A stretch of 64,000 nt of DNA. It comes from Pseudomonas sp. UMAB-08 (GTDB lineage: Bacteria > Pseudomonadota > Gammaproteobacteria > Pseudomonadales > Pseudomonadaceae). The translations under genes were made by a program, and so were the position numbers. Where the stretch lies: NCBI RefSeq assembly GCF_900095225.1, contig NZ_LT607435.1, positions 1 to 64,000 on the forward strand, written 5' to 3'. Below the pieces are notes generated by a model that saw only the letters and a list, made by a program, of their open reading frames with translations, was not told the DNA's origin and searched no databases. Positions 1 through 64,000 of the stretch are shown one piece after another (position 1 is the stretch's first letter; each line of letters opens with the position of its first letter).

Positions 1-101
1 TTTCGATCCACAAGATCAAAACCTCTTCCTCGCCGCTTACCCCGGATAACTCTTTGATTTACAAGGAGTTTTCCGTTTCATCTGCTCCGGAAGAGGTGCG
101 A

Positions 102-129
102 ATTATAGGCTCGAAAAAACTTACGTCAA
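102..129 (-). promoter_or_regulatory. Near-consensus sigma-70 promoter reading out of the left edge
   Basis: On the minus strand TTGACG (124-129) and TATAAT (102-107) are separated by 16 bases, followed by a TCGC discriminator. It starts 15 bases past the tyrS stop and fires toward base 1. In P. aeruginosa PAO1 a 16S rRNA gene follows this tyrosyl-tRNA synthetase gene, so this is most likely an rRNA operon promoter whose structural genes lie outside the window. The boxes are seen directly; the rRNA link is inference from gene order. Confidence 0.7.
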
Positions 130-143
130 GGGTTAAATCAGAC

Positions 144-1343
144 CTATTCCAAATTAAGCGTAATTCGCCCAAAAGCCTTCTTACCGGCCTGGCAAACATG
201 GGTCGCGCCGACCTTGAACACGAATGCGCGATCCACAACCTCACCATCTATACGCACGCCACCGGATGCCAGAAGATCCCGAGCAACCGCGGAGTTCTTG
301 ACCAAGCCTGCTTTATTAAGGACAGCCGCGATTGGCATGTCTTCCGTGGCCGCGAGACTGATCTCTGGCAAGTCATCAGGCAGGTCGCCGTCTTTCATGC
401 GGTTGCCCGCCGAACGATGCGCAGTCGCAGCCGCCTCTTTGCCATGGAATCGGGCAACGATCTCTTCAGCCAGCTTGATTTTGATATCACGCGGATTCGC
501 GCCCGCCGCGACATCGGCCTTGAAGCCATTGATCTCCTCCATAGAGAGGAAGCTCAGCAACTCGAAGTAGCGCCACATCAAGGCATCAGGGATTGAAACC
601 AGCTTGCTGTACATAATGCCCGGTGCTTCCTGAATCCCTACATAGTTACCCAGGGACTTGGACATCTTCTTCACGCCATCCAGACCTTCCAATAAAGGCA
701 TGGTGAGAATGCACTGAGCTTCTTGCCCATAGGCGCGCTGCAATTCGCGCCCCATCAGCAGGTTGAACTTCTGATCGGTACCGCCCAGCTCGACATCGGC
801 ACGCAGCGCGACAGAATCGTAGCCCTGCACCAATGGATACATGAACTCATGGATGGCGATCGGCTGATTGGTCGAGTAGCGCTTATGGAAGTCATCGCGC
901 TCAAGCATCCGCGCCACGGTGTACTGTGAAGACAGGCGAATGAAGTCAGCCGAACTCATTTGATCCATCCAGGTGGAGTTGAACGCCACCTCGGTCTTTG
1001 CCGGATCAAGAATCTTGAAAACCTGGGTTTTATAGGTCTCTGCGTTAGCCAGAACCTGTTCGCGCGTCAGCGGAGGCCGCGTCGCACTTTTGCCACTAGG
1101 ATCGCCAATCATGCCGGTGAAGTCGCCAATCAGGAAAATGACCTGATGGCCCAACTCCTGGAACTGACGCAGCTTATTAATAAGCACGGTATGACCCAAA
1201 TGCAGATCCGGGGCCGTAGGGTCAAACCCGGCCTTGATACGCAATGGCTGACCACGCTTAAGCTTTTCGACCAGTTCGGACTCGACCAGGAGTTCATCCG
1301 CACCGCGCTTGATCAGCGCTAGCTGCTCTTCAACCGACTTCAT
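144..1343 (-). CDS. tyrS: Tyrosyl-tRNA synthetase (TyrZ/TyrS type)
   Basis: Class I aminoacyl-tRNA synthetase that charges tRNA-Tyr with tyrosine in the cytoplasm. The 399-residue product has the HIGH-type motif HLGHT at residues 48-52, the KMSKS signature in the middle of the protein and a C-terminal S4 RNA-binding domain. I start it at the internal ATG at 1343 (MKSVEEQL), with GGGG a few bases upstream, because the in-frame codon at 1364 lacks a Shine-Dalgarno sequence. Length and position next to mepM and anmK match the P. aeruginosa gene called tyrZ, which precedes an rRNA operon. It is divergent from mepM across a 210-base gap. Confidence 0.95.
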
Positions 1344-1456
1344 AACAGCCCCGTAATGGCTCATCTAAATGGGACCCAACCATACAAGATCAGGGCCCAA
1401 TTACAAGTTTTTGCCCAGCACCCTCCGCCGAATCACAGACTGATGCGTTCGTAGGG

Positions 1457-1485
1457 TTGCTTCGAGCATGATTTGGTTATATTTT
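1457..1485 (+). promoter_or_regulatory. Candidate promoter for the mepM-anmK unit
   Basis: TTGCTT (1457-1462), a 17-base spacer and TATTTT (1480-1485) lie in an AT-rich stretch about 70 bases before the mepM start. Only half of each box matches consensus. The rest of the 1344-1553 gap shows no other clear element. Confidence 0.3.
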
Positions 1486-1553
1486 ATACAGTTATTTATT
1501 CATCATCATGTCATTCATCTTTTCCAATTCATCTCTTCAAAGTCAGATTACCT

Positions 1554-2984
1554 ATGATCAACACACCGCCCAAGGCGCCTCCGCTTTATCCGAAGAGCCA
1601 CCTGCTCGCTGCCAGCGGCATCGCCGCCTTGCTGAGCCTGGCGCTTCTGGTCTTCCCGTCCAGCGACGTTGAAGCCAAAAAAACCACTCTGAACCTTGAT
1701 CTGGAAACACCTGCCGATCAACTGACACAAGAACAAGACGCTCAAGAACAGATTCAGGCCACACCCGACGTCACTGCATCGCCATTCGCGCAGATCGAAA
1801 ATGGCGCTGATGACACTCAGGAAACGGCCACCGCAGAACCTGTGAAGGTAGAGCCTGCCCCCACAGTTGTTGCCAAGAATCCGAATCACAAAGAAGTTGT
1901 CGTCTCCAGGGGTGACACCTTGTCGACCCTGTTCGAGAAAGTAGGTCTTCCTGCTTCCGCCGTGCACGAAGTACTGGCCAGCGACAAGCAAGCCAGGCAA
2001 TTCAGCCAACTGAAGCACGGCCAGATTCTGCAGTTCGAGCTCTCCCCGCAAGGTCAGCTCAAACAACTGCACAGCAAGGTCAGCGACCTGGAAAGCATCA
2101 GCCTGTCCAAGTCCGACAAAGGCTATGCATTCAGCCGGGAAATCACCAAGCCGAGCATCCGCACAGCCTATGTTCACGGGGTTATCAACAGCTCGCTTTC
2201 CCAGTCGGCTCAACGTGCAGGTCTGTCCCACAGCATGACCATGGACATGGCCAGTGTTTTTGGCTACGACATCGACTTCGCTCAGGATATTCGCCAAGGC
2301 GACGAGTTCGATGTGATCTACGAGCAGAAAGTCATCAATGGCAAAACCGTCAGCACCGGCAACATCCTGTCAGCGCGTTTTACCAACCGCGGCAAAACGT
2401 ACACCGCCGTTCGCTACACCAACAAGCAAGGTAACAGCAGCTACTACACCGCTGACGGCAACAGCATGCGCAAGGCTTTCATCCGCACCCCGGTAGACTT
2501 CGCCCGCATCAGCTCGATGTTCTCCATGGGCCGCAAACACCCGATTCTGAATAAGATCCGTGCCCACAAAGGCGTCGACTACGCAGCGCCTCGCGGCACA
2601 CCGATCAAAGCAACAGGCGATGGCCAGGTTCTGTTGGCGGGTCGCCGTGGCGGCTACGGCAATACCGTAGTCATCAAGCATGGCAACACCTACCAGACCC
2701 TGTACGGGCATATGCAGGGTTTTGCCAAAGGTATACAAACCGGCAGCAATGTAAGACAGGGCCAGGTCATCGGCTATATTGGTACGACCGGGCTGTCGAC
2801 CGGCCCGCACTTGCACTATGAGTTCCAGGTCAATGGCGTCCATGTCGACCCACTGGGCCAGAAATTGCCAATGGCCGACCCAATCGCCAAAGCTGAAAAG
2901 CAACGTTTCATGCAACAGAGCCAGCCGCTAATGGCCCGCATGGACCAAGAGAAATCCACCCTGCTCGCTTCGAACAAGCGCTAA
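1554..2984 (+). CDS. mepM: M23 family murein DD-endopeptidase (MepM-like)
   Basis: Predicted zinc endopeptidase that cuts peptidoglycan cross-links in the periplasm. From the ATG at 1554 the protein has 476 residues. An N-terminal hydrophobic segment (about residues 13-30, signal anchor) is followed by an acidic linker, a LysM/OapA-like region (about 115-175), a MepM-type domain and a C-terminal M23 domain. The zinc ligands are visible as HxxxD (His338, Asp342) and HLH (His419, His421). The longer frame back to 1473 starts inside the AT-rich promoter region and is rejected. Only three bases separate its stop from anmK, so hydrolase and recycling kinase are probably co-transcribed. Confidence 0.85.
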   Translation: MINTPPKAPPLYPKSHLLAASGIAALLSLALLVFPSSDVEAKKTTLNLDLETPADQLTQEQDAQEQIQATPDVTASPFAQIENGADDTQETATAEPVKVEPAPTVVAKNPNHKEVVVSRGDTLSTLFEKVGLPASAVHEVLASDKQARQFSQLKHGQILQFELSPQGQLKQLHSKVSDLESISLSKSDKGYAFSREITKPSIRTAYVHGVINSSLSQSAQRAGLSHSMTMDMASVFGYDIDFAQDIRQGDEFDVIYEQKVINGKTVSTGNILSARFTNRGKTYTAVRYTNKQGNSSYYTADGNSMRKAFIRTPVDFARISSMFSMGRKHPILNKIRAHKGVDYAAPRGTPIKATGDGQVLLAGRRGGYGNTVVIKHGNTYQTLYGHMQGFAKGIQTGSNVRQGQVIGYIGTTGLSTGPHLHYEFQVNGVHVDPLGQKLPMADPIAKAEKQRFMQQSQPLMARMDQEKSTLLASNKR

Positions 2985-4091
<1,107 letters not shown>

Positions 4092-4103
4092 CGCACACAG
4101 CAA

Positions 4104-4127
4104 AACGCCGCACATAAGCGCGGCGTT
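4104..4127 (+). terminator. Stem-loop after anmK
   Basis: AACGCCGC (4104-4111) pairs with GCGGCGTT (4120-4127) across an 8-base loop. There are only two T after the stem, so it is a weak intrinsic terminator. It lies between convergent anmK and erpA and could serve both. Confidence 0.55.
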
Positions 4128-4146
4128 CTCTGACCAGCAAGCCAAA

Positions 4147-4497
4147 TCAGACCGAGAATGACGAGCCGCAGCCACACGTGGTGGACGCATTCGGGTTTTT
4201 GATCACAAAGCGCGACCCTTCCAGCCCTTCCTGATAATCCACTTCTGCGCCTGCCAGGTACTGGAAGCTCATCGGGTCGACCACCAGGCTGACACCCTCA
4301 CGCTCGACGATGGTGTCGTCATCCGCCACGTCTTCATCGAAAGTGAAGCCGTACTGAAAACCTGAACAGCCGCCACCTGTCACGAATACGCGCAGTTTCA
4401 GGCGATCATTGCCCTCTTCATCGACCAGGGTCTTCACCTTGTGCGCTGCACCGTGAGTGAATACCAATGCCGTAGGGGTGAAGGTTTCGACGCTCAT
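4147..4497 (-). CDS. erpA: Iron-sulfur cluster insertion protein ErpA
   Basis: A-type carrier that delivers Fe-S clusters to apoproteins such as those of isoprenoid synthesis. The 116-residue product has the three conserved cysteines of the family at 44 ([10 protein letters not shown]) and at 108 and 110 (CGCG near the C-terminus). GGGAG precedes the ATG at 4497. It is a single gene between convergent anmK and argC. Family and location both match the Pseudomonas erpA. Confidence 0.93.
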
Positions 4498-4578
4498 GCT
4501 GAATATCTCCCGGCGCTATGCCGTCATAATGCGTAATGACCGGCATTATCCGCTTGACCTAGTAAATTGGTCAACTAA

Positions 4579-5613
4579 TCACGGCAGCATGCCGGCATGG
4601 GAAAGACCCAAACGCTCGTCCAGACCGAACAGAATGTTCATATTCTGTACCGCTTGGCCTGATGCGCCCTTGACCAGATTGTCGATGACCGACAACACCA
4701 CCACCAGATCACCACCTTGCGGACGGTGCACGGCAATTCGACAAACGTTGGCGCCACGTACGCTACGTGTTTCAGGATGGCTACCGGCCGGCATCACATC
4801 GACGAACGGCTCATTGGCATAGCGCTTTTCAAAAAGCGCCTGCAAATCCACCGACTTATCCGTCACCGTGGCGTAGAGCGTCGAGTGAATGCCCCGAATC
4901 ATCGGTGTCAGGTGTGGAACGAAGGTCAAGCCGACATCCCCACCCGAGGCACGCCGCAGACCCTGCCTGATTTCAGGCAGGTGACGATGGCCTTTGACGG
5001 CGTACGCCTTAAAGCTTTCGCTGGTTTCAGAGTACAACGAGCCAACGCTGGCACCGCGCCCTGCACCGCTGACGCCTGACTTACAGTCGGCGATCAACCG
5101 GGAGGCATCAGCCAAGCCAGCTTCGAGCAACGGCAAAAAGCCCAGCTGTGTCGCGGTAGGGTAGCAACCGGGCACGGCAATCAGGCGCGCTTGCTTGATT
5201 TGCTCGCGATTGACTTCAGGCAAGCCGTAGACCGCCTCCTTAAGCAATTCAGGCGCGCCATGCGGCTGGCCGTACCATTTGGCCCACTCGTCTGCGTCTT
5301 CCAGGCGGAAATCTGCCGACAAGTCGATGACCTTGGTCCCGGCGTTCAACAGTTCGCCTGCCAACGCATGAGCAACACCGTGCGGGGTGGCAAAGAACAC
5401 CACATCACAGGCACCCAGTGCTGCGATGTCTGGCACGCTGAAAGCCAGGCCATCGTAATGGCCTCGCAGGTTAGGGTACATGTCGGCCACGGCCAGCCCT
5501 GCCTCGGAGCGAGAAGTGATGACCACCACCTCAGCTTGCGGATGCTGTGCCAACAGACGTAGCAGCTCGACCCCGGTGTAACCCGTGCCGCCGACGATAC
5601 CGACCTTGACCAT
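4579..5613 (-). CDS. argC: N-acetyl-gamma-glutamyl-phosphate reductase
   Basis: NADPH-dependent reductase of arginine synthesis that turns N-acetylglutamyl phosphate into the semialdehyde. The 344-residue protein opens with the Rossmann motif [10 protein letters not shown] (residues 5-14) and has the catalytic cysteine in VPGCYPTA (Cys150). Length is usual for the bacterial type 1 enzyme. It is divergent from hemJ, with a 136-base gap that must hold both promoters. I see no clear ARG box. Confidence 0.95.
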
Positions 5614-5749
5614 AAACCTGCCCCTTCAACGAACCTAGTGGAAAACCATTGATAATATGGGCGTACGGCCTGAGGAACAACCGCGAACGTGACGTATGGC
5701 CGTTCATACCACTACTATTTGGCCACCGTGAACTTGGGAATAACCAAAA

Positions 5750-6178
5750 ATGCTTTTTCTATGGCTCAAAGCCCTCCACATCGTCTCGATGGTCTGCTGG
5801 TTTGCAGGTCTGTTTTATCTGCCGAGATTGTTCGTTTATCACTCAATGAGCGAGGACGCCGCGAGCAGGGAACGGTTCTGCATCATGGAGCGCAAACTGT
5901 ACCGGGGCATCATGGGTCCCGCGATGATTGCCACACTGGCATTCGGCATCTGGCTGATCAGCCTCAACCCCAGTGGTTATTTCAGCCAGGCCTGGATGCA
6001 CGCCAAGCTGACGTTGGTGGTTCTGCTGATCGGTTATCACCATGTCTGCGGCGCGCAAGTCAAACGCTTCGCGCGTGGCGAGAAGGGTCGCAGCCACGTC
6101 TACTATCGCTGGTTCAATGAAATCCCTGTATTGATCTTGCTGGCTATCGTCATTTTGGTTGTGGTCAAACCTTTCTAA
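5750..6178 (+). CDS. hemJ: Protoporphyrinogen IX oxidase HemJ
   Basis: Small inner-membrane protein of 142 residues with four predicted membrane helices, the HemJ/UPF0093 type. HemJ oxidises protoporphyrinogen IX to protoporphyrin IX in haem synthesis in bacteria that lack HemY or HemG. Conserved histidines are visible in the first helix (KALHIVSM) and in the GYHH motif. GGGAA stands about 9 bases before the ATG. It is followed at a short distance by the nitronate monooxygenase-like gene, possibly in one transcript. Confidence 0.85.
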   Translation: MLFLWLKALHIVSMVCWFAGLFYLPRLFVYHSMSEDAASRERFCIMERKLYRGIMGPAMIATLAFGIWLISLNPSGYFSQAWMHAKLTLVVLLIGYHHVCGAQVKRFARGEKGRSHVYYRWFNEIPVLILLAIVILVVVKPF

Positions 6179-6207
6179 TCAATAGCTGAATGCGTGGAGT
6201 AACGCTC

Positions 6208-7176
6208 ATGTCACTGCCAGCCTTGCTTGAACAGTCCCTGCGTCTGCCCGTCGTGGCCGCACCGATGTTTCTGATCTCCAATCCGCAATTGGTGCTGGCG
6301 TGCTGCCGCAACGGGGTGGTCGGGAGTTTTCCGGCGCTTAACCAGCGCGAAAGCAGTGGGTTCAAAGCCTGGCTAGAGGAAATCGAAGCCGGGCTGGCAA
6401 CGCTTGTGAATCCGGCGCCCTACGCAGTCAACCTGATCGTGCACAACAGCAACCCGCGTTTGCAGGCCGACCTGGCTATCTGCATCGAGCATAAAGTACC
6501 CATCGTGATCACCAGCCTCGGCGCGGTTAAAGAGCTGGTCGACGCGGTGCATGGTTACGGTGGTTTGGTGTTTCATGACGTGACCACTCGCCGCCATGCG
6601 GAAAAAGCAGCAGAAGCCGGCGTAGACGGTCTGATCGCTGTCGCGGCCGGCGCCGGGGGACATGCCGGCACCTGGAGTCCTTTTTCGCTCATTGCCGAGA
6701 TCCGTCAGTTCTTCGATAAAACCTTGTTGCTGGCGGGCTGTTTAAACCACGGCCACGAGATTCTTGCCGCGCAATTGCTTGGCGCGGATCTGGCCTACTT
6801 CGGTACACGCTTTATCGCGACCCGTGAGAGCCATGCGCCGGACGCTTACAAAGAGATGCTGCTGACCTCCAAAGCCGCCGATATCGTCCATACCGCTGCG
6901 GTCTCCGGCGTACCTGCCAGCTTCATGCGTAAAAGTCTGGAGAATGCAGGTTTTGACCTCGCGGCGCTGCAAGGCAAGGGCGAAGTCGACTTCGGTTCGA
7001 AGCTCAAACCCATCAGCGATGAAGCAAAAGCCTGGAAAACCGTATGGTCCGCGGGGCAAGGCGTTGGTGATATTAACGATCTGCCCAGCGTCGACGAACT
7101 GATTGCCCGCATGGATGCTGAATACCGTCAGGCGCAAACACGCTCAGCAGACCTGGCCAGACACTGGCCGCGCTGA
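6208..7176 (+). CDS. Nitronate monooxygenase-like flavoprotein
   Basis: TIM-barrel FMN enzyme of the NPD (2-nitropropane dioxygenase) family, which oxidises alkyl nitronates such as propionate-3-nitronate. The sequence shows PVVAAPMF near the N-terminus, a catalytic-type histidine in VFHDVTTRRHA and the FMN phosphate segments AGAGGHAG and the later GADLAYFGTRF. I choose the ATG at 6208 (322 residues) because GGAGT lies 7 bases upstream; the ATG at 6190 has no ribosome-binding site. Other NPD proteins act on different substrates, so the family is sure and the substrate is not. Confidence 0.8.
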   Translation: MSLPALLEQSLRLPVVAAPMFLISNPQLVLACCRNGVVGSFPALNQRESSGFKAWLEEIEAGLATLVNPAPYAVNLIVHNSNPRLQADLAICIEHKVPIVITSLGAVKELVDAVHGYGGLVFHDVTTRRHAEKAAEAGVDGLIAVAAGAGGHAGTWSPFSLIAEIRQFFDKTLLLAGCLNHGHEILAAQLLGADLAYFGTRFIATRESHAPDAYKEMLLTSKAADIVHTAAVSGVPASFMRKSLENAGFDLAALQGKGEVDFGSKLKPISDEAKAWKTVWSAGQGVGDINDLPSVDELIARMDAEYRQAQTRSADLARHWPR

Positions 7177-7263
7177 TCGCTCGCCCGCAGCCGCTTTTTC
7201 GGCTGGCGTCAGGCTCAGATGCGTTAGCAATAACTCTGTTTTACCCAGACAAGGAAGCCAAGC

Positions 7264-8160
7264 ATGGCCGAAACCCACTTCAAGATTGTCTTCGAAGGGC
7301 AACTGCGCACTGGCGTCGACATCGAGACCGCCAAACTGAATATGGCTGGCCTGTTCAAACGCGAACTATCAGCCGTCGAAAAGCTGTTCAGCGGCCAGCC
7401 CGTTGCGCTCAAGCGCGGGCTGTCGCAAGAGCAAGCCCTGCACTACCTGAGCGCATTGAATGATGCAGGCCTCGAAGCACGGATTGAGCCGGACCCCACC
7501 ATCAGTTTGAGCCTGGAAGAGATCGACGAGCCCACCCCGTATAGAGCGCCTGAAGAACCGCAGCACGAAGCATCGCCTTATGCTCCGCCACGGGCTCAGG
7601 TGGGTGCAACATGGCCAGAGTTTGGCGAACTCAAGGTGTTCACCGTTCAAGGCCGGATCGGTCGTTTACGCTATCTGGCCTGGACCCTGGTACTCATGGT
7701 CGCCATTATTGCCGTTACCGGCGTATGCGCAGCGATCCTGACGAGCTCACTGGTAGGCGGTGGATTGCTTATTGCCATCGCAGCGATCGGCTTTTTTATC
7801 GTCAGTGTGCAGATCGGTGTGCAGCGGCTGCATGATGTCGGCTGGTCCGGCTGGCTGTTGCTGATCAATCTCGTGCCATTCGTGGGCAGCCTGTTTCCGA
7901 TCCTGATGATGGTCATCCCAGGCAACACCGGCGCCAACCAGTACGGAGCGCCGCAACCACCCAACACCACGGCGGTAAAAGTCCTCGCCTCTTTGTGGCT
8001 GGCAATTATCGCCATCCTGATGGTCGGCGCATTCGTCGGCGGCATTTCCACGTTCGAGAGCGAAGTGCAATCCACCGCGAGCGAGTACGAAAATATCCTG
8101 CCTTACGACGATGATAACGATAGCGACACCGCGCAACCCGCCAACAGCCAGCGTCTGTAG
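7264..8160 (+). CDS. DUF805 family inner-membrane protein
   Basis: 298-residue protein of unknown role. The first ~80 residues form a soluble domain seen at the N-terminus of several Pseudomonas DUF805 proteins. A Pro-rich linker (EEPQHEASPYAPP) follows, then the DUF805 domain from about residue 125 with the typical GRIGRLRYLAW entry, four hydrophobic helices and the QRLHDVGWSGW motif. The tail is acidic and rich in Asp and Ser. AAGGAAG precedes the start. It sits between the flavoprotein and an SDR on the same strand with gaps of under 90 bases. Confidence 0.8.
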   Translation: MAETHFKIVFEGQLRTGVDIETAKLNMAGLFKRELSAVEKLFSGQPVALKRGLSQEQALHYLSALNDAGLEARIEPDPTISLSLEEIDEPTPYRAPEEPQHEASPYAPPRAQVGATWPEFGELKVFTVQGRIGRLRYLAWTLVLMVAIIAVTGVCAAILTSSLVGGGLLIAIAAIGFFIVSVQIGVQRLHDVGWSGWLLLINLVPFVGSLFPILMMVIPGNTGANQYGAPQPPNTTAVKVLASLWLAIIAILMVGAFVGGISTFESEVQSTASEYENILPYDDDNDSDTAQPANSQRL

Positions 8161-8238
8161 ACTATAAAGATGAATAACGCGCCCGCTTGAGCCCGACGCA
8201 CACTGCCGTGGCTCGCGGTCGCTGCCTGGAGAATATGC

Positions 8239-9027
8239 ATGACCCGTTACGCCCTGATCACTGGCGCCTCCAGCGGCATCGGCCTGGCCATGGCCGAAGC
8301 CTTGGCGCGCCGTGGTCGCAGCCTGATTCTGGTGGCCCGTCAACGGGACCTGCTGGAAAGCATTGCCATTGAGTTGAACCAGCGTTTTGGTGTCGAGGTC
8401 CTGTTTCGAGGCTGCGACCTGGGGGAGCCACTGCGTCTTTCCGGTTTCTTGCTGGAACTCGAAGAAGGCGAACGACAGATCGATTTGCTGGTGAACTGCG
8501 CAGGCATCGGTACCTGCGGACCGTTTTTGGCTCAGGATTGGGGCCAGGAACAGGACTTGATCGAGCTGAACATACTGGCGCTCACCCGCCTGTGTCATGC
8601 CCTCGGCAATACCATGGCGGTCCAGGGTGGCGGGCAGATACTCAATGTCGCCTCGGTAGCAGCCTTTAAACCCGGCCCCTGGATGAGCAGCTATCACGCC
8701 AGCAAGGCCTATGTGCTGCACTTTTCCGAAGGGTTACGTGAAGAACTGAAAAAAACCGGTGTGAAAATTTCAGTCCTGTGTCCTGGCCCGACCCGCACCG
8801 AGTTTTTCCGCAATGCGCATTTGGAAGTCGGCAAGCTGGAACGCAGCAAAAGGATGATGAGCCCCGAAGAAGTCGCGCTTCATACGGTGCGGGCACTGGC
8901 GAAAAATCGCGCAGTGATCATTCCCGGTTGGCGTAATAAGCTGTTGGCGTTTACCCCCCGTCTGGGCCCGCGCTGGCTGACCCGGAAAATATCCGGCGCG
9001 ATCAACAAGACGTACTGCCCGCGCTAA
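8239..9027 (+). CDS. Short-chain dehydrogenase/reductase
   Basis: 262-residue classical SDR. The cofactor motif TGASSGIG is at residues 8-15, the NAG motif lies in LLVNCAGIG, and the catalytic Ser with YxxxK is seen in SSYHASK. The Arg after the second strand (VARQRD) suggests NADP(H). SDRs act on many alcohols and ketones and nothing here fixes the substrate. GGAG lies 7 bases before the ATG at 8239. Confidence 0.85.
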   Translation: MTRYALITGASSGIGLAMAEALARRGRSLILVARQRDLLESIAIELNQRFGVEVLFRGCDLGEPLRLSGFLLELEEGERQIDLLVNCAGIGTCGPFLAQDWGQEQDLIELNILALTRLCHALGNTMAVQGGGQILNVASVAAFKPGPWMSSYHASKAYVLHFSEGLREELKKTGVKISVLCPGPTRTEFFRNAHLEVGKLERSKRMMSPEEVALHTVRALAKNRAVIIPGWRNKLLAFTPRLGPRWLTRKISGAINKTYCPR

Positions 9028-9090
9028 AGAGCTGGGCGTGATCCCTGCCCCTCAGTACACTCAAGCACTTATCAAAACGGAGAAATGGTT

Positions 9091-9429
9091 GTGGAGACTC
9101 TGTTCACCAAGATCATCAATAGAGAGATACCAGCAAAAATCATCTACGAAGATGACCAGGTGCTGGCCTTTCACGATATTGCCCCGCAAGCGCCGGTGCA
9201 TTTTCTGGTCATTCCGAAAAAAGCGATCCGCACGCTTAACGACGTGACCGAAGATGACAAAGGGCTGCTCGGTCATGTCCTGTTCACTGCGCAACGTCTG
9301 GCCAAAGAACTGGGCTGCGACGACGGCTTCCGGGTAGTCATGAACTGTAATGAGCTGGGCGGGCAGACCGTCTATCACATTCACATGCACGTACTGGGTC
9401 AGCGCCAGATGCATTGGCCGCCGGGCTGA
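9091..9429 (+). CDS. hinT: HIT family nucleotide hydrolase (HinT-like)
   Basis: Histidine-triad protein, probably a purine nucleoside phosphoramidase. The signature HIHMHV lies near the C-terminus, and the N-terminal TLFTKIINREIPA is typical of bacterial HinT. I prefer the GTG at 9091 (112 residues): GGAG at 9079-9082 is 8 bases from it but only 2 bases from the in-frame ATG at 9085. It lies between the SDR and coq7 on the same strand, in an order I know from other Pseudomonas. Confidence 0.87.
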   Translation: METLFTKIINREIPAKIIYEDDQVLAFHDIAPQAPVHFLVIPKKAIRTLNDVTEDDKGLLGHVLFTAQRLAKELGCDDGFRVVMNCNELGGQTVYHIHMHVLGQRQMHWPPG

Positions 9430-9553
9430 TTCACCGTTTAAACGACTTACCCCCGCCGAGACAGCCTGTGCAGACCCGGCGGGCTGATCCAGCTCAAGCC
9501 GCGCCCGACTGATTCGGGTAAACTGGCCGCCGTGGATTTATCCGGAGGTGCCC

Positions 9554-10201
9554 ATGGCTACCGAACGTCACTACTCCCCTGTTGACCGTCTCTTATTGCA
9601 AGCCGATGCTGCGATGCGCACGCTGCTGCCTTTCAGCGTGCAACCGTATCGACCATCACCCGCCATTGTTCAGTCCGAAACCAAGATGAGCGACGTCGAT
9701 ACCCGACACGTTGCAGGCCTGATGCGCATCAACCATACCGGCGAGGTCTGCGCGCAAGCGCTGTACCAGGGCCAGGCGCTGACCGCCAAGTTACCGAAAG
9801 TGCGGGCAGCCATGGAACACGCGGCCGAAGAAGAGATTGACCATCTGGTCTGGTGCGAACAACGCATCCACCAATTGGGCAGTCACACCAGCGTGCTCAA
9901 CCCACTGTTCTATGGCATTTCCTTCGGGATCGGTGCCGCCGCTGGCATGATCAGCGACCGGGTCAGCCTGGGGTTCGTCGCCGCGACCGAAGATCAGGTC
10001 TGCAAGCACCTGAACGATCATTTGCAGCAGTTGCCTGCCGAAGACGAAAAGTCCCGGGCCATTCTCGAGCAGATGCGCATTGATGAAGAACGCCACGCCG
10101 AAAGCGCGCTGGATGCCGGTGGATTTCGTTTTCCGGCGCCGATCAAATTCGGTATGAGCTTGCTGGCCAAGGTCATGACCAAAAGTACGTATCGGATATA
10201 A
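9554..10201 (+). CDS. coq7: 2-nonaprenyl-3-methyl-6-methoxy-1,4-benzoquinol hydroxylase (Coq7)
   Basis: Di-iron hydroxylase that adds the last ring oxygen in ubiquinone synthesis, in place of UbiF. The 215-residue protein has the carboxylate-bridged di-iron ligands in the repeated helices [22 protein letters not shown] and [14 protein letters not shown] at 9544-9548 fits the ATG at 9554. It is monocistronic, followed by a strong terminator shared with convergent speD. Confidence 0.93.
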
Positions 10202-10226
10202 ACACCGCGCCATGACGGCAGACACA

Positions 10227-10254
10227 AGAAAGGCGCCTCGATGGGCGCCTTTCT
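10227..10254. terminator. Bidirectional intrinsic terminator between coq7 and speD
   Basis: AGAAAGGCGCC (10227-10237) pairs perfectly with GGCGCCTTTCT (10244-10254) around a 6-base loop. T-rich sequence follows on the plus strand, and the flanking A-rich arm supplies a U-run on the minus strand. Confidence 0.85.
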
Positions 10255-10281
10255 TCTTTGTACTGACGAATCCGGACAATC

Positions 10282-11076
10282 TTAAACGTTGACGTTGCGT
10301 CCGTAGAAGATTTCCAGCATTTCGTGCTTCACGCGCTCGGTAACCTGATCACGCTGTTCGGTCGACAAGTTGCTGGTCGCATCACCGAACAGGTAGTCAT
10401 CCAGTTCGAAGTTCTTGAGCAGCATCTTGGTGTGGAACAGGTTCTCCTGGTAAACGTTCACGTCGGTCATCTGGTAACCGGCGCGCGTGTCCACAGAGAG
10501 GTAATTCTGGATCGAGTTTATCTCGTGATCGATGAAGTGTTTTTTACCTTCAACGTCACGGGTGAAGCCACGCACACGATAGTCGACGGTGACGATGTCG
10601 GAATCGAACTGGTGGATCAGGTAGTTGAGCGCCTTGAGCGGTGAAATCACCCCACAGGTCGACACGTCAATGTCCACACGGAATGTCGCGATGCCATCGA
10701 CCGGGTGAATTTCCGGGTAGGTGTGCACCGTGATATGGCTCTTGTCGAGATGCGCCAGGATGGTCTCTGGCAGCGGTCCCGGGGACTCTTCGATCTGGCT
10801 GTCGGTAGGCGTCACCGGCTGCTCGGAGATCAGAATGGTCACGCTAGCACCTTGCGGGTCGTAATCCTGACGGGCGATGTTCAGGATGTTGGCGCCAATG
10901 ATATCGACAACCTCGGTGAGGATCTGCGTCAGGCGTTCGGCGTCGTACTCGTGATTGATGTACTCGACGTAAGCTTGCTGGTCCTGCGGAGTTTCCGCAT
11001 AGCAGATGTCATAGATGTTGAAGCTCAAGGTCTTTGTCAGGTTATTGAACCCGTGGAGCTTGAGTTTGCTTTTCAC
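10282..11076 (-). CDS. speD: S-adenosylmethionine decarboxylase proenzyme
   Basis: Makes decarboxylated AdoMet, the aminopropyl donor for spermidine. It is the E. coli-type class 1 enzyme. The pyruvoyl group forms by self-cleavage at Ser113 in the [11 protein letters not shown] motif. I place the start at the GTG at 11076, giving 264 residues, the usual length; upstream in-frame codons to 11121 read into a structured leader. GAGAG lies upstream of the GTG. It has a long 5' leader with two hairpins, described separately. Confidence 0.94.
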
Positions 11077-11214
11077 CGTTAAAAACTCTCTATATATATG
11101 CGGCCCGGGCCGCGTGATCAAGCATGCCCGTCAGATGAGGCCGGCTCATCTGCGTAGGACGGTTAACACCTCTTCGCGGTGGCGATTTTGGTTGTCCGTT
11201 CGGGGGCGACTATA
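11077..11214 (-). promoter_or_regulatory. Structured speD leader with candidate -10 box
   Basis: The 253-base gap between speD and the OsmC-like gene holds a minus-strand TATAGT (11209-11214) that would give a leader of roughly 125 bases. In the leader are CAGATGAG-GCCGG-CTCATCTG (11132-11152, perfect 8-base arms) and the 14-base palindrome GCGGCCCGGGCCGC (11100-11113), followed toward the start by alternating TA. I find no good -35 hexamer. Function is unknown. Confidence 0.45.
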
Positions 11215-11329
11215 GCCTTGGTAAAGCGGGTCGCACCCTGAAAAAGTGGCGCATTATGCCGACGTCGGCGCCTGTCGGCTAGCGTGTATCGTAAAGTGTG
11301 CGCCGCTTTTGTGAAAGTTGGGTGTCGTT

Positions 11330-11752
11330 TCAGCCCAGTTCGATGATTTCATAGTCGTGGGTAATTTCCACACCGGCATTACCGAGCATGATTGAAGCCG
11401 AACAATACTTCTCGGCAGACAGCTCGATAGCGCGTTTGACCTGAGCCTCTTTCAAGCCTCGGCCCTTGACCACAAAGTGCAGATGGATTTTGGTGAACAC
11501 CTTTGGGTCTTCGCTCGCGCGCTCGGCTTCCAGAAACGCCTCGCAGCTTTCTACTGGCTGACGGGACTTCTTCAGGATGCTGACCACGTCGAAGTTACTG
11601 CAACCGCCCAAGCCGAGCAGGAGCATTTCCATAGGACGCACGCCCAGATTGCGACCGCCGCTTTCCGGCGGACCGTCCATTACCACCACATGACCGCTAC
11701 CGGATTCACCGAGGAACATGGCTTCGCCAGCCCATTGGATGCGTGCCTTCAT
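11330..11752 (-). CDS. OsmC family protein
   Basis: 140-residue member of the OsmC/Ohr fold, which reduces organic peroxides with a cysteine pair. The two cysteines are seen in LGGCSNFD and in EKYCSAS, with the expected spacing. GGAG lies 8 bases before the ATG at 11752. This YhfA-like branch is found next to crp/vfr in many gammaproteobacteria; the physiological substrate of that branch is not settled. It is divergent from vfr. Confidence 0.85.
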   Translation of the reverse strand: MKARIQWAGEAMFLGESGSGHVVVMDGPPESGGRNLGVRPMEMLLLGLGGCSNFDVVSILKKSRQPVESCEAFLEAERASEDPKVFTKIHLHFVVKGRGLKEAQVKRAIELSAEKYCSASIMLGNAGVEITHDYEIIELG

Positions 11753-11960
11753 CGCCAACACTCCACTGCTAAAAAAGTGGTCGCCAGCTTAGCACAGGGC
11801 CACGCTTTCACTGGATGTCCGGTTAAATGTCCGCTCGAAATAAGCCTGTAGGAAATTTCCCAAAAAACAACAAACTCTCCTGATAAGCTGCGACAAATCA
11901 CCCGCACGGCCGATACCCATAAGGATGCCGTGTGGCGCAGTACTTTTTCGGGATACATGC

Positions 11961-12605
11961 ATGGTTGCTATAACCCTTACACCCAAAATAAAAAACCTCG
12001 ACACACTTCTCGGCCATTGCCAGCGACGCCGTTACTCCGCCAAACACAACATTATTTGCGCAGGTGATCGCTCTGAGTCGCTGTTCTTCATCATCAAAGG
12101 CTCTGTCACCATCCTGATCGAGAACGACGAGGGTCGGGAGATGATTGTCGCGTACCTGAATGCCGGCGATTTCTTTGGTGAGCTGGGCCTGTTTGACCGG
12201 ATCGGGCACGAGGTAGAGCGCAGCGCCTGGGTTCGCACCAAAACCGAGTGCGAAGTGGCTGAGATCAGCTACAGCAAATTCCGCGAAGTCACACAGCAAG
12301 AGCCGGATATTATCTACGCCATCGGTAGCCAGATGGCTGACCGGTTACGCAATACCACGCGAAAAGTCGGCGACCTGGCGTTTCTCGACGTCACCGGAAG
12401 GGTCGCACGCAGCTTGCTGGATCTGTGTAAGCAACCCGATGCCATGACCCACCCCGACGGGATGCAGATCAAGATTACCCGCCAGGAAATCGGGCGCATT
12501 GTCGGGTGCTCAAGGGAAATGGTCGGCCGTGTGCTCAAGGCACTGCAAGAGCAGAACCTGGTGCACGTCAAAGGCAAAACCATGGTGGTGTTTGGTACGC
12601 GCTAA
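11961..12605 (+). CDS. vfr: Cyclic AMP receptor protein Vfr
   Basis: CRP-family global regulator. In P. aeruginosa Vfr with cAMP controls virulence, type IV pilus and quorum-sensing genes. From the ATG at 11961 the product has 214 residues, the same as P. aeruginosa Vfr. The N-terminal cAMP-binding beta-roll includes [11 protein letters not shown] and a following Arg-Ser pair (VERSAW). The C-terminal winged helix has the recognition helix [12 protein letters not shown]. The gene is divergent from the OsmC-like gene and converges on the lplA-like gene. I see no perfect CRP site in the 208-base upstream gap. Confidence 0.93.
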
Positions 12606-12619
12606 GCGAACCGGGCAGC

Positions 12620-13315
12620 TTAAAACCCTGTAAGGATCTTTTGATAGCGCTCGGCTAACTGGTCCAGCACATCAGCCGCCGGGAAGGCTTCATGCAGGGC
12701 AATGTGGCTGTGGGCGCGGACTCGTTGATCCTGCTCGCAGATCTGGTTGAAGCGATTGACCGCCTCGACCATTTGCTCGCGCTCGTTGTCCAGCAGCAAC
12801 GCGCCATGAGCCAGTACGACGGGGCGTTGCCCGCCCTGACTCTGCCGCCAACGCTGAGCCGTACCGACCATTTTCCGGCCGTCCAGGTTGACGTTGAAAC
12901 GTCCGTCACAGAAGGCACCGTCCACTTCCCCGAGCGAAGCGGCGCCGCCCAGTTCGATCAGCACATCACAGATCGGCTGACACAGACGGTTGTAGGCATT
13001 TTCGATCCGGTCGCGGTCATTGTCACTGCGCGGCTGGGCGTAAACCAATGCGATGTTCACCACCGCCGGTGATTGAGGGACCGGTTCGCCACCGCTTTCA
13101 CGCAGCAGTATCGGCCACCCGCTGACCGCCAATGCTTCGGTAGCCTGTTCAAAACCTGCGAGACGGCTCATCCGGCGCGGCATCACCAAGGCCCGGTCAA
13201 GCGGTCGCCATAACAGCAAACCGTACTCGAACTCGCCGGCACACACAGCGGCGAGCAAATCCTGCTCGGCCTGCAGGCCTGCCTCGACGGAGATATCAAT
13301 GACTTTGTCTAACAT
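12620..13315 (-). CDS. Lipoate-protein ligase A family protein
   Basis: 231-residue protein of the BPL/LplA/LipB fold. The most telling stretch is EVDGAFCDGRFNVNLDGRKMVGTAQ, split here as EVDGAFCDGRFN and GRKMVGTAQRW, which holds the lipoyl-adenylate lysine region. Members attach lipoate or octanoate to E2 and GcvH proteins, or transfer octanoyl groups between them. It has no C-terminal accessory domain, so it may need a partner or be an amidotransferase. It lies 38 bases downstream of trpC on the same strand and may be the last gene of that transcript. Confidence 0.75.
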   Translation of the reverse strand: MLDKVIDISVEAGLQAEQDLLAAVCAGEFEYGLLLWRPLDRALVMPRRMSRLAGFEQATEALAVSGWPILLRESGGEPVPQSPAVVNIALVYAQPRSDNDRDRIENAYNRLCQPICDVLIELGGAASLGEVDGAFCDGRFNVNLDGRKMVGTAQRWRQSQGGQRPVVLAHGALLLDNEREQMVEAVNRFNQICEQDQRVRAHSHIALHEAFPAADVLDQLAERYQKILTGF

Positions 13316-13353
13316 GCTGGCTTCTCTGTAGGCGCTGCGTCAGGGCTATCCGC

Positions 13354-14178
13354 TTAATTACTGATCAACGGCCCACGCTCAGGGAAGAACAAGCGTTGCA
13401 GTTCAGCCCCCGGGTGTTGCTTACGCATGAACGCTTCACCCACCAGGAATGAGTAGACCCCGCTGACTTCCATCAGCTCGACATCCGCGCGATTAAAAAT
13501 GCCGCTTTCGGTGATGACCAAACGATCACTCGGAATCTGCGGCAGCAGGTCCAGCGTCGTTTCCAGGTTGACGTCAAAGGTGTGCAGATTACGGTTGTTG
13601 ATGCCCACCAACGGCGTATCCAGTGTTTTGAGGGCGCGTTCCAGCTCAGCGGCATCGTGCACTTCGACCAGCACGTCGAGGCCCACGCTTTTGGCGACGG
13701 CGGCCAACTCGGCCATCTTCGAATCGTCCAGCGCGGAAACGATCAGCAACACGCAGTCGGCGCCCAATGCGCGGGCTTCGACGATCTGATACGGATCGAT
13801 CATGAAGTCCTTACGAATCACCGGCAGACTGCAGGCGGCACGCGCCTGTTGCAGGTAAGCATCGGCACCTTGAAAGAAATCAATGTCGGTCAGAACAGAC
13901 AGACAGGTTGCCCCACCCGCTTGATAACTTTTGGCGATGTCAGCAGGAAGAAAGTTTTCCCGGATCACGCCTTTGCTCGGCGATGCTTTTTTGATTTCAG
14001 CGATGACCGCAGGGTGCTTACTCTTGGCCTGCTTGATCAACGCCTTGGCAAAGCCGCGTGGCGCGTCGGCCAATGCCGCTTGGCGCTCAAGCTCGGCAAG
14101 GCTCACTATGGCACTGCGGGCAGCAACTTCCTCAACCTTGCGGGCGAGAATTTTTTCCAGAACCGTCGGCACACTCAT
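13354..14178 (-). CDS. trpC: Indole-3-glycerol phosphate synthase
   Basis: TIM-barrel enzyme that closes the indole ring from CdRP in tryptophan synthesis. The 274-residue protein is monofunctional, not fused to TrpF. Conserved pieces include [11 protein letters not shown] (phosphate/substrate loop), IRKDFMID and the GINNRNL and ESGI strands. Its ATG overlaps the trpD stop by four bases, which implies translational coupling. Confidence 0.96.
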
Positions 14179-15224
14179 CCTTCATTCTCCTGCTTGAATA
14201 CCGCGGTAAAGGCACCCAACTCTTCCAGTTTTTCGCGGGCAAGGCCGGTGTGCAGCGCATCGTGGGCCAGTGCAACGCCCTCTTTCAACGTAGACGCATG
14301 ATCAGCAGCATAGAGAGCTGCGCCCGCATTGAGCACGATCATTTCGGCCGCTTTCTGCCCGTTTTCGGTCTTGCGTCGCCCCAAGGCATCGCGAATCAAC
14401 TCCAGCGACGCAGCAGGGCTTTCAACGGCCAGGCCGATCAGGCTCTGGCTTTTTATGCCCACATCTTCCGGCTGGACCCAGTATTCAGTCACTTCACCAT
14501 TTTTCAGCTCGGCCACGAAGGTCGGTGCGGCGAGGCTGAACTCGTCCAGACCATCCTGGGAGTGCACCACCAACACGTGCTTACTGCCCAGACGAAGCAA
14601 GACTTCGGCCAACGGCCGGCACAGCGCCTGACTGAACACCCCAACCACCTGATGGCGGACGCCAGCCGGATTCGTAAGCGGGCCAAGCATATTAAACAGG
14701 GTGCGCAATCCGAGGTCACGGCGCGGGCCAGCGGCGTATTTCATTGCGCCGTGGTGGGACTGGGCAAACATGAAACCGATGCCCACGTTTTCGATACAGC
14801 GCGCCACTTGCACAGGCGTCAGGTTCAAATAGATACCCGCCGCCTCAAGCAGATCGGCGCTGCCACTTTTGCCGGAAACAGCGCGGTTACCGTGCTTGGC
14901 GACCGTGCAACCGGCCGCCGCGACCACGAAGGACGATGCCGTGGAAACGTTAAAAATATTCGCGCCATCGCCGCCCGTGCCAACCACATCGACCACGCCG
15001 TCGAGGGTTTTGAGCTCGACTTTGCTGGCCAACTCGCGCATGACTGAAACAGCACCGACGATCTCATCAATGCTTTCGCTTTTCATGCGCATGGCCATCA
15101 TGAAGGCGCCTATCTGCGCTTCAGTACACTGACCCGTCATGATTTCACGCATGACGTCGCGCATTTCTTCGGTGCTCAAATCAAGCTGGTTGACGATGCG
15201 AGCCAGCGCGCCTTTGATATCCAT
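14175..15224 (-). CDS. trpD: Anthranilate phosphoribosyltransferase
   Basis: Transfers the phosphoribosyl group of PRPP to anthranilate. The 349-residue protein has the PRPP loop [12 protein letters not shown], the [18 protein letters not shown] region and [10 protein letters not shown] use the second ATG (15224) because AAGG lies 8 bases upstream of it and only 2 bases from the first ATG at 15230. It sits 21 bases behind trpG and overlaps trpC. Confidence 0.96.
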
Positions 15225-15245
15225 AGCCATAACCTTGAAAGCCCC

Positions 15246-15845
15246 TTAACCCTGACGGCTGCCGCCAGTTTGCTTGAGGAAGTTGGCGAACAGCTCATGT
15301 CCCTGCTCGGTAAGAATCGACTCAGGGTGAAACTGCACCCCCTCGATATTCAGCGTCTTGTGCCGCAGGCCCATGATTTCATCGACCGAACCGTCTTCAA
15401 GCTCGGTCCAGGCGGTCACCTCCAGGCAATCGGGCAGGGTTTCGCGCTTGACGATCAGGGAATGATAACGGGTAACCGTCAACGGATGATTCAAGCCTTC
15501 GAATACGCCAAGGTCTTCATGAATTACCGGACTGGTCTTGCCATGCATCACTTGCCGCGCCCGCACGACATCACCCCCAAATGCCTGACCAATAGACTGA
15601 TGGCCCAGGCACACGCCCAGAATCGGCAACTTACCGGCGAAGTGCTTGATCACCTCCAGCGATACGCCCGCTTCAGTCGGGGTGCATGGGCCAGGGGAAA
15701 TCACAATGCGTTCTGGGTTCAGGGCTTCGATCTCGGCAATGCTCAGCTCGTCGTTGCGGATCACTTTGACCTCGGCACCCAACTCACCCAGGTATTGCAC
15801 GACGTTATAAGTAAACGAGTCGTAGTTATCAATCATCAGCAACAT
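15246..15845 (-). CDS. trpG: Anthranilate synthase glutamine amidotransferase component
   Basis: Class I glutaminase that supplies ammonia to TrpE, and in many Pseudomonas also to PabB for folate. The 199-residue protein has nucleophile Cys79 in GVCLGHQ and the catalytic [10 protein letters not shown] near the C-terminus. GAGAGG precedes the ATG. It heads the leftward trpG-trpD-trpC unit and is separated from trpE by a 227-base gap with a REP doublet. No tryptophan-rich leader peptide is visible. Confidence 0.95.
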
Positions 15846-15983
15846 GTGTTTAACCTCTCGAAATTACTGACGTCTTAAGCAGCCCGTGAACAATGTCAGC
15901 TTCGCGTTTACCAGCAAGGCGTAAGCCTGGCTGTGAGTCTGGACGATTGACACAGTATGTGCAGGCGCTGCCGAAGACTGCGA

Positions 15984-16068
15984 TAGCGGGGTGTCTGAAA
16001 AACACCGCATCAAGCCATTCGCGAATAAATTCGCTCCCACAGTAGATAGGGGTATCTCTGTGGGAGCG
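15984..16068. repeat. Pseudomonas REP doublet (REPIN-like)
   Basis: Two head-to-head REP cores are visible: TTCGCGAATAAATTCGCTCC in one orientation and TGTGGGAGCGGG in the other. GCTCCCACAG (16033-16042) pairs with CTGTGGGAGC (16058-16067). A preceding imperfect stem (GCGGGGTGT with AACACCGC) is also typical of such elements in the fluorescens group. The right core ends a few bases from the trpE stop codon at 16073. Confidence 0.8.
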
Positions 16069-16072
16069 GGTC

Positions 16073-17554
16073 TCAGGAAAGCGGCTCTTGCTCGGCAAGC
16101 GCCACCGCACGGAACATGGCGCGGCGCTTGTTCAGGGTCTCTTCCCATTCCAGCGCGGGCACCGAGTCAGCGACGATACCGCCGCCGGCTTGCACGTGCA
16201 GTTCACCGTTCTTGATCACGGCAGTGCGGATCGCAATCGCGGTGTCCATGTTGCCGTTCCAGGCCAGATACCCCACGGCGCCACCATAGACGCCACGCTT
16301 GACCGGTTCCAGCTCGTCAATAATTTCCATGGCGCGGATTTTAGGCGCGCCAGACAAGGTGCCCGCCGGCAGAATCGCACGCAGGGCGTCCATCGCAGTC
16401 AGGCCACTTTTCAACTGGCCAGTGACGTTGGAAACAATGTGCATCACGTTGGAGTAACGCTCGATAACCATCTTTTCCGTGAGTTTGACCGAGCCGATTT
16501 CAGACACGCGACCGGTGTCGTTGCGCCCCAGATCGATCAACATCAAGTGTTCGGCGACCTCTTTGTGATCGGAAAGCAGGTCTTTTTCCAGCGCCAGGTC
16601 TTCTTCTTCATTCGCGCCGCGCGGACGGGTACCGGCAATCGGGCGCACGGTGATCAGGTTGTCTTCGACCCGCACCAGGACTTCAGGCGAACTGCCCACG
16701 ACATGGAAGTCGCCAAAGTTGAAGAAATACATATAAGGCGTCGGGTTGAAACAACGCAGCGCACGGTACAGGTCGATGGGGGCGGCCTTGAAGTCGATCG
16801 ACATGCGTTGCGACGGAACGACCTGCATCACGTCACCGGCAAGGATGTACTCCTTGATGGTGTCCACTGCGCGCTCGTAATCGTCTTGAGTAAAACTGGA
16901 GCGGAATATCGGATCAGGCGCTTGCGGCCGGGTCAGATCAAGACCGCGACGCGGGGTAATCGGCTGACGAAGTTTTCCCATCAACTCATCCAGGCGCGCC
17001 AGGCCCTTTTCGTAGGCGCCGGCTTCAGCCGGGTCGACCAGCACGATCGCGTGCATCTTGCCTGCGAGGTTATCGAACACCACCACCGCATCCGACACCA
17101 TCAGCAGGATATCCGGCACACCCAGCGGGTCCGGGTTTGGACATTTGCCCAGGCGCTTCTCGACATAACGCACGCAGTCGTAGCCGAAGTAACCCACCAG
17201 CCCGCCATTGAAACGCGGTAAACCGGCAATGGTCGGCACGTTGTAGCGCGCTTTGAATTCTTCGACGAACGCCAACGGGTCTTCTGACTCCAGGCGCTCG
17301 ATCTCGACGCCGTCCTGGGTCACGCTGATCTGCTGTTCGTGGACCCGCATCACGGTGCGGCATGGCAGGCCAATGATGGAGTACCGGCCCCACTTCTCGC
17401 CGCCCTGCACCGACTCCAGCAAATAGGAGTTCGGCTGGTCGGCCAGTTTCAGGTAGATCGACAGCGGTGTGTCGAAGTCGGCAAGGGTTTCGTAGGCAAG
17501 CGGGATACGGTTGTAACCGGCAGCAGCCAAACGCAGAAATTCTTCGCGGGTCAT
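16073..17554 (-). CDS. trpE: Anthranilate synthase component I
   Basis: Chorismate-using large subunit that makes anthranilate with ammonia from TrpG. The 493-residue protein has the feedback site LLES at residues 45-48, so tryptophan inhibition is expected. The C-terminal chorismate-binding domain shows [28 protein letters not shown] and [14 protein letters not shown]. It is followed by the REP doublet and, upstream, by gph. The 70-base gap before the start shows GAGG near the ATG and no attenuator. Confidence 0.96.
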
Positions 17555-17624
17555 GATCAGCCTCGTGGCTTGAGGGTAAAACGGTCAGGTATGCAAACGC
17601 GCCGGTGGACCGGCCAGAGTCAAG

Positions 17625-18443
17625 TCAGGCGCGCCAACGCCAGCGGGCCAGGGCCTTAATGACTTTCATCCAGAGCTTGCGGGTGACCACCACGATGGAA
17701 TCTCTTTGAGGGGGGGATTTGACGTCGGCCAACGTTAGCGCAGCGGCAGGATCTAAGCAACCGGGGAGCAGCATACGCAGGTCATCAATAACCAGCGACG
17801 GCGATTCCTCGGCAATCGGCCGGCCATGGTTGTAGCCATAGCTGAGTGCCACACTGGCAACGCCTGCCGCTTTTGCTGCCAGCACATCGTTGCGCGAGTC
17901 ACCGACGAACAGCGATTGGGATGCCGGAACACCGGCCATTTTCATCACAAAAAACAGCGCCGCCGGATCAGGCTTCTGTTGTGGCAACGTATCGCCACCG
18001 ATGATCCAGCGAAAAAACCGTCCCAGTTTCAACTCATCCAGCAGCGGCGCGACGAAACGCTCCGGCTTGTTGGTGATCAGGGCCATTTCAACGCCCTGTT
18101 TCTGCATCCACTTCAAGGTTTCGCGCACGCCTGGGTACACCTGCGTCAGCGCGTGACTGCCCGCGTACACCTCCATGAAAATCGCCAGGGCCTCTTCGGT
18201 GTCTGCGTCGCTCACGGACGAATGATCGAAATCATTGGCCAGTGCGCGACGGACTAACACCCGGGCGCCATTACCGATCCAGACTCGCACCGACGCGATT
18301 CCGGCCGGCGGGCGCCCGAGCTTGAGCAGCATGTTGTCCACGGCCGCACCGAGGTCTGGCACTGAGTCGATCAATGTGCCATCCAGATCGAACATCACCA
18401 GCTTGGGCAAGCGGCCCGGGAACAGCTGCTCAAACCCGCTCAT
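17625..18443 (-). CDS. gph: Phosphoglycolate phosphatase
   Basis: HAD-superfamily hydrolase that removes phosphate from 2-phosphoglycolate formed during repair of oxidised DNA ends. Motif I is [11 protein letters not shown], motif II is ALITNKPE and motif III-IV is [16 protein letters not shown]. At 272 residues it carries a basic C-terminal tail (ending WRWRA) beyond the catalytic domain. Its ATG overlaps the rpe stop by four bases. Confidence 0.93.
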
Positions 18444-19114
18444 GGACGAGCCAACGCCAGTTCGGCACGCATTTTCTGGATAACCTCTTGGTAGTCCGGC
18501 GCATTGAAGATAGCTGAGCCAGCGACAAAGGTGTCGGCACCGGCGGCAGCGATCTCACGAATGTTGTTCACATTGACCCCACCGTCGATTTCCAGACGAA
18601 TGTCATAGCCGGAGGCTTCTATCAGCGCCCGCGCTTCGCGCAGTTTGTTCAGGGTGCCTGGGATGAACTTCTGCCCGCCAAAACCGGGGTTAACGCTCAT
18701 CAGCAAGATCATGTCGACCTTGTCCATCACATATTCAAGCACGTTCAGTGGCGTGGCCGGGTTGAACACCAGGCCGGCCTTGCAACCACCTTCACGGATC
18801 AACTGCAGTGAGCGGTCGACGTGCTGTGTGGCTTCAGGGTGGAAGGTGATGTACGTGGCGCCGGCTTCGATGAAGTCGCCGATCATGCGGTCAACCGGGC
18901 TGACCATCAAATGAACATCAATGGGCGCGGTGATGCCGTACTTGCGCAATGCCGTGCAGACCATCGGGCCGATGGTCAGGTTAGGTACGTAGTGATTGTC
19001 CATGACATCGAAGTGGACAATGTCCGCGCCAGCGGCGAGAACATTGTCGACTTCCTGGCCCAGACGGGCGAAGTCGGCGGAAAGAATTGAAGGAGCAATA
19101 ACGAAGGGCTGCAT
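18440..19114 (-). CDS. rpe: Ribulose-phosphate 3-epimerase
   Basis: Interconverts ribulose-5-phosphate and xylulose-5-phosphate in the pentose phosphate pathway. The 224-residue TIM barrel has [21 protein letters not shown] (metal His and Asp), [10 protein letters not shown] and DGGVN. It is the first gene of the rpe-gph pair, which leads toward trpE. The 133-base gap behind it to the agt genes has no clear terminator. Confidence 0.96.
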
Positions 19115-19247
19115 GACGCACCTTTGAGCAGAATCACGGTGGCGCGCATTGTACCTTAGTCAGGCCGGGTGCAACTCTCCGCAGATCCGAGCCAAACCCC
19201 GATCCCGCAGAACAGGGGTCAGCCACAGATTTTTCCTGCCAGATCGA

Positions 19248-20072
19248 TCAGGCCACTTGAGTTCGCAACTTCTCGCTACGTCCGCGCAACCATTCCAGTA
19301 CCAGCAACAGCACCACCGAGAACGCGATCAGCATGGTGGCCGCAGCCGCGATGGTCGGGCTGAGGTTTTCGCGGATACCGCTGAACATCTGCCGAGGCAG
19401 CGTGGCCTGTTGAGGGCCAGCAAGGAACAAGGTCACGACCACTTCATCGAACGAGGTGGCGAACGCAAACAGTGCACCCGATACCACGCCCGGCGCGATC
19501 AGTGGCAAGGTCACCCGGCGGAACGCAGTCAATGGCGATGCCCCGAGGCTGGCGGCAGCACGAACCAGGTTGTGGTTGAAGCCCTGCAAGGTAGCCGATA
19601 CGGTGATGATCACGAAGGGCACACCCAACACCGCATGCACCAGAATCAGCGATATGTAACTGTTGCCCAACCCCAGTGGGGCAAAGAACAGGTAGCTGGA
19701 GACACCGACAATGACCACCGGAACGACCATTGGCGAAATCACCAAGGCCATGACCAGCGCCTTGCCCGGAAAGTTGCCACGGGTCAGGCCAATCGCAGCC
19801 AGCGTACCGAAGCTCATTGCCAATACCGTGGCGGCAGGCGCAACGATCATGCTGTTCTTCAGCGAGCGCATCCATTCAGCGGAGGCGAAGAAGTCCTGGT
19901 ACCAGTGCATGGAAAACCCTTGCAGCGGGTAAACCAGAAAGCTCCCGGAGTTGAACGACAGCGGGATGATCACCAGCACCGGCAGGACCAGAAACAAAAG
20001 TACCAGCCCGCAGAGAATACGCAGGGCGTAATACCAGACCCGCTCAATAGGAGACGTATAAGGGCTCAGCAT
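19248..20072 (-). CDS. agtD: ABC transporter permease AgtD (GABA/5-aminovalerate uptake)
   Basis: Inner-membrane permease of the PotC/PotI type, 274 residues with six predicted helices. The EAA loop is at AAASLGASPLTAFRRVTLPLI. The four-gene order ATP-binding, binding protein, permease, permease next to a sensor/regulator pair, all beside trpE-gph-rpe, matches P. aeruginosa agtABCD, reported to import 4-aminobutyrate and 5-aminovalerate. The substrate is transferred from that gene order; by sequence alone this is a polyamine-type importer. It ends the operon, 11 bases after agtC. Confidence 0.8.
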   Translation of the reverse strand: MLSPYTSPIERVWYYALRILCGLVLLFLVLPVLVIIPLSFNSGSFLVYPLQGFSMHWYQDFFASAEWMRSLKNSMIVAPAATVLAMSFGTLAAIGLTRGNFPGKALVMALVISPMVVPVVIVGVSSYLFFAPLGLGNSYISLILVHAVLGVPFVIITVSATLQGFNHNLVRAAASLGASPLTAFRRVTLPLIAPGVVSGALFAFATSFDEVVVTLFLAGPQQATLPRQMFSGIRENLSPTIAAAATMLIAFSVVLLLVLEWLRGRSEKLRTQVA

Positions 20073-20083
20073 GTTGATTCTCC

Positions 20084-21331
20084 TCAGCTCAGGCGCATGC
20101 GGCTGGCGCCGACTAGCCAGTTATAAATCAGGTAAAGCACGATGGTTGCCATCAACAGCAAACCGCCCAAAGCCGTGGCCATGCCCCAGTTGATACTGGT
20201 GTTGGTGTAGAAGGCGACGAAGTAGCTGACCATTTGATCGTTCGGGCTGCCGAGCAACGCCGGCGTGATGTAGTAGCCAATCGACAAAATGAACACCAAC
20301 AGACAACCCGCACCGACACCGGCATACGTCTGCGGGAAATACACGCGCCAGAAGCTGGCGAATGGATGGCAGCCCAGGGAAATCGCCGCCCGCATGTACG
20401 TCGGGGAAATGCCCTTCATCACGCTGTAAATCGGCAGGATCATGAACGGCAGCATGATGTGCACCATCGAGATGTAAACGCCGACCCGGTTGAACACCAG
20501 CTCCAGCGGTTTATCAATGATGCCCATCGCCATCAAGGCGCTGTTGATCAAGCCACTGGACTGGAGCAATACGATCCACGCGGCAACCCGCACCAGAATC
20601 GAGGTCCAGAATGGCAGCAGCACCATAATCATCAGCAGGTTGCTTTGCCGGGAAGGCAGGTTCGCCAGCAGGTACGCCAATGGGTAAGCCAGCACTAGGC
20701 AGATCGCGGTGATGACCAGACCCATCCAGAACGTGCGGGCGAAAATATCCACGTAAATGGCTTGATCAGGGGTCGCGGGCGCCACTTCACCGAGGTCATC
20801 GATGCGATGGTCGACTGCGGCCAGCAAGTAATAAGGGGTGATGCTACTGGTGTTACGGCGGATCGCTTGCCAATAGGCAGGATCGCCCCAGCGCTCATCG
20901 ACAGCTTCGAGCGCTTCTTTATAAGAGGTCGGTTCAGTCTTGAACGGCAATGCGCGGGCGGTTTTCGTCAGCAGGCTGCGATAACCGGCCAGTTCCATGT
21001 TCAGGCGCTTGGACAAATCGCCCAGGGTCTGATTCTTGCGGGTTTCAGCCAGGTCCACGCTCAGTGCCTGGTACGCAGCCTCGGACGGAAGACTCTTGCC
21101 GTCCCATTGGGCCACCGCTGCAACCGTACGCGGTAAGGCGCCGACCACTTCTGGGTTACCGACGCTCTTGTAGAGCAGCGCAATAATTGGCACCAGAAAT
21201 ACCAGCAGCAAAAACAGCACCAGCGGAGCGATCAATGCCTGAGCCTTCCAGCGATTGACCCGTTCAGCACGAGCCAGACGCTGTTTCAGGGTGGGGCTGG
21301 CGCCTTCTGTAAGGGGCACTGTGATGGCCAT
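20084..21331 (-). CDS. agtC: ABC transporter permease AgtC with large periplasmic insert
   Basis: PotB/PotH-type permease of 415 residues. After the first membrane helix (about residues 32-55) comes a periplasmic insert of roughly 130 residues, then five more helices. The EAA loop is at AAISLGCHPFASFWRVYFPQ. The insert is longer than in the E. coli spermidine permease. It partners with AgtD, with an 11-base gap between the genes. Confidence 0.8.
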   Translation of the reverse strand: MAITVPLTEGASPTLKQRLARAERVNRWKAQALIAPLVLFLLLVFLVPIIALLYKSVGNPEVVGALPRTVAAVAQWDGKSLPSEAAYQALSVDLAETRKNQTLGDLSKRLNMELAGYRSLLTKTARALPFKTEPTSYKEALEAVDERWGDPAYWQAIRRNTSSITPYYLLAAVDHRIDDLGEVAPATPDQAIYVDIFARTFWMGLVITAICLVLAYPLAYLLANLPSRQSNLLMIMVLLPFWTSILVRVAAWIVLLQSSGLINSALMAMGIIDKPLELVFNRVGVYISMVHIMLPFMILPIYSVMKGISPTYMRAAISLGCHPFASFWRVYFPQTYAGVGAGCLLVFILSIGYYITPALLGSPNDQMVSYFVAFYTNTSINWGMATALGGLLLMATIVLYLIYNWLVGASRMRLS

Positions 21332-21427
21332 AGCGAACTCCGAAAATCTTTGAACGATGGATGCGCCCCTCCTCCCTATCCACAGCAGAAGAGGGAGCGC
21401 ACCTGGATCTGACTCAGCGTAAAACGG

Positions 21428-22462
21428 TTACTTGGCCGCCCACGCGTTGAAGCGCTGTTCCAGTTGCTCGCCGTTGTCAGCCCAGAAGCCGACGTCGATC
21501 TGCACTTGGTCCTTGATGTTTTCCGGAGTGGTCGGCATATCTTTCAAGATGCCTTTGTCCAGCAGCGGTACGGCTTGGGTGTTAGCTGGGCCGTAAGCGA
21601 TGTTTTCCGAATAGATCTTCTGCTGTTCTGGCTTGACCGAGAAGGCGATGAATTTCTTCGCTGCTTCGGCGTTTTTCGAGCCTTTTGGGATGGCCCATGC
21701 GTCGAAATCGTAGATGCCGCCGTTCCAGACCACTTTCAGATTGCTTTCTTTTTGCACAGCGGCGATACGGCCGTTGTAGGCAGAGCTCATCACGACGTCA
21801 CCGGAGGCCAGGAACTGTGGCGGTTGAGCGCCTGCTTCCCACCACTGAATGTTCGGCTTGAGTTCGTCGAGTTTCTTGAATGCACGGTCTTGACCGCCTT
21901 TACCCGCCAGCACCTTGTAAACATCTTTAGGCGCTACGCCGTCGGCCATCAAGGCGAATTCCAGGGTGTACTTGGCACCTTTACGCAAGCCACGCTTGCC
22001 TGGGAATGTCTTCACGTCCCAGAAATCGGCCCAGCTGGTAGGTGCGGTTTTCAGCTTGTCGGCGTTGTAGGCCAACACGGTGGACCATACGAAGAAACCA
22101 ACGCCGCAGGTCTGGATAGCGCCTTTGACATAGTCTTCCGACTTGCCAAGCATCGCTGGATCAATCTCTTCGAACATCCCTTCATCGCAACCACGGGACA
22201 GCTCAGGCGATTCGACTTCTACCAGGTCCCAAGAGACGCTCTTGGTGTCGACCATGGTTTTGACCTTGGCCATTTCACCGTTGTACTCGCCCGCAACCAC
22301 CTTGCCGTTGCCAGCTTTTTCCCACGGTGCGTAGAACGCTTTTTCCTGAGCTGCCTTGTTAACGCCGCCGAAGGATATAACGGTCAGATCTGCCGCCGCC
22401 ATGGCGTTTGCCGCGCACATCATGCCGAGCGTAATAGCGGTGAACTTCAAAGATTTAAGCAT
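21428..22462 (-). CDS. agtB: Periplasmic substrate-binding protein AgtB
   Basis: Type II periplasmic binding protein of the PotD family, 344 residues. The signal peptide ends near AANAMAAA (about residue 23). Gene order points to GABA and 5-aminovalerate as ligands, but the family also binds putrescine and spermidine. Gaps of 96 and 66 bases separate it from agtC and agtA in one leftward operon. Confidence 0.8.
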   Translation of the reverse strand: MLKSLKFTAITLGMMCAANAMAAADLTVISFGGVNKAAQEKAFYAPWEKAGNGKVVAGEYNGEMAKVKTMVDTKSVSWDLVEVESPELSRGCDEGMFEEIDPAMLGKSEDYVKGAIQTCGVGFFVWSTVLAYNADKLKTAPTSWADFWDVKTFPGKRGLRKGAKYTLEFALMADGVAPKDVYKVLAGKGGQDRAFKKLDELKPNIQWWEAGAQPPQFLASGDVVMSSAYNGRIAAVQKESNLKVVWNGGIYDFDAWAIPKGSKNAEAAKKFIAFSVKPEQQKIYSENIAYGPANTQAVPLLDKGILKDMPTTPENIKDQVQIDVGFWADNGEQLEQRFNAWAAK

Positions 22463-22528
22463 TTATTGTTCTCTCCACAGTGCAGTGTTGGGTATGCGTG
22501 GGGCGATTGATTCGCCTCTGACTGTTAA

Positions 22529-23653
22529 TTAATGCGCTTCCAGCAAGGGATCGAGCGCGCGAACGTGTTCGACCTGCCATCCAATTGGCACAACGTCGCC
22601 CACCGTCAACCCCGGATCCAGCTCGGCGATTGGCTGCTTGACGAAGAAGTCTGTTTTTCCTGCAACTTCCAGACGCACACGAACGTGGTCACCCAGATAA
22701 ATGAATTCAGCGACGCGGCCAGAGAAACGGTTCACACAGCTTTCGCTGTGGCCGTTCACCCGAACGCGCTCAGGGCGAATCGACAAGGTCACCGGGTCAC
22801 CGATCTTGCCAACATTGACTGCCAGCGCCTCGACCTTCTCGCCACGGGCCAGCGCCACGACACACCGATCACCGGTGCAGCTGACCAGGTTGCCGTTAAG
22901 ACGGTTGTTTTCGCCGATGAAGTTGGCGACAAACGTGTTTTTCGGTTCTTCGTAGAGCGTGCGCGGAGGCGCAATCTGCTGGATCTCGCCCTGATGGAAT
23001 ACCGCCACCCGGTCGGACATGGTCAGGGCTTCACCCTGGTCATGGGTCACGTACACCACGGTAACGCCGAGGCGTTCGTGCAGGTGTTTGATCTCCATCT
23101 GCATGTGTTCACGCAGTTGTTTGTCCAACGCACCCAAGGGTTCGTCCATCAGCACCAGTTGTGGTTCGAACACCAGCGCCCGGGCCAAGGCCACACGCTG
23201 TTGTTGACCGCCGGAAAGCTGCGCCGGGTACCGATGGGCGAAGGTGTCGAGCTGAACCATGCTCAGCACGCGCTTGACCCGCTCGCTGACGTCGGTCTTG
23301 TTCAAGCCGCGGACTGTCAGCGGAAACGCCAGGTTCTCCGAGACGGTCATGTGCGGGAACAAGGCGTAGTTCTGAAATACCATGCCGATGTCACGCTTAT
23401 GCGGCGGCACGTTGTTGATCGCGCGGCCAGCCAACAGGATTTCGCCAGCGGTTGGCGTTTCGAAACCGGCCAGCATCATCAAGCTGGTGGTCTTGCCAGA
23501 ACCGGAAGGCCCCAGCAGGGTGAGGAACTCGCCTTTGCGAATTTCCAGGTTGAGGTTTTTGACGATCAGTGCTTCGCCGTCGTAGCTCTTTTGCACACCA
23601 CGGAAGCTGACCAGAACTTCACTCGCCCCAGCACTTGAATCGACGTCGCTCAT
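22529..23653 (-). CDS. agtA: ABC transporter ATP-binding protein AgtA
   Basis: PotA-type ATPase of 374 residues. The Walker A motif is GPSGSGKTT, the Q-loop is in MVFQNYALFPHM, the signature is LSGGQQQRVALARAL, Walker B is LVLMDEPLGALD and the switch is THDQ. The last ~100 residues form the regulatory TOBE domain. The ATG at 23653 has AAGG 8 bases upstream; the GTG at 23662 has no such site. It is the first gene of the operon, and its 218-base upstream gap holds a perfect palindrome. Confidence 0.83.
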   Translation of the reverse strand: MSDVDSSAGASEVLVSFRGVQKSYDGEALIVKNLNLEIRKGEFLTLLGPSGSGKTTSLMMLAGFETPTAGEILLAGRAINNVPPHKRDIGMVFQNYALFPHMTVSENLAFPLTVRGLNKTDVSERVKRVLSMVQLDTFAHRYPAQLSGGQQQRVALARALVFEPQLVLMDEPLGALDKQLREHMQMEIKHLHERLGVTVVYVTHDQGEALTMSDRVAVFHQGEIQQIAPPRTLYEEPKNTFVANFIGENNRLNGNLVSCTGDRCVVALARGEKVEALAVNVGKIGDPVTLSIRPERVRVNGHSESCVNRFSGRVAEFIYLGDHVRVRLEVAGKTDFFVKQPIAELDPGLTVGDVVPIGWQVEHVRALDPLLEAH

Positions 23654-23734
23654 TACCCACACCTTTGTTTTGTATGCCGTGGATTAATCCTAGATCAGAC
23701 CATTGGCCGCGCAAATCGGGGGGCAAGAGAGATT

Positions 23735-23756
23735 GCTGTAGGGATTGCCCTACAGC
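23735..23756. promoter_or_regulatory. Perfect palindrome upstream of agtA, candidate AgtR operator
   Basis: GCTGTAGGG (23735-23743), ATTG, CCCTACAGC (23748-23756): 9-base perfect arms with a 4-base centre, 82 bases upstream of the agtA ATG. The TGTAGG-N-CCTACA form resembles sites of NarL/LuxR-type response regulators, and such a regulator (AgtR) is encoded next door. There is no T-run, so it is not an intrinsic terminator. Binding is inferred. Confidence 0.5.
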
Positions 23757-23871
23757 GATGGCGCGATTAGACATGAGGTGTCGTAACCGGATCGCGTCGC
23801 CACCGCTCACGACACGTCAACGCCTACAAAAACATGAGGTTGAAGCGTGTCGTTTTCAGGCATCCGCCTGA

Positions 23872-24501
23872 TTAGAGCAACTTGTGCTCCATCGCATACT
23901 TCACCAGATCGGCCAGCGAAGTGACGTGGAGCTTCTGCATCAGTCGCGCTTTGTGCGTGCTGATGGTTTTGCTGCTCAAGGCCAGTTGCTGAGCAATGTC
24001 GTTGACGTTCGCCCCCTGTGCCAAGCGCTCGAACACTGAAAACTCGCGCTCGGACAGCAGCGAGTGGAGCGGACGGTTATCGGTCAGGCCGACTTCAAAC
24101 ACCATGCGGTCCGCCAGGTCCGGGTCGATGTAACGCCCACCGGCAGCCACCCGCCGAATCGCCGTCAGCAACAACGCCGGATCACTGTCCTTGGTGGCAT
24201 AACCGGCAGCGCCGATCTTCAATGCACGGGCGGCCATCTGCGCTTCGTCGTGCATGGACAACACCAGAATCGCCGGCGGGTTGTTCAGGGCGCGAATTCG
24301 CGGGATCGCTTCCAGGCCATTTACGCCCGGCATGGAAATATCCAGCAGCACCACTTCGCACTCGACATGACGCAACGTTTCCAGCAGTTGCTCACCGTTG
24401 CTGGCCTCACCCACCACCGCCAGATCCTTCGCCAGCCCGATCAGCTGTTTGATACCTTCACGGACAATGGTGTGGTCTTCGGCTACCAATACACGAATCA
24501 C
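23872..24501 (-). CDS. agtR: Response regulator AgtR (NarL/LuxR family)
   Basis: 209-residue response regulator. The receiver domain has the phosphoacceptor aspartate in VVLLDISMPGVNG and the conserved Lys in YATKDSD. The C-terminal LuxR-type helix-turn-helix is seen in LSEREFSVFERLAQG and LSSKTISTHKARLM. The gene lies 32 bases downstream of the sensor kinase gene, so they are co-transcribed. In P. aeruginosa AgtR with AgtS activates agtABCD. Confidence 0.85.
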   Translation of the reverse strand: MIRVLVAEDHTIVREGIKQLIGLAKDLAVVGEASNGEQLLETLRHVECEVVLLDISMPGVNGLEAIPRIRALNNPPAILVLSMHDEAQMAARALKIGAAGYATKDSDPALLLTAIRRVAAGGRYIDPDLADRMVFEVGLTDNRPLHSLLSEREFSVFERLAQGANVNDIAQQLALSSKTISTHKARLMQKLHVTSLADLVKYAMEHKLL

Positions 24502-24533
24502 GTTTCACGCTCCTGCCCAGCAGTTTTCAATCA

Positions 24534-26957
24534 TTAATCGGCAAGTGGAATGTACACACGCAAGGTTGTGCCTTCACCGGACTCACTGTCCAGCAGCAAT
24601 CTGCCGCCCAGCATCAACACCCGCTCGCGCATGCCCACCAGACCGAACGAGGTCGGCCTGCCCTGCTCGGGCACAAAACCGCAGCCGTCGTCGGCGATGG
24701 TCATGCACAGCATGCCGTCATCCAGCGTCAGACTCAGCTCGACGGTATGCGCCTGGGCGTGACGCATCACGTTGGTCAGTGCTTCCTGAAGAATCCGAAA
24801 CAAGCCGATGGCCTTGGCATCGCTGAGCATGGGCAGGTTATCGGGGACCTCTACCAGACACGGAATCTGGGTGCGCGCTTCAAAACGTCGGGCTTGCCAT
24901 TCGATGGCCGACGCAATGCCCGCATCGAGAATCGGCGGGCGCAGCGCCGTGGCGACATCACGCACCAGTTGAAAGAGCTGTGAGATCAGACGTTTCATGC
25001 TGTTCAGCCGCTCGTGCAAGCCTGGATCAAGGTCGGCGTAGGCCAGCTCGCACATCGACGTTTCCAGCTTGAGTACCGTCAGCATCTGCCCCAGCTCGTC
25101 ATGCACCTCGCGGGCGATACGGGCTTTCTCTTCTTCACGCACACTTTCCAGGTGCGCTGACAGTTCGCGCAGTTGCTCGCGGGAACCGGCCAGTTCCAGT
25201 TCTATACGCTTGCTTTCACTGATGTCCCAGACGATCCCGTCCCAGACCACGCGGTCATCCTCCAGATGCCGGGCGATGGCCTTGATCTCCGCCCAGCGCT
25301 CCTCGCCATTGCGGGTCAGGATGCGCCCCTGCCATGACCAGTCGCTGTTGCCGTCCAGAGAGCGATCCTGAATGACGTGATAGCCCGCGCGATCATCCGG
25401 GTGCACCAGATTGCGCAGCCCCATCTCTTTGTGACGCAAGGTCGCGGGCGAATAGCCGACCAGGCTTTCACTGCCTTCACTGATATACGCGAACTCCGGC
25501 GCATCGCCGGCGTTCGCCCGCTCCAGACGAAACACCAGACCTGGCACGTTGGCCGCGATCCCTTGCAGGCGCGCTTCACTTTCTTGCAGCGCGGCCAATG
25601 CCCTACGCCGATCAGTGACGTCAGTGAGGTAAACCACAAGGTACTCAGCATCGCGAAAGCGCAGAAAACTCAAGGACACATCGGTGGGCAACATGCTGCC
25701 ATTCGCACGGATACAGTTTGTCTCGAAACTTTGTGGGCTGTCCTCCGTGGAACGGGCGCGTCGCCACAGGTTCAACCAGCGGTCCATGTGCAGGCTTGGT
25801 TCGAAGTCGATCAGTGGCCGATCCACCACCCCGCCCACGCCGTACCCCAGCATGGCCTCGGCGGCGCGATTGGCATAGCGCACATGGCTGTCCCAATTGA
25901 CCCAGAGAATGCCAACCGTGCTTTGATCGATAGAGAACTGCGTCAGCCGCAACGCCGCTTCACTGGCTTGGCGCAAAGCAATGTCTTCACGCGCAGCCAG
26001 CAGACTGTGTTCCAGTTCCTGTTGCTGACGACGCTGCCAGATCACAATCGCAAAGCAGGCCAGCCCCATCACCGCAAACAACAGACTGAGGTTTTGCCAG
26101 AAACCCGGCGACTCAGTCAGCCGTGGGTACTTGGGCTGCAACCAGCGTGCGTGCAGTTGCTCAAGGTCTCTGGCGGGGATCGCATGCAGCGCGGCACTGA
26201 CGATGTCAGCCAGCTCTGGCAAGTTTTTTCGCGACGCCACGCGTAATAGCTGCGGCAAGCCGATGTCGCCCACCACCGCCAACTCGGCAAAATCCGGCTC
26301 GATGGACAAACGGCTGAGCTGCGCTTCATCAATCACGGCGTATTTGGCCTGCTGGCTCAACAACAACTGCAACGCCTGGCGCTCCAGAGGCACCCCTTGC
26401 AGATTGAGGTGCGTGTACGTCCCGCGCAAATAATCAGCGACCGCACTGGGCATGCGCACGGCAACGCGGACGCTGCTGTCGAGCTTCTCCAGATCGACTG
26501 CACCCGCCCCTTGGCGCTCGCCGACCACCAGATTCGGCACGCGCATGTAAGGGTCGGAAAACAACCATAAACGCAAACCCGCAGGCGTTTGTGTCAGCCC
26601 CGGCGCCAGATCGACAGCCCCCTCGCCCAAGGCCTTCTCCAGCGCGGCCTGATCCGGAAAATTGCGCCAGAGCAGTTCGACCTGCAGGGTATTGGCCAGC
26701 GAGTTCATCAGGTCGACGTTGGCGCCCGACAATTGCTGCAGGCGCCGATCAAACTGTGCATAGGGCGCTTGCAGGACCAGGCCCACCCTTAACGGGCCGT
26801 GCTGATCGAGCCAGGCGCGCTGCTCCACGCTCAACGTCGCGGCAGAGGATGCTGGTGCTGGCTCGGCCAACGCCACGAACGGCACGCCCACCAAAGGCAA
26901 AGCAATCAAGCCCCTCCATGCACAGGCAAGAACCCAAAATCGCAGTGATCGAATCAT
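24534..26957 (-). CDS. agtS: Sensor histidine kinase AgtS with periplasmic binding domain
   Basis: 807-residue membrane kinase. From the ATG at 26957 the order is: signal segment (about 1-30), periplasmic SBP_bac_3 domain (about 35-265), a membrane helix (about 285-305), two PAS/PAC domains (about 345-590), a HisKA_3 dimerisation domain with phosphoacceptor His619 in EVHDELGQM, and an ATPase domain with DDGCGF and the GLVGMRERV box. It should sense its ligand, probably GABA or 5-aminovalerate, directly in the periplasm. The longer start at 27026 adds 23 residues without a ribosome-binding site. It is divergent from the DUF3530 gene. Confidence 0.82.
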   Translation of the reverse strand: MIRSLRFWVLACAWRGLIALPLVGVPFVALAEPAPASSAATLSVEQRAWLDQHGPLRVGLVLQAPYAQFDRRLQQLSGANVDLMNSLANTLQVELLWRNFPDQAALEKALGEGAVDLAPGLTQTPAGLRLWLFSDPYMRVPNLVVGERQGAGAVDLEKLDSSVRVAVRMPSAVADYLRGTYTHLNLQGVPLERQALQLLLSQQAKYAVIDEAQLSRLSIEPDFAELAVVGDIGLPQLLRVASRKNLPELADIVSAALHAIPARDLEQLHARWLQPKYPRLTESPGFWQNLSLLFAVMGLACFAIVIWQRRQQQELEHSLLAAREDIALRQASEAALRLTQFSIDQSTVGILWVNWDSHVRYANRAAEAMLGYGVGGVVDRPLIDFEPSLHMDRWLNLWRRARSTEDSPQSFETNCIRANGSMLPTDVSLSFLRFRDAEYLVVYLTDVTDRRRALAALQESEARLQGIAANVPGLVFRLERANAGDAPEFAYISEGSESLVGYSPATLRHKEMGLRNLVHPDDRAGYHVIQDRSLDGNSDWSWQGRILTRNGEERWAEIKAIARHLEDDRVVWDGIVWDISESKRIELELAGSREQLRELSAHLESVREEEKARIAREVHDELGQMLTVLKLETSMCELAYADLDPGLHERLNSMKRLISQLFQLVRDVATALRPPILDAGIASAIEWQARRFEARTQIPCLVEVPDNLPMLSDAKAIGLFRILQEALTNVMRHAQAHTVELSLTLDDGMLCMTIADDGCGFVPEQGRPTSFGLVGMRERVLMLGGRLLLDSESGEGTTLRVYIPLAD

Positions 26958-27078
26958 GAGCGTGTCATTCCGTGGCTTCCTGAATTGTGTCCCGCATTGC
27001 ATTACTGCCCTGAGCGTGCCTGACAAATGCTGATCAACCCATTAGGCTGCCAGGATTGTTTCTGGCTTGGAATATCCG

Positions 27079-28062
27079 ATGTCCTACACCTTTAGCGCAA
27101 CGTTTCCCGCGTTATGCCTGTCGCTGATACTACCTTGTGCCATGCCGGTGATGGCCGCTGATCCAGCGTCAGACAAACCGGCAGCCGACGCAGTACCGGC
27201 AGAACGCCAACTGATTCTGGACCGCAGCCAGGAAGACACCCTCGCTCTCCAACGCCAACTGCCGCAGCAGGAGCAACAGGAATTGCAGGCCGACAGTGGT
27301 AGCTTCCTCGCCCTGTGGAAACCCGCCAACGTCGCTCAACCCAAGGGCGCAGTGATCATCATCCCGGGGGCGGGCGAGTCGGCGGACTGGCCACAAGCGG
27401 TAGGCCCCCTGCGGCGCAAATTTCCCGACGTTGGTTGGGACAGTTTGAGCCTGACCCTGCCAGATGTGACCAGCGGCGGCAGCTTGCCACGCATTGAAGA
27501 AACGGCGGCTGTCGCAGATCAAACTGCAGCGGACAAGGACGCCAAAACCGGCGACGCCTCAAAAAAAGCCGACCCCGCGAGCACTGCCGAAGCCGACGCC
27601 GCTGACAACGTGGCGCGCGCAGCTGCCGCTGAAGAGCAAGCCAAGGCGGAGGCCGAGCGCATTTTTGCCCGCATCGAAAGCGCCATCGCCTACGCGCAAC
27701 AGCAAAAAGCCCGCAGCATTGTATTGCTCGGGCATGGCAGCGGCGCATATTGGGCCGCCCGCTACTTGAGCGAGCGACCTTCGCCAAACATTCAGAAACT
27801 GGTCATGGTATCGGCGCAGGAGCCCTCCAACACCAAGCCAGCCCTGGATGAACTGGCGACAACGCTGAACGTAAAAACGGCTGACTTCGTCTACAAAGAC
27901 TTGCCGCAATACCGCCAGGCGGCACTGCAACGCCTGCAAGCGAGCAAACGCACGAAAAACAAAGGCTACACACAGGTCGCGCTGGCAGCGTTGCCGGGCG
28001 ACAACGCCAACGAACAGGAGCAACTGTTCCGACGTGTTCGTGGCTGGCTGGAGGCCAAGTAA
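27079..28062 (+). CDS. Secreted DUF3530 alpha/beta-hydrolase-like protein
   Basis: 327-residue protein with a signal peptide ending at PVMAADP (about residue 27). The core looks like an alpha/beta hydrolase: IIIPGAGESADW (oxyanion-type loop) and the nucleophile elbow LLGHGSGAYWA. Between them is an Ala/Lys/Glu/Asp-rich, probably helical insert of about 60 residues. GGAA lies 7 bases before the ATG. It converges on djlA. DUF3530 has no known reaction, so no substrate is offered. Confidence 0.75.
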   Translation: MSYTFSATFPALCLSLILPCAMPVMAADPASDKPAADAVPAERQLILDRSQEDTLALQRQLPQQEQQELQADSGSFLALWKPANVAQPKGAVIIIPGAGESADWPQAVGPLRRKFPDVGWDSLSLTLPDVTSGGSLPRIEETAAVADQTAADKDAKTGDASKKADPASTAEADAADNVARAAAAEEQAKAEAERIFARIESAIAYAQQQKARSIVLLGHGSGAYWAARYLSERPSPNIQKLVMVSAQEPSNTKPALDELATTLNVKTADFVYKDLPQYRQAALQRLQASKRTKNKGYTQVALAALPGDNANEQEQLFRRVRGWLEAK

Positions 28063-28086
28063 TGTAAGCGCCCCCCACGCCTCAGA

Positions 28087-28854
28087 TCAGCGAAAGTCCC
28101 GCCGCTCGCGAATCAGCGTATAGGCTTGGTGCAATTCGCGGGTTTTCTCGGTGGCTTCGCGCACCTGCAAGAGGTTGGCCCCTGTGCCCGCGACTTTATC
28201 CGGGTGGTGGCGGCTGAGCAGACGTCGATAAGCGCGTTTGATCTGCGCCGGCTCTGCGTCCGCTGTCACGCCCAGCAACTGCAGCGCCTCTTTATAATCA
28301 TCGCCGCTACGGATCAGTGGCTTTTTGTGCGGATCGTACTCGCTGGCTAATGCCTCAACCGTTGGCGCTGACCACCCCAGCCATTTGCCCCACAGCACAA
28401 TCAACTCACGTTCAGCCCGTGACACCTTGCCGTCGGCCCAGGCCATGCGCCAACACGCCCGCAACAGCCCTTCGGCAGCATGCGGCTGGGTCTTCATGCG
28501 GCCCAGGTATCCGCGCAGTCGGTCGTGCCCTTCCTTGCCGCGATTGAAGGCCAGAATCGCTCGACGCTGAGCCAGCTCACTCAGGCCCAGTCGCCGCATT
28601 TCCACGCGTGCCTGCTGGATATGCCCATCAACCACTCGCCCATCGCTCTTGGCCAAACGGCCGAGCAGAATGAACAGCAACTCATCGTCACGCGGGACCT
28701 TGCGCCCACCCAGGCGCTGACGCAGATGCGCCCAGCTGTGCAGTTCCAGACGCCGATCAAGCGCCTGCCCGAGCAACGCACCCAGCAGCGCGCCCGGAAT
28801 GCTGGCGATAGCAAAACCGGCGCCAGCGCCAATCAACGTGCCTGGCCACAGCAT
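28087..28854 (-). CDS. djlA: DjlA-like co-chaperone (TerB plus J domain)
   Basis: 255-residue protein. A glycine-rich N-terminal membrane helix (about residues 5-30) is followed by a TerB-like alpha-helical domain (about 60-170) and a C-terminal J domain with the diagnostic HPD in RHHPDKV. E. coli DjlA is anchored in the inner membrane and stimulates DnaK. Its ATG abuts the murU stop (28855), so the genes are translated together. Confidence 0.85.
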   Translation of the reverse strand: MLWPGTLIGAGAGFAIASIPGALLGALLGQALDRRLELHSWAHLRQRLGGRKVPRDDELLFILLGRLAKSDGRVVDGHIQQARVEMRRLGLSELAQRRAILAFNRGKEGHDRLRGYLGRMKTQPHAAEGLLRACWRMAWADGKVSRAERELIVLWGKWLGWSAPTVEALASEYDPHKKPLIRSGDDYKEALQLLGVTADAEPAQIKRAYRRLLSRHHPDKVAGTGANLLQVREATEKTRELHQAYTLIRERRDFR

Positions 28855-30583
<1,729 letters not shown>

Positions 30584-30711
30584 TGCAAGGGTCTCCGACG
30601 GCGCTAGCCGTCAAGCGGGTCATGCTTTATTATCCGACATCTTTTTCAGCCCATCGAGAGGCGTGCGGCCCCCCGCCGGCAGATGGCACGCAGGAAGCCC
30701 GGACTAATAAG

Positions 30712-33510
30712 ATGGCATTGAAATCCCCCGCGTTCCGTAAAAAATTTCCGTTGCTCGTAACCGGCAGTTTGCTGGCGATGCAACCTCTAGCCACTCAATT
30801 CGTGGTTGCCGCGGAACAGTATGACTGCTCAGTCTCTGCTTCGGGCACCTGGGATTGCGCGCCGAAAGCCAACGCTGCTCAACTGCCGCCGCGGCCCGTG
30901 CATAGCACGGACGCTGTCAGTTCGAATGGCCAGGGCCCTTCGGACAGCGGCTCCCGTGGCGGCGAAAAAGCCACCCCCACGCTGGTCACCGAAGCCAAAG
31001 GCCGAGGCCTGAAGTCGCGCAGTGCTGACTACAGCCACCTGGATTGGGTTCCGCGGGAGAAACTTACCCCGGCTCAATTGGCCGAAACAGGCCCCTATTG
31101 TTCAGGTGCCTACGTCGAGCCGATCCGTCCTGGCATGAATGACAAGACGAAGATGAGCGACGCGCCGATGTTCGTCGGTGCCAAGGCCTCTCGTTATCAG
31201 CAGGAAGAACAGGTCGCGACCCTGGCCGGTGACGTGGTATTGCGTCAAGGTGGCCTACAGGTCGAGTCTGAAGAAGCCAGCCTTCATCAGACCGAAAACC
31301 GTGGCGAACTGAACGGCAATGTCCGTCTTCGCCAGAACGGCGCCCTGATCGTCGGTGACCACGCCGAGCTGCAACTCGATACCGGCGAAGCCAAAGTCGA
31401 CAACGCCGAATACGTGATGCACAAGTCCAATATTCGCGGGAGCGCGCTGTACGCCAAGCGTGCCGAGAACGCGATCATTCGACTCAAGGACGGCACTTAC
31501 ACCACCTGCGAACCGAGCAGCAACGCCTGGGAAATCAAGGGTAATAACATTACCTTGAACCCGGCCACCGGTTTCGGTACCGCGACCAACGCGACGCTGC
31601 GGGTCAAAGACATACCGATCTTCTACACCCCGTACATCTATTTCCCGATCGATGATCGCCGCCAGTCTGGCTTCCTGCCGCCATCTATCAGCAGCGACAG
31701 CAAGACCGGCCTGATGCTGGTCACGCCGTATTACTTCAACCTGGCACCTAACTACGATGCCACGTTGTACCCGCGCTTTATGGGCAAACGCGGTTTGTTG
31801 ATGGAAGGTGAGGCCCGCTACCTGACCAAAACAAGCGAAGGCCAGTTCGGCGGCGCGTACCTCAACGATCAAGACAATGATCGTCAGCTGCAGACAGACT
31901 CCAAAGACACACGCTGGATGATCAACTGGCAGCACAAGGGTGGTCTGGATTCGCGTCTGATGAGTCAAGTCGACTACACCGACATCAGCGACCCGTACTA
32001 CTTCCAGGATCTGCAGACCGATCAGATTGGTGTCAAGAAAACTGACTACATCAATCAGCAAGGTTCCCTGACCTGGCGCGGCGACACCTACACCGCACGG
32101 TTCAACATGCAGGCGTTCAAGCTGGCGACCGTTGCGGATATCACCCCGTACAATCGCCTGCCGCAACTCACCTTCAACGGTGCGCTGCCGTACCATCCTG
32201 GCGGGTTGAACTTCGCTTACGAGACCGAAGCCGTACGTTTTGACCGGAATCTGGAGACAGGTAATTTTGTCGACAAGGATGGCGGAACCAGTCCCCGCCT
32301 CGATACAAACGTGTCCGGCCTTGCTCGTGCCAACGGCGACCGCCTGAATCTTGCTCCGGCTGTCAGCCTGCCGATGAATTGGACGTATGGCTTTATCAAG
32401 CCGTCGCTCAAGTATGTGTACACCAAGTACGATCTGAGTCTTGATAGCCAAGGTAAAGACTATCTGTTGTCGAACGCGAACCTGACATCGCCTACCCAGG
32501 AGACGTTCAACAGCTCGCAAGACCGTGCTGTGCCTATCGCCAGCATCGACAGCGGTCTGTACTTCGACAGAAATACCCAATGGTTCGGCAAAAACTACCG
32601 CCAGACATTGGAACCGCGCCTGTTCTACCTCTACGTGCCGGATAAAGACCAGAACGACATCCCGGTTTTCGACACCGCCGAAACCACGTTCAACTATGCC
32701 TCGCTGTTCCGCGACAATCGTTTCGTGGGCTCCGACCGTATTGGTGACGAGAACAAACTGTCCCTGGGCATCACCAACCGCTGGATTGAAGACAATGGCT
32801 TCGAACGCCAACGCTTCAGCATCGGTCAAGCGATGTACTTCAAGGATCGCAAGGTTCAACTGCCAGGCATTGATTACCATACGCGTGCCGATGCTCTGGC
32901 CAACGTATCGCCTTATGCACTGGAATACGAATACCGCTTCAACCGCGACTGGCGCGCGACGTCCGATTTCAACTGGGATCCGGACAGCCGCAGCACCCGT
33001 TCTGGCAGCGCGATGATGCACTACCAGCCTGAAGACAACCCGGGCAAGATCATCAACGCCGGTTACCGCTACCGTAATGACCTGGTGCGTTACGACCAGA
33101 CCACCGGTAAGTGGAGCGTTGGCGGTGGCGATTACGGCACCCCAGGCCAACCGGGCTACGTGAAGGATTACTACAAAATCCAGCAACACGACTTCTCGGT
33201 GATCTGGCCAATCGTGCCGCAATGGAGCGCGATCAGCCGCTGGCAGTTCGACTACAACCGCAACCGTACCCTCGAAGCCTTTGGTGGCTTTGAATATGAC
33301 AACTGCTGCTGGAAGCTGCGTCTGATCAACCGCTACTGGATTGACTATGACGAGTTCAGCCAACAAGCGCCTCAGAACGAAAAAGGCGACCACGGCATTT
33401 TCTTACAAGTTGTGTTGAAGGGACTGGGCGGTGTTACTGGCGCCAAAGTTGAATCCTTCCTCGACAAAGGCATTCAGGGTTATCAAGAACGTGAAGACAA
33501 AGCTTTCTAA
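30712..33510 (+). CDS. lptD: LPS-assembly protein LptD
   Basis: Outer-membrane beta-barrel that inserts lipopolysaccharide into the outer leaflet with LptE. The start at ATG 30712 gives 932 residues with a signal peptide ending near VVAAEQY. An N-terminal OstA/jellyroll domain (about residues 170-310) is followed by the barrel. Cysteines for the structural disulfides are visible in YDCS, TWDC and YCSG near the N-terminus and the adjacent pair NCCWKL near the C-terminus. The frame open back to 30583 overlaps amgK and is not used. The end overlaps surA. Confidence 0.95.
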
Positions 33511-34831
33511 CTGTCTGCGCCCGCTCCTGCTGGGCGCGCTACTCCTGGGCACCACAGCGCACGCTGCGGTGCAGCCCCTCGACAAGGTCGTGGCCATCGT
33601 CGATAACGACGTGATCATGCAAAGCCAGCTGGACCAGCGAGTCCGTGAGGTACAGCAGACCATCGCCAAGCGTGGCTCTGGTGTGCCGCCTGCGAGCGCT
33701 CTGGACCAGCAAGTGCTCGAGCGCCTGATTGTGGAGAATATCCAGCTGCAAATCGGTGATCGCTCCGGTATCCGGATCACCGATGAAGAGCTGAATCAGG
33801 CCATCGGCACCATTGCCCAGCGCAACAGCATGAGCCTGGATCAATTCCGCGCCGCGCTGGCTCATGACGGTTTGTCCTATAACGACGCTCGCGAACAGGT
33901 CCGCCGGGAAATGATCATCAGCCGGGTGCGTCAGCGCCGGGTTCAGGAGCGTATCCAGGTGTCGGAACAGGAAGTGAAGAACTTCCTCGCTTCTGATATG
34001 GGCAAGATGCAAATGTCCGAGGAATATCACCTGGCCAACATCCTGATCGCCACCCCCGACAGCGCATCTTCGTCGGCGATCCAGGCGGCAGCCAGTGACG
34101 CCAAGGATGTTTACGATCAACTCAAGCGCGGCGCCGACTTCGGCCAGATGGCGATTGCCAAGTCCAAAAGCGAAAACGCATTGGACGGCGGTGATATGGG
34201 CTGGCGTAAAGCCGCTCAGTTGCCACCACCGTTCGGTGAGATGCTTGGCTCCATGCCAGTGGGCGATGTAACACCGCCTGCACGCACACCCGGTGGCTTC
34301 ATTATCCTGAAGCTGCTGGAAAAACGCGGCGGCCAAGGTAAATCACTGATGCGCGATGAAGTGCACGTACGCCACATTCTGATCAAGCCGAGCGAAATCC
34401 GCAGCGAGGAGGAAACTCATCGTCTGGCTGAGCGCTTGTATGAGCGCATCAAGAATGGCGACGACTTTGGCGAACTGGCGAAAAGCTTCTCCGAAGATCC
34501 GGGTTCGGCACTTAACGGTGGCGACCTGAACTGGGTCGATCCAAATACCCTGGTACCGGAATTCCGCGAAGTCATGGCCAATACTCAAGCCGGCGAATTG
34601 TCCAAACCGTTCAAAACGCCTTACGGCTGGCATGTTCTGGAAGTCCTTGGCCGTCGCGCCACCGACAGCACCGATCAGGCCCGTGATCAGCAGGCACTGA
34701 CTGTGCTGCGCAACCGTAAATATGATGAGGAGCTGCAAACCTGGCTGCGTCAGATCCGCGACGAAGCCTACGTTGAAATCAAGCTCCCAGGCGCTGAGCA
34801 GACCGGCCAAGCTGGTCAGGCTGTGCAGTGA
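33491..34831 (+). CDS. surA: Periplasmic peptidyl-prolyl isomerase/chaperone SurA
   Basis: Chaperone for outer-membrane proteins, LptD among them. The GTG at 33491 gives 446 residues with signal peptide [19 protein letters not shown] ending TAHAA; this start lies inside the last 20 bases of lptD. An N-terminal SurA_N domain is followed by two parvulin domains, each marked by VRHILIKPS- or HLANILI-type entry and GGDMGW or GGDLNW. The C-terminus ends in a short helix with QTGQAGQ. The overlap with lptD supports coupled expression of client and chaperone. Confidence 0.95.
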
Positions 34832-35817
34832 AGCCACTGCGCTTTGCTCTGACACCCGGCGAGCCGGCCGGTATAGGTCCCGACCTGTGCCTGCTGCTCG
34901 CCTCGCAACCTCAGCCGCACCCCCTGATTGCCATTACCAGCCGTGACCTGCTCCTGGAGCGGGCCGCACTGCTGGGCGTGGCCGTCAATCTGCTGGCGGT
35001 GACACCCGATACCTGGCCAGACCTGCCCGCCCCGGCTGGCAGCCTGTACGTCTGGGACACGCCCTTGCAGGCGCCCGTGACCGCAGGCCAACTGGACAAA
35101 GCCAATGCAGCCTTTGTGCTGCAGACGCTGACCCGCGCCGGACAGGGCTGTATCGATGGCGACTTTGCCGGGATGATTACCGCCCCGGTGCATAAGGGCG
35201 TCATCAACGAGTCAGGCATCGCCTTTTCAGGTCACACCGAATTCCTCGCCGAGCTGACGCACACCGAACAGGTCGTGATGATGCTCGCCACCGGCGACTT
35301 GCGCGTGGCACTGGTGACCACTCACCTGCCGCTGCGTCAAGTGGCCGATGCGATCACACCGGAGCGACTGGAGCGCGTCACGCGAATCCTGCACGCCGAT
35401 CTGGTCAACAAGTTTGGCATTGTCCAGCCACGCATTCTGGTCTGCGGGCTCAACCCGCATGCCGGCGAAGGTGGACATCTGGGCCGCGAAGAAATCGACA
35501 TCATTGAACCTACTCTGGAGCGCCTGCGCAGTGAGGGCCTCGACTTGCGCGGCCCACTGCCTGCCGACACTCTGTTTACCCCCAAATATCTGGAGCACTG
35601 CGATGCAGTGCTGGCGATGTACCACGACCAGGGCCTGCCCGTGCTGAAGTACAAAGGTTTCGGTGCTGCCGTCAACGTGACGCTGGGCTTGCCGATCATC
35701 CGCACATCAGTGGATCACGGCACCGCACTGGATCTGGCCGGCAGCGGCAAGATCGACACCGGCAGCCTGAAGGTCGCCCTGGAAACCGCCTACCAGATGG
35801 CCGAGACGCATTCATGA
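34828..35817 (+). CDS. pdxA: 4-hydroxythreonine-4-phosphate dehydrogenase
   Basis: NAD-dependent enzyme of the DXP-dependent route to pyridoxal phosphate. The 329-residue protein has the metal histidine regions [16 protein letters not shown] and [11 protein letters not shown], and the motif [10 protein letters not shown]. The start is a GTG whose last bases overlap the surA TGA stop; its own stop overlaps rsmA by four bases. Confidence 0.96.
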
Positions 35818-36620
35818 CCGAGCAATTCCAACACCGGGCGCGCAAGCGCTTCGGGCAAAACTTCCTGCACGACGCAGGCGTGATCGATAAAATCCTGCGT
35901 GCCATTCGTGCCCGCCCGGAAGATCGTCTGCTGGAAATCGGCCCGGGCCAAGGCGCCCTGACCGAAGGCCTGCTCAACAGCGGTGCACAACTGGATGTGG
36001 TTGAGCTGGACAAGGACCTGATCCCGATCCTCATGCATCAGTTCGGCAACAAGCCCAACTTCCATCTGCACCAGGGCGACGCACTGAAGTTCGACTTCAC
36101 CAGTCTGAACCCAGCGCCGAACAGCCTGAGAGTCGTCGGCAACCTGCCGTACAACATCTCCACGCCGCTGATCTTCCACCTGCTGCAGAACGCCAACCTG
36201 ATCCGCGACATGCACTTCATGCTGCAAAAAGAAGTGGTCCAGCGTCTCGCCGCAGGCCCTGGCGGTGGTGATTATGGTCGCCTGTCGATCATGGTTCAGT
36301 ACCACTGCCGCGTCGAACACCTGTTCAACGTCGGACCTGGCGCGTTCAATCCGCCGCCTAAAGTCGACTCGGCCATTGTCCGCCTGGTGCCACACGATGT
36401 CTTGCCGCACCCGGCCAAGGATCATCGCCTGCTTGAACGCGTCGTACGTGAAGCCTTCAATCAGCGCCGCAAGACCCTGCGCAATACACTCAAGGCCTTG
36501 CTCAGCAGCGAAGAGATTACAGCTGCTGGCGTCGATGGCAGCCTGCGCCCCGAACAACTGGACCTTGCAGCCTTCGTCCGCCTGGCGGACAAACTGAGCG
36601 AGCAACCCATCGCAGAGTAA
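35814..36620 (+). CDS. rsmA: 16S rRNA (adenine-1518/1519-N6)-dimethyltransferase
   Basis: KsgA: dimethylates the two adjacent adenines in the loop of helix 45 of 16S rRNA, a late check in 30S assembly. The 268-residue protein has RFGQNFLHD at the N-terminus, the AdoMet motif GPGQGALTE and the catalytic NLPYNIS. It starts by an ATGA overlap with pdxA. The gap to apaG contains an unusual hairpin with a consensus Shine-Dalgarno and its complement. Confidence 0.97.
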
Positions 36621-36635
36621 AGTGACAGGGTATCC

Positions 36636-36694
36636 AGGAGGTTAAAACGCCATTGCAGGCACAAAGCCTGCAGAGGGTTGGTTTTTTACCTCCT
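36636..36694 (+). other. Long imperfect hairpin in the rsmA-apaG gap
   Basis: AGGAGGT (36636-36642) is complementary to ACCTCCT (36688-36694), and AAAAC beside it can pair with GTTTT. Inside is a second perfect stem, TGCAGGC (36654-36660) with GCCTGCA (36666-36672), loop ACAAA. A T6 run lies 9 bases after the inner stem, too far for a classical terminator. No ATG, GTG or TTG follows the AGGAGG at usual distance. The role is unknown: a weak terminator, an RNA processing site or a translation-linked control are possible. Confidence 0.6.
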
Positions 36695-36762
36695 AAATGC
36701 CCTAGACTGGATTTCACCGGTATTGTCCGCCTTTCTCCGCTTTTGCTTTCAAGGCCTCTTGC

Positions 36763-37143
36763 ATGTCCGATCCCCGTTATCAGGTCGACGTCAGCGTCGT
36801 CACTCGCTTCCTCGTAGAACAGTCGCAACCCGAGCAGAACCGTTTCGCGTTCGCGTACACCGTCACGGTGCACAACAGTGGCGAACTGCCCGCCAAACTG
36901 CTCTCCCGGCACTGGGTCATCACCGACGGTGACGGCCATGTCGAAGAAGTTCGGGGGGATGGCGTGGTTGGCCAACAACCCCTGATCAAAGCCGGGCAAA
37001 GCCATACTTACAGCAGCGGCACGGTCATGATGACGAAAGTCGGCAACATGCAAGGCAGTTATCAAATGCTGGCCGAAGACGGCAAGCGTTTCGATGCGGT
37101 CATTGCACCCTTTCGCCTGGCGGTGCCCGGGGCCCTGCACTGA
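36763..37143 (+). CDS. apaG: ApaG protein
   Basis: 126-residue member of the ApaG/DUF525 family, a fibronectin-type beta-sandwich of uncertain function found with apaH. Conserved pieces are [27 protein letters not shown] and GVVGQQPLI. It has been linked to Co2+ resistance in Salmonella; no activity can be read here. The apaH ATG overlaps its stop codon. Confidence 0.93.
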
Positions 37144-38024
37144 TGGCGGTGTATGCCGTCGGTGACGTGCAAGGCTGCCTGGAACCCCTGCAATGCCTCC
37201 TGGAACATGTCGCCTTCGACCCGAGTAAAGACCGCCTGTGGCTGGTGGGGGATCTGGTCAATCGCGGCCCGCAATCACTCGAAACCCTGCGCTTTCTGTA
37301 CGGCATTCGCGACGCGCTGGTCTGCGTGCTGGGCAACCATGACCTGCACTTGCTCGCGGCTTCACGCAATATCGAACGCCTCAGGAAAAACGACACCCTG
37401 CGCGAAGTGCTTGAGGCACCCGATTGCAGCGACCTGCTTGATTGGCTACGCCAGCAAAAGCTCATGCACTACGACGCCGAACGCAATATCGCCATGGTGC
37501 ATGCCGGCATCCCACCCCAGTGGACGCTGAAAAAGGCGCTCAAATGCGCCAGCGAAGTCGAAGAAGCTCTGCGTGACGACAACCTGCTCGAGCCTTTTCT
37601 CGATGGCATGTACGGCAACGAACCTGCCAAGTGGGACAAAGACCTGCGCGGCGTGACGCGACTACTGGTGATCACCAACTACTTCACACGCATGCGTTTC
37701 TGCACCAGCGACGGCAAGCTCGACCTCAAGGGCAAGGAAGGTGCAGACACCGCCCCGCCCGGTTATGCCCCATGGTTCAGTTACAAGGATCGTAAAACCA
37801 GTGACGTGAAGATTATCTTCGGCCATTGGGCAGCCCTTGAAGGCAAGTCCAGCGAACCCAACGTGATTGCGCTCGATACGGGCTGCGTCTGGGGCAGCGC
37901 CATGACCTTGCTCAACGTTGACAGCGGCGAACTGCACCGTTGCGATTGCGACAACAAGGGCTTGGCACGCGCCAACCCTGCGTCAGTTATGGGTGCAGGG
38001 TTACACACCACCAACAAGCGTTAG
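37143..38024 (+). CDS. apaH: Symmetrical diadenosine tetraphosphatase
   Basis: Hydrolyses Ap4A to two ADP and also removes Np4 caps from RNA. It is a PPP-type metallophosphatase: [14 protein letters not shown] and GNHDLH are the three metal motifs. The 293-residue length is slightly above the E. coli 280. The start overlaps the apaG stop (TGATGG), so the two are coupled. Confidence 0.96.
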
Positions 38025-38061
38025 AATCCACTTTTCAGCCAAACCCCAAGGAGCCCAGTCC

Positions 38062-38391
38062 ATGACCGAGTTCAAGCGCATCCCTCCCGCGCAAGCCCAC
38101 TCCCTGCGCGAACAAGGCGCCGTATTGGTCGACGTACGCGACCCCCAGGCGTTTGACGCCCAACACATCCCCGGCTCGCAGCGCCTGGATAACCACTCCA
38201 TCGCCGACTTTATCGCCAAGGCCGACCTGGACAAACCCTTGGTGGTCGTCTGCTATCACGGCAACTCCAGCCAAAGCGCCGCAGCCTATCTCGTGGGGCA
38301 GGGTTTTTCGGATGTTTACAGCCTGGATGGCGGTTTTGAGTTATGGCGCAGCACCTATCCCGACGAAACCGCGCAAAGCACCCCGGAATAA
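38062..38391 (+). CDS. glpE: Thiosulfate sulfurtransferase GlpE
   Basis: Single-domain rhodanese of 109 residues. The active-site loop CYHGNSS begins at Cys64. It moves sulfane sulfur from thiosulfate to cyanide or to a thiol acceptor. The frame is open further upstream into apaH, but AAGGAG (38048-38053) sits 8 bases before the ATG at 38062. It ends the lptD-glpE block and is followed by a T-run (TTTTTTTTATATTG) without a strong stem before it. Confidence 0.92.
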
Positions 38392-38499
38392 TTTTTTTTA
38401 TATTGCCCGATCCCGCGCCCCATGCGGGCTTGGGCCTCGAACTGACAGACGGTCAGACAGACTTATTGCTCATCCCTTCTTTCTCTTTCTGATTCCGAA

Positions 38500-38507
38500 C
38501 TATCCTT
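38500..38507 (+). promoter_or_regulatory. Candidate sigma-S-type -10 element upstream of prkA
   Basis: CTATCCTT matches the sigma-S extended -10 (CTATACTT) at seven of eight positions, 165 bases upstream of prkA. In E. coli the homologous yeaGH operon is RpoS dependent. The same 280-base gap also holds CTGAC-AGACG-GTCAG (38442-38456), an inverted repeat of unknown use. Confidence 0.35.
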
Positions 38508-38671
38508 AGCCGTAGGCCATCCAAATCAGGGGAGAGCCGGTACACCGGCGCGCGGGTCATCGGTAGTAACTATATGGTGTTCTGGGGGGTAAACAGCAGC
38601 TGGATTTCAGCTGTATGCCAGCATCGACTGACGATCCGCCGCCGGCTCCACGTATCGAGCGAGGTGACGTC

Positions 38672-40594
38672 ATGAGTATTTTTAGCCACTTCCAACAACG
38701 CTTTGAATCGACACGCCAGGAAGAGCTCTCGTTACAGGAGTATCTAGAGCTCTGCAAAAGCGACCGTAGCGCCTATGCCTCTGCCGCAGAACGTCTTCTG
38801 CTGGCTATAGGCGAGCCTGAGCTGCTGGATACCTCGGCCAACTCACGGTTATCCAGGATTTTCTCCAACAAGGTGATCCGCCGCTACCCGGCGTTCGAAG
38901 ACTTCCATGGCATGGAAGAATGCATCGATCAGATCGTCTCCTACTTCCGGCATGCCGCGCAGGGCCTCGAGGAGAAGAAACAAATCCTCTATCTGCTCGG
39001 CCCCGTGGGTGGCGGTAAATCGTCGCTGGCTGAAAAGCTCAAACAGCTGATCGAGAAAGTGCCCTTCTACGCCATCAAAGGCTCACCCGTTTTCGAGTCA
39101 CCGCTCGGTCTGTTCAATGCGACTGAAGACGGTGCGATTCTCGAGGAAGACTTTGGAATCCCTCGGCGCTACCTGAACACCATCATGTCGCCTTGGGCCA
39201 CCAAACGCCTGGCCGAGTTCGGGGGTGACATCAGTCAGTTCCGCGTGGTCAAGCTGTACCCGTCCATCCTCAACCAGATCGCCGTGGCGAAAACAGAACC
39301 AGGGGACGAGAACAACCAGGATATTTCTGCGCTGGTGGGCAAGGTCGATATCCGCAAGCTGGAAGAATTCCCTCAGAACGACGCTGATGCCTATAGCTAC
39401 TCCGGGGCACTCTGCCGGGCCAACCAGGGCCTGATGGAATTCGTCGAAATGTTCAAGGCGCCGATCAAAGTCCTGCACCCGTTGCTGACCGCCACTCAGG
39501 AAGGTAACTACAACAGCACTGAAGGCCTGGGCTCGATCCCGTTCACCGGCATCCTGCTGGCCCACTCCAACGAATCGGAATGGCACAGTTTCCGTAACAA
39601 CAAGAACAACGAAGCCTTCATCGACCGAATCTACATCGTCAAAGTGCCGTACTGCTTGCGGGTCAGCGATGAGATCAAAATCTACGACAAGCTCCTTTTC
39701 AACAGCTCGCTGGCCAACGCCCACTGCGCGCCTGACACCCTGAAAATGCTGGCACAGTTCACCGTACTGTCGCGCCTCAAAGAGCCCGAAAACTCGAACA
39801 TCTACTCGAAGATGCGGGTGTATGACGGTGAGAACCTCAAAGACACCGACCCAAAAGCCAAGTCCATTCAGGAGTACCGTGACAACGCCGGTGTCGATGA
39901 AGGGATGAACGGCCTGTCGACGCGCTTCGCGTTCAAGATCCTGTCGAAAGTCTTCAACTTCGACCCGCATGAAATCGCCGCCAACCCGGTTCACCTGCTG
40001 TACGTGCTCGAACAACAGATCGAGCAGGAGCAATTCCCGGCGGAAACCCGCGAACGTTATCTGCGCTTCATCAAAGAGTACCTGGCGCCGCGCTACATCG
40101 AGTTCATTGGCAAGGAAATCCAGACCGCCTACCTGGAGTCCTACAGCGAATACGGCCAGAACATTTTCGACCGCTACGTGCTCTACGCAGACTTCTGGAT
40201 TCAGGATCAGGAGTACCGCGATCCGGAAACCGGCGAAATCCTCAATCGTGTCGCGCTGAACGAGGAACTGGAAAAAATCGAAAAACCTGCCGGTATCAGC
40301 AATCCAAAGGATTTCCGCAACGAAATCGTCAACTTCGTATTGCGTGCGCGGGCTAACAACAACGGCAAAAATCCAACGTGGCTCAGCTACGAAAAACTGC
40401 GGGTGGTGATCGAGAAAAAAATGTTCTCGAACACCGAGGACCTGCTGCCGGTCATCAGCTTCAACGCCAAAGCCAGCAAAGAGGATCAACAAAAACACAA
40501 CGACTTCGTCACACGGATGGTCGAGCGCGGTTACACCGACAAACAGGTACGACTGCTGTCCGAGTGGTATCTGCGGGTTAGAAAATCACAATAA
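38672..40594 (+). CDS. prkA: PrkA family serine protein kinase (YeaG-like)
   Basis: 640-residue AAA-type protein kinase of the stress-linked PrkA family. The N-terminal AAA domain has Walker A in GPVGGGKSSLAEKL (about residue 110). A C-terminal PrkA kinase-like domain makes up the rest. GAGGTGA lies upstream of the ATG at 38672; the frame is open to 38615 but without a better start. With yeaH and spoVR downstream it forms a three-gene set conserved across proteobacteria, linked in E. coli to nitrogen starvation and stationary phase. The phosphorylated targets are not known with certainty. Confidence 0.92.
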   Translation: MSIFSHFQQRFESTRQEELSLQEYLELCKSDRSAYASAAERLLLAIGEPELLDTSANSRLSRIFSNKVIRRYPAFEDFHGMEECIDQIVSYFRHAAQGLEEKKQILYLLGPVGGGKSSLAEKLKQLIEKVPFYAIKGSPVFESPLGLFNATEDGAILEEDFGIPRRYLNTIMSPWATKRLAEFGGDISQFRVVKLYPSILNQIAVAKTEPGDENNQDISALVGKVDIRKLEEFPQNDADAYSYSGALCRANQGLMEFVEMFKAPIKVLHPLLTATQEGNYNSTEGLGSIPFTGILLAHSNESEWHSFRNNKNNEAFIDRIYIVKVPYCLRVSDEIKIYDKLLFNSSLANAHCAPDTLKMLAQFTVLSRLKEPENSNIYSKMRVYDGENLKDTDPKAKSIQEYRDNAGVDEGMNGLSTRFAFKILSKVFNFDPHEIAANPVHLLYVLEQQIEQEQFPAETRERYLRFIKEYLAPRYIEFIGKEIQTAYLESYSEYGQNIFDRYVLYADFWIQDQEYRDPETGEILNRVALNEELEKIEKPAGISNPKDFRNEIVNFVLRARANNNGKNPTWLSYEKLRVVIEKKMFSNTEDLLPVISFNAKASKEDQQKHNDFVTRMVERGYTDKQVRLLSEWYLRVRKSQ

Positions 40595-40628
40595 CCCGCT
40601 GCCGGTTACACCGGTTGTCGTTAGCCGA

Positions 40629-40662
40629 GAGCCTGTGTCAGCGTTTTCTGCTACACAGGCTC
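40629..40662 (+). other. Perfect 10-bp inverted repeat between prkA and yeaH
   Basis: GAGCCTGTGT (40629-40638) pairs with ACACAGGCTC (40653-40662), loop 14 bases. The stem is followed by CAAGAGG and no T-run, so it is not a textbook terminator. In the 191-base gap it could stabilise or process the prkA message and set the ratio of prkA to yeaH. Confidence 0.5.
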
Positions 40663-40785
40663 CAAGAGGTTGTTTTAGAAATCGACAGCGAGGCTCAGGC
40701 AGAGCAAAAGTGGCGCACGCCCGTCACATTGTTCTAAACGTCATGCCAGCCCGCCATTTTTCAAGACAGCTTCGAAGGAGCAGTC

Positions 40786-42057
40786 ATGAGTTATGTGATC
40801 GACCGACGTCTCAATGGCAAGAACAAGAGCACGGTAAACCGCCAGCGTTTCCTGCGGCGTTACCGTGACCACATCAAAAAAGCCGTCGAAGAGGCGGTCA
40901 GCCGCCGATCCATTACCGACATGGAGCACGGCGAACAGATCAGTATTCCCGGTCGCGATATCGACGAACCGGTGCTTCATCATGGTCGCGGCGGCAAACA
41001 GACCGTCGTTCATCCGGGTAACAAGGAATTCACCACAGGCGAGCATATCGCCCGCCCACAAGGAGGCGGTGGCGGTAAAGGCGCGGGCAAGGCCAGCAAC
41101 TCAGGCGAAGGCATGGATGAGTTCGTCTTCCAGATTACCCAGGAAGAGTTTCTGGAATTCATGTTCGAAGACCTCGAACTGCCCAACCTGGTCAAGCGCA
41201 ACCTGATGGGCACCGACACCTTTAAAACCGTGCGCGCGGGGATCAGCAACGAAGGCAACCCTTCACGGATCAACATCATCCGCACCCTGCGCTCAGCCCA
41301 TGCACGACGCATTGCATTGTCCGGCAGCAGCCGCGCAAAACTGCGCGAAGCCGTTAGTGAACTGGAGCGCATGAAGCGCGAAGAACCCGACAACTTCGGC
41401 GACATTCAGGCGCTTGAGGCCGAAATTGAGCGACTCAACGCCCGTATTCGTCGAGTGCCCTACTTGGACACTTTCGACCTCAAGTACAACCTGCTGGTCA
41501 AGCAACCCAACCCCAGCTCCAAGGCAGTGATGTTCTGCCTGATGGACGTTTCCGGCTCCATGACCCAAGCGACCAAGGACATCGCCAAGCGTTTCTTTAT
41601 CCTGCTGTACCTGTTCCTCAAACGTAACTACGACAAAATTGAAGTCGTGTTCATTCGCCATCACACCAGCGCCCGCGAAGTCGACGAGGAGGAATTTTTC
41701 TATTCCCGGGAAACCGGCGGCACCATTGTTTCCAGCGCGCTGAAACTCATGCAGGAGATCATGGCCGCGCGGTACCCGACCAACGAATGGAACATTTACG
41801 CGGCGCAAGCTTCGGACGGCGACAACTGGAACGATGACTCACCGATCTGCCGCGACATATTGATCAAGCAGATCATGCCCTTCGTGCAGTACTACACTTA
41901 CGTGGAGATCACCCCTCGCGAGCATCAAGCGCTGTGGTTTGAATACGAGCGCATCAGTGAAGCGTTCTCTGATACGTTTGCCCAGCAACAGCTGGTCTCG
42001 GCCGGTGATATCTATCCGGTATTCCGTGAACTCTTCCAGCGCAGGTTAGCAACATGA
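40786..42057 (+). CDS. yeaH: UPF0229 family protein YeaH
   Basis: 423-residue protein of DUF444/UPF0229. The N-terminal third is charged and glycine-rich ([11 protein letters not shown], about residues 85-100). The C-terminal half resembles a von Willebrand A domain with a MIDAS-like [15 protein letters not shown] precedes the ATG. Its partner role with PrkA is established by gene neighbourhood only. The stop overlaps the spoVR start by four bases. Confidence 0.88.
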
Positions 42058-43616
42058 CCGCTAGAGAGCAGAAGCGCCAACCCCTGTCCACGGGCTCAGA
42101 GTGGACATTCGAACTGATCCAGGCCTACGACCGGGAGATCGGTCGTATTGCCAAGCGTTACGCCCTGGACACCTACCCCAACCAGATCGAGGTGATCACC
42201 GCGGAGCAGATGATGGATGCTTACGCGTCTGTCGGCATGCCACTGGGTTATCACCATTGGTCCTACGGCAAGCACTTCCTCAGCACCGAGAAATCCTACA
42301 GTCGTGGCCAGATGGGGCTGGCCTATGAAATCGTCATCAACTCGGATCCCTGCATCGCTTACCTGATGGAAGAAAACACCATCTGCATGCAGGCGCTGGT
42401 CGTGGCGCATGCCTGCTACGGGCATAACAGCTTCTTCAAAGGTAATTACTTGTTTCGCACCTGGACGGACGCCAGCTCGATCATCGATTACCTGGTGTTC
42501 GCCAAGCAGTACATCATGCAGTGTGAAGAGCGGCATGGCATCGACGCGGTAGAAGACTTGCTCGACTCTTGTCACGCATTGATGAACTACGGCGTTGACC
42601 GTTACAAACGCCCTTACCCTATTTCCGCCGAGGAAGAACGCCGGCGGCAGAAAGACCGTGAAGAACATCTGCAGAAGCAGATCAACGATCTGTGGCGGAC
42701 CATTCCGAAAGGCGCGGACAAGAACAGCGACAAGGACAATGCTCGCTTCCCCTCCGAGCCACAGGAAAACATCCTGTACTTCATCGAAAAACATGCGCCA
42801 CTGCTGGAGCCCTGGCAGAGGGAGGTGGTGCGGATCGTGCGCAAGATCGCGCAGTACTTTTATCCGCAACGTCAGACCCAGGTGATGAACGAAGGCTGGG
42901 CGACCTTTTGGCACTACACCCTGATGAACGATCTCTATGATGAAGGCTTGGTGACCGACGGCTTCATGATGGAGTTCCTGACATCGCACACCAGCGTCAT
43001 CTACCAGCCGGGCTTCGACAGCCCGTATTACAACGGTATCAACCCCTACACCCTGGGGTTCGCCATGTACCGGGATATCCGGCGGATTTGCGAGCACCCC
43101 ACCGATGAAGACCGCCACTGGTTCCCGGACATCGCCGGCAGCGATTGGCTGGCCACCATCAAGTTCGCCATGAGCAGCTTCAAGGACGAGAGTTTTATCC
43201 TGCAGTACCTGTCGCCCAAGGTGATTCGCGACCTGAAACTGTTCAGCATCATGGACGACGATCAAAAGGACGACCTGCTCGTTCCCGCCATCCATGACGA
43301 ACCGGGGTACAAAACCATTCGGGAAACCCTGGCCGCCCAGTACAACCTGGGTAACCGCGAACCAAACGTGCAGATCTTCAGCATCGACCGCCGTGGCGAC
43401 CGCTCTCTGACCCTGCGCCACCAACAGCACGATCGCAAACCGCTGGGAGATTCCACGGAGGAAGTGCTCAAGCACCTGCATCGCTTGTGGGGCTTTGATA
43501 TTCATCTGGAGACACTGCAGGGCGATCAGATCATGAAAACCCATCATGTCCCCCCCAAAGGAGAGCATGCCGACAGTGAATATCCCCGGCTCGACTTGGC
43601 CGTCATCCACCTATAA
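42054..43616 (+). CDS. spoVR: SpoVR family protein (YcgB-like)
   Basis: 520-residue member of the SpoVR family, named for a Bacillus spore-cortex gene but widespread in non-spore-formers. Conserved stretches include [27 protein letters not shown] and [13 protein letters not shown], with many histidines and acidic residues that suggest a metal site. The biochemical activity is unknown. It is translationally coupled to yeaH by an ATGA overlap and is followed by a hairpin that reaches into the cca start. Confidence 0.88.
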
Positions 43617-43640
43617 ACGGTTGTAAGCGTTTTCTGTTTT

Positions 43641-43694
43641 AACCTCCGTGAGTGCGTCGCAAGGGTTATCCTGTCGCGCTTACGGAGGTTTTTT
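43641..43694 (+). terminator. Terminator-like hairpin that contains the cca ribosome-binding site
   Basis: AACCTCCGTGAGTGCG (43641-43656) pairs with CGCGCTTACGGAGGTT (43675-43690), 16 bp with two G-U pairs and an 18-base loop, followed by TTTT and then directly by the cca ATG at 43695. The 3' arm carries GGAGG (43684-43688), the Shine-Dalgarno of cca. It can end spoVR transcription and would hide the cca start in any read-through RNA. Confidence 0.75.
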
Positions 43695-44924
43695 ATGCAG
43701 ATTTATAAAGTGGGCGGCGCAGTACGTGATCGCCTGTTGGGCAAGACCGTCGCCGATACTGACTGGGTCGTGGTGGGCGCAACCGCCGATGAAATGCTCA
43801 GCCAGGGTTTCCGCCCGGTTGGTGCTGATTTCCCGGTATTTCTGCACCCGAAAACCGGGGAGGAATATGCCCTTGCCCGAACGGAACGCAAGAGCGGCAC
43901 AGGCTATGGCGGGTTCATCTTCCACGCGGATCCAGAGGTCAGCCTTGAAGAAGATTTGATTCGTCGGGACCTCACGATCAACGCCATTGCGGAAGATGCG
44001 CAGGGTCGATTGACTGATCCCTACCACGGCCAAGAAGATCTTAAAGCGCGCATTTTACGTCATGTATCACCGGCGTTCGCCGAAGATCCTTTGCGCGTAC
44101 TGCGTGTCGCCCGCTTTGCCGCACGCTATGCCGCGGACGGCTTCACCATCGCACCCGAGACGATGACGCTGATGCAGCAGCTCAGCGCGTCTGGCGAACT
44201 GGAGGCCCTGACCCCCGAGCGCAGCTGGAAGGAAATCTCCCGCGCCCTGATGGAAAATCAGCCCCAGGTGTTCATCCAGGTGCTGCGCGAGTGCGGGGCA
44301 CTGAAGGTGCTGTTTCCGGAAGTCGATGCATTGTTCGGCGTACCGCAGCCCGCAACCCACCATCCGGAAATCGACACGGGTCAGCACGTGCTCAGCGTCC
44401 TGGAGCAGGCCGCACTCCATCATCAGCCGCTGAGCGTGCGCTGGGCATGCCTGCTGCATGATTTGGGGAAAGGCCTGACACCGGAAAGCGAATGGCCTCG
44501 GCACATCGCTCACGAGCACACAGGCCTGCGCCTGATCAAAGCCGTGAATGCACGCTTCAAGGTTCCCCGGGATTGTCAGGAGCTGGCAATGCTGGTCGGC
44601 CAGTACCACACCCATGGACACCGAGCGCTGGAGCTAAAAGCGTCGACGCTGTTTGAACTGATGCAAAGCTTCGACATCTATCGTCGGCCACAACGCTTCG
44701 AGGAGTTTATCGCCGGGTGCGAGATGGATGCCCGAGGCCGCCTGGGCTTCGAACAGCGCGATTACCCCCAGGCCGAGTATCTGCGAGGGGCCGCCAACGC
44801 TGCACGAACCGTGGCCGTGCAGCCGTTGCGCGATCAGGGCTACGAAGGGCCGGAGCTGGGCGAAGCGTTGAAGCAGGAGCGTCTGAAGGCGGTGCAAGCT
44901 TACAAGGCGACGTACAACGCTTGA
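43695..44924 (+). CDS. cca: Multifunctional CCA-adding tRNA nucleotidyltransferase
   Basis: Builds and repairs the CCA end of tRNAs. The 409-residue protein has the class II nucleotidyltransferase motifs [10 protein letters not shown] and DTDWVVVG, the [10 protein letters not shown] motif, the RNA-binding helical domain, and a C-terminal HD domain (LLHDLGKG) with the phosphatase/phosphodiesterase activity of gammaproteobacterial Cca. GGAGG lies 6 bases before the ATG inside a hairpin described separately. Confidence 0.95.
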
Positions 44925-44957
44925 GACCTGCGATACCAGGACCAAGCCTGTGTATCG

Positions 44958-45488
44958 CTAGGGATGAGTGCTTAACAGAGCCTCAGGCGTCAACGACATC
45001 CCGCGCCACTCAAATGCAACCGGCGCCAGCACCTGATCAATCTGCGCATCCCGCCACAAATCCTTGAAGGCCTTGTTCACACCAGGGTGCAGCCGCTCTG
45101 GCGCGATCAACGACAACGGCCAAAGCACGAACGCATTTTTCAGGATTTCCGCACGGGGCAGAATCAAGCCATCGAAATTACCGACCTGCTCACCGTAGAG
45201 CAGCACGTCGATATCCAACGGCAAGCCCCGGCGCTCCGGGGCATAGCGACCGTTATCCGCCTCGATGAATTTCAAACGGCGGTCCAGCTCCATCAGCGGC
45301 AGGTCGGTATACCCCGTCACCACCAGATTAAAAAATGGCCCGCTTTTGATCCCCACCGGCTGACTTTCGAATACCGGCGAACAGGTCATCTGCTGCAAGA
45401 ATCCATCAAGCGCTTCAAGCCCCGCGCGCAGGTGCTTTTCGCGCTCGATATTGCTGCCGAGGCCTAGGAATATCTGGGTTAGCGACAT
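44958..45488 (-). CDS. folK: 2-amino-4-hydroxy-6-hydroxymethyldihydropteridine pyrophosphokinase
   Basis: HPPK of folate synthesis: pyrophosphorylates hydroxymethyl-dihydropterin. The 176-residue protein has GLGSNIEREKHLRAGL at the N-terminus, SPVFESQPVG, and the catalytic motif RRGLPLDIDVLLYG. It overlaps the end of folB by 10 bases, so the two consecutive folate enzymes are co-translated. Confidence 0.94.
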   Translation of the reverse strand: MSLTQIFLGLGSNIEREKHLRAGLEALDGFLQQMTCSPVFESQPVGIKSGPFFNLVVTGYTDLPLMELDRRLKFIEADNGRYAPERRGLPLDIDVLLYGEQVGNFDGLILPRAEILKNAFVLWPLSLIAPERLHPGVNKAFKDLWRDAQIDQVLAPVAFEWRGMSLTPEALLSTHP

Positions 45489-45832
45489 CCGCGCTCGATC
45501 TCCACGCCCACACCTGTAGCCGCCGCAACGGCGCCTGGCTTGGTCAGTTTGAGGTGCAGCCAGGGAATCTGGAATTCACTCATCAACACCTCAGCCAGGC
45601 GCTCGGCAAACGTCTCGACCAGCTGGAATTTGGCGTCTTCGGCAAACGCCTGAATTCGTGCCGAGACACTAGCGTAGTCGAGCGCCTTGCTCAGATCATC
45701 GCCCGCCGCAGCAGGCCGAATGTCCCAGGCAAAACTCAGGTCCAGACGCAGGCACTGGCGAATGCCACGTTCCCAGTCATAGGCGCCGATAACCGTATCG
45801 ACTTCCAGACCCTCGATAAAAACTCTGTCCAA
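45479..45832 (-). CDS. folB: Dihydroneopterin aldolase
   Basis: Cleaves dihydroneopterin to hydroxymethyl-dihydropterin, the substrate of FolK. I start it at the TTG at 45832, which gives 117 residues beginning [13 protein letters not shown], with GGAGA about 8 bases upstream. The in-frame TTG at 45856 lies upstream of that Shine-Dalgarno. The family motif [10 protein letters not shown] is present near the N-terminus. It is divergent from plsY with a 74-base gap. Confidence 0.92.
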
Positions 45833-45906
45833 GCACTTTTCTCCGCTGCACGACAAGGGCGCGATGCGCCGTTAGAATCAGGGCGTCCTCGCCCGGAATA
45901 GTTAGC

Positions 45907-46476
45907 ATGTTTTGGTTACTGGCGACCCTCGCCTACCTGCTTGGCTCACTGTCCTTCGCCATTTTACTCAGCCGCCTCACTGGCAGCCCCGACCCGCGCG
46001 CCAGCGGTTCCGGCAATGCCGGCGCGACCAATATGTTGCGTCTGGCGGGCAAAAAGCTCGCCGTTCTAACCCTGATCGGCGACGTTTGTAAAAGTCTACT
46101 CCCCGTCCTGGCCGCCCGACTGCTCGACCTTGATCCTCAACAGCAAGCCTGGATAGGCCTTTGCGCAGTCCTGGGTCACTTGTTTCCGGTGTACTTTCGC
46201 TTTCGTGGCGGCAAGGGTGTTGCCACGGCGGCAGGCATGCTGCTGGGCCTGTTCCCACCTGCTGCAGCGCTGGCTATCTGCGCTTGGCTGCTCGTGTTCT
46301 ACCTGACCCGCACCAGCTCACTCGCGGCGCTGATCGCCACCCCGCTGACCCTGCCATTACTGGCGTGGCAGGAGCCTCAAGCGCTACTGCCGATGAGCAT
46401 CCTCACCCTATTGATCGTGTGGCGCCATCGCGGCAATTTACGCGACCTGTTTGCCGGGCGCGAACGGCATTTTTGA
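45907..46476 (+). CDS. plsY: Glycerol-3-phosphate acyltransferase PlsY
   Basis: Inner-membrane acyltransferase that uses acyl-phosphate to make lysophosphatidic acid. 189 residues, five predicted helices. The three family motifs are visible: [24 protein letters not shown] and the later [11 protein letters not shown]. It converges on tsaD with a 34-base gap. Confidence 0.95.
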
Positions 46477-46510
46477 ATCATCGCCATGAACTGGACTCAG
46501 GTTGACGCCG

Positions 46511-47536
46511 TTACAGCCCTGACAATTGCTCCATCGGCCAGCGGGCCTGCACGCTGATGCTCAAATCCTCTTTCTGCCCCGCCAGAAGACGCTGACAACC
46601 GGCAAACGCAATCATCGCGCCGTTGTCGGTGCAGAACTCGGGCCGCGCGTAAAAAACATTGCCATGCAGTTCGCCGAGCATTTTTTCCAGCGACAGGCGC
46701 AACGCTGTATTGGCACTGACGCCGCCAGCGATGACCAGACGCTTGAGACCAGTCTGCTTGAGGGCGCGCTTGCACTTGATGGTCAAAGTCTCTACCACCG
46801 CATGCTGGAAGGCCAGAGAGATGTCGCAACGGGTTTGCTCACCGTCGTCTCCAGCGCTTTGGCACTGATGCCAGGTGTTCAAGGCGAAGGTTTTAAGACC
46901 GCTGAAGCTGAACGCCAGGCCCGGTCGGTCGGTCATCGGCCGCGGGAAGACGAAACGCCCTGCCACGCCCCGGCTCGCGAGTCGCGCAATCTCCGGGCCG
47001 CCAGGATAGTGCAGGCCCATCATCTTCGCGGTTTTGTCGAACGCCTCACCAGCGGCATCATCCAGCGTCTCGCCCAACACTTCATACAGACCGATACCAT
47101 CGACCCGAACCAACTGCGTATGGCCGCCGGAAACCAACAAAGCGACGAACGGGAACTCGGGCGGCTGCTCTTCGAGCATTGGCGCCAGGAGATGCCCCTC
47201 CATGTGATGCACGCCCAAGGCTGGGATGCCCCAGGCAAAGGCCAGCGCCTGTGCGCAGGAGGCGCCTACCAGCAACGCCCCGACCAAACCCGGACCGGCG
47301 GTGTACGCGATGGCGTCGATTTCGGTGGCGACACAGTCTGCTTCAGCCAGCACCTGGCGGATCAGCGGCAGCATACGCTTGACGTGATCACGCGAAGCCA
47401 GCTCGGGTACAACCCCGCCGTACGCGCGATGCAGGTCGATCTGGCTGAACAATGCGTCGGCCAGCAGGCCCCGTTCACTGTCATAAAGTGCGACACCGGT
47501 TTCGTCGCAGGAGGTTTCTAATCCCAGTACTAGCAT
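46511..47536 (-). CDS. tsaD: tRNA N6-adenosine threonylcarbamoyltransferase
   Basis: Transfers threonylcarbamoyl to A37 of ANN-decoding tRNAs, with TsaB and TsaE. The 341-residue ASKHA protein has [10 protein letters not shown], the metal-binding [15 protein letters not shown], the [14 protein letters not shown] region and [10 protein letters not shown]. It is divergent from rpsU, the usual gammaproteobacterial order. Confidence 0.96.
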
Positions 47537-47612
47537 GGGTTTGCGCCTTATTCGAAGGCGCGCATAATAGTCGCCACTCCAGCCCCCGACTAGCGGTTTT
47601 CGATCAGAGGCT

Positions 47613-47641
47613 TTGCATTCCTCTCAATGAGGGGTTAACAT
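47613..47641 (+). promoter_or_regulatory. Candidate rpsU promoter
   Basis: TTGCAT (47613-47618), a 17-base spacer and TAACAT (47636-47641) lie about 80 bases upstream of rpsU. Each box matches consensus only partly. The leader that follows holds GTGCA-GTTTT-TGCAC (47671-47685), a small hairpin that may tune rpsU expression. Confidence 0.3.
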
Positions 47642-47723
47642 CCGCAACCCTTAAAAACCGACGAACTTATGTGCAGTTTTTGCACGAGTCGTTGACCCCG
47701 GTAATGAATGAAGGTAGCTCTGG

Positions 47724-47939
47724 ATGCCAGCCGTCAAAGTTAAAGAGAACGAACCCTTCGACGTAGCTCTGCGTCGTTTCAAGCGCTCCTGCGAAAAAGC
47801 CGGTGTTCTGGCTGAAGTTCGTAGCCGCGAATTTTACGAGAAGCCGACTTCGGAGCGTAAACGTAAAGCAGCAGCTGCTGTTAAGCGTCACGCGAAGAAA
47901 GTACAGCGCGAACAGCGCCGTGCCGTTCGTCTGTATTAA
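47724..47939 (+). CDS. rpsU: 30S ribosomal protein S21
   Basis: 71-residue basic protein of the small subunit, needed for initiation on natural messages. The start [21 protein letters not shown] and the Lys/Arg-rich C-terminus are typical. GAAGG lies 9 bases before the ATG. It is the first gene of the rpsU-dnaG-rpoD macromolecular synthesis group, but here a 364-base gap divides it from dnaG. Confidence 0.97.
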
Positions 47940-47970
47940 TTTACAGACGTCCGTCGCAAGTTTCTGCCAC

Positions 47971-47990
47971 GCCCGGCCTCAAAGCCGGGC
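47971..47990 (+). terminator. GC-rich stem-loop after rpsU
   Basis: GCCCGGC (47971-47977) pairs with GCCGGGC (47984-47990), loop CTCAAA. No T-run follows, so it would be leaky at best. In E. coli a partial terminator between rpsU and dnaG keeps primase low; this may do the same. The rest of the 47991-48303 gap has no ORF, RNA or clear promoter that I recognise. Confidence 0.45.
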
Positions 47991-48303
47991 TGCCGGCAGT
48001 TGCACATCAAGCCTCAAGATTCATTGACAGAGGCTGTCTAAGCCGCAGGTGCACGTCAACTGCGTCTCAGACAAACCCCGTCAAGGCACGTCTAGTCTGA
48101 TTCAGGCTGCGTTGATCGCGTCTACACTGACGAACGAATCAAGGCACACGACGAGCACGCCTCGCTGATCTTCGAAAGAAGCTCAATCAAGGCAGCGTCT
48201 CCCAATATCAGTTTAGTGAACACAATGGTCCGCAAAGGCCAATGTCGTTACGTTTTAGTTTCGCCACGATTTTGCTGGCGGGCCGCCTGATGATGAGAAC
48301 GCC

Positions 48304-50253
48304 ATGGCCGGGCTAATTCCCCAGAGCTTTATTGACGACCTTCTGAACCGCACCGACATCGTCGATGTTGTCAGTTCACGTCTGCAATTGAAGAAAACCG
48401 GGAAGAACTACAGCGCCTGCTGCCCGTTCCATAAAGAAAAAACCCCTTCGTTCAGCGTCAGCCCGGACAAACAGTTCTATTACTGCTTTGGTTGCGGTGC
48501 AGGCGGCAATGCCCTCGGTTTCATGATGGACCACGACAACCTGGATTTTCCCCAGGCCGTCGAGGAACTGGCCAAAGCCGCCGGCATGGAAGTCCCGCAC
48601 GAACAAGGCGTCAAAGGTCAAAAGCCACGTCAGCCGACCGACTCGCCGCTGTATCCGCTCCTGACGGCAGCCGCCGAGTTTTATCGCCAAGCCCTTAAAA
48701 GCCATCCGACGCGCAAATCCGCGGTGGACTACCTGAAAGGCCGAGGCCTGTCCGGCGAGATCGCGCGCGATTTCGGCCTGGGATTTGCTCCACCGGGCTG
48801 GGACAACCTGTACAAGCATTTGAGCAGCGACACACTGCAGCAAAAGGCCATGATCGACGCGGGCCTGCTGATTGAAAATGCCGAGACCGGCAAGCGTTAT
48901 GACCGCTTCCGCGACCGCGTGATGTTCCCGATCCGCGACAGTCGTGGCCGGGTCATTGCGTTTGGCGGTCGAGTATTGGGCGACGACAAACCCAAATACC
49001 TGAACTCACCGGAAACACCGGTGTTTCACAAAGGACAGGAACTCTACGGCCTGTTCGAAGCACGCAAGTACAACCGCAACCTCGATGAAATCATCGTGGT
49101 CGAAGGCTACATGGACGTCATCGCCCTCGCCCAGCAAGGCTTGCGCAATGCCGTCGCCACGCTGGGGACAGCGACCAGCGAAGAGCACCTTAAGCGGCTC
49201 TTCAGGGTAGTGCCCAACGTACTGTTCTGTTTCGACGGCGACCAGGCCGGCCGCAATGCCGCCTGGCGCGCACTGGAAGCTGCACTGTCGAGCCTTCAAG
49301 ATGGACGACGCGCGCGCTTCCTGTTTCTGCCTGAAGGCGAAGACCCGGATACGCTGGTCCGCTCGGAAGGGACCGATGCATTCAAGGCTCGGATCAACCA
49401 GCACGCGCAACCGCTGGCTGATTATTTTTTTGAGCAACTGACCAAAGAAGCCGATCCGCGCTCGCTGGAGGGGAAGGCCCACATGGCGACCCTGGCCGCA
49501 CCGCTGATCGACAAGGTGCCGGGCGCCAACTTACGTACGCTCATGCGTCAACGCCTGAGTGAGATTACCGGGCTGAACAGCGAAGCCGTCCATCAGTTGG
49601 TGCAGAGCGCACCCGCAGAAGCGCCACCCAGTTATGACCCGAACATAGATTACGACGCCATTCCCGACTACGCTGATTATCAGCCTCACAACGCCTACGA
49701 AGCGCAGCCGGAATGGACGCCAAAGAAAGCCGGCGGTCAAAAGAAGTGGGATAAAAAACCCTGGGACAAGAAAGGCAAACGGCCTGACTTCGAGCCCCGC
49801 GGCCCACGCACACCCGCGACGGTGGAACCACCGACGCTGACTGCGCTCAGAACACTTCTGCACCACCCGCAACTGGCAGCGAAAGTCGAAGATGCCAGCC
49901 AGCTGGCCGCAGAAGACCATATTTACGCGCAGCTACTGGTTTCTCTGCTCGAAGCACTGCAGAAAAACCCCACGTTGCGTTCACTTCAATTGATTGCGCG
50001 CTGGCATGGCACCGAACAAGGCCGACTGTTGCGCGCATTAGCAGAGAAAGAATGGCTGATTGAGGCCGACAACCTTGAACAACAGTTTTTCGACACTATA
50101 ACTAGCTTATCCGCCCGCCAACGCGAGCGTAGCCTGGAACATCTGATCAGGAAAGAACGTCAAACAGGGTTGAATGCGGAAGAGAAAGTCCAGCTGCTCA
50201 ACCTGTTAAAACGCAAAGTTCCTGCACAAACCCCGACCTCAACTGGCGCGTGA
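48304..50253 (+). CDS. dnaG: DNA primase
   Basis: Makes RNA primers for the replisome. The 649-residue protein has the N-terminal zinc site (Cys40, His43, Cys61, Cys64), the TOPRIM core with VVEGYMDVIALAQQG and FCFDGDQAGRNAAWRA, and a C-terminal DnaB-binding domain from about residue 500. A Lys/Trp/Pro-rich linker (residues about 470-500) precedes the last domain and is variable in the family. It is followed by rpoD after 67 bases. Confidence 0.96.
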   Translation: MAGLIPQSFIDDLLNRTDIVDVVSSRLQLKKTGKNYSACCPFHKEKTPSFSVSPDKQFYYCFGCGAGGNALGFMMDHDNLDFPQAVEELAKAAGMEVPHEQGVKGQKPRQPTDSPLYPLLTAAAEFYRQALKSHPTRKSAVDYLKGRGLSGEIARDFGLGFAPPGWDNLYKHLSSDTLQQKAMIDAGLLIENAETGKRYDRFRDRVMFPIRDSRGRVIAFGGRVLGDDKPKYLNSPETPVFHKGQELYGLFEARKYNRNLDEIIVVEGYMDVIALAQQGLRNAVATLGTATSEEHLKRLFRVVPNVLFCFDGDQAGRNAAWRALEAALSSLQDGRRARFLFLPEGEDPDTLVRSEGTDAFKARINQHAQPLADYFFEQLTKEADPRSLEGKAHMATLAAPLIDKVPGANLRTLMRQRLSEITGLNSEAVHQLVQSAPAEAPPSYDPNIDYDAIPDYADYQPHNAYEAQPEWTPKKAGGQKKWDKKPWDKKGKRPDFEPRGPRTPATVEPPTLTALRTLLHHPQLAAKVEDASQLAAEDHIYAQLLVSLLEALQKNPTLRSLQLIARWHGTEQGRLLRALAEKEWLIEADNLEQQFFDTITSLSARQRERSLEHLIRKERQTGLNAEEKVQLLNLLKRKVPAQTPTSTGA

Positions 50254-50267
50254 GGTCATAGCTCGGG

Positions 50268-50273
50268 TATAAT
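50268..50273 (+). promoter_or_regulatory. Candidate -10 box for rpoD
   Basis: TATAAT lies between dnaG and rpoD, 48 bases before the rpoD ATG. No convincing -35 hexamer is seen 16-18 bases upstream, so it may depend on an activator. A dedicated rpoD promoter would let sigma-70 supply vary apart from primase. Confidence 0.4.
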
Positions 50274-50320
50274 CCTCGGCTTGTTTTTTGCCCGCCAAGA
50301 CCTTCAGTGGATAGGGTGTT

Positions 50321-52174
<1,854 letters not shown>

Positions 52175-52192
52175 TACGTAGACCCGATACAA

Positions 52193-52220
52193 CAAAACCC
52201 CCGGCCTTGCTGGGGGTTTT
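52193..52220 (+). terminator. Intrinsic terminator after rpoD
   Basis: AAAACCCCC (52193-52201) pairs with GGGGGTTTT (52212-52220) around a 10-base loop, ending in four T. It lies 18 bases past the rpoD stop. Confidence 0.85.
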
Positions 52221-52303
52221 GCATTGTGCAGAATTAAGTTTGCCCACCTCCTCCGGCGCCCGACTACACTCGGATTACATCCTTTTGCCTAATTGAGGCT
52301 GCC

Positions 52304-55300
52304 ATGCCACGACTGCCGGCCATTATTTTCTTTTACATGATCGGCGCGACAGTAACGGCCAACGCCCTGACCCTTTCTGATGAGGAACATACCTGGCTTA
52401 GTTCACACAAAGAACTTCGCCTCGGCGTTGACGCCACATGGCCGCCTTTTGAATTTCGCGATGAAAATGGGCGTTATCAAGGGCTTGCGGCGGACTACGT
52501 TGCACTTATCGAGCAGCGGCTCGCCGTCTCATTGCAGCCGATCGAAGCGGTCGGATGGAGTGAGGTTTTAAACAAAGCCAAACGAGGTGAAATAGATTTA
52601 CTGCCAGGAATAATGTCCACACCGGAGCGCCAGAACTATCTATCGTTTACCCGCCCTTACCTGGATTTCCCGATTGTTATTCTTGCCCATGAAGGCAGCG
52701 TACACCCGCACAACCTGCAAGAGCTTTACGGCCTTAAAGTTGCCGTCGTGGACAACTATGCACCTCACGAACTCCTGCGCACCCATCACCCCGATCTAAA
52801 CCTGGTCGCGCTGCCCAACGTCAGCTCCGCCCTTCAGGCCTTGGCCGCGGACCAGGTAGATGCCGTCGTGAGCGATCTGGCGTCCAGCGTCTGGAGCATG
52901 CGTCAACTCAAGCTTGGGGGCATCTACGTAAGCGGTGAGACACCGTATCGCTATCAACTGGCAATGGCTGTTCCGCACGATCAACCCTTGTTGGCCGGTA
53001 TCCTGGATAAAGCGCTGGCCGACCTGAGCCCAGCGGAAATCAGCAGCATTCAGGAGCGTTGGGTGGGCAGCGTGCTTGATCACCCCAGGTTCTGGCAGAA
53101 CTTCCTGCGCTACGGGCTTCCCGGGCTGTTGCTGCTGTCCACCGTGCTCATCGTGGTCATTCGCATCAATCGCAGACTGAGCTCGGAAATATCGCGGCGA
53201 GTGGATCTGGAACAAGAGCTACGCAGCAGCGAATACCACTATCGCGGGTTGGTCGAAAGCCTCTCGGCCATCGCCTGGGAAGCGAGCATGAGCGATTACA
53301 CCTACAGCTATGTCTCCCCCCACGCGGAAGATCTGCTCGGTTATCCATTGGCCGACTGGCTCAAACCCGGGTTCTGGCGAAGCATCGTGCACCCGGCAGA
53401 CATCGAAGAAGCAGAGCGGTTTTGCAATCAGGAGACCTGTTTACGCAGGGACCACAGCCTCGACTATCGCGTCATCAGAGCCGACGGCAAAACCCTCTGG
53501 GTACGGGATATTGTCAGCCTGATCGAACATGGCCACGAACCGGTGATGCGCGGTCTGATGATCGACATCAGCGAAACCAAACAAACGGAACACGCCCTGC
53601 GCCTATCTGAAGAGAAGTTCGCCTCGGTGTTCAGGCAATGCCCGGACATCCTGGTGATCGCCCGCCTCTCCGACGGCTGCCTGCTTGAGGCCAACAAAGC
53701 GTTTGAAGAACAAGTCGGTATCGCTGCCGGGGAGGTCATCGGTAAAACCGCAACCCAGCTCAATATCTGGGGCGTGCCCGGCATTGGTCCAAGCCTGCTG
53801 ATGCGCCTGCAGGGCGGCAGCATCCGCAACCTGGAGATGCCCTTTCGCCGCCTGGACGGACGCCTGTTCACCGGACTGATATCCGCCGAGCCATTTGACC
53901 TCGACTCGACGCCGGCCCTCGTGGTGGTCGTGCGTGACATCAGCCCACTCAAAGAAGCGCAACAGCAACTGCAAATATCCGAGGAGAAATTCGCCAAGGC
54001 CTTCCACTCCTCCCCCGATGGCTTGCTCATCACACGCGAAAGCGATGGCCTGCTGATTGAAGTCAATGAAGGCTTCAGCCGGATCACTGGCTACAACAGC
54101 GCACTCTCTTTGGATCGCTCGACCCTCGATCTGGGAATCTGGGTCGATCTGAACGAGCGCGCCAAAATGATCGAGCAGCTCAAGCGCGATGGTTTTGTTC
54201 GTGACTTCAGCACCCACATTCGGCGCAGGGATGGTCAGATCAGGCTGTGTGAAATGTCCGCGAGGCCGCTGCCAATCGGCGGTGAAGACTGCATGCTGAC
54301 CATCGCCCGCGACATCACCGAACGCCATCAAATGCAGGAGAAACTGCAACTCGCGGCCACCGTATTCGAGAGCACGGCCGAGGGCGTTTTGATCACCGAT
54401 ACCCAACAGAACATCAGCGCCGTAAACCGCGCGTTTACTGAAATCACCGGTTACAGCGAAGAAGAAGCCCTCGGCCAGACCCCACGTCTGCTCGCGTCAG
54501 GCCAGCATGACAGCGCCTTCTACGCCGCCATGTGGTACCAGTTGACGGACGAAGGGCATTGGCAGGGTGAAATCAGCAATAGGCGCAAGAACGGCGAGCT
54601 TTATCCAAGCTGGCTGACGATCAGCGCAGTGCGTAACCCCGAGCAGGTCATCACCCATTTCGTTGCGGTGTTCGCCGATATTTCCAGCCTCAAACATGCA
54701 CAGGCACGTCTCGACTATCAGGCTCACCACGACCCGCTGACCGGTCTGCCCAACCGCACGCTGTTCGAGAGTCGCCTGCAAGCAGCGCTCAGCCATAGCG
54801 AGGAAGTCTGTGGCCAGGGCGCAGTGCTTTTCCTCGACCTGGACCGCTTCAAGCACATCAACGACAGCCTCGGCCACCCGGTGGGTGATCTACTGCTCAA
54901 AGGCATCGCGTTGCGCCTCAAAGAGCAACTGCGCGACGTGGACACGGTCGCACGCCTGGGTGGCGACGAGTTCATCATCCTGCTGCCCGGCCTGCTACAT
55001 CCCGGCGACGCCGAAACGGTCGCGAACAAACTGTTGGCGTGCTTCGGCGCGCCGTTCCAGGCAGGCGAACACGAGTTTTTCATCAGCGCGAGCATTGGCA
55101 CCAGCCTCTTCCCTGCCGACGGCGGCGATGTCGCCACACTGGTCAAAAATGCCGACGCCGCGATGTACCGCTCCAAAGCCAAAGGGCGCAACCGGGTCGA
55201 AAGTTATACCCGCGACCTTACCGCACAGGCCAGCGAGCGAATTGCGCTGGAACATGAGCTCAGGCGCGCCATGGAGCGCAACGAACTGAGCCTTTGCTAT

Positions 55301-56047
55301 CAGCCGAAACTGTGCCTGCTGTCAAAACGGCTGGTGGGGGCTGAAGCCCTGATTCGCTGGCGTCACCCAACACTCGGCGACGTGCCCCCGGAACACTTCA
55401 TCCCCCTGGCTGAAGAAAACGGCATGATCCTGCAGATCGGCGACTGGGTGCTGGAAAGCGCTTGCCGCCAGATGTGCGAGTGGAACAAAAACTACAAACC
55501 GTTTGGACCGCTCTCGGTCAACCTGGCTGGCATGCAGCTGCGCCAACCCAACCTGCTGCAACGGATCGAACAACTGCTCAAAGAATCCAATCTCCAGCCC
55601 GGCTGCCTGCAACTGGAAATCACCGAAAACTTCATCATGAGTCAGGCCGAAGACGCACTCGCCGTGCTGCACAAACTGAAAAAGCTCGGCGTCCAGCTCG
55701 CCATCGACGACTTTGGTACTGGCTACTCATCCCTCAGCTACCTCAAACGCCTGCCACTGGACATCCTGAAGATCGACCAATCCTTCGTCCGCGGCCTACC
55801 CGACGACCCTCACGACGCCGCCATCGTCCGCGCCATCATCGCCCTGGGACGCAGCATGCAACTGACCGTCATCGCCGAAGGCGTAGAAACCCTGGAACAG
55901 CAGGAATTCCTTGCACAAGAAGGCTGCGAACAAATCCAGGGCTTCATCGTCAGCCTGCCCCTGCGCGCAGAAGAATTCTGTGCGAGGTTTCTTCTTATGA
56001 ACGTTTCGGATTTTTCGGATAGCACAGCAGGGAAACCATCGTTATAA
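52304..56047 (+). CDS. rmcA: RmcA-like cyclic-di-GMP phosphodiesterase (SBP-PASx4-GGDEF-EAL)
   Basis: 1247-residue membrane protein. A signal peptide (to about ATVTANA) leads into a periplasmic SBP_bac_3 domain (about 30-260), one membrane helix (about 270-290), four PAS domains (about 310-430, 440-555, 565-680, 690-810), a GGDEF domain with intact GGDEF at 886-890 and an EAL domain with EAL at 1014-1016 and DDFGTGYSS from 1135. Size, architecture and place after rpoD match P. aeruginosa RmcA (PA0575), which degrades c-di-GMP in response to phenazine-linked redox state. Intact EAL residues predict phosphodiesterase activity. The stop overlaps the tRNA promoter. Confidence 0.88.
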   Translation: MPRLPAIIFFYMIGATVTANALTLSDEEHTWLSSHKELRLGVDATWPPFEFRDENGRYQGLAADYVALIEQRLAVSLQPIEAVGWSEVLNKAKRGEIDLLPGIMSTPERQNYLSFTRPYLDFPIVILAHEGSVHPHNLQELYGLKVAVVDNYAPHELLRTHHPDLNLVALPNVSSALQALAADQVDAVVSDLASSVWSMRQLKLGGIYVSGETPYRYQLAMAVPHDQPLLAGILDKALADLSPAEISSIQERWVGSVLDHPRFWQNFLRYGLPGLLLLSTVLIVVIRINRRLSSEISRRVDLEQELRSSEYHYRGLVESLSAIAWEASMSDYTYSYVSPHAEDLLGYPLADWLKPGFWRSIVHPADIEEAERFCNQETCLRRDHSLDYRVIRADGKTLWVRDIVSLIEHGHEPVMRGLMIDISETKQTEHALRLSEEKFASVFRQCPDILVIARLSDGCLLEANKAFEEQVGIAAGEVIGKTATQLNIWGVPGIGPSLLMRLQGGSIRNLEMPFRRLDGRLFTGLISAEPFDLDSTPALVVVVRDISPLKEAQQQLQISEEKFAKAFHSSPDGLLITRESDGLLIEVNEGFSRITGYNSALSLDRSTLDLGIWVDLNERAKMIEQLKRDGFVRDFSTHIRRRDGQIRLCEMSARPLPIGGEDCMLTIARDITERHQMQEKLQLAATVFESTAEGVLITDTQQNISAVNRAFTEITGYSEEEALGQTPRLLASGQHDSAFYAAMWYQLTDEGHWQGEISNRRKNGELYPSWLTISAVRNPEQVITHFVAVFADISSLKHAQARLDYQAHHDPLTGLPNRTLFESRLQAALSHSEEVCGQGAVLFLDLDRFKHINDSLGHPVGDLLLKGIALRLKEQLRDVDTVARLGGDEFIILLPGLLHPGDAETVANKLLACFGAPFQAGEHEFFISASIGTSLFPADGGDVATLVKNADAAMYRSKAKGRNRVESYTRDLTAQASERIALEHELRRAMERNELSLCYQPKLCLLSKRLVGAEALIRWRHPTLGDVPPEHFIPLAEENGMILQIGDWVLESACRQMCEWNKNYKPFGPLSVNLAGMQLRQPNLLQRIEQLLKESNLQPGCLQLEITENFIMSQAEDALAVLHKLKKLGVQLAIDDFGTGYSSLSYLKRLPLDILKIDQSFVRGLPDDPHDAAIVRAIIALGRSMQLTVIAEGVETLEQQEFLAQEGCEQIQGFIVSLPLRAEEFCARFLLMNVSDFSDSTAGKPSL

Positions 56048-56048
56048 T
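56043..56048 (+). promoter_or_regulatory. tRNA -10 box overlapping the rmcA stop codon
   Basis: A perfect TATAAT lies 14 bases before the tRNA 5' end. The rmcA stop TAA (56045-56047) is inside it. No good -35 is seen 16-18 bases upstream. Confidence 0.5.
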
Positions 56049-56062
56049 CCGCGACCTACTGA

Positions 56063-56139
<77 letters not shown>

Positions 56140-56143
56140 TACA

Positions 56144-56168
56144 AAAAGCCGCGCACTGCGCGGCTTTT
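56144..56168 (+). terminator. Intrinsic terminator of the tRNA gene
   Basis: AAAAGCCGCGC (56144-56154) and GCGCGGCTTTT (56158-56168) form an 11-bp perfect stem with loop ACT, ending in TTTT. Confidence 0.85.
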
Positions 56169-56232
56169 GTGTTTCTCGGCATATAGACCCAGGCTCAGGA
56201 TCGATCCCTGCCAAGCCTCATTACAGGCCTTT

Positions 56233-57513
56233 CTATTTGGGGTCGAAATGTGAGGTCTTGCTGGCCTCCAGGCCTGACCACAGTTCGTCGATGCCTTTGA
56301 AGCCCCAATCTTCAACTCTCTCGCGACTGATAATTCTGTCCTCCCCCGCCCGCTTGGCCAGATCCACTATGGTTTGCTCAATGGGCACTCTGGATCGAGC
56401 CGAAAAGAACACCTTCACTTTCGGTGTCAGCAGCGACTTGTCGTGCTGCTCAATGACCACGCCGATGCGCCCGCTTTCCAGGCGAACCAAGGTGCCGACC
56501 GGATAGATGCCGATGCATTTCACAAATGCCTGGAATATTTTCTTGTCGAAATGGCCGTCCCATTCGGCCATTTTTCGAATTGAGTCCGCAGGGCACCAAC
56601 CTTTTTTATAGGGGCGATCAGACGTTATCGCGTCATAGACATCGCAAACAGCTCCCATCCGGGCGAACAGGCTGATCTGCTCACCAGCAAGCCGATGCGG
56701 GTAACCGCTGCCATCGTACTTTTCGTGATGGTGAAGGCACACATCCAGTACCCGAGCACTGAAGTGTCGGCTCCCCAGCAACATCTCCGCACCCGCTTCG
56801 GGGTGACCGCGCATGGTATCGAACTCGGTATCACTGAGCTTGCCTGGCTTATTGAGGATGGCAATGGGGATGGCCAACTTGCCTACGTCATGCAGCAAAC
56901 CCGCCATCCCGGCTTCCTTGACCTGCTCAGCCGAAAAGCCCAGTTGGCGGGCTAATGCGATCATCAACCCACAGACGGCGACCGAATGCATGTACGTGTA
57001 TTCGTCGGACTGCTTCAAGCGCGCCACGCTGATCAGCGCATGGGAATTGCGCAGTAACGAGTTGGAGATGTCCTCGACCAGTCCGCCGATGCCCTCCAGC
57101 TCGACCGCGCGGCCCATACGCAAATCACTGAACATCTCGACAACGGCTGCCTTGGAGCGAGAACACAGCTTCAATGCCTGTGATATTTCTTCCTTCAGGG
57201 ATACTCGAGGCGGCGTAAGGCCCTCTTCTACCTGCTCAGGTGCTTGAGTAGCGGTATCGCTCTCCTCTGATACTTCGCCCGTTTGAGCCGCGCCTGTGTC
57301 GCCCCCCTTATCCGTATCAATCCACAGTTCGGAGAGATTGGATGCGAGAATCCGCTGCAGTTCGCTTTCACTTTTGAGCAGAAAGCTGGGCTTCCAGAAA
57401 GAGTGGTCGACCCATGAGCCACAAAACTTATGAATGTACATCCCGAGGCAAAGCTCGGTCACTGCAATACGTTTAAGCACGATGAACACCGGCTTGTAAT
57501 GAAGCGTGGGCAT
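56233..57513 (-). CDS. HD-GYP domain protein with N-terminal DUF3391
   Basis: 426-residue cytoplasmic protein. The first ~60 residues look like DUF3391, often found before HD-GYP domains. A Glu/Thr-rich linker (about 70-105) follows, then an HD-GYP domain with His176, HD at 208-209 (LLHDVGK), His237, HHHEKYDGSGYP at 261-272. All metal ligands and the GYP triplet are present, so c-di-GMP hydrolysis is expected. The last ~90 residues form a small beta domain (VRLESGRIGVVIEQ) found in other family members. It is convergent with the tRNA gene and near rmcA. Confidence 0.85.
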   Translation of the reverse strand: MPTLHYKPVFIVLKRIAVTELCLGMYIHKFCGSWVDHSFWKPSFLLKSESELQRILASNLSELWIDTDKGGDTGAAQTGEVSEESDTATQAPEQVEEGLTPPRVSLKEEISQALKLCSRSKAAVVEMFSDLRMGRAVELEGIGGLVEDISNSLLRNSHALISVARLKQSDEYTYMHSVAVCGLMIALARQLGFSAEQVKEAGMAGLLHDVGKLAIPIAILNKPGKLSDTEFDTMRGHPEAGAEMLLGSRHFSARVLDVCLHHHEKYDGSGYPHRLAGEQISLFARMGAVCDVYDAITSDRPYKKGWCPADSIRKMAEWDGHFDKKIFQAFVKCIGIYPVGTLVRLESGRIGVVIEQHDKSLLTPKVKVFFSARSRVPIEQTIVDLAKRAGEDRIISRERVEDWGFKGIDELWSGLEASKTSHFDPK

Positions 57514-57570
57514 TACCGCTCTACGGAGTTTTAGTTAAAACGATCCCCGAAAAGTCCCCCGGTCATTCGT

Positions 57571-59193
57571 TTAAACAGAAAATCTCGACACCAACCTGTT
57601 CAGGTCTACCGCGAGCCTGGAGAGCTCGCCACTGGCCACAGATGTCTGGCTGGCAGCCGAAGAGCTCTGGATGGAGAGGTTGCGAATGCTGATGAGGTTC
57701 TGATCCACTGATCGCGCCACGTGTGCCTGTTCTTCCGAGGCGGTCGCGATCAGCAGGTTCCGTTCATTAATAGCGGAAATGGCCGCAGCTATTTCCGAGA
57801 TGGCGACCCCGGCTTCATGGGCAATCGAAAGCGTGGCAGTAGCGTCTCCGCTGCTTTGCTTCATCGATTGCACCGCTTTATACGACCCGGCCTGTATGAC
57901 CTGAATCATTTGCTCGATCTCGTGGGTAGACGTTTGAGTACGGTGCGCAAGCGCCCTGACTTCATCAGCGACGACAGCAAATCCACGACCTTGCTCGCCG
58001 GCACGTGCAGCCTCGATGGCGGCATTCAATGCCAGCAGGTTGGTTTGCTCAGCGATTGAGCGAATGACATCAAGTACCTTGGCGATGTCCTGAGCCTGCC
58101 GGGCCAGATCCTCCACTTCAGTACTGGTCTGATCGACACTCGAATTAAGCTTTTCAATCGAGCCAATGGTCTGACGAACTCTTTCCTGCCCGGTTTTAGC
58201 CGAGCGCTCGGACGCCTGCGTCGAATGCGACGCCGAAACGGCATTGCGCGCGACTTCCTCCACTGCGGCGGTCATCTCATTAACGGCGGTAGCCGCTTGT
58301 TCGGTTTCCATGCTTTGTTGCTGGATGCCCGCGGTGGACTCCTTCGTGATCGCGCTCATCTCTTCTGCGGCGGAGGCCAGTTGGCTGGAGGAATCCGATA
58401 TATGCTGGATCGTAGTTTTGAGACTTAGGAGCATCGCAGCCGTCGCCGTTTGAAGGTCAGTCAGTTCATCTGAACCCGTGACGTCCACTGCGGCCCGCAG
58501 GTCCCCGGCAGCGATTTGCTTAGTTGCACCCAGCAGCGCCAGAACAGGCACGGTAATACTACGGGTAAACGCAGTAGCTACCAAAATCGTTATAATAACC
58601 GCGCCAACGACAAATACGATCGTCAGGGTCAATCCGCTTTCAAAACTATTACGCGCACTCTGACCCGTCAGCTCAGCGCCCTCTTCATTCAGTCGGATCA
58701 AGTCATCAACCGAGGCCTGCAGCGCTTTTGCCGAGGGGCTGGTGACGTCGCGAATGAACACCGTGAGTTCTGCAACAGGCTTCGTCTTACTGAGCTCCAT
58801 GAGCTCGTCTATTTTGGCTTCGTATGCTGCGACGTTGCGGCTGACTTGCTTATATTTATCCCCTTCTTCGGGACTGGAAACAAGGGGAGCATACGCGTCG
58901 GAAATCTGTGTCAACGTCGCCTTCAACGTATTCAACTTTGTTCGTGAAGCGGCACTTTGCCGGTCGTCATCCATCACGAAACGCCGTGCATCGAGGCGAT
59001 AAAGCAGGCCAGCGGCTTCGATTTTCGAGGCTTGGCGCACACTGGGTAACCAGTTGGTTTGAAGATCAATCACTGACGTATTAATGGCGCTCATTTTATA
59101 GAGTTCTGTTCCGCCAAGCCCTACCAGGAGGAGACAGATGATGCCAAAACTGATGAGGGCTCTTGTATTCAGCTTGATATTTCGTAACGTCAT
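57571..59193 (-). CDS. Methyl-accepting chemotaxis protein (four-helix-bundle sensor)
   Basis: 540-residue chemoreceptor. Membrane helix 1 (about 11-30), a helical periplasmic domain of about 160 residues of the 4HB type, membrane helix 2 (about 190-210), a HAMP domain ([11 protein letters not shown]), and the signalling domain with hairpin tip [22 protein letters not shown] (cited here as [18 protein letters not shown]). The ATG at 59193 replaces a longer frame to 59250. There is no C-terminal CheR/CheB pentapeptide; it ends RFSV. Its ligand is unknown. It lies 90 bases downstream of a second receptor on the same strand. Confidence 0.88.
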
Positions 59194-59283
59194 AATGAGC
59201 GCCTTATTATTGTCAGATAACGCACTTTCACAGTAATACCACCGTGACATTGCTTATGTGAATATTGTGTCAAAAACATCCCA

Positions 59284-60882
59284 TCAAAGTTTAAACTGAC
59301 TCACAACTTTTCCTAGCCGCTTGGCATCTTCACCTGCCGCCTTACCACGGGCCAGTGTACTTTCAGACAGTTTGACAGTCCGCACCGCCACGTCGGCCAC
59401 ATTACTGATGCGTTGGTTGATTTCGTCGCTGACTGTCGATTGTTCACGTGCGGCCTCGGCGATCTGCGAACTCATCTCCGAAACGGATGCCACCAGCGTG
59501 CTGATGCGGATTAAAGCCTGACCCGCTGATTCAACCTGCACGACACCTCTTTCGGCATGTCCACAACTGTCTTCCATGACCTTCACTGCTTGCCTGGACG
59601 TATTTTGCAGGCGCTCTATCATCCCTTGAATTTCCTGGGTGGAAGCCTGCGTTCGACTGGCCAGCGTCCGCACCTCGTCGGCGACCACAGCAAAACCTCG
59701 ACCTTGCTCACCCGCGCGCGCCGCTTCAATTGCAGCGTTGAGCGCCAGTAGATTGGTCTGTTCGGCAATAGTGCGGATAACTTCTAGAACGCCACCGATG
59801 GATCGCGAGTGTGTTTCCAGGGCTTGAATGACTTCGGCGGCCCCCCGTACCTCATCGGCCAACGTGTGGATATCAGCGATTGTCTGGTTGATTGCACCCA
59901 GTGCCACCTGCGCCTGGCGATCCGCATCGCCGGTTTGTGTGGAGCTGGCCTGGGCATTGGAAGCGACCCCTTGAACCGTTGCAGCCATCTGATTGACAGC
60001 AGTGGCCACCTGTTCAATTTCAACGCGCAGTACTTCAGCGCTTTGCTCGGCAGCCTGTGCGTCATTGACCAACTGACTGGACGAGTCGCCCAAGGTGTTA
60101 CCGACTTCGGCCACGGTCGATATTTGCAGACGCAGCCCAGCCACAAACTTATTGAAATCAGCGACTACTTCACCGATTTCGTCGTCATTGTCCTGGCCTA
60201 AGGTATGGCTAAGATCGCCTGTTCCCGCACTCAAATCCTGCAATGAATGAGACAAGTGATTTAGCGGCGGCAGCACTCGACGACTGATCAACCATAGCGT
60301 GCCGAGCATGAACACCAACACCAGTGCCCAAGCCAGCAAATTATTAACTTTAAGAGATTCGCGTACCGTGTCGGTTATAGCGAGGTTGGCTCTGTAGTTT
60401 TCAGCCAAGGGGCCGTGAAGAGCCGCAAAGCTTCGGATAACCTCATCCGAATGCCGGTCAAACGCCTCCATTACTTTATCGCCAGCAACTTTGCCTGAGA
60501 CGGTGTATGCCTGAAACATTTGCTCGCCTACGCTATCAAGCCGCTCCATCGGCTCACGCGCAGCCTCCAGCTCACGACTGAGTTCCGGAACCAGACGCTT
60601 AAGCTCAATCAGTTTCTCGAGAGCCCGCTGAAAATGCTGGTGGCCTTCGCTTGCAGCTTCTCGGTCGCCGGTCAAACTGGCGTCGGTATAAAACTGCTGT
60701 ACCTGCGCTGTGTGGTAGCGCAGTTCTTGCGCGCCTTCCTGGGCCTCGCTGAGGTTCCCCAGCTGTTTGCCCAAATCGTCTAACCGGTTGACTTGATAAG
60801 ACGTCCACAATGAAAGACCCAGCGCTACAAGGATGAGTACGGTCGCGCTACACAGCATCAAGCGTGCAATGTTGAACTTCAA
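59284..60882 (-). CDS. Methyl-accepting chemotaxis protein (second of a tandem pair)
   Basis: 532-residue chemoreceptor starting at a TTG (60882) with AAGGA 8 bases upstream. Membrane helix 1 is at about 7-27; the helical periplasmic region (about 28-185) contains [13 protein letters not shown], a motif common in one group of four-helix receptors. Membrane helix 2 (about 186-205), HAMP ([15 protein letters not shown]) and a signalling domain with the same [18 protein letters not shown] tip follow. It ends SQFKL with no pentapeptide. The signalling half is close to the neighbouring receptor but the sensor half is not, so it is not a recent tandem duplicate. Confidence 0.88.
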
Positions 60883-61001
60883 AACTTTAATCCTTCATGC
60901 ACGTGGAGGTGGAATGACAACACCAAGCCTGCAAAGGTCGTCATATCATTTAAATGCTCAAGCCTGCTTATATTGAAACCAATTTGCACCCATTTTCACC
61001 A

Positions 61002-61059
61002 AGTTGTACGAATAAACAGTAGAGGTGAAAACGTCACTTCCTAACGTGCTCGTACAACT
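61002..61059. repeat. Perfect 10-mer inverted repeat upstream of the TTG-start chemoreceptor
   Basis: AGTTGTACGA (61002-61011) and TCGTACAACT (61050-61059) are exact inverses 48 bases apart. A related palindrome, TTGTACAA, lies at 61138-61145. These fall in the 300-base gap 60883-61182, which otherwise shows no ORF. They look like operators of one DNA-binding protein, not a terminator. Confidence 0.5.
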
Positions 61060-61182
61060 CACTCTGCGAACAACCGGGAAGGTGCCAATATTTTTTGCCT
61101 GCGCCACCTGCCAGCAAAGCTATACACAAATAAAAGATTGTACAAGTACTGCATAGAAACAAATGACACATTTCGTAACTAG

Positions 61183-61284
61183 TTAGGCGGCTAAGGACCG
61201 CGCAAGAAGCTGACGTTCACTCATGGTCGCCAGATCGGCCGCCACCAAACGGCTCAAGCACGGGCTTGTTACGTTTGGATACAT
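61183..61284 (-). CDS. Small ORF of 33 codons with strong ribosome-binding site
   Basis: On the minus strand AAGGGG sits 8 bases before an ATG (61282-61284). The reading frame of 33 codons begins MYPNVTSP and ends ARSLAA before TAA. The middle, LSRLVAADLATMSERQLLA, can form an amphipathic helix. There is no signal peptide or membrane span. I do not recognise the family. It is divergent from the cytochrome b561 gene (71 bases between starts) and could share its regulation. It is real only if conserved elsewhere. Confidence 0.45.
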   Translation of the reverse strand: MYPNVTSPCLSRLVAADLATMSERQLLARSLAA

Positions 61285-61354
61285 CTTAATATCCCCTTAA
61301 GCTTCAGCTGCCAAGTTCGCGTCGCTTTCACCATTAGCCGCGCGAGGCATGAGC

Positions 61355-61927
61355 ATGAAAATTCGTTTCCCCAGGCACCACAACCTGACTATTGCTCTGC
61401 ACTGGACAACCTTCGGGATCATTATCTTCGCCGTTTGCGCGGTGCTGCTGCGTGATGTTGTCGAGGCCAGTGAAGTACGCCTTCTCCTGCTCAACCTTCA
61501 CCGGTCCTTCGGCGTCGTTATTTTGCTGCTTGTTGTGGCACGTCTGATCGCTCGCTTTCGCATTTCATCTGAGCATGTCTCTGCCAGTTTGCCGAAAGGC
61601 ATTCGTCTTCTTTCGCAGGCCGCGCACACGGCGCTCTATCTGTTCTTGTTGGCACTGCCTGTCACCGGATGGTTGTTCAGCAATGCGGCGGGTAAAGCCG
61701 TCAGTCTCTTCGGGCTAGTGAACTTGCCAGAGCTGATCGCAAAAAACCGTGATCTGGCTGACCAACTCGGTGATGTGCACGAAACCCTGGCATGGCTATT
61801 CATCGCGCTGATCGGTGCGCATGTCGGCGCAGCCCTTTGGCATCACTTCTGGCGTAAGGATGACGTCCTGCGCTCCATGCTTCCTGTACGCCTATTGAGA
61901 ACGCTTGCGCCCATAAACAAGGGCTGA
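61355..61927 (+). CDS. Cytochrome b561
   Basis: 190-residue inner-membrane di-haem protein with four predicted helices, of the bacterial CybB family. Likely haem ligands are His16 (TM1), His49 (TM2), His142 and His156 (TM4 region), with His91 near TM3. It passes electrons between quinol and a periplasmic partner or superoxide. GAGG lies 7 bases before the ATG at 61355 and only 1 base before the in-frame ATG at 61349. It is the first of three genes with the porin-cytochrome (85-base gap) and a soluble cytochrome c. Confidence 0.88.
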   Translation: MKIRFPRHHNLTIALHWTTFGIIIFAVCAVLLRDVVEASEVRLLLLNLHRSFGVVILLLVVARLIARFRISSEHVSASLPKGIRLLSQAAHTALYLFLLALPVTGWLFSNAAGKAVSLFGLVNLPELIAKNRDLADQLGDVHETLAWLFIALIGAHVGAALWHHFWRKDDVLRSMLPVRLLRTLAPINKG

Positions 61928-62012
61928 ACAAAGCTATCGACATGGGGCACGGACACGTACCGGAACAGCCACAACACGTAAAAAAATCGCACTGAGCCAG
62001 CAAGGAAACGTC

Positions 62013-63422
62013 ATGCAGTACACGGACAATAATCATCCCCTCACCTCGATTCACCGGCGCATCAGGCGCAGTCGCATGGGTAGCTGGGCAGCTTTGGCGC
62101 TTTGCCTGAGCCTGCCGTACCAAGCCAATGCCTTGCCAAGCTTCGCCCGCCAGACCGGTCAGGCTTGCACGGCGTGCCATATTGGCGCCTTTGGTCCGCA
62201 GCTCACGCCGTATGGCCAGAAATTCAAGATCGGTGGCTATACCGAAAAAGGCGGCTCCGACGCAGGTGGCCCAGAATCCCTGTTGTCGGCCATGCTGGTC
62301 GGTACCGTCGAGCACACGAGCAAAAAGCTTCCGGACAATGCCGGCCCTTACGATGGCAAGAACGACAACTTGTCGCTCCAGGAAGCCTCCGTGTTTGCCG
62401 CTGGCGGTGTGTCCGAGCATTTTGGCGGCCTCGCTCAAGCCACTTACTCCGACATTGATCGCAAAACCGTACTTGATAACGTCGATCTGCGTTATGCCAC
62501 AACCACCACGCTGGCAGGAAAAGACACCGTTTTTGGTCTGTCGCTGAACAACAATCCGACGGTCCAGGATCCCTGGAACACTACGCCAGCCTGGGGCTTT
62601 CCCTACATGACAGCCGAGCTGGCGCCTGCCCCAAGTGGTTCGCCGCTTATTGCTGGAGGGCTGGAGCACCAAGTGATGGGGCTAACGGGCTACGCCTTCT
62701 GGGACGACAACATCTACGTTGAACTCGGCGCTTACCGCAGCCAATCTCTTTGGATGCTGAAAAAGACCAACGTGGCGCAAACCAGCGCCGACGTGAGCCA
62801 GATAAGTGGTTTGTCGCCCTATTGGCGCGTGGCATACACCAACTCATTTAACCGGCAGAATTTCAGCGCCGGGTTGTTCGGCATGAACGCCGACATACAC
62901 CCCGGTTCGACGTCCGGAGCGACGGATAAATACCGGGATATCGGCGTCGATGCGAGCTACCAGTTTCTGGGCACTCGCCGCCATGTCTTCACTCTCAACA
63001 GCAGCTTGATCCATGAGAAAAAGACCCTGGATGCTTCGCTCGCTGCCGGGGATGTTGGTCGTAGCGACAACACGACCAACGCGCTGAACCTGAACGGCTC
63101 GTACTACTTCGACAATACCTACGGCGTCACCTTGGGCTACTTCAACAACTTCGGTTCCAAGGAAGACACCACCGCCTTCACATCGAACCCTCTGGACGGC
63201 AGTCGCACAGGCCTTACGGACACCAGCGGCTACATACTTCAGGCCGACTGGTCACCGTTCGGCAAAGAAAATTCGTGGGGTGCGCCGCTGGCCAACGTAC
63301 GGTTGGGCGCGCAATACACGATGTATAGCCGCTACAACGGTTCAAGTACTAACTACGACGGCAATGGCCGCGATGCATCAGATAACGACACCTTGATGCT
63401 GATGATATGGACTGCCTTTTAA
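62013..63422 (+). CDS. Cyc2-like outer-membrane porin-cytochrome c fusion
   Basis: 469-residue protein. A long-n-region signal peptide ends at QANA (about residue 40). The mature N-terminus is LPSFARQTGQACTACH, with one c-type haem site CTACH at 52-56, then PQLTPYGQKFKIGGY to residue 76. This fits the pattern FARQT-CxxCH-PxL-GxxFxxxGY that marks Cyc2, the fused cytochrome-porin of iron oxidisers. The remaining ~390 residues show alternating polar and aromatic strands and end in Phe (MIWTAF), typical of a beta-barrel. AAGGAA precedes the ATG; a start at 62076 would give a shorter signal. Its partner genes are a b561 and a cytochrome c. Function is inferred from motif and architecture. Confidence 0.72.
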   Translation: MQYTDNNHPLTSIHRRIRRSRMGSWAALALCLSLPYQANALPSFARQTGQACTACHIGAFGPQLTPYGQKFKIGGYTEKGGSDAGGPESLLSAMLVGTVEHTSKKLPDNAGPYDGKNDNLSLQEASVFAAGGVSEHFGGLAQATYSDIDRKTVLDNVDLRYATTTTLAGKDTVFGLSLNNNPTVQDPWNTTPAWGFPYMTAELAPAPSGSPLIAGGLEHQVMGLTGYAFWDDNIYVELGAYRSQSLWMLKKTNVAQTSADVSQISGLSPYWRVAYTNSFNRQNFSAGLFGMNADIHPGSTSGATDKYRDIGVDASYQFLGTRRHVFTLNSSLIHEKKTLDASLAAGDVGRSDNTTNALNLNGSYYFDNTYGVTLGYFNNFGSKEDTTAFTSNPLDGSRTGLTDTSGYILQADWSPFGKENSWGAPLANVRLGAQYTMYSRYNGSSTNYDGNGRDASDNDTLMLMIWTAF

Positions 63423-63442
63423 TGCATGCCGGAGAGGTTCAA

Positions 63443-63844
63443 ATGCAAACACGTAGAGCAGCACCCCTTCAGAAACTGGTCTTGACCGCGCTTACATGCA
63501 TGGCGCTGACGCAGTTTGCATCGCCTGCGAGCGCCGCCGACGCGACTGCCGGAGCTGACTCGTTCGACGCCAACTGCTCGGACTGTCACAGCCTGGCCAA
63601 ACCGTTGAAAAACAAGAAAGGCCCCAGCCTGGTCGGCGTACTCGGTCGCCCATCGGCCAGCGTGCCGGGCTTCGACTATTCCGACGCCATGAAGGCCGCG
63701 AACCTGAAGTGGACTGCTGATAAGCTCGACGCTTACATCGCCAATCCAAAAGCCGTAGTGCCCGAAGATAAAATGAAGTTCAAGGGCCTGCCGGATGCCA
63801 AGGAACGCGGTGATTTGATCGAGTTTTTATCGCAGCAAAAATAA
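63443..63844 (+). CDS. Periplasmic class I cytochrome c
   Basis: 133-residue monohaem cytochrome of the c2/c550 type. Signal peptide ends at SPASAAD (about residue 31), haem site CSDCH at 45-49 and likely axial Met111 in DKMKFKGL. GGAGAGG lies upstream of the ATG at 63443, 20 bases after the porin-cytochrome stop, so it belongs to the same operon. It is a natural shuttle between the outer-membrane haem and inner-membrane partners. Confidence 0.9.
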   Translation: MQTRRAAPLQKLVLTALTCMALTQFASPASAADATAGADSFDANCSDCHSLAKPLKNKKGPSLVGVLGRPSASVPGFDYSDAMKAANLKWTADKLDAYIANPKAVVPEDKMKFKGLPDAKERGDLIEFLSQQK

Positions 63845-63883
63845 GCGCTTCGCGGTGATCTTCAGCCGCTGATTCGCTTTGCA

Positions 63884-63910
63884 AGAAAGCCGCGCATTGC
63901 GCGGCTTTCT
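63884..63910 (+). terminator. Intrinsic terminator of the b561-porin cytochrome-cytochrome c operon
   Basis: AGAAAGCCGCGC (63884-63895) and GCGCGGCTTTCT (63899-63910) form a perfect 12-bp stem with loop ATT. The remaining bases to 64000 show no feature. Confidence 0.8.
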
Positions 63911-64000
63911 GCGTTTCCGAGGGTGCACAGTGACGACCTTGTCATTTAGCCCCCCCTACAACTTTTTCATTGAGTCACCCTGACGCTCCCAATCATTTGC

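Follow-up and report, generated by a model that had tools for sequence, protein, structure and literature searches.

A Cyc2-family cytochrome-porin predicted to be encoded together with a cytochrome b561 and a cytochrome c in a discrete, most likely acquired segment of a Pseudomonas genome

Are Cyc2 genes outside the known iron oxidisers iron oxidases? This open question (PMC8406198) is raised here by a pseudomonad. The window, i.e., the whole 64,000-nucleotide stretch of Pseudomonas sp. UMAB-08 DNA that was analysed, carries at positions 61349 to 63844 a same-strand (+) trio of genes. The first encodes a CybB-type cytochrome b561, the second a fused cytochrome-porin, and the third a class I cytochrome c. 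ORF calls bear out the gene set that the initial annotation had proposed, namely, a b561, a protein with a single CTACH site ending in Phe, and a cytochrome c. The start of the b561 gene was moved from 61355, which is the second in-frame ATG, to 61349. The ORF of the cytochrome c spans 63407 to 63844, with 63407 as an alternative start; the ATG at 63443 is favoured by a GGAGAGG ribosome-binding site recognised by eye. No sigma-70 promoter consensus was found for the operon. The features are as follows.

61349..61927, + strand: cytochrome b561, CybB-type (192 aa), di-haem b and quinone-reactive by homology; assigned by PF01292, PDB 5oc0, and the CybB histidines
62013..63422, + strand: predicted Cyc2-family fused cytochrome-porin (469 aa), with signal peptide (residues ~1 to 40), haem site CTACH (52 to 56), and 16-strand barrel (~91 to 468); assigned by motif, family, AlphaFold and structure match, and homology to a rus-operon Cyc2
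62130..62210, + strand: cytochrome segment (AxPxFARQT, CTACH, PxL), defined by sequence and kept across 116 core and 10 divergent homologues
62292..62294, + strand: Met94 codon of the cytochrome-porin, in 107 of 116 core homologues
63443..63844, + strand: class I (mitochondrial-type) cytochrome c (133 aa) with CSDCH; assigned by PF00034 and by cytochrome cy and iso-cytochrome c matches
61216..63881, no strand: inserted segment with the entire operon, delimited by blastn against the locus of the Pseudomonas relative G299
63884..63910, no strand: perfect hairpin with a 13-bp stem, resident terminator of a convergent cupredoxin gene, from the comparison with the G299 empty site

The identity of the middle protein is central to the question. 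Its N-terminus (ALPSFARQTGQACTACHIGAFGPQL) fits the published motif AXPXFAR[Q/K][T/Y]...CXXCH...PXL, termed unique to Cyc2 by its authors (PMC8406198): ALPSFARQT lies upstream of the only CXXCH (CTACH) and PQL lies downstream, in agreement with the Cyc2 signature first noticed in the sequence. With 469 aa and 16 predicted strands, the protein also has the size and fold expected of Cyc2 (at least 365 aa and a 16-strand β-barrel). It had no Pfam match and no convincing NCBIfam match, its relatives showed no consistent Pfam match, plain and profile sequence searches of the PDB retrieved no solved relative, and a scan of viral contigs yielded no relatives. A scan covering 84,980 species genomes gave at least 595 encoded relatives. 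A single CxxCH occurs in 90 of the 91 homologous frames from fetched loci (window gene counted), the remaining frame being masked at the site. The AlphaFold model (45 aligned sequences as input; pLDDT 89) begins with short helices that surround the haem site at the N-terminus and continues with 16 strands, and a structure search with this model matched the 16-strand porins OmpC (Z 22.6) and OprP (Z 21.2), as well as OmpF. The 16-strand barrel for which the initial annotation had suggested looking was predicted with high confidence. Met94, on the first strand of the barrel and widely kept among the core homologues, is a candidate distal haem ligand.

To anchor the family, rusticyanin was sought in genomes with cytochrome-porin matches. 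One of them (G661) carries a rusticyanin-like gene, scoring slightly below the curated cut-off of the rusticyanin family, 7 kb from its cytochrome-porin match, in the order cyc2-cup-coxB-coxA-coxC-...-ctaA-ctaB-rus (names by inspection of the sequences), and such a gene order is known from Acidithiobacillus and Acidihalobacter (PMC10654088). The window protein aligns over its full length with this Cyc2, whose identity rests on the operon context (463 residues, 29.6% identity, E 7.5e-59). The best full-length matches were other cytochrome-porins, including this rus-operon protein, and not members of an unrelated cytochrome family, the outcome that had been named as fatal to the Cyc2 proposal. 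A tree of 126 sequences suggests that the window Cyc2 falls on the rus-operon (Cluster 2) side. Judged from sequence and model, the middle protein is a genuine Cyc2-family member, which would reside in the outer membrane, consistently with its signal peptide and barrel.

The Acidithiobacillus-type rus-operon Cyc2 (Cluster 2, PMC7029218) shares with the window protein the N-terminal single CxxCH, the FAR motif, the 16-strand porin, and adjoining carrier genes. Unlike those operons, that of the window has neither rusticyanin nor a co-encoded oxidase; its Cyc2 is accompanied by a class I cytochrome c and a b561. Mariprofundus Cyc2PV-1 (Cluster 1) resembles the window protein in motif and predicted 16-strand architecture, as compared by its published description (PMC8406198), whereas the difference was judged from divergent family members, which align with the window protein chiefly via the cytochrome segment (N-terminal residues ~35 to 150). 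The Bradyrhizobium Cyc2 cluster, with a HiPIP and three cytochromes c (PMC5566968), likewise has soluble carriers adjoining Cyc2 in a non-classic iron oxidiser, but no b561 has been described in it. Cyc2 relatives also occur on Acidiphilium and A. ferrooxidans plasmids (L010:4890-6258 and L009), with transposase genes alongside; the relative on pACMV3 is broken into two frames.

How the operon reached its host is indicated by G299, the single relative with which the insertion site was compared. In blastn alignments, the left and right flanks were 89% and 94% identical at the nucleotide level, positions 61216 to 63881 were missing, and 27 other bases stood where the window has the 2.67-kb segment. 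This segment comprises the complete operon, including its leader. Cytochrome-porins were found in only 3 of 399 genomes sampled from the genus, and family matches in 69 of 369 sampled from the class. This rarity in the genus and the foreign affinities of the genes favour gain over loss from G299, so that the operon sits in a discrete segment that was most likely acquired horizontally. The GC content was not clearly indicative of transfer, and a target duplication was not seen at the ends of the insert. G299 and a further Pseudomonas genome (G006) encode, at other sites (L012 and L013), a different Cyc2 (about 40% identical) along with a di-haem cytochrome c; on sequence grounds, there are at least two Cyc2 lineages in the genus.

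As for the surroundings, the minus strand immediately before the upstream end of the insert (56233 to 60882) encodes a tandem pair of methyl-accepting chemotaxis proteins together with an HD-GYP-type protein, and chemotaxis and HD-GYP-type genes also flank the empty site in G299. On the other side (L011:8968-11687, i.e., window position 63967 to position 66686 of contig C22) lie genes for the convergent cupredoxin, a Tat-signal metallophosphoesterase, an ECF sigma factor, and a zinc-finger anti-sigma factor. This resident cluster is also kept in Pseudomonas genomes G011 and G006 without the Cyc2 operon. The terminator initially described as shared by the three genes exists as a hairpin and probably does end the operon, but it is not the operon's own: it lies outside the insert and is present in the G299 empty site, and it was therefore assigned to the cupredoxin gene, from which the operon appears to borrow it.

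Phylogeny places the window Cyc2 in a ten-member subclade (SH-aLRT 90 in the 126-sequence tree) that includes Solimonas, Uliginosibacterium, and several further genomes. To our knowledge, neither of these two named members is known for iron oxidation, which counts against the inward Fe(II) explanation given below. A cytochrome c gene of the same type adjoins cyc2 in all ten members, although that of G682 contains two in-frame stops. A b561 gene adjoins cyc2 in six of the ten (five upstream and one downstream) and is nearly absent next to cyc2 from the other loci scanned for context. The b561 partner pointed out in the initial annotation is thus real and recurrent, with intact quinone-site histidines, and the b561-cytochrome c partnership with Cyc2 is apparently undescribed. 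The new points are the type of operon, the host in which it occurs, and its location in a discrete segment; the Cyc2 family and its electron-transfer role were already known. The b561-cyc2 module of G682 (L138:5360-8869) stands, by inspection of the sequence, beside a NiFe-hydrogenase small subunit gene, and in G514 (L151:5305-9063) cyc2 and its cytochrome c gene are followed by two more c-type cytochrome genes, forming a longer electron-transfer cluster.

Trees and identities of the partners bear on their common origin. The window b561 groups with those of Solimonas, Uliginosibacterium, and G682 (bootstrap 85, SH-aLRT 90) and not with the subset of own-genome paralogues placed in the tree. 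The cytochrome c is 66% identical to the Cyc2-linked cytochrome of Solimonas and at most 43% identical to the other Pseudomonas ones compared. Since both proteins are nearer their subclade counterparts than their Pseudomonas relatives, the three genes seem to have been transferred as a unit. A mitochondrial-type cytochrome c is not in itself foreign to Pseudomonas, as 58 of 99 genomes carry one (about 31 to 43% identity), and that idea was rejected; what argues for shared transfer of the cytochrome c is solely its closeness to Cyc2-linked forms. Upstream of its Cyc2 gene, G006 encodes a two-component system and also a b561. This b561 was considered as independent proof of the link and rejected, because it groups with a core Pseudomonas paralogue; the adjacency there may be due to chance.

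The b561 itself matched PF01292 with 92 bits, and its closest solved relative is E. coli CybB (PDB 5oc0, E 1.4e-23), with which it shares the fold family. All six CybB histidines (H13, H45, H87, H137, H151, and H158) are aligned and kept, i.e., the four haem ligands and the two residues of the quinone site, H87 and H158 (PMC11869295). CybB is a superoxide oxidase, superoxide arises when O2 oxidises Fe(II), and another b561, LcoA, counters peroxyl radicals in partnership with a lipocalin of the periplasm (PMC9113575), all of which would suit a protective role, with b561 oxidising superoxide or scavenging radicals and the cytochromes detoxifying surface iron or oxidants. However, the CybB superoxide site R30, R35, R38, R108, and K134 reads R, A, R, A, and G in the window protein, whereas the host's b561 paralogues L167 and L180 retain K30, K/R35, R/K38, and K134. 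Replacing R30, R108, and K134 together strongly lowers haem reduction by superoxide in CybB (PMC11869295). With only R30 and R38 left of the five cations, the superoxide-oxidase reading is weakened, and we consider a protective role highly improbable. Another difference from CybB is that the gene of the window b561 is linked to those of cytochrome c and Cyc2.

The cytochrome c best matched cytochrome cy and mitochondrial (iso-)cytochrome c (E down to 4e-27), and the Met of its KMKF motif aligns with the axial-Met region; these matches place it among the cytochromes that deliver electrons to cytochrome oxidases. The host genome encodes seven COX1 homologues (haem-copper oxidases), and no RuBisCO match was found in it, which together argue for mixotrophic or protective rather than autotrophic use of the operon.

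From the computed features (family, fold, operon, absence of the segment from a relative, shared gene ancestry, and haem and quinone histidines), we infer localisation, substrate, electron direction, and the role of b561 as follows. Cyc2 would lie in the outer membrane, with its mono-haem cytochrome segment at the periplasmic N-terminus of the 16-strand barrel; as proposed for the family (PMC8406198), the haem would plug the pore at its periplasmic mouth. Through the pore, this haem would receive an electron from a dissolved reductant, most likely Fe(II), and hand it to the class I cytochrome c encoded alongside, which would carry it to one of the haem-copper oxidases of the host. In the inner membrane, b561 would link cytochrome c and the quinone pool as an accessory. 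A horizontally acquired module of this inward type is the explanation that we hold probable. Alternatively, the electrons entering this inward path might not come from Fe(II); Mn(II), Cu(I), reduced phenolics, and the product of another cell are examples of other donors. Cyc2 homologues are frequent in bacteria without known iron oxidation, for which other functions have been considered (PMC8406198, PMC5566968), and our genome scan found relatives in nitrifiers, methanotrophs, and soil heterotrophs. Yet the Cyc2 proteins with reported biochemical tests, one from each of three clusters, oxidise Fe(II) (PMC8406198), which makes another donor unlikely; A. ferrooxidans Cyc2 and Cyc2PV-1 are iron oxidases by biochemical evidence (PMC8406198).

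The CybB haems have potentials of about -23 and +48 mV (PMC11869295), ubiquinone of +90 mV, and Cyc2PV-1 of +208 mV (PMC8406198). These are family values and not those of the window proteins; they make flow from quinol to cytochrome c downhill and the reverse uphill, so b561 is better seen as a cytochrome c donor, or as a valve for redox balance, than as the place where electrons enter the quinones. Two further points count against the inward explanation: moving electrons from cytochrome c to quinone through b561 would be uphill, and a purely inward path leaves the retention of b561 unexplained. An outward conduit, from quinol through b561, cytochrome c, and Cyc2 to an extracellular acceptor, would run downhill from quinol to cytochrome c and would account for the haem-ligand and quinone-site histidines of a b561 common to the subclade; in an Mto system, too, a b561-containing protein has been suggested to provide the connection to quinone (PMC5566968). 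Nonetheless, a haem at +208 mV would be a poor donor to phenazines and most Fe(III) minerals at neutral pH, a single haem cannot span the membrane, and the core evidently works without b561, which is not adjacent in four of the ten close modules and nearly absent in the wider family. Outward conduction is accordingly quite doubtful. As b561 is missing from the neighbourhood in these four modules, we regard it as accessory and the inward path as primary. A bolder and tentative idea, against which we would still wager, is a quinone-coupled Cyc2, in which b561 and the soluble cytochrome link the quinone pool to the mono-haem conduit, making up a three-gene, possibly reversible cassette that spreads horizontally.

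The earlier statement that no function is described for such an operon in Pseudomonas agrees with the literature found, in which the one Mn-oxidising Pseudomonas searched for Cyc2 lacked it (PMC9634551). Genetics is difficult in classic iron oxidisers (PMC8406198); here, a compact operon and a relative with an empty site make the role of Cyc2 outside them testable by gaining or losing 2.7 kb. A quinone link, which we did not find described for Cyc2, could be reached by way of the recurrent b561. A Pseudomonas-type bacterium without such a reputation may move electrons across its outer membrane and, if the quinone-coupled Cyc2 proved true, ordinary heterotrophs would gain a minimal cassette for extracellular electron transfer.
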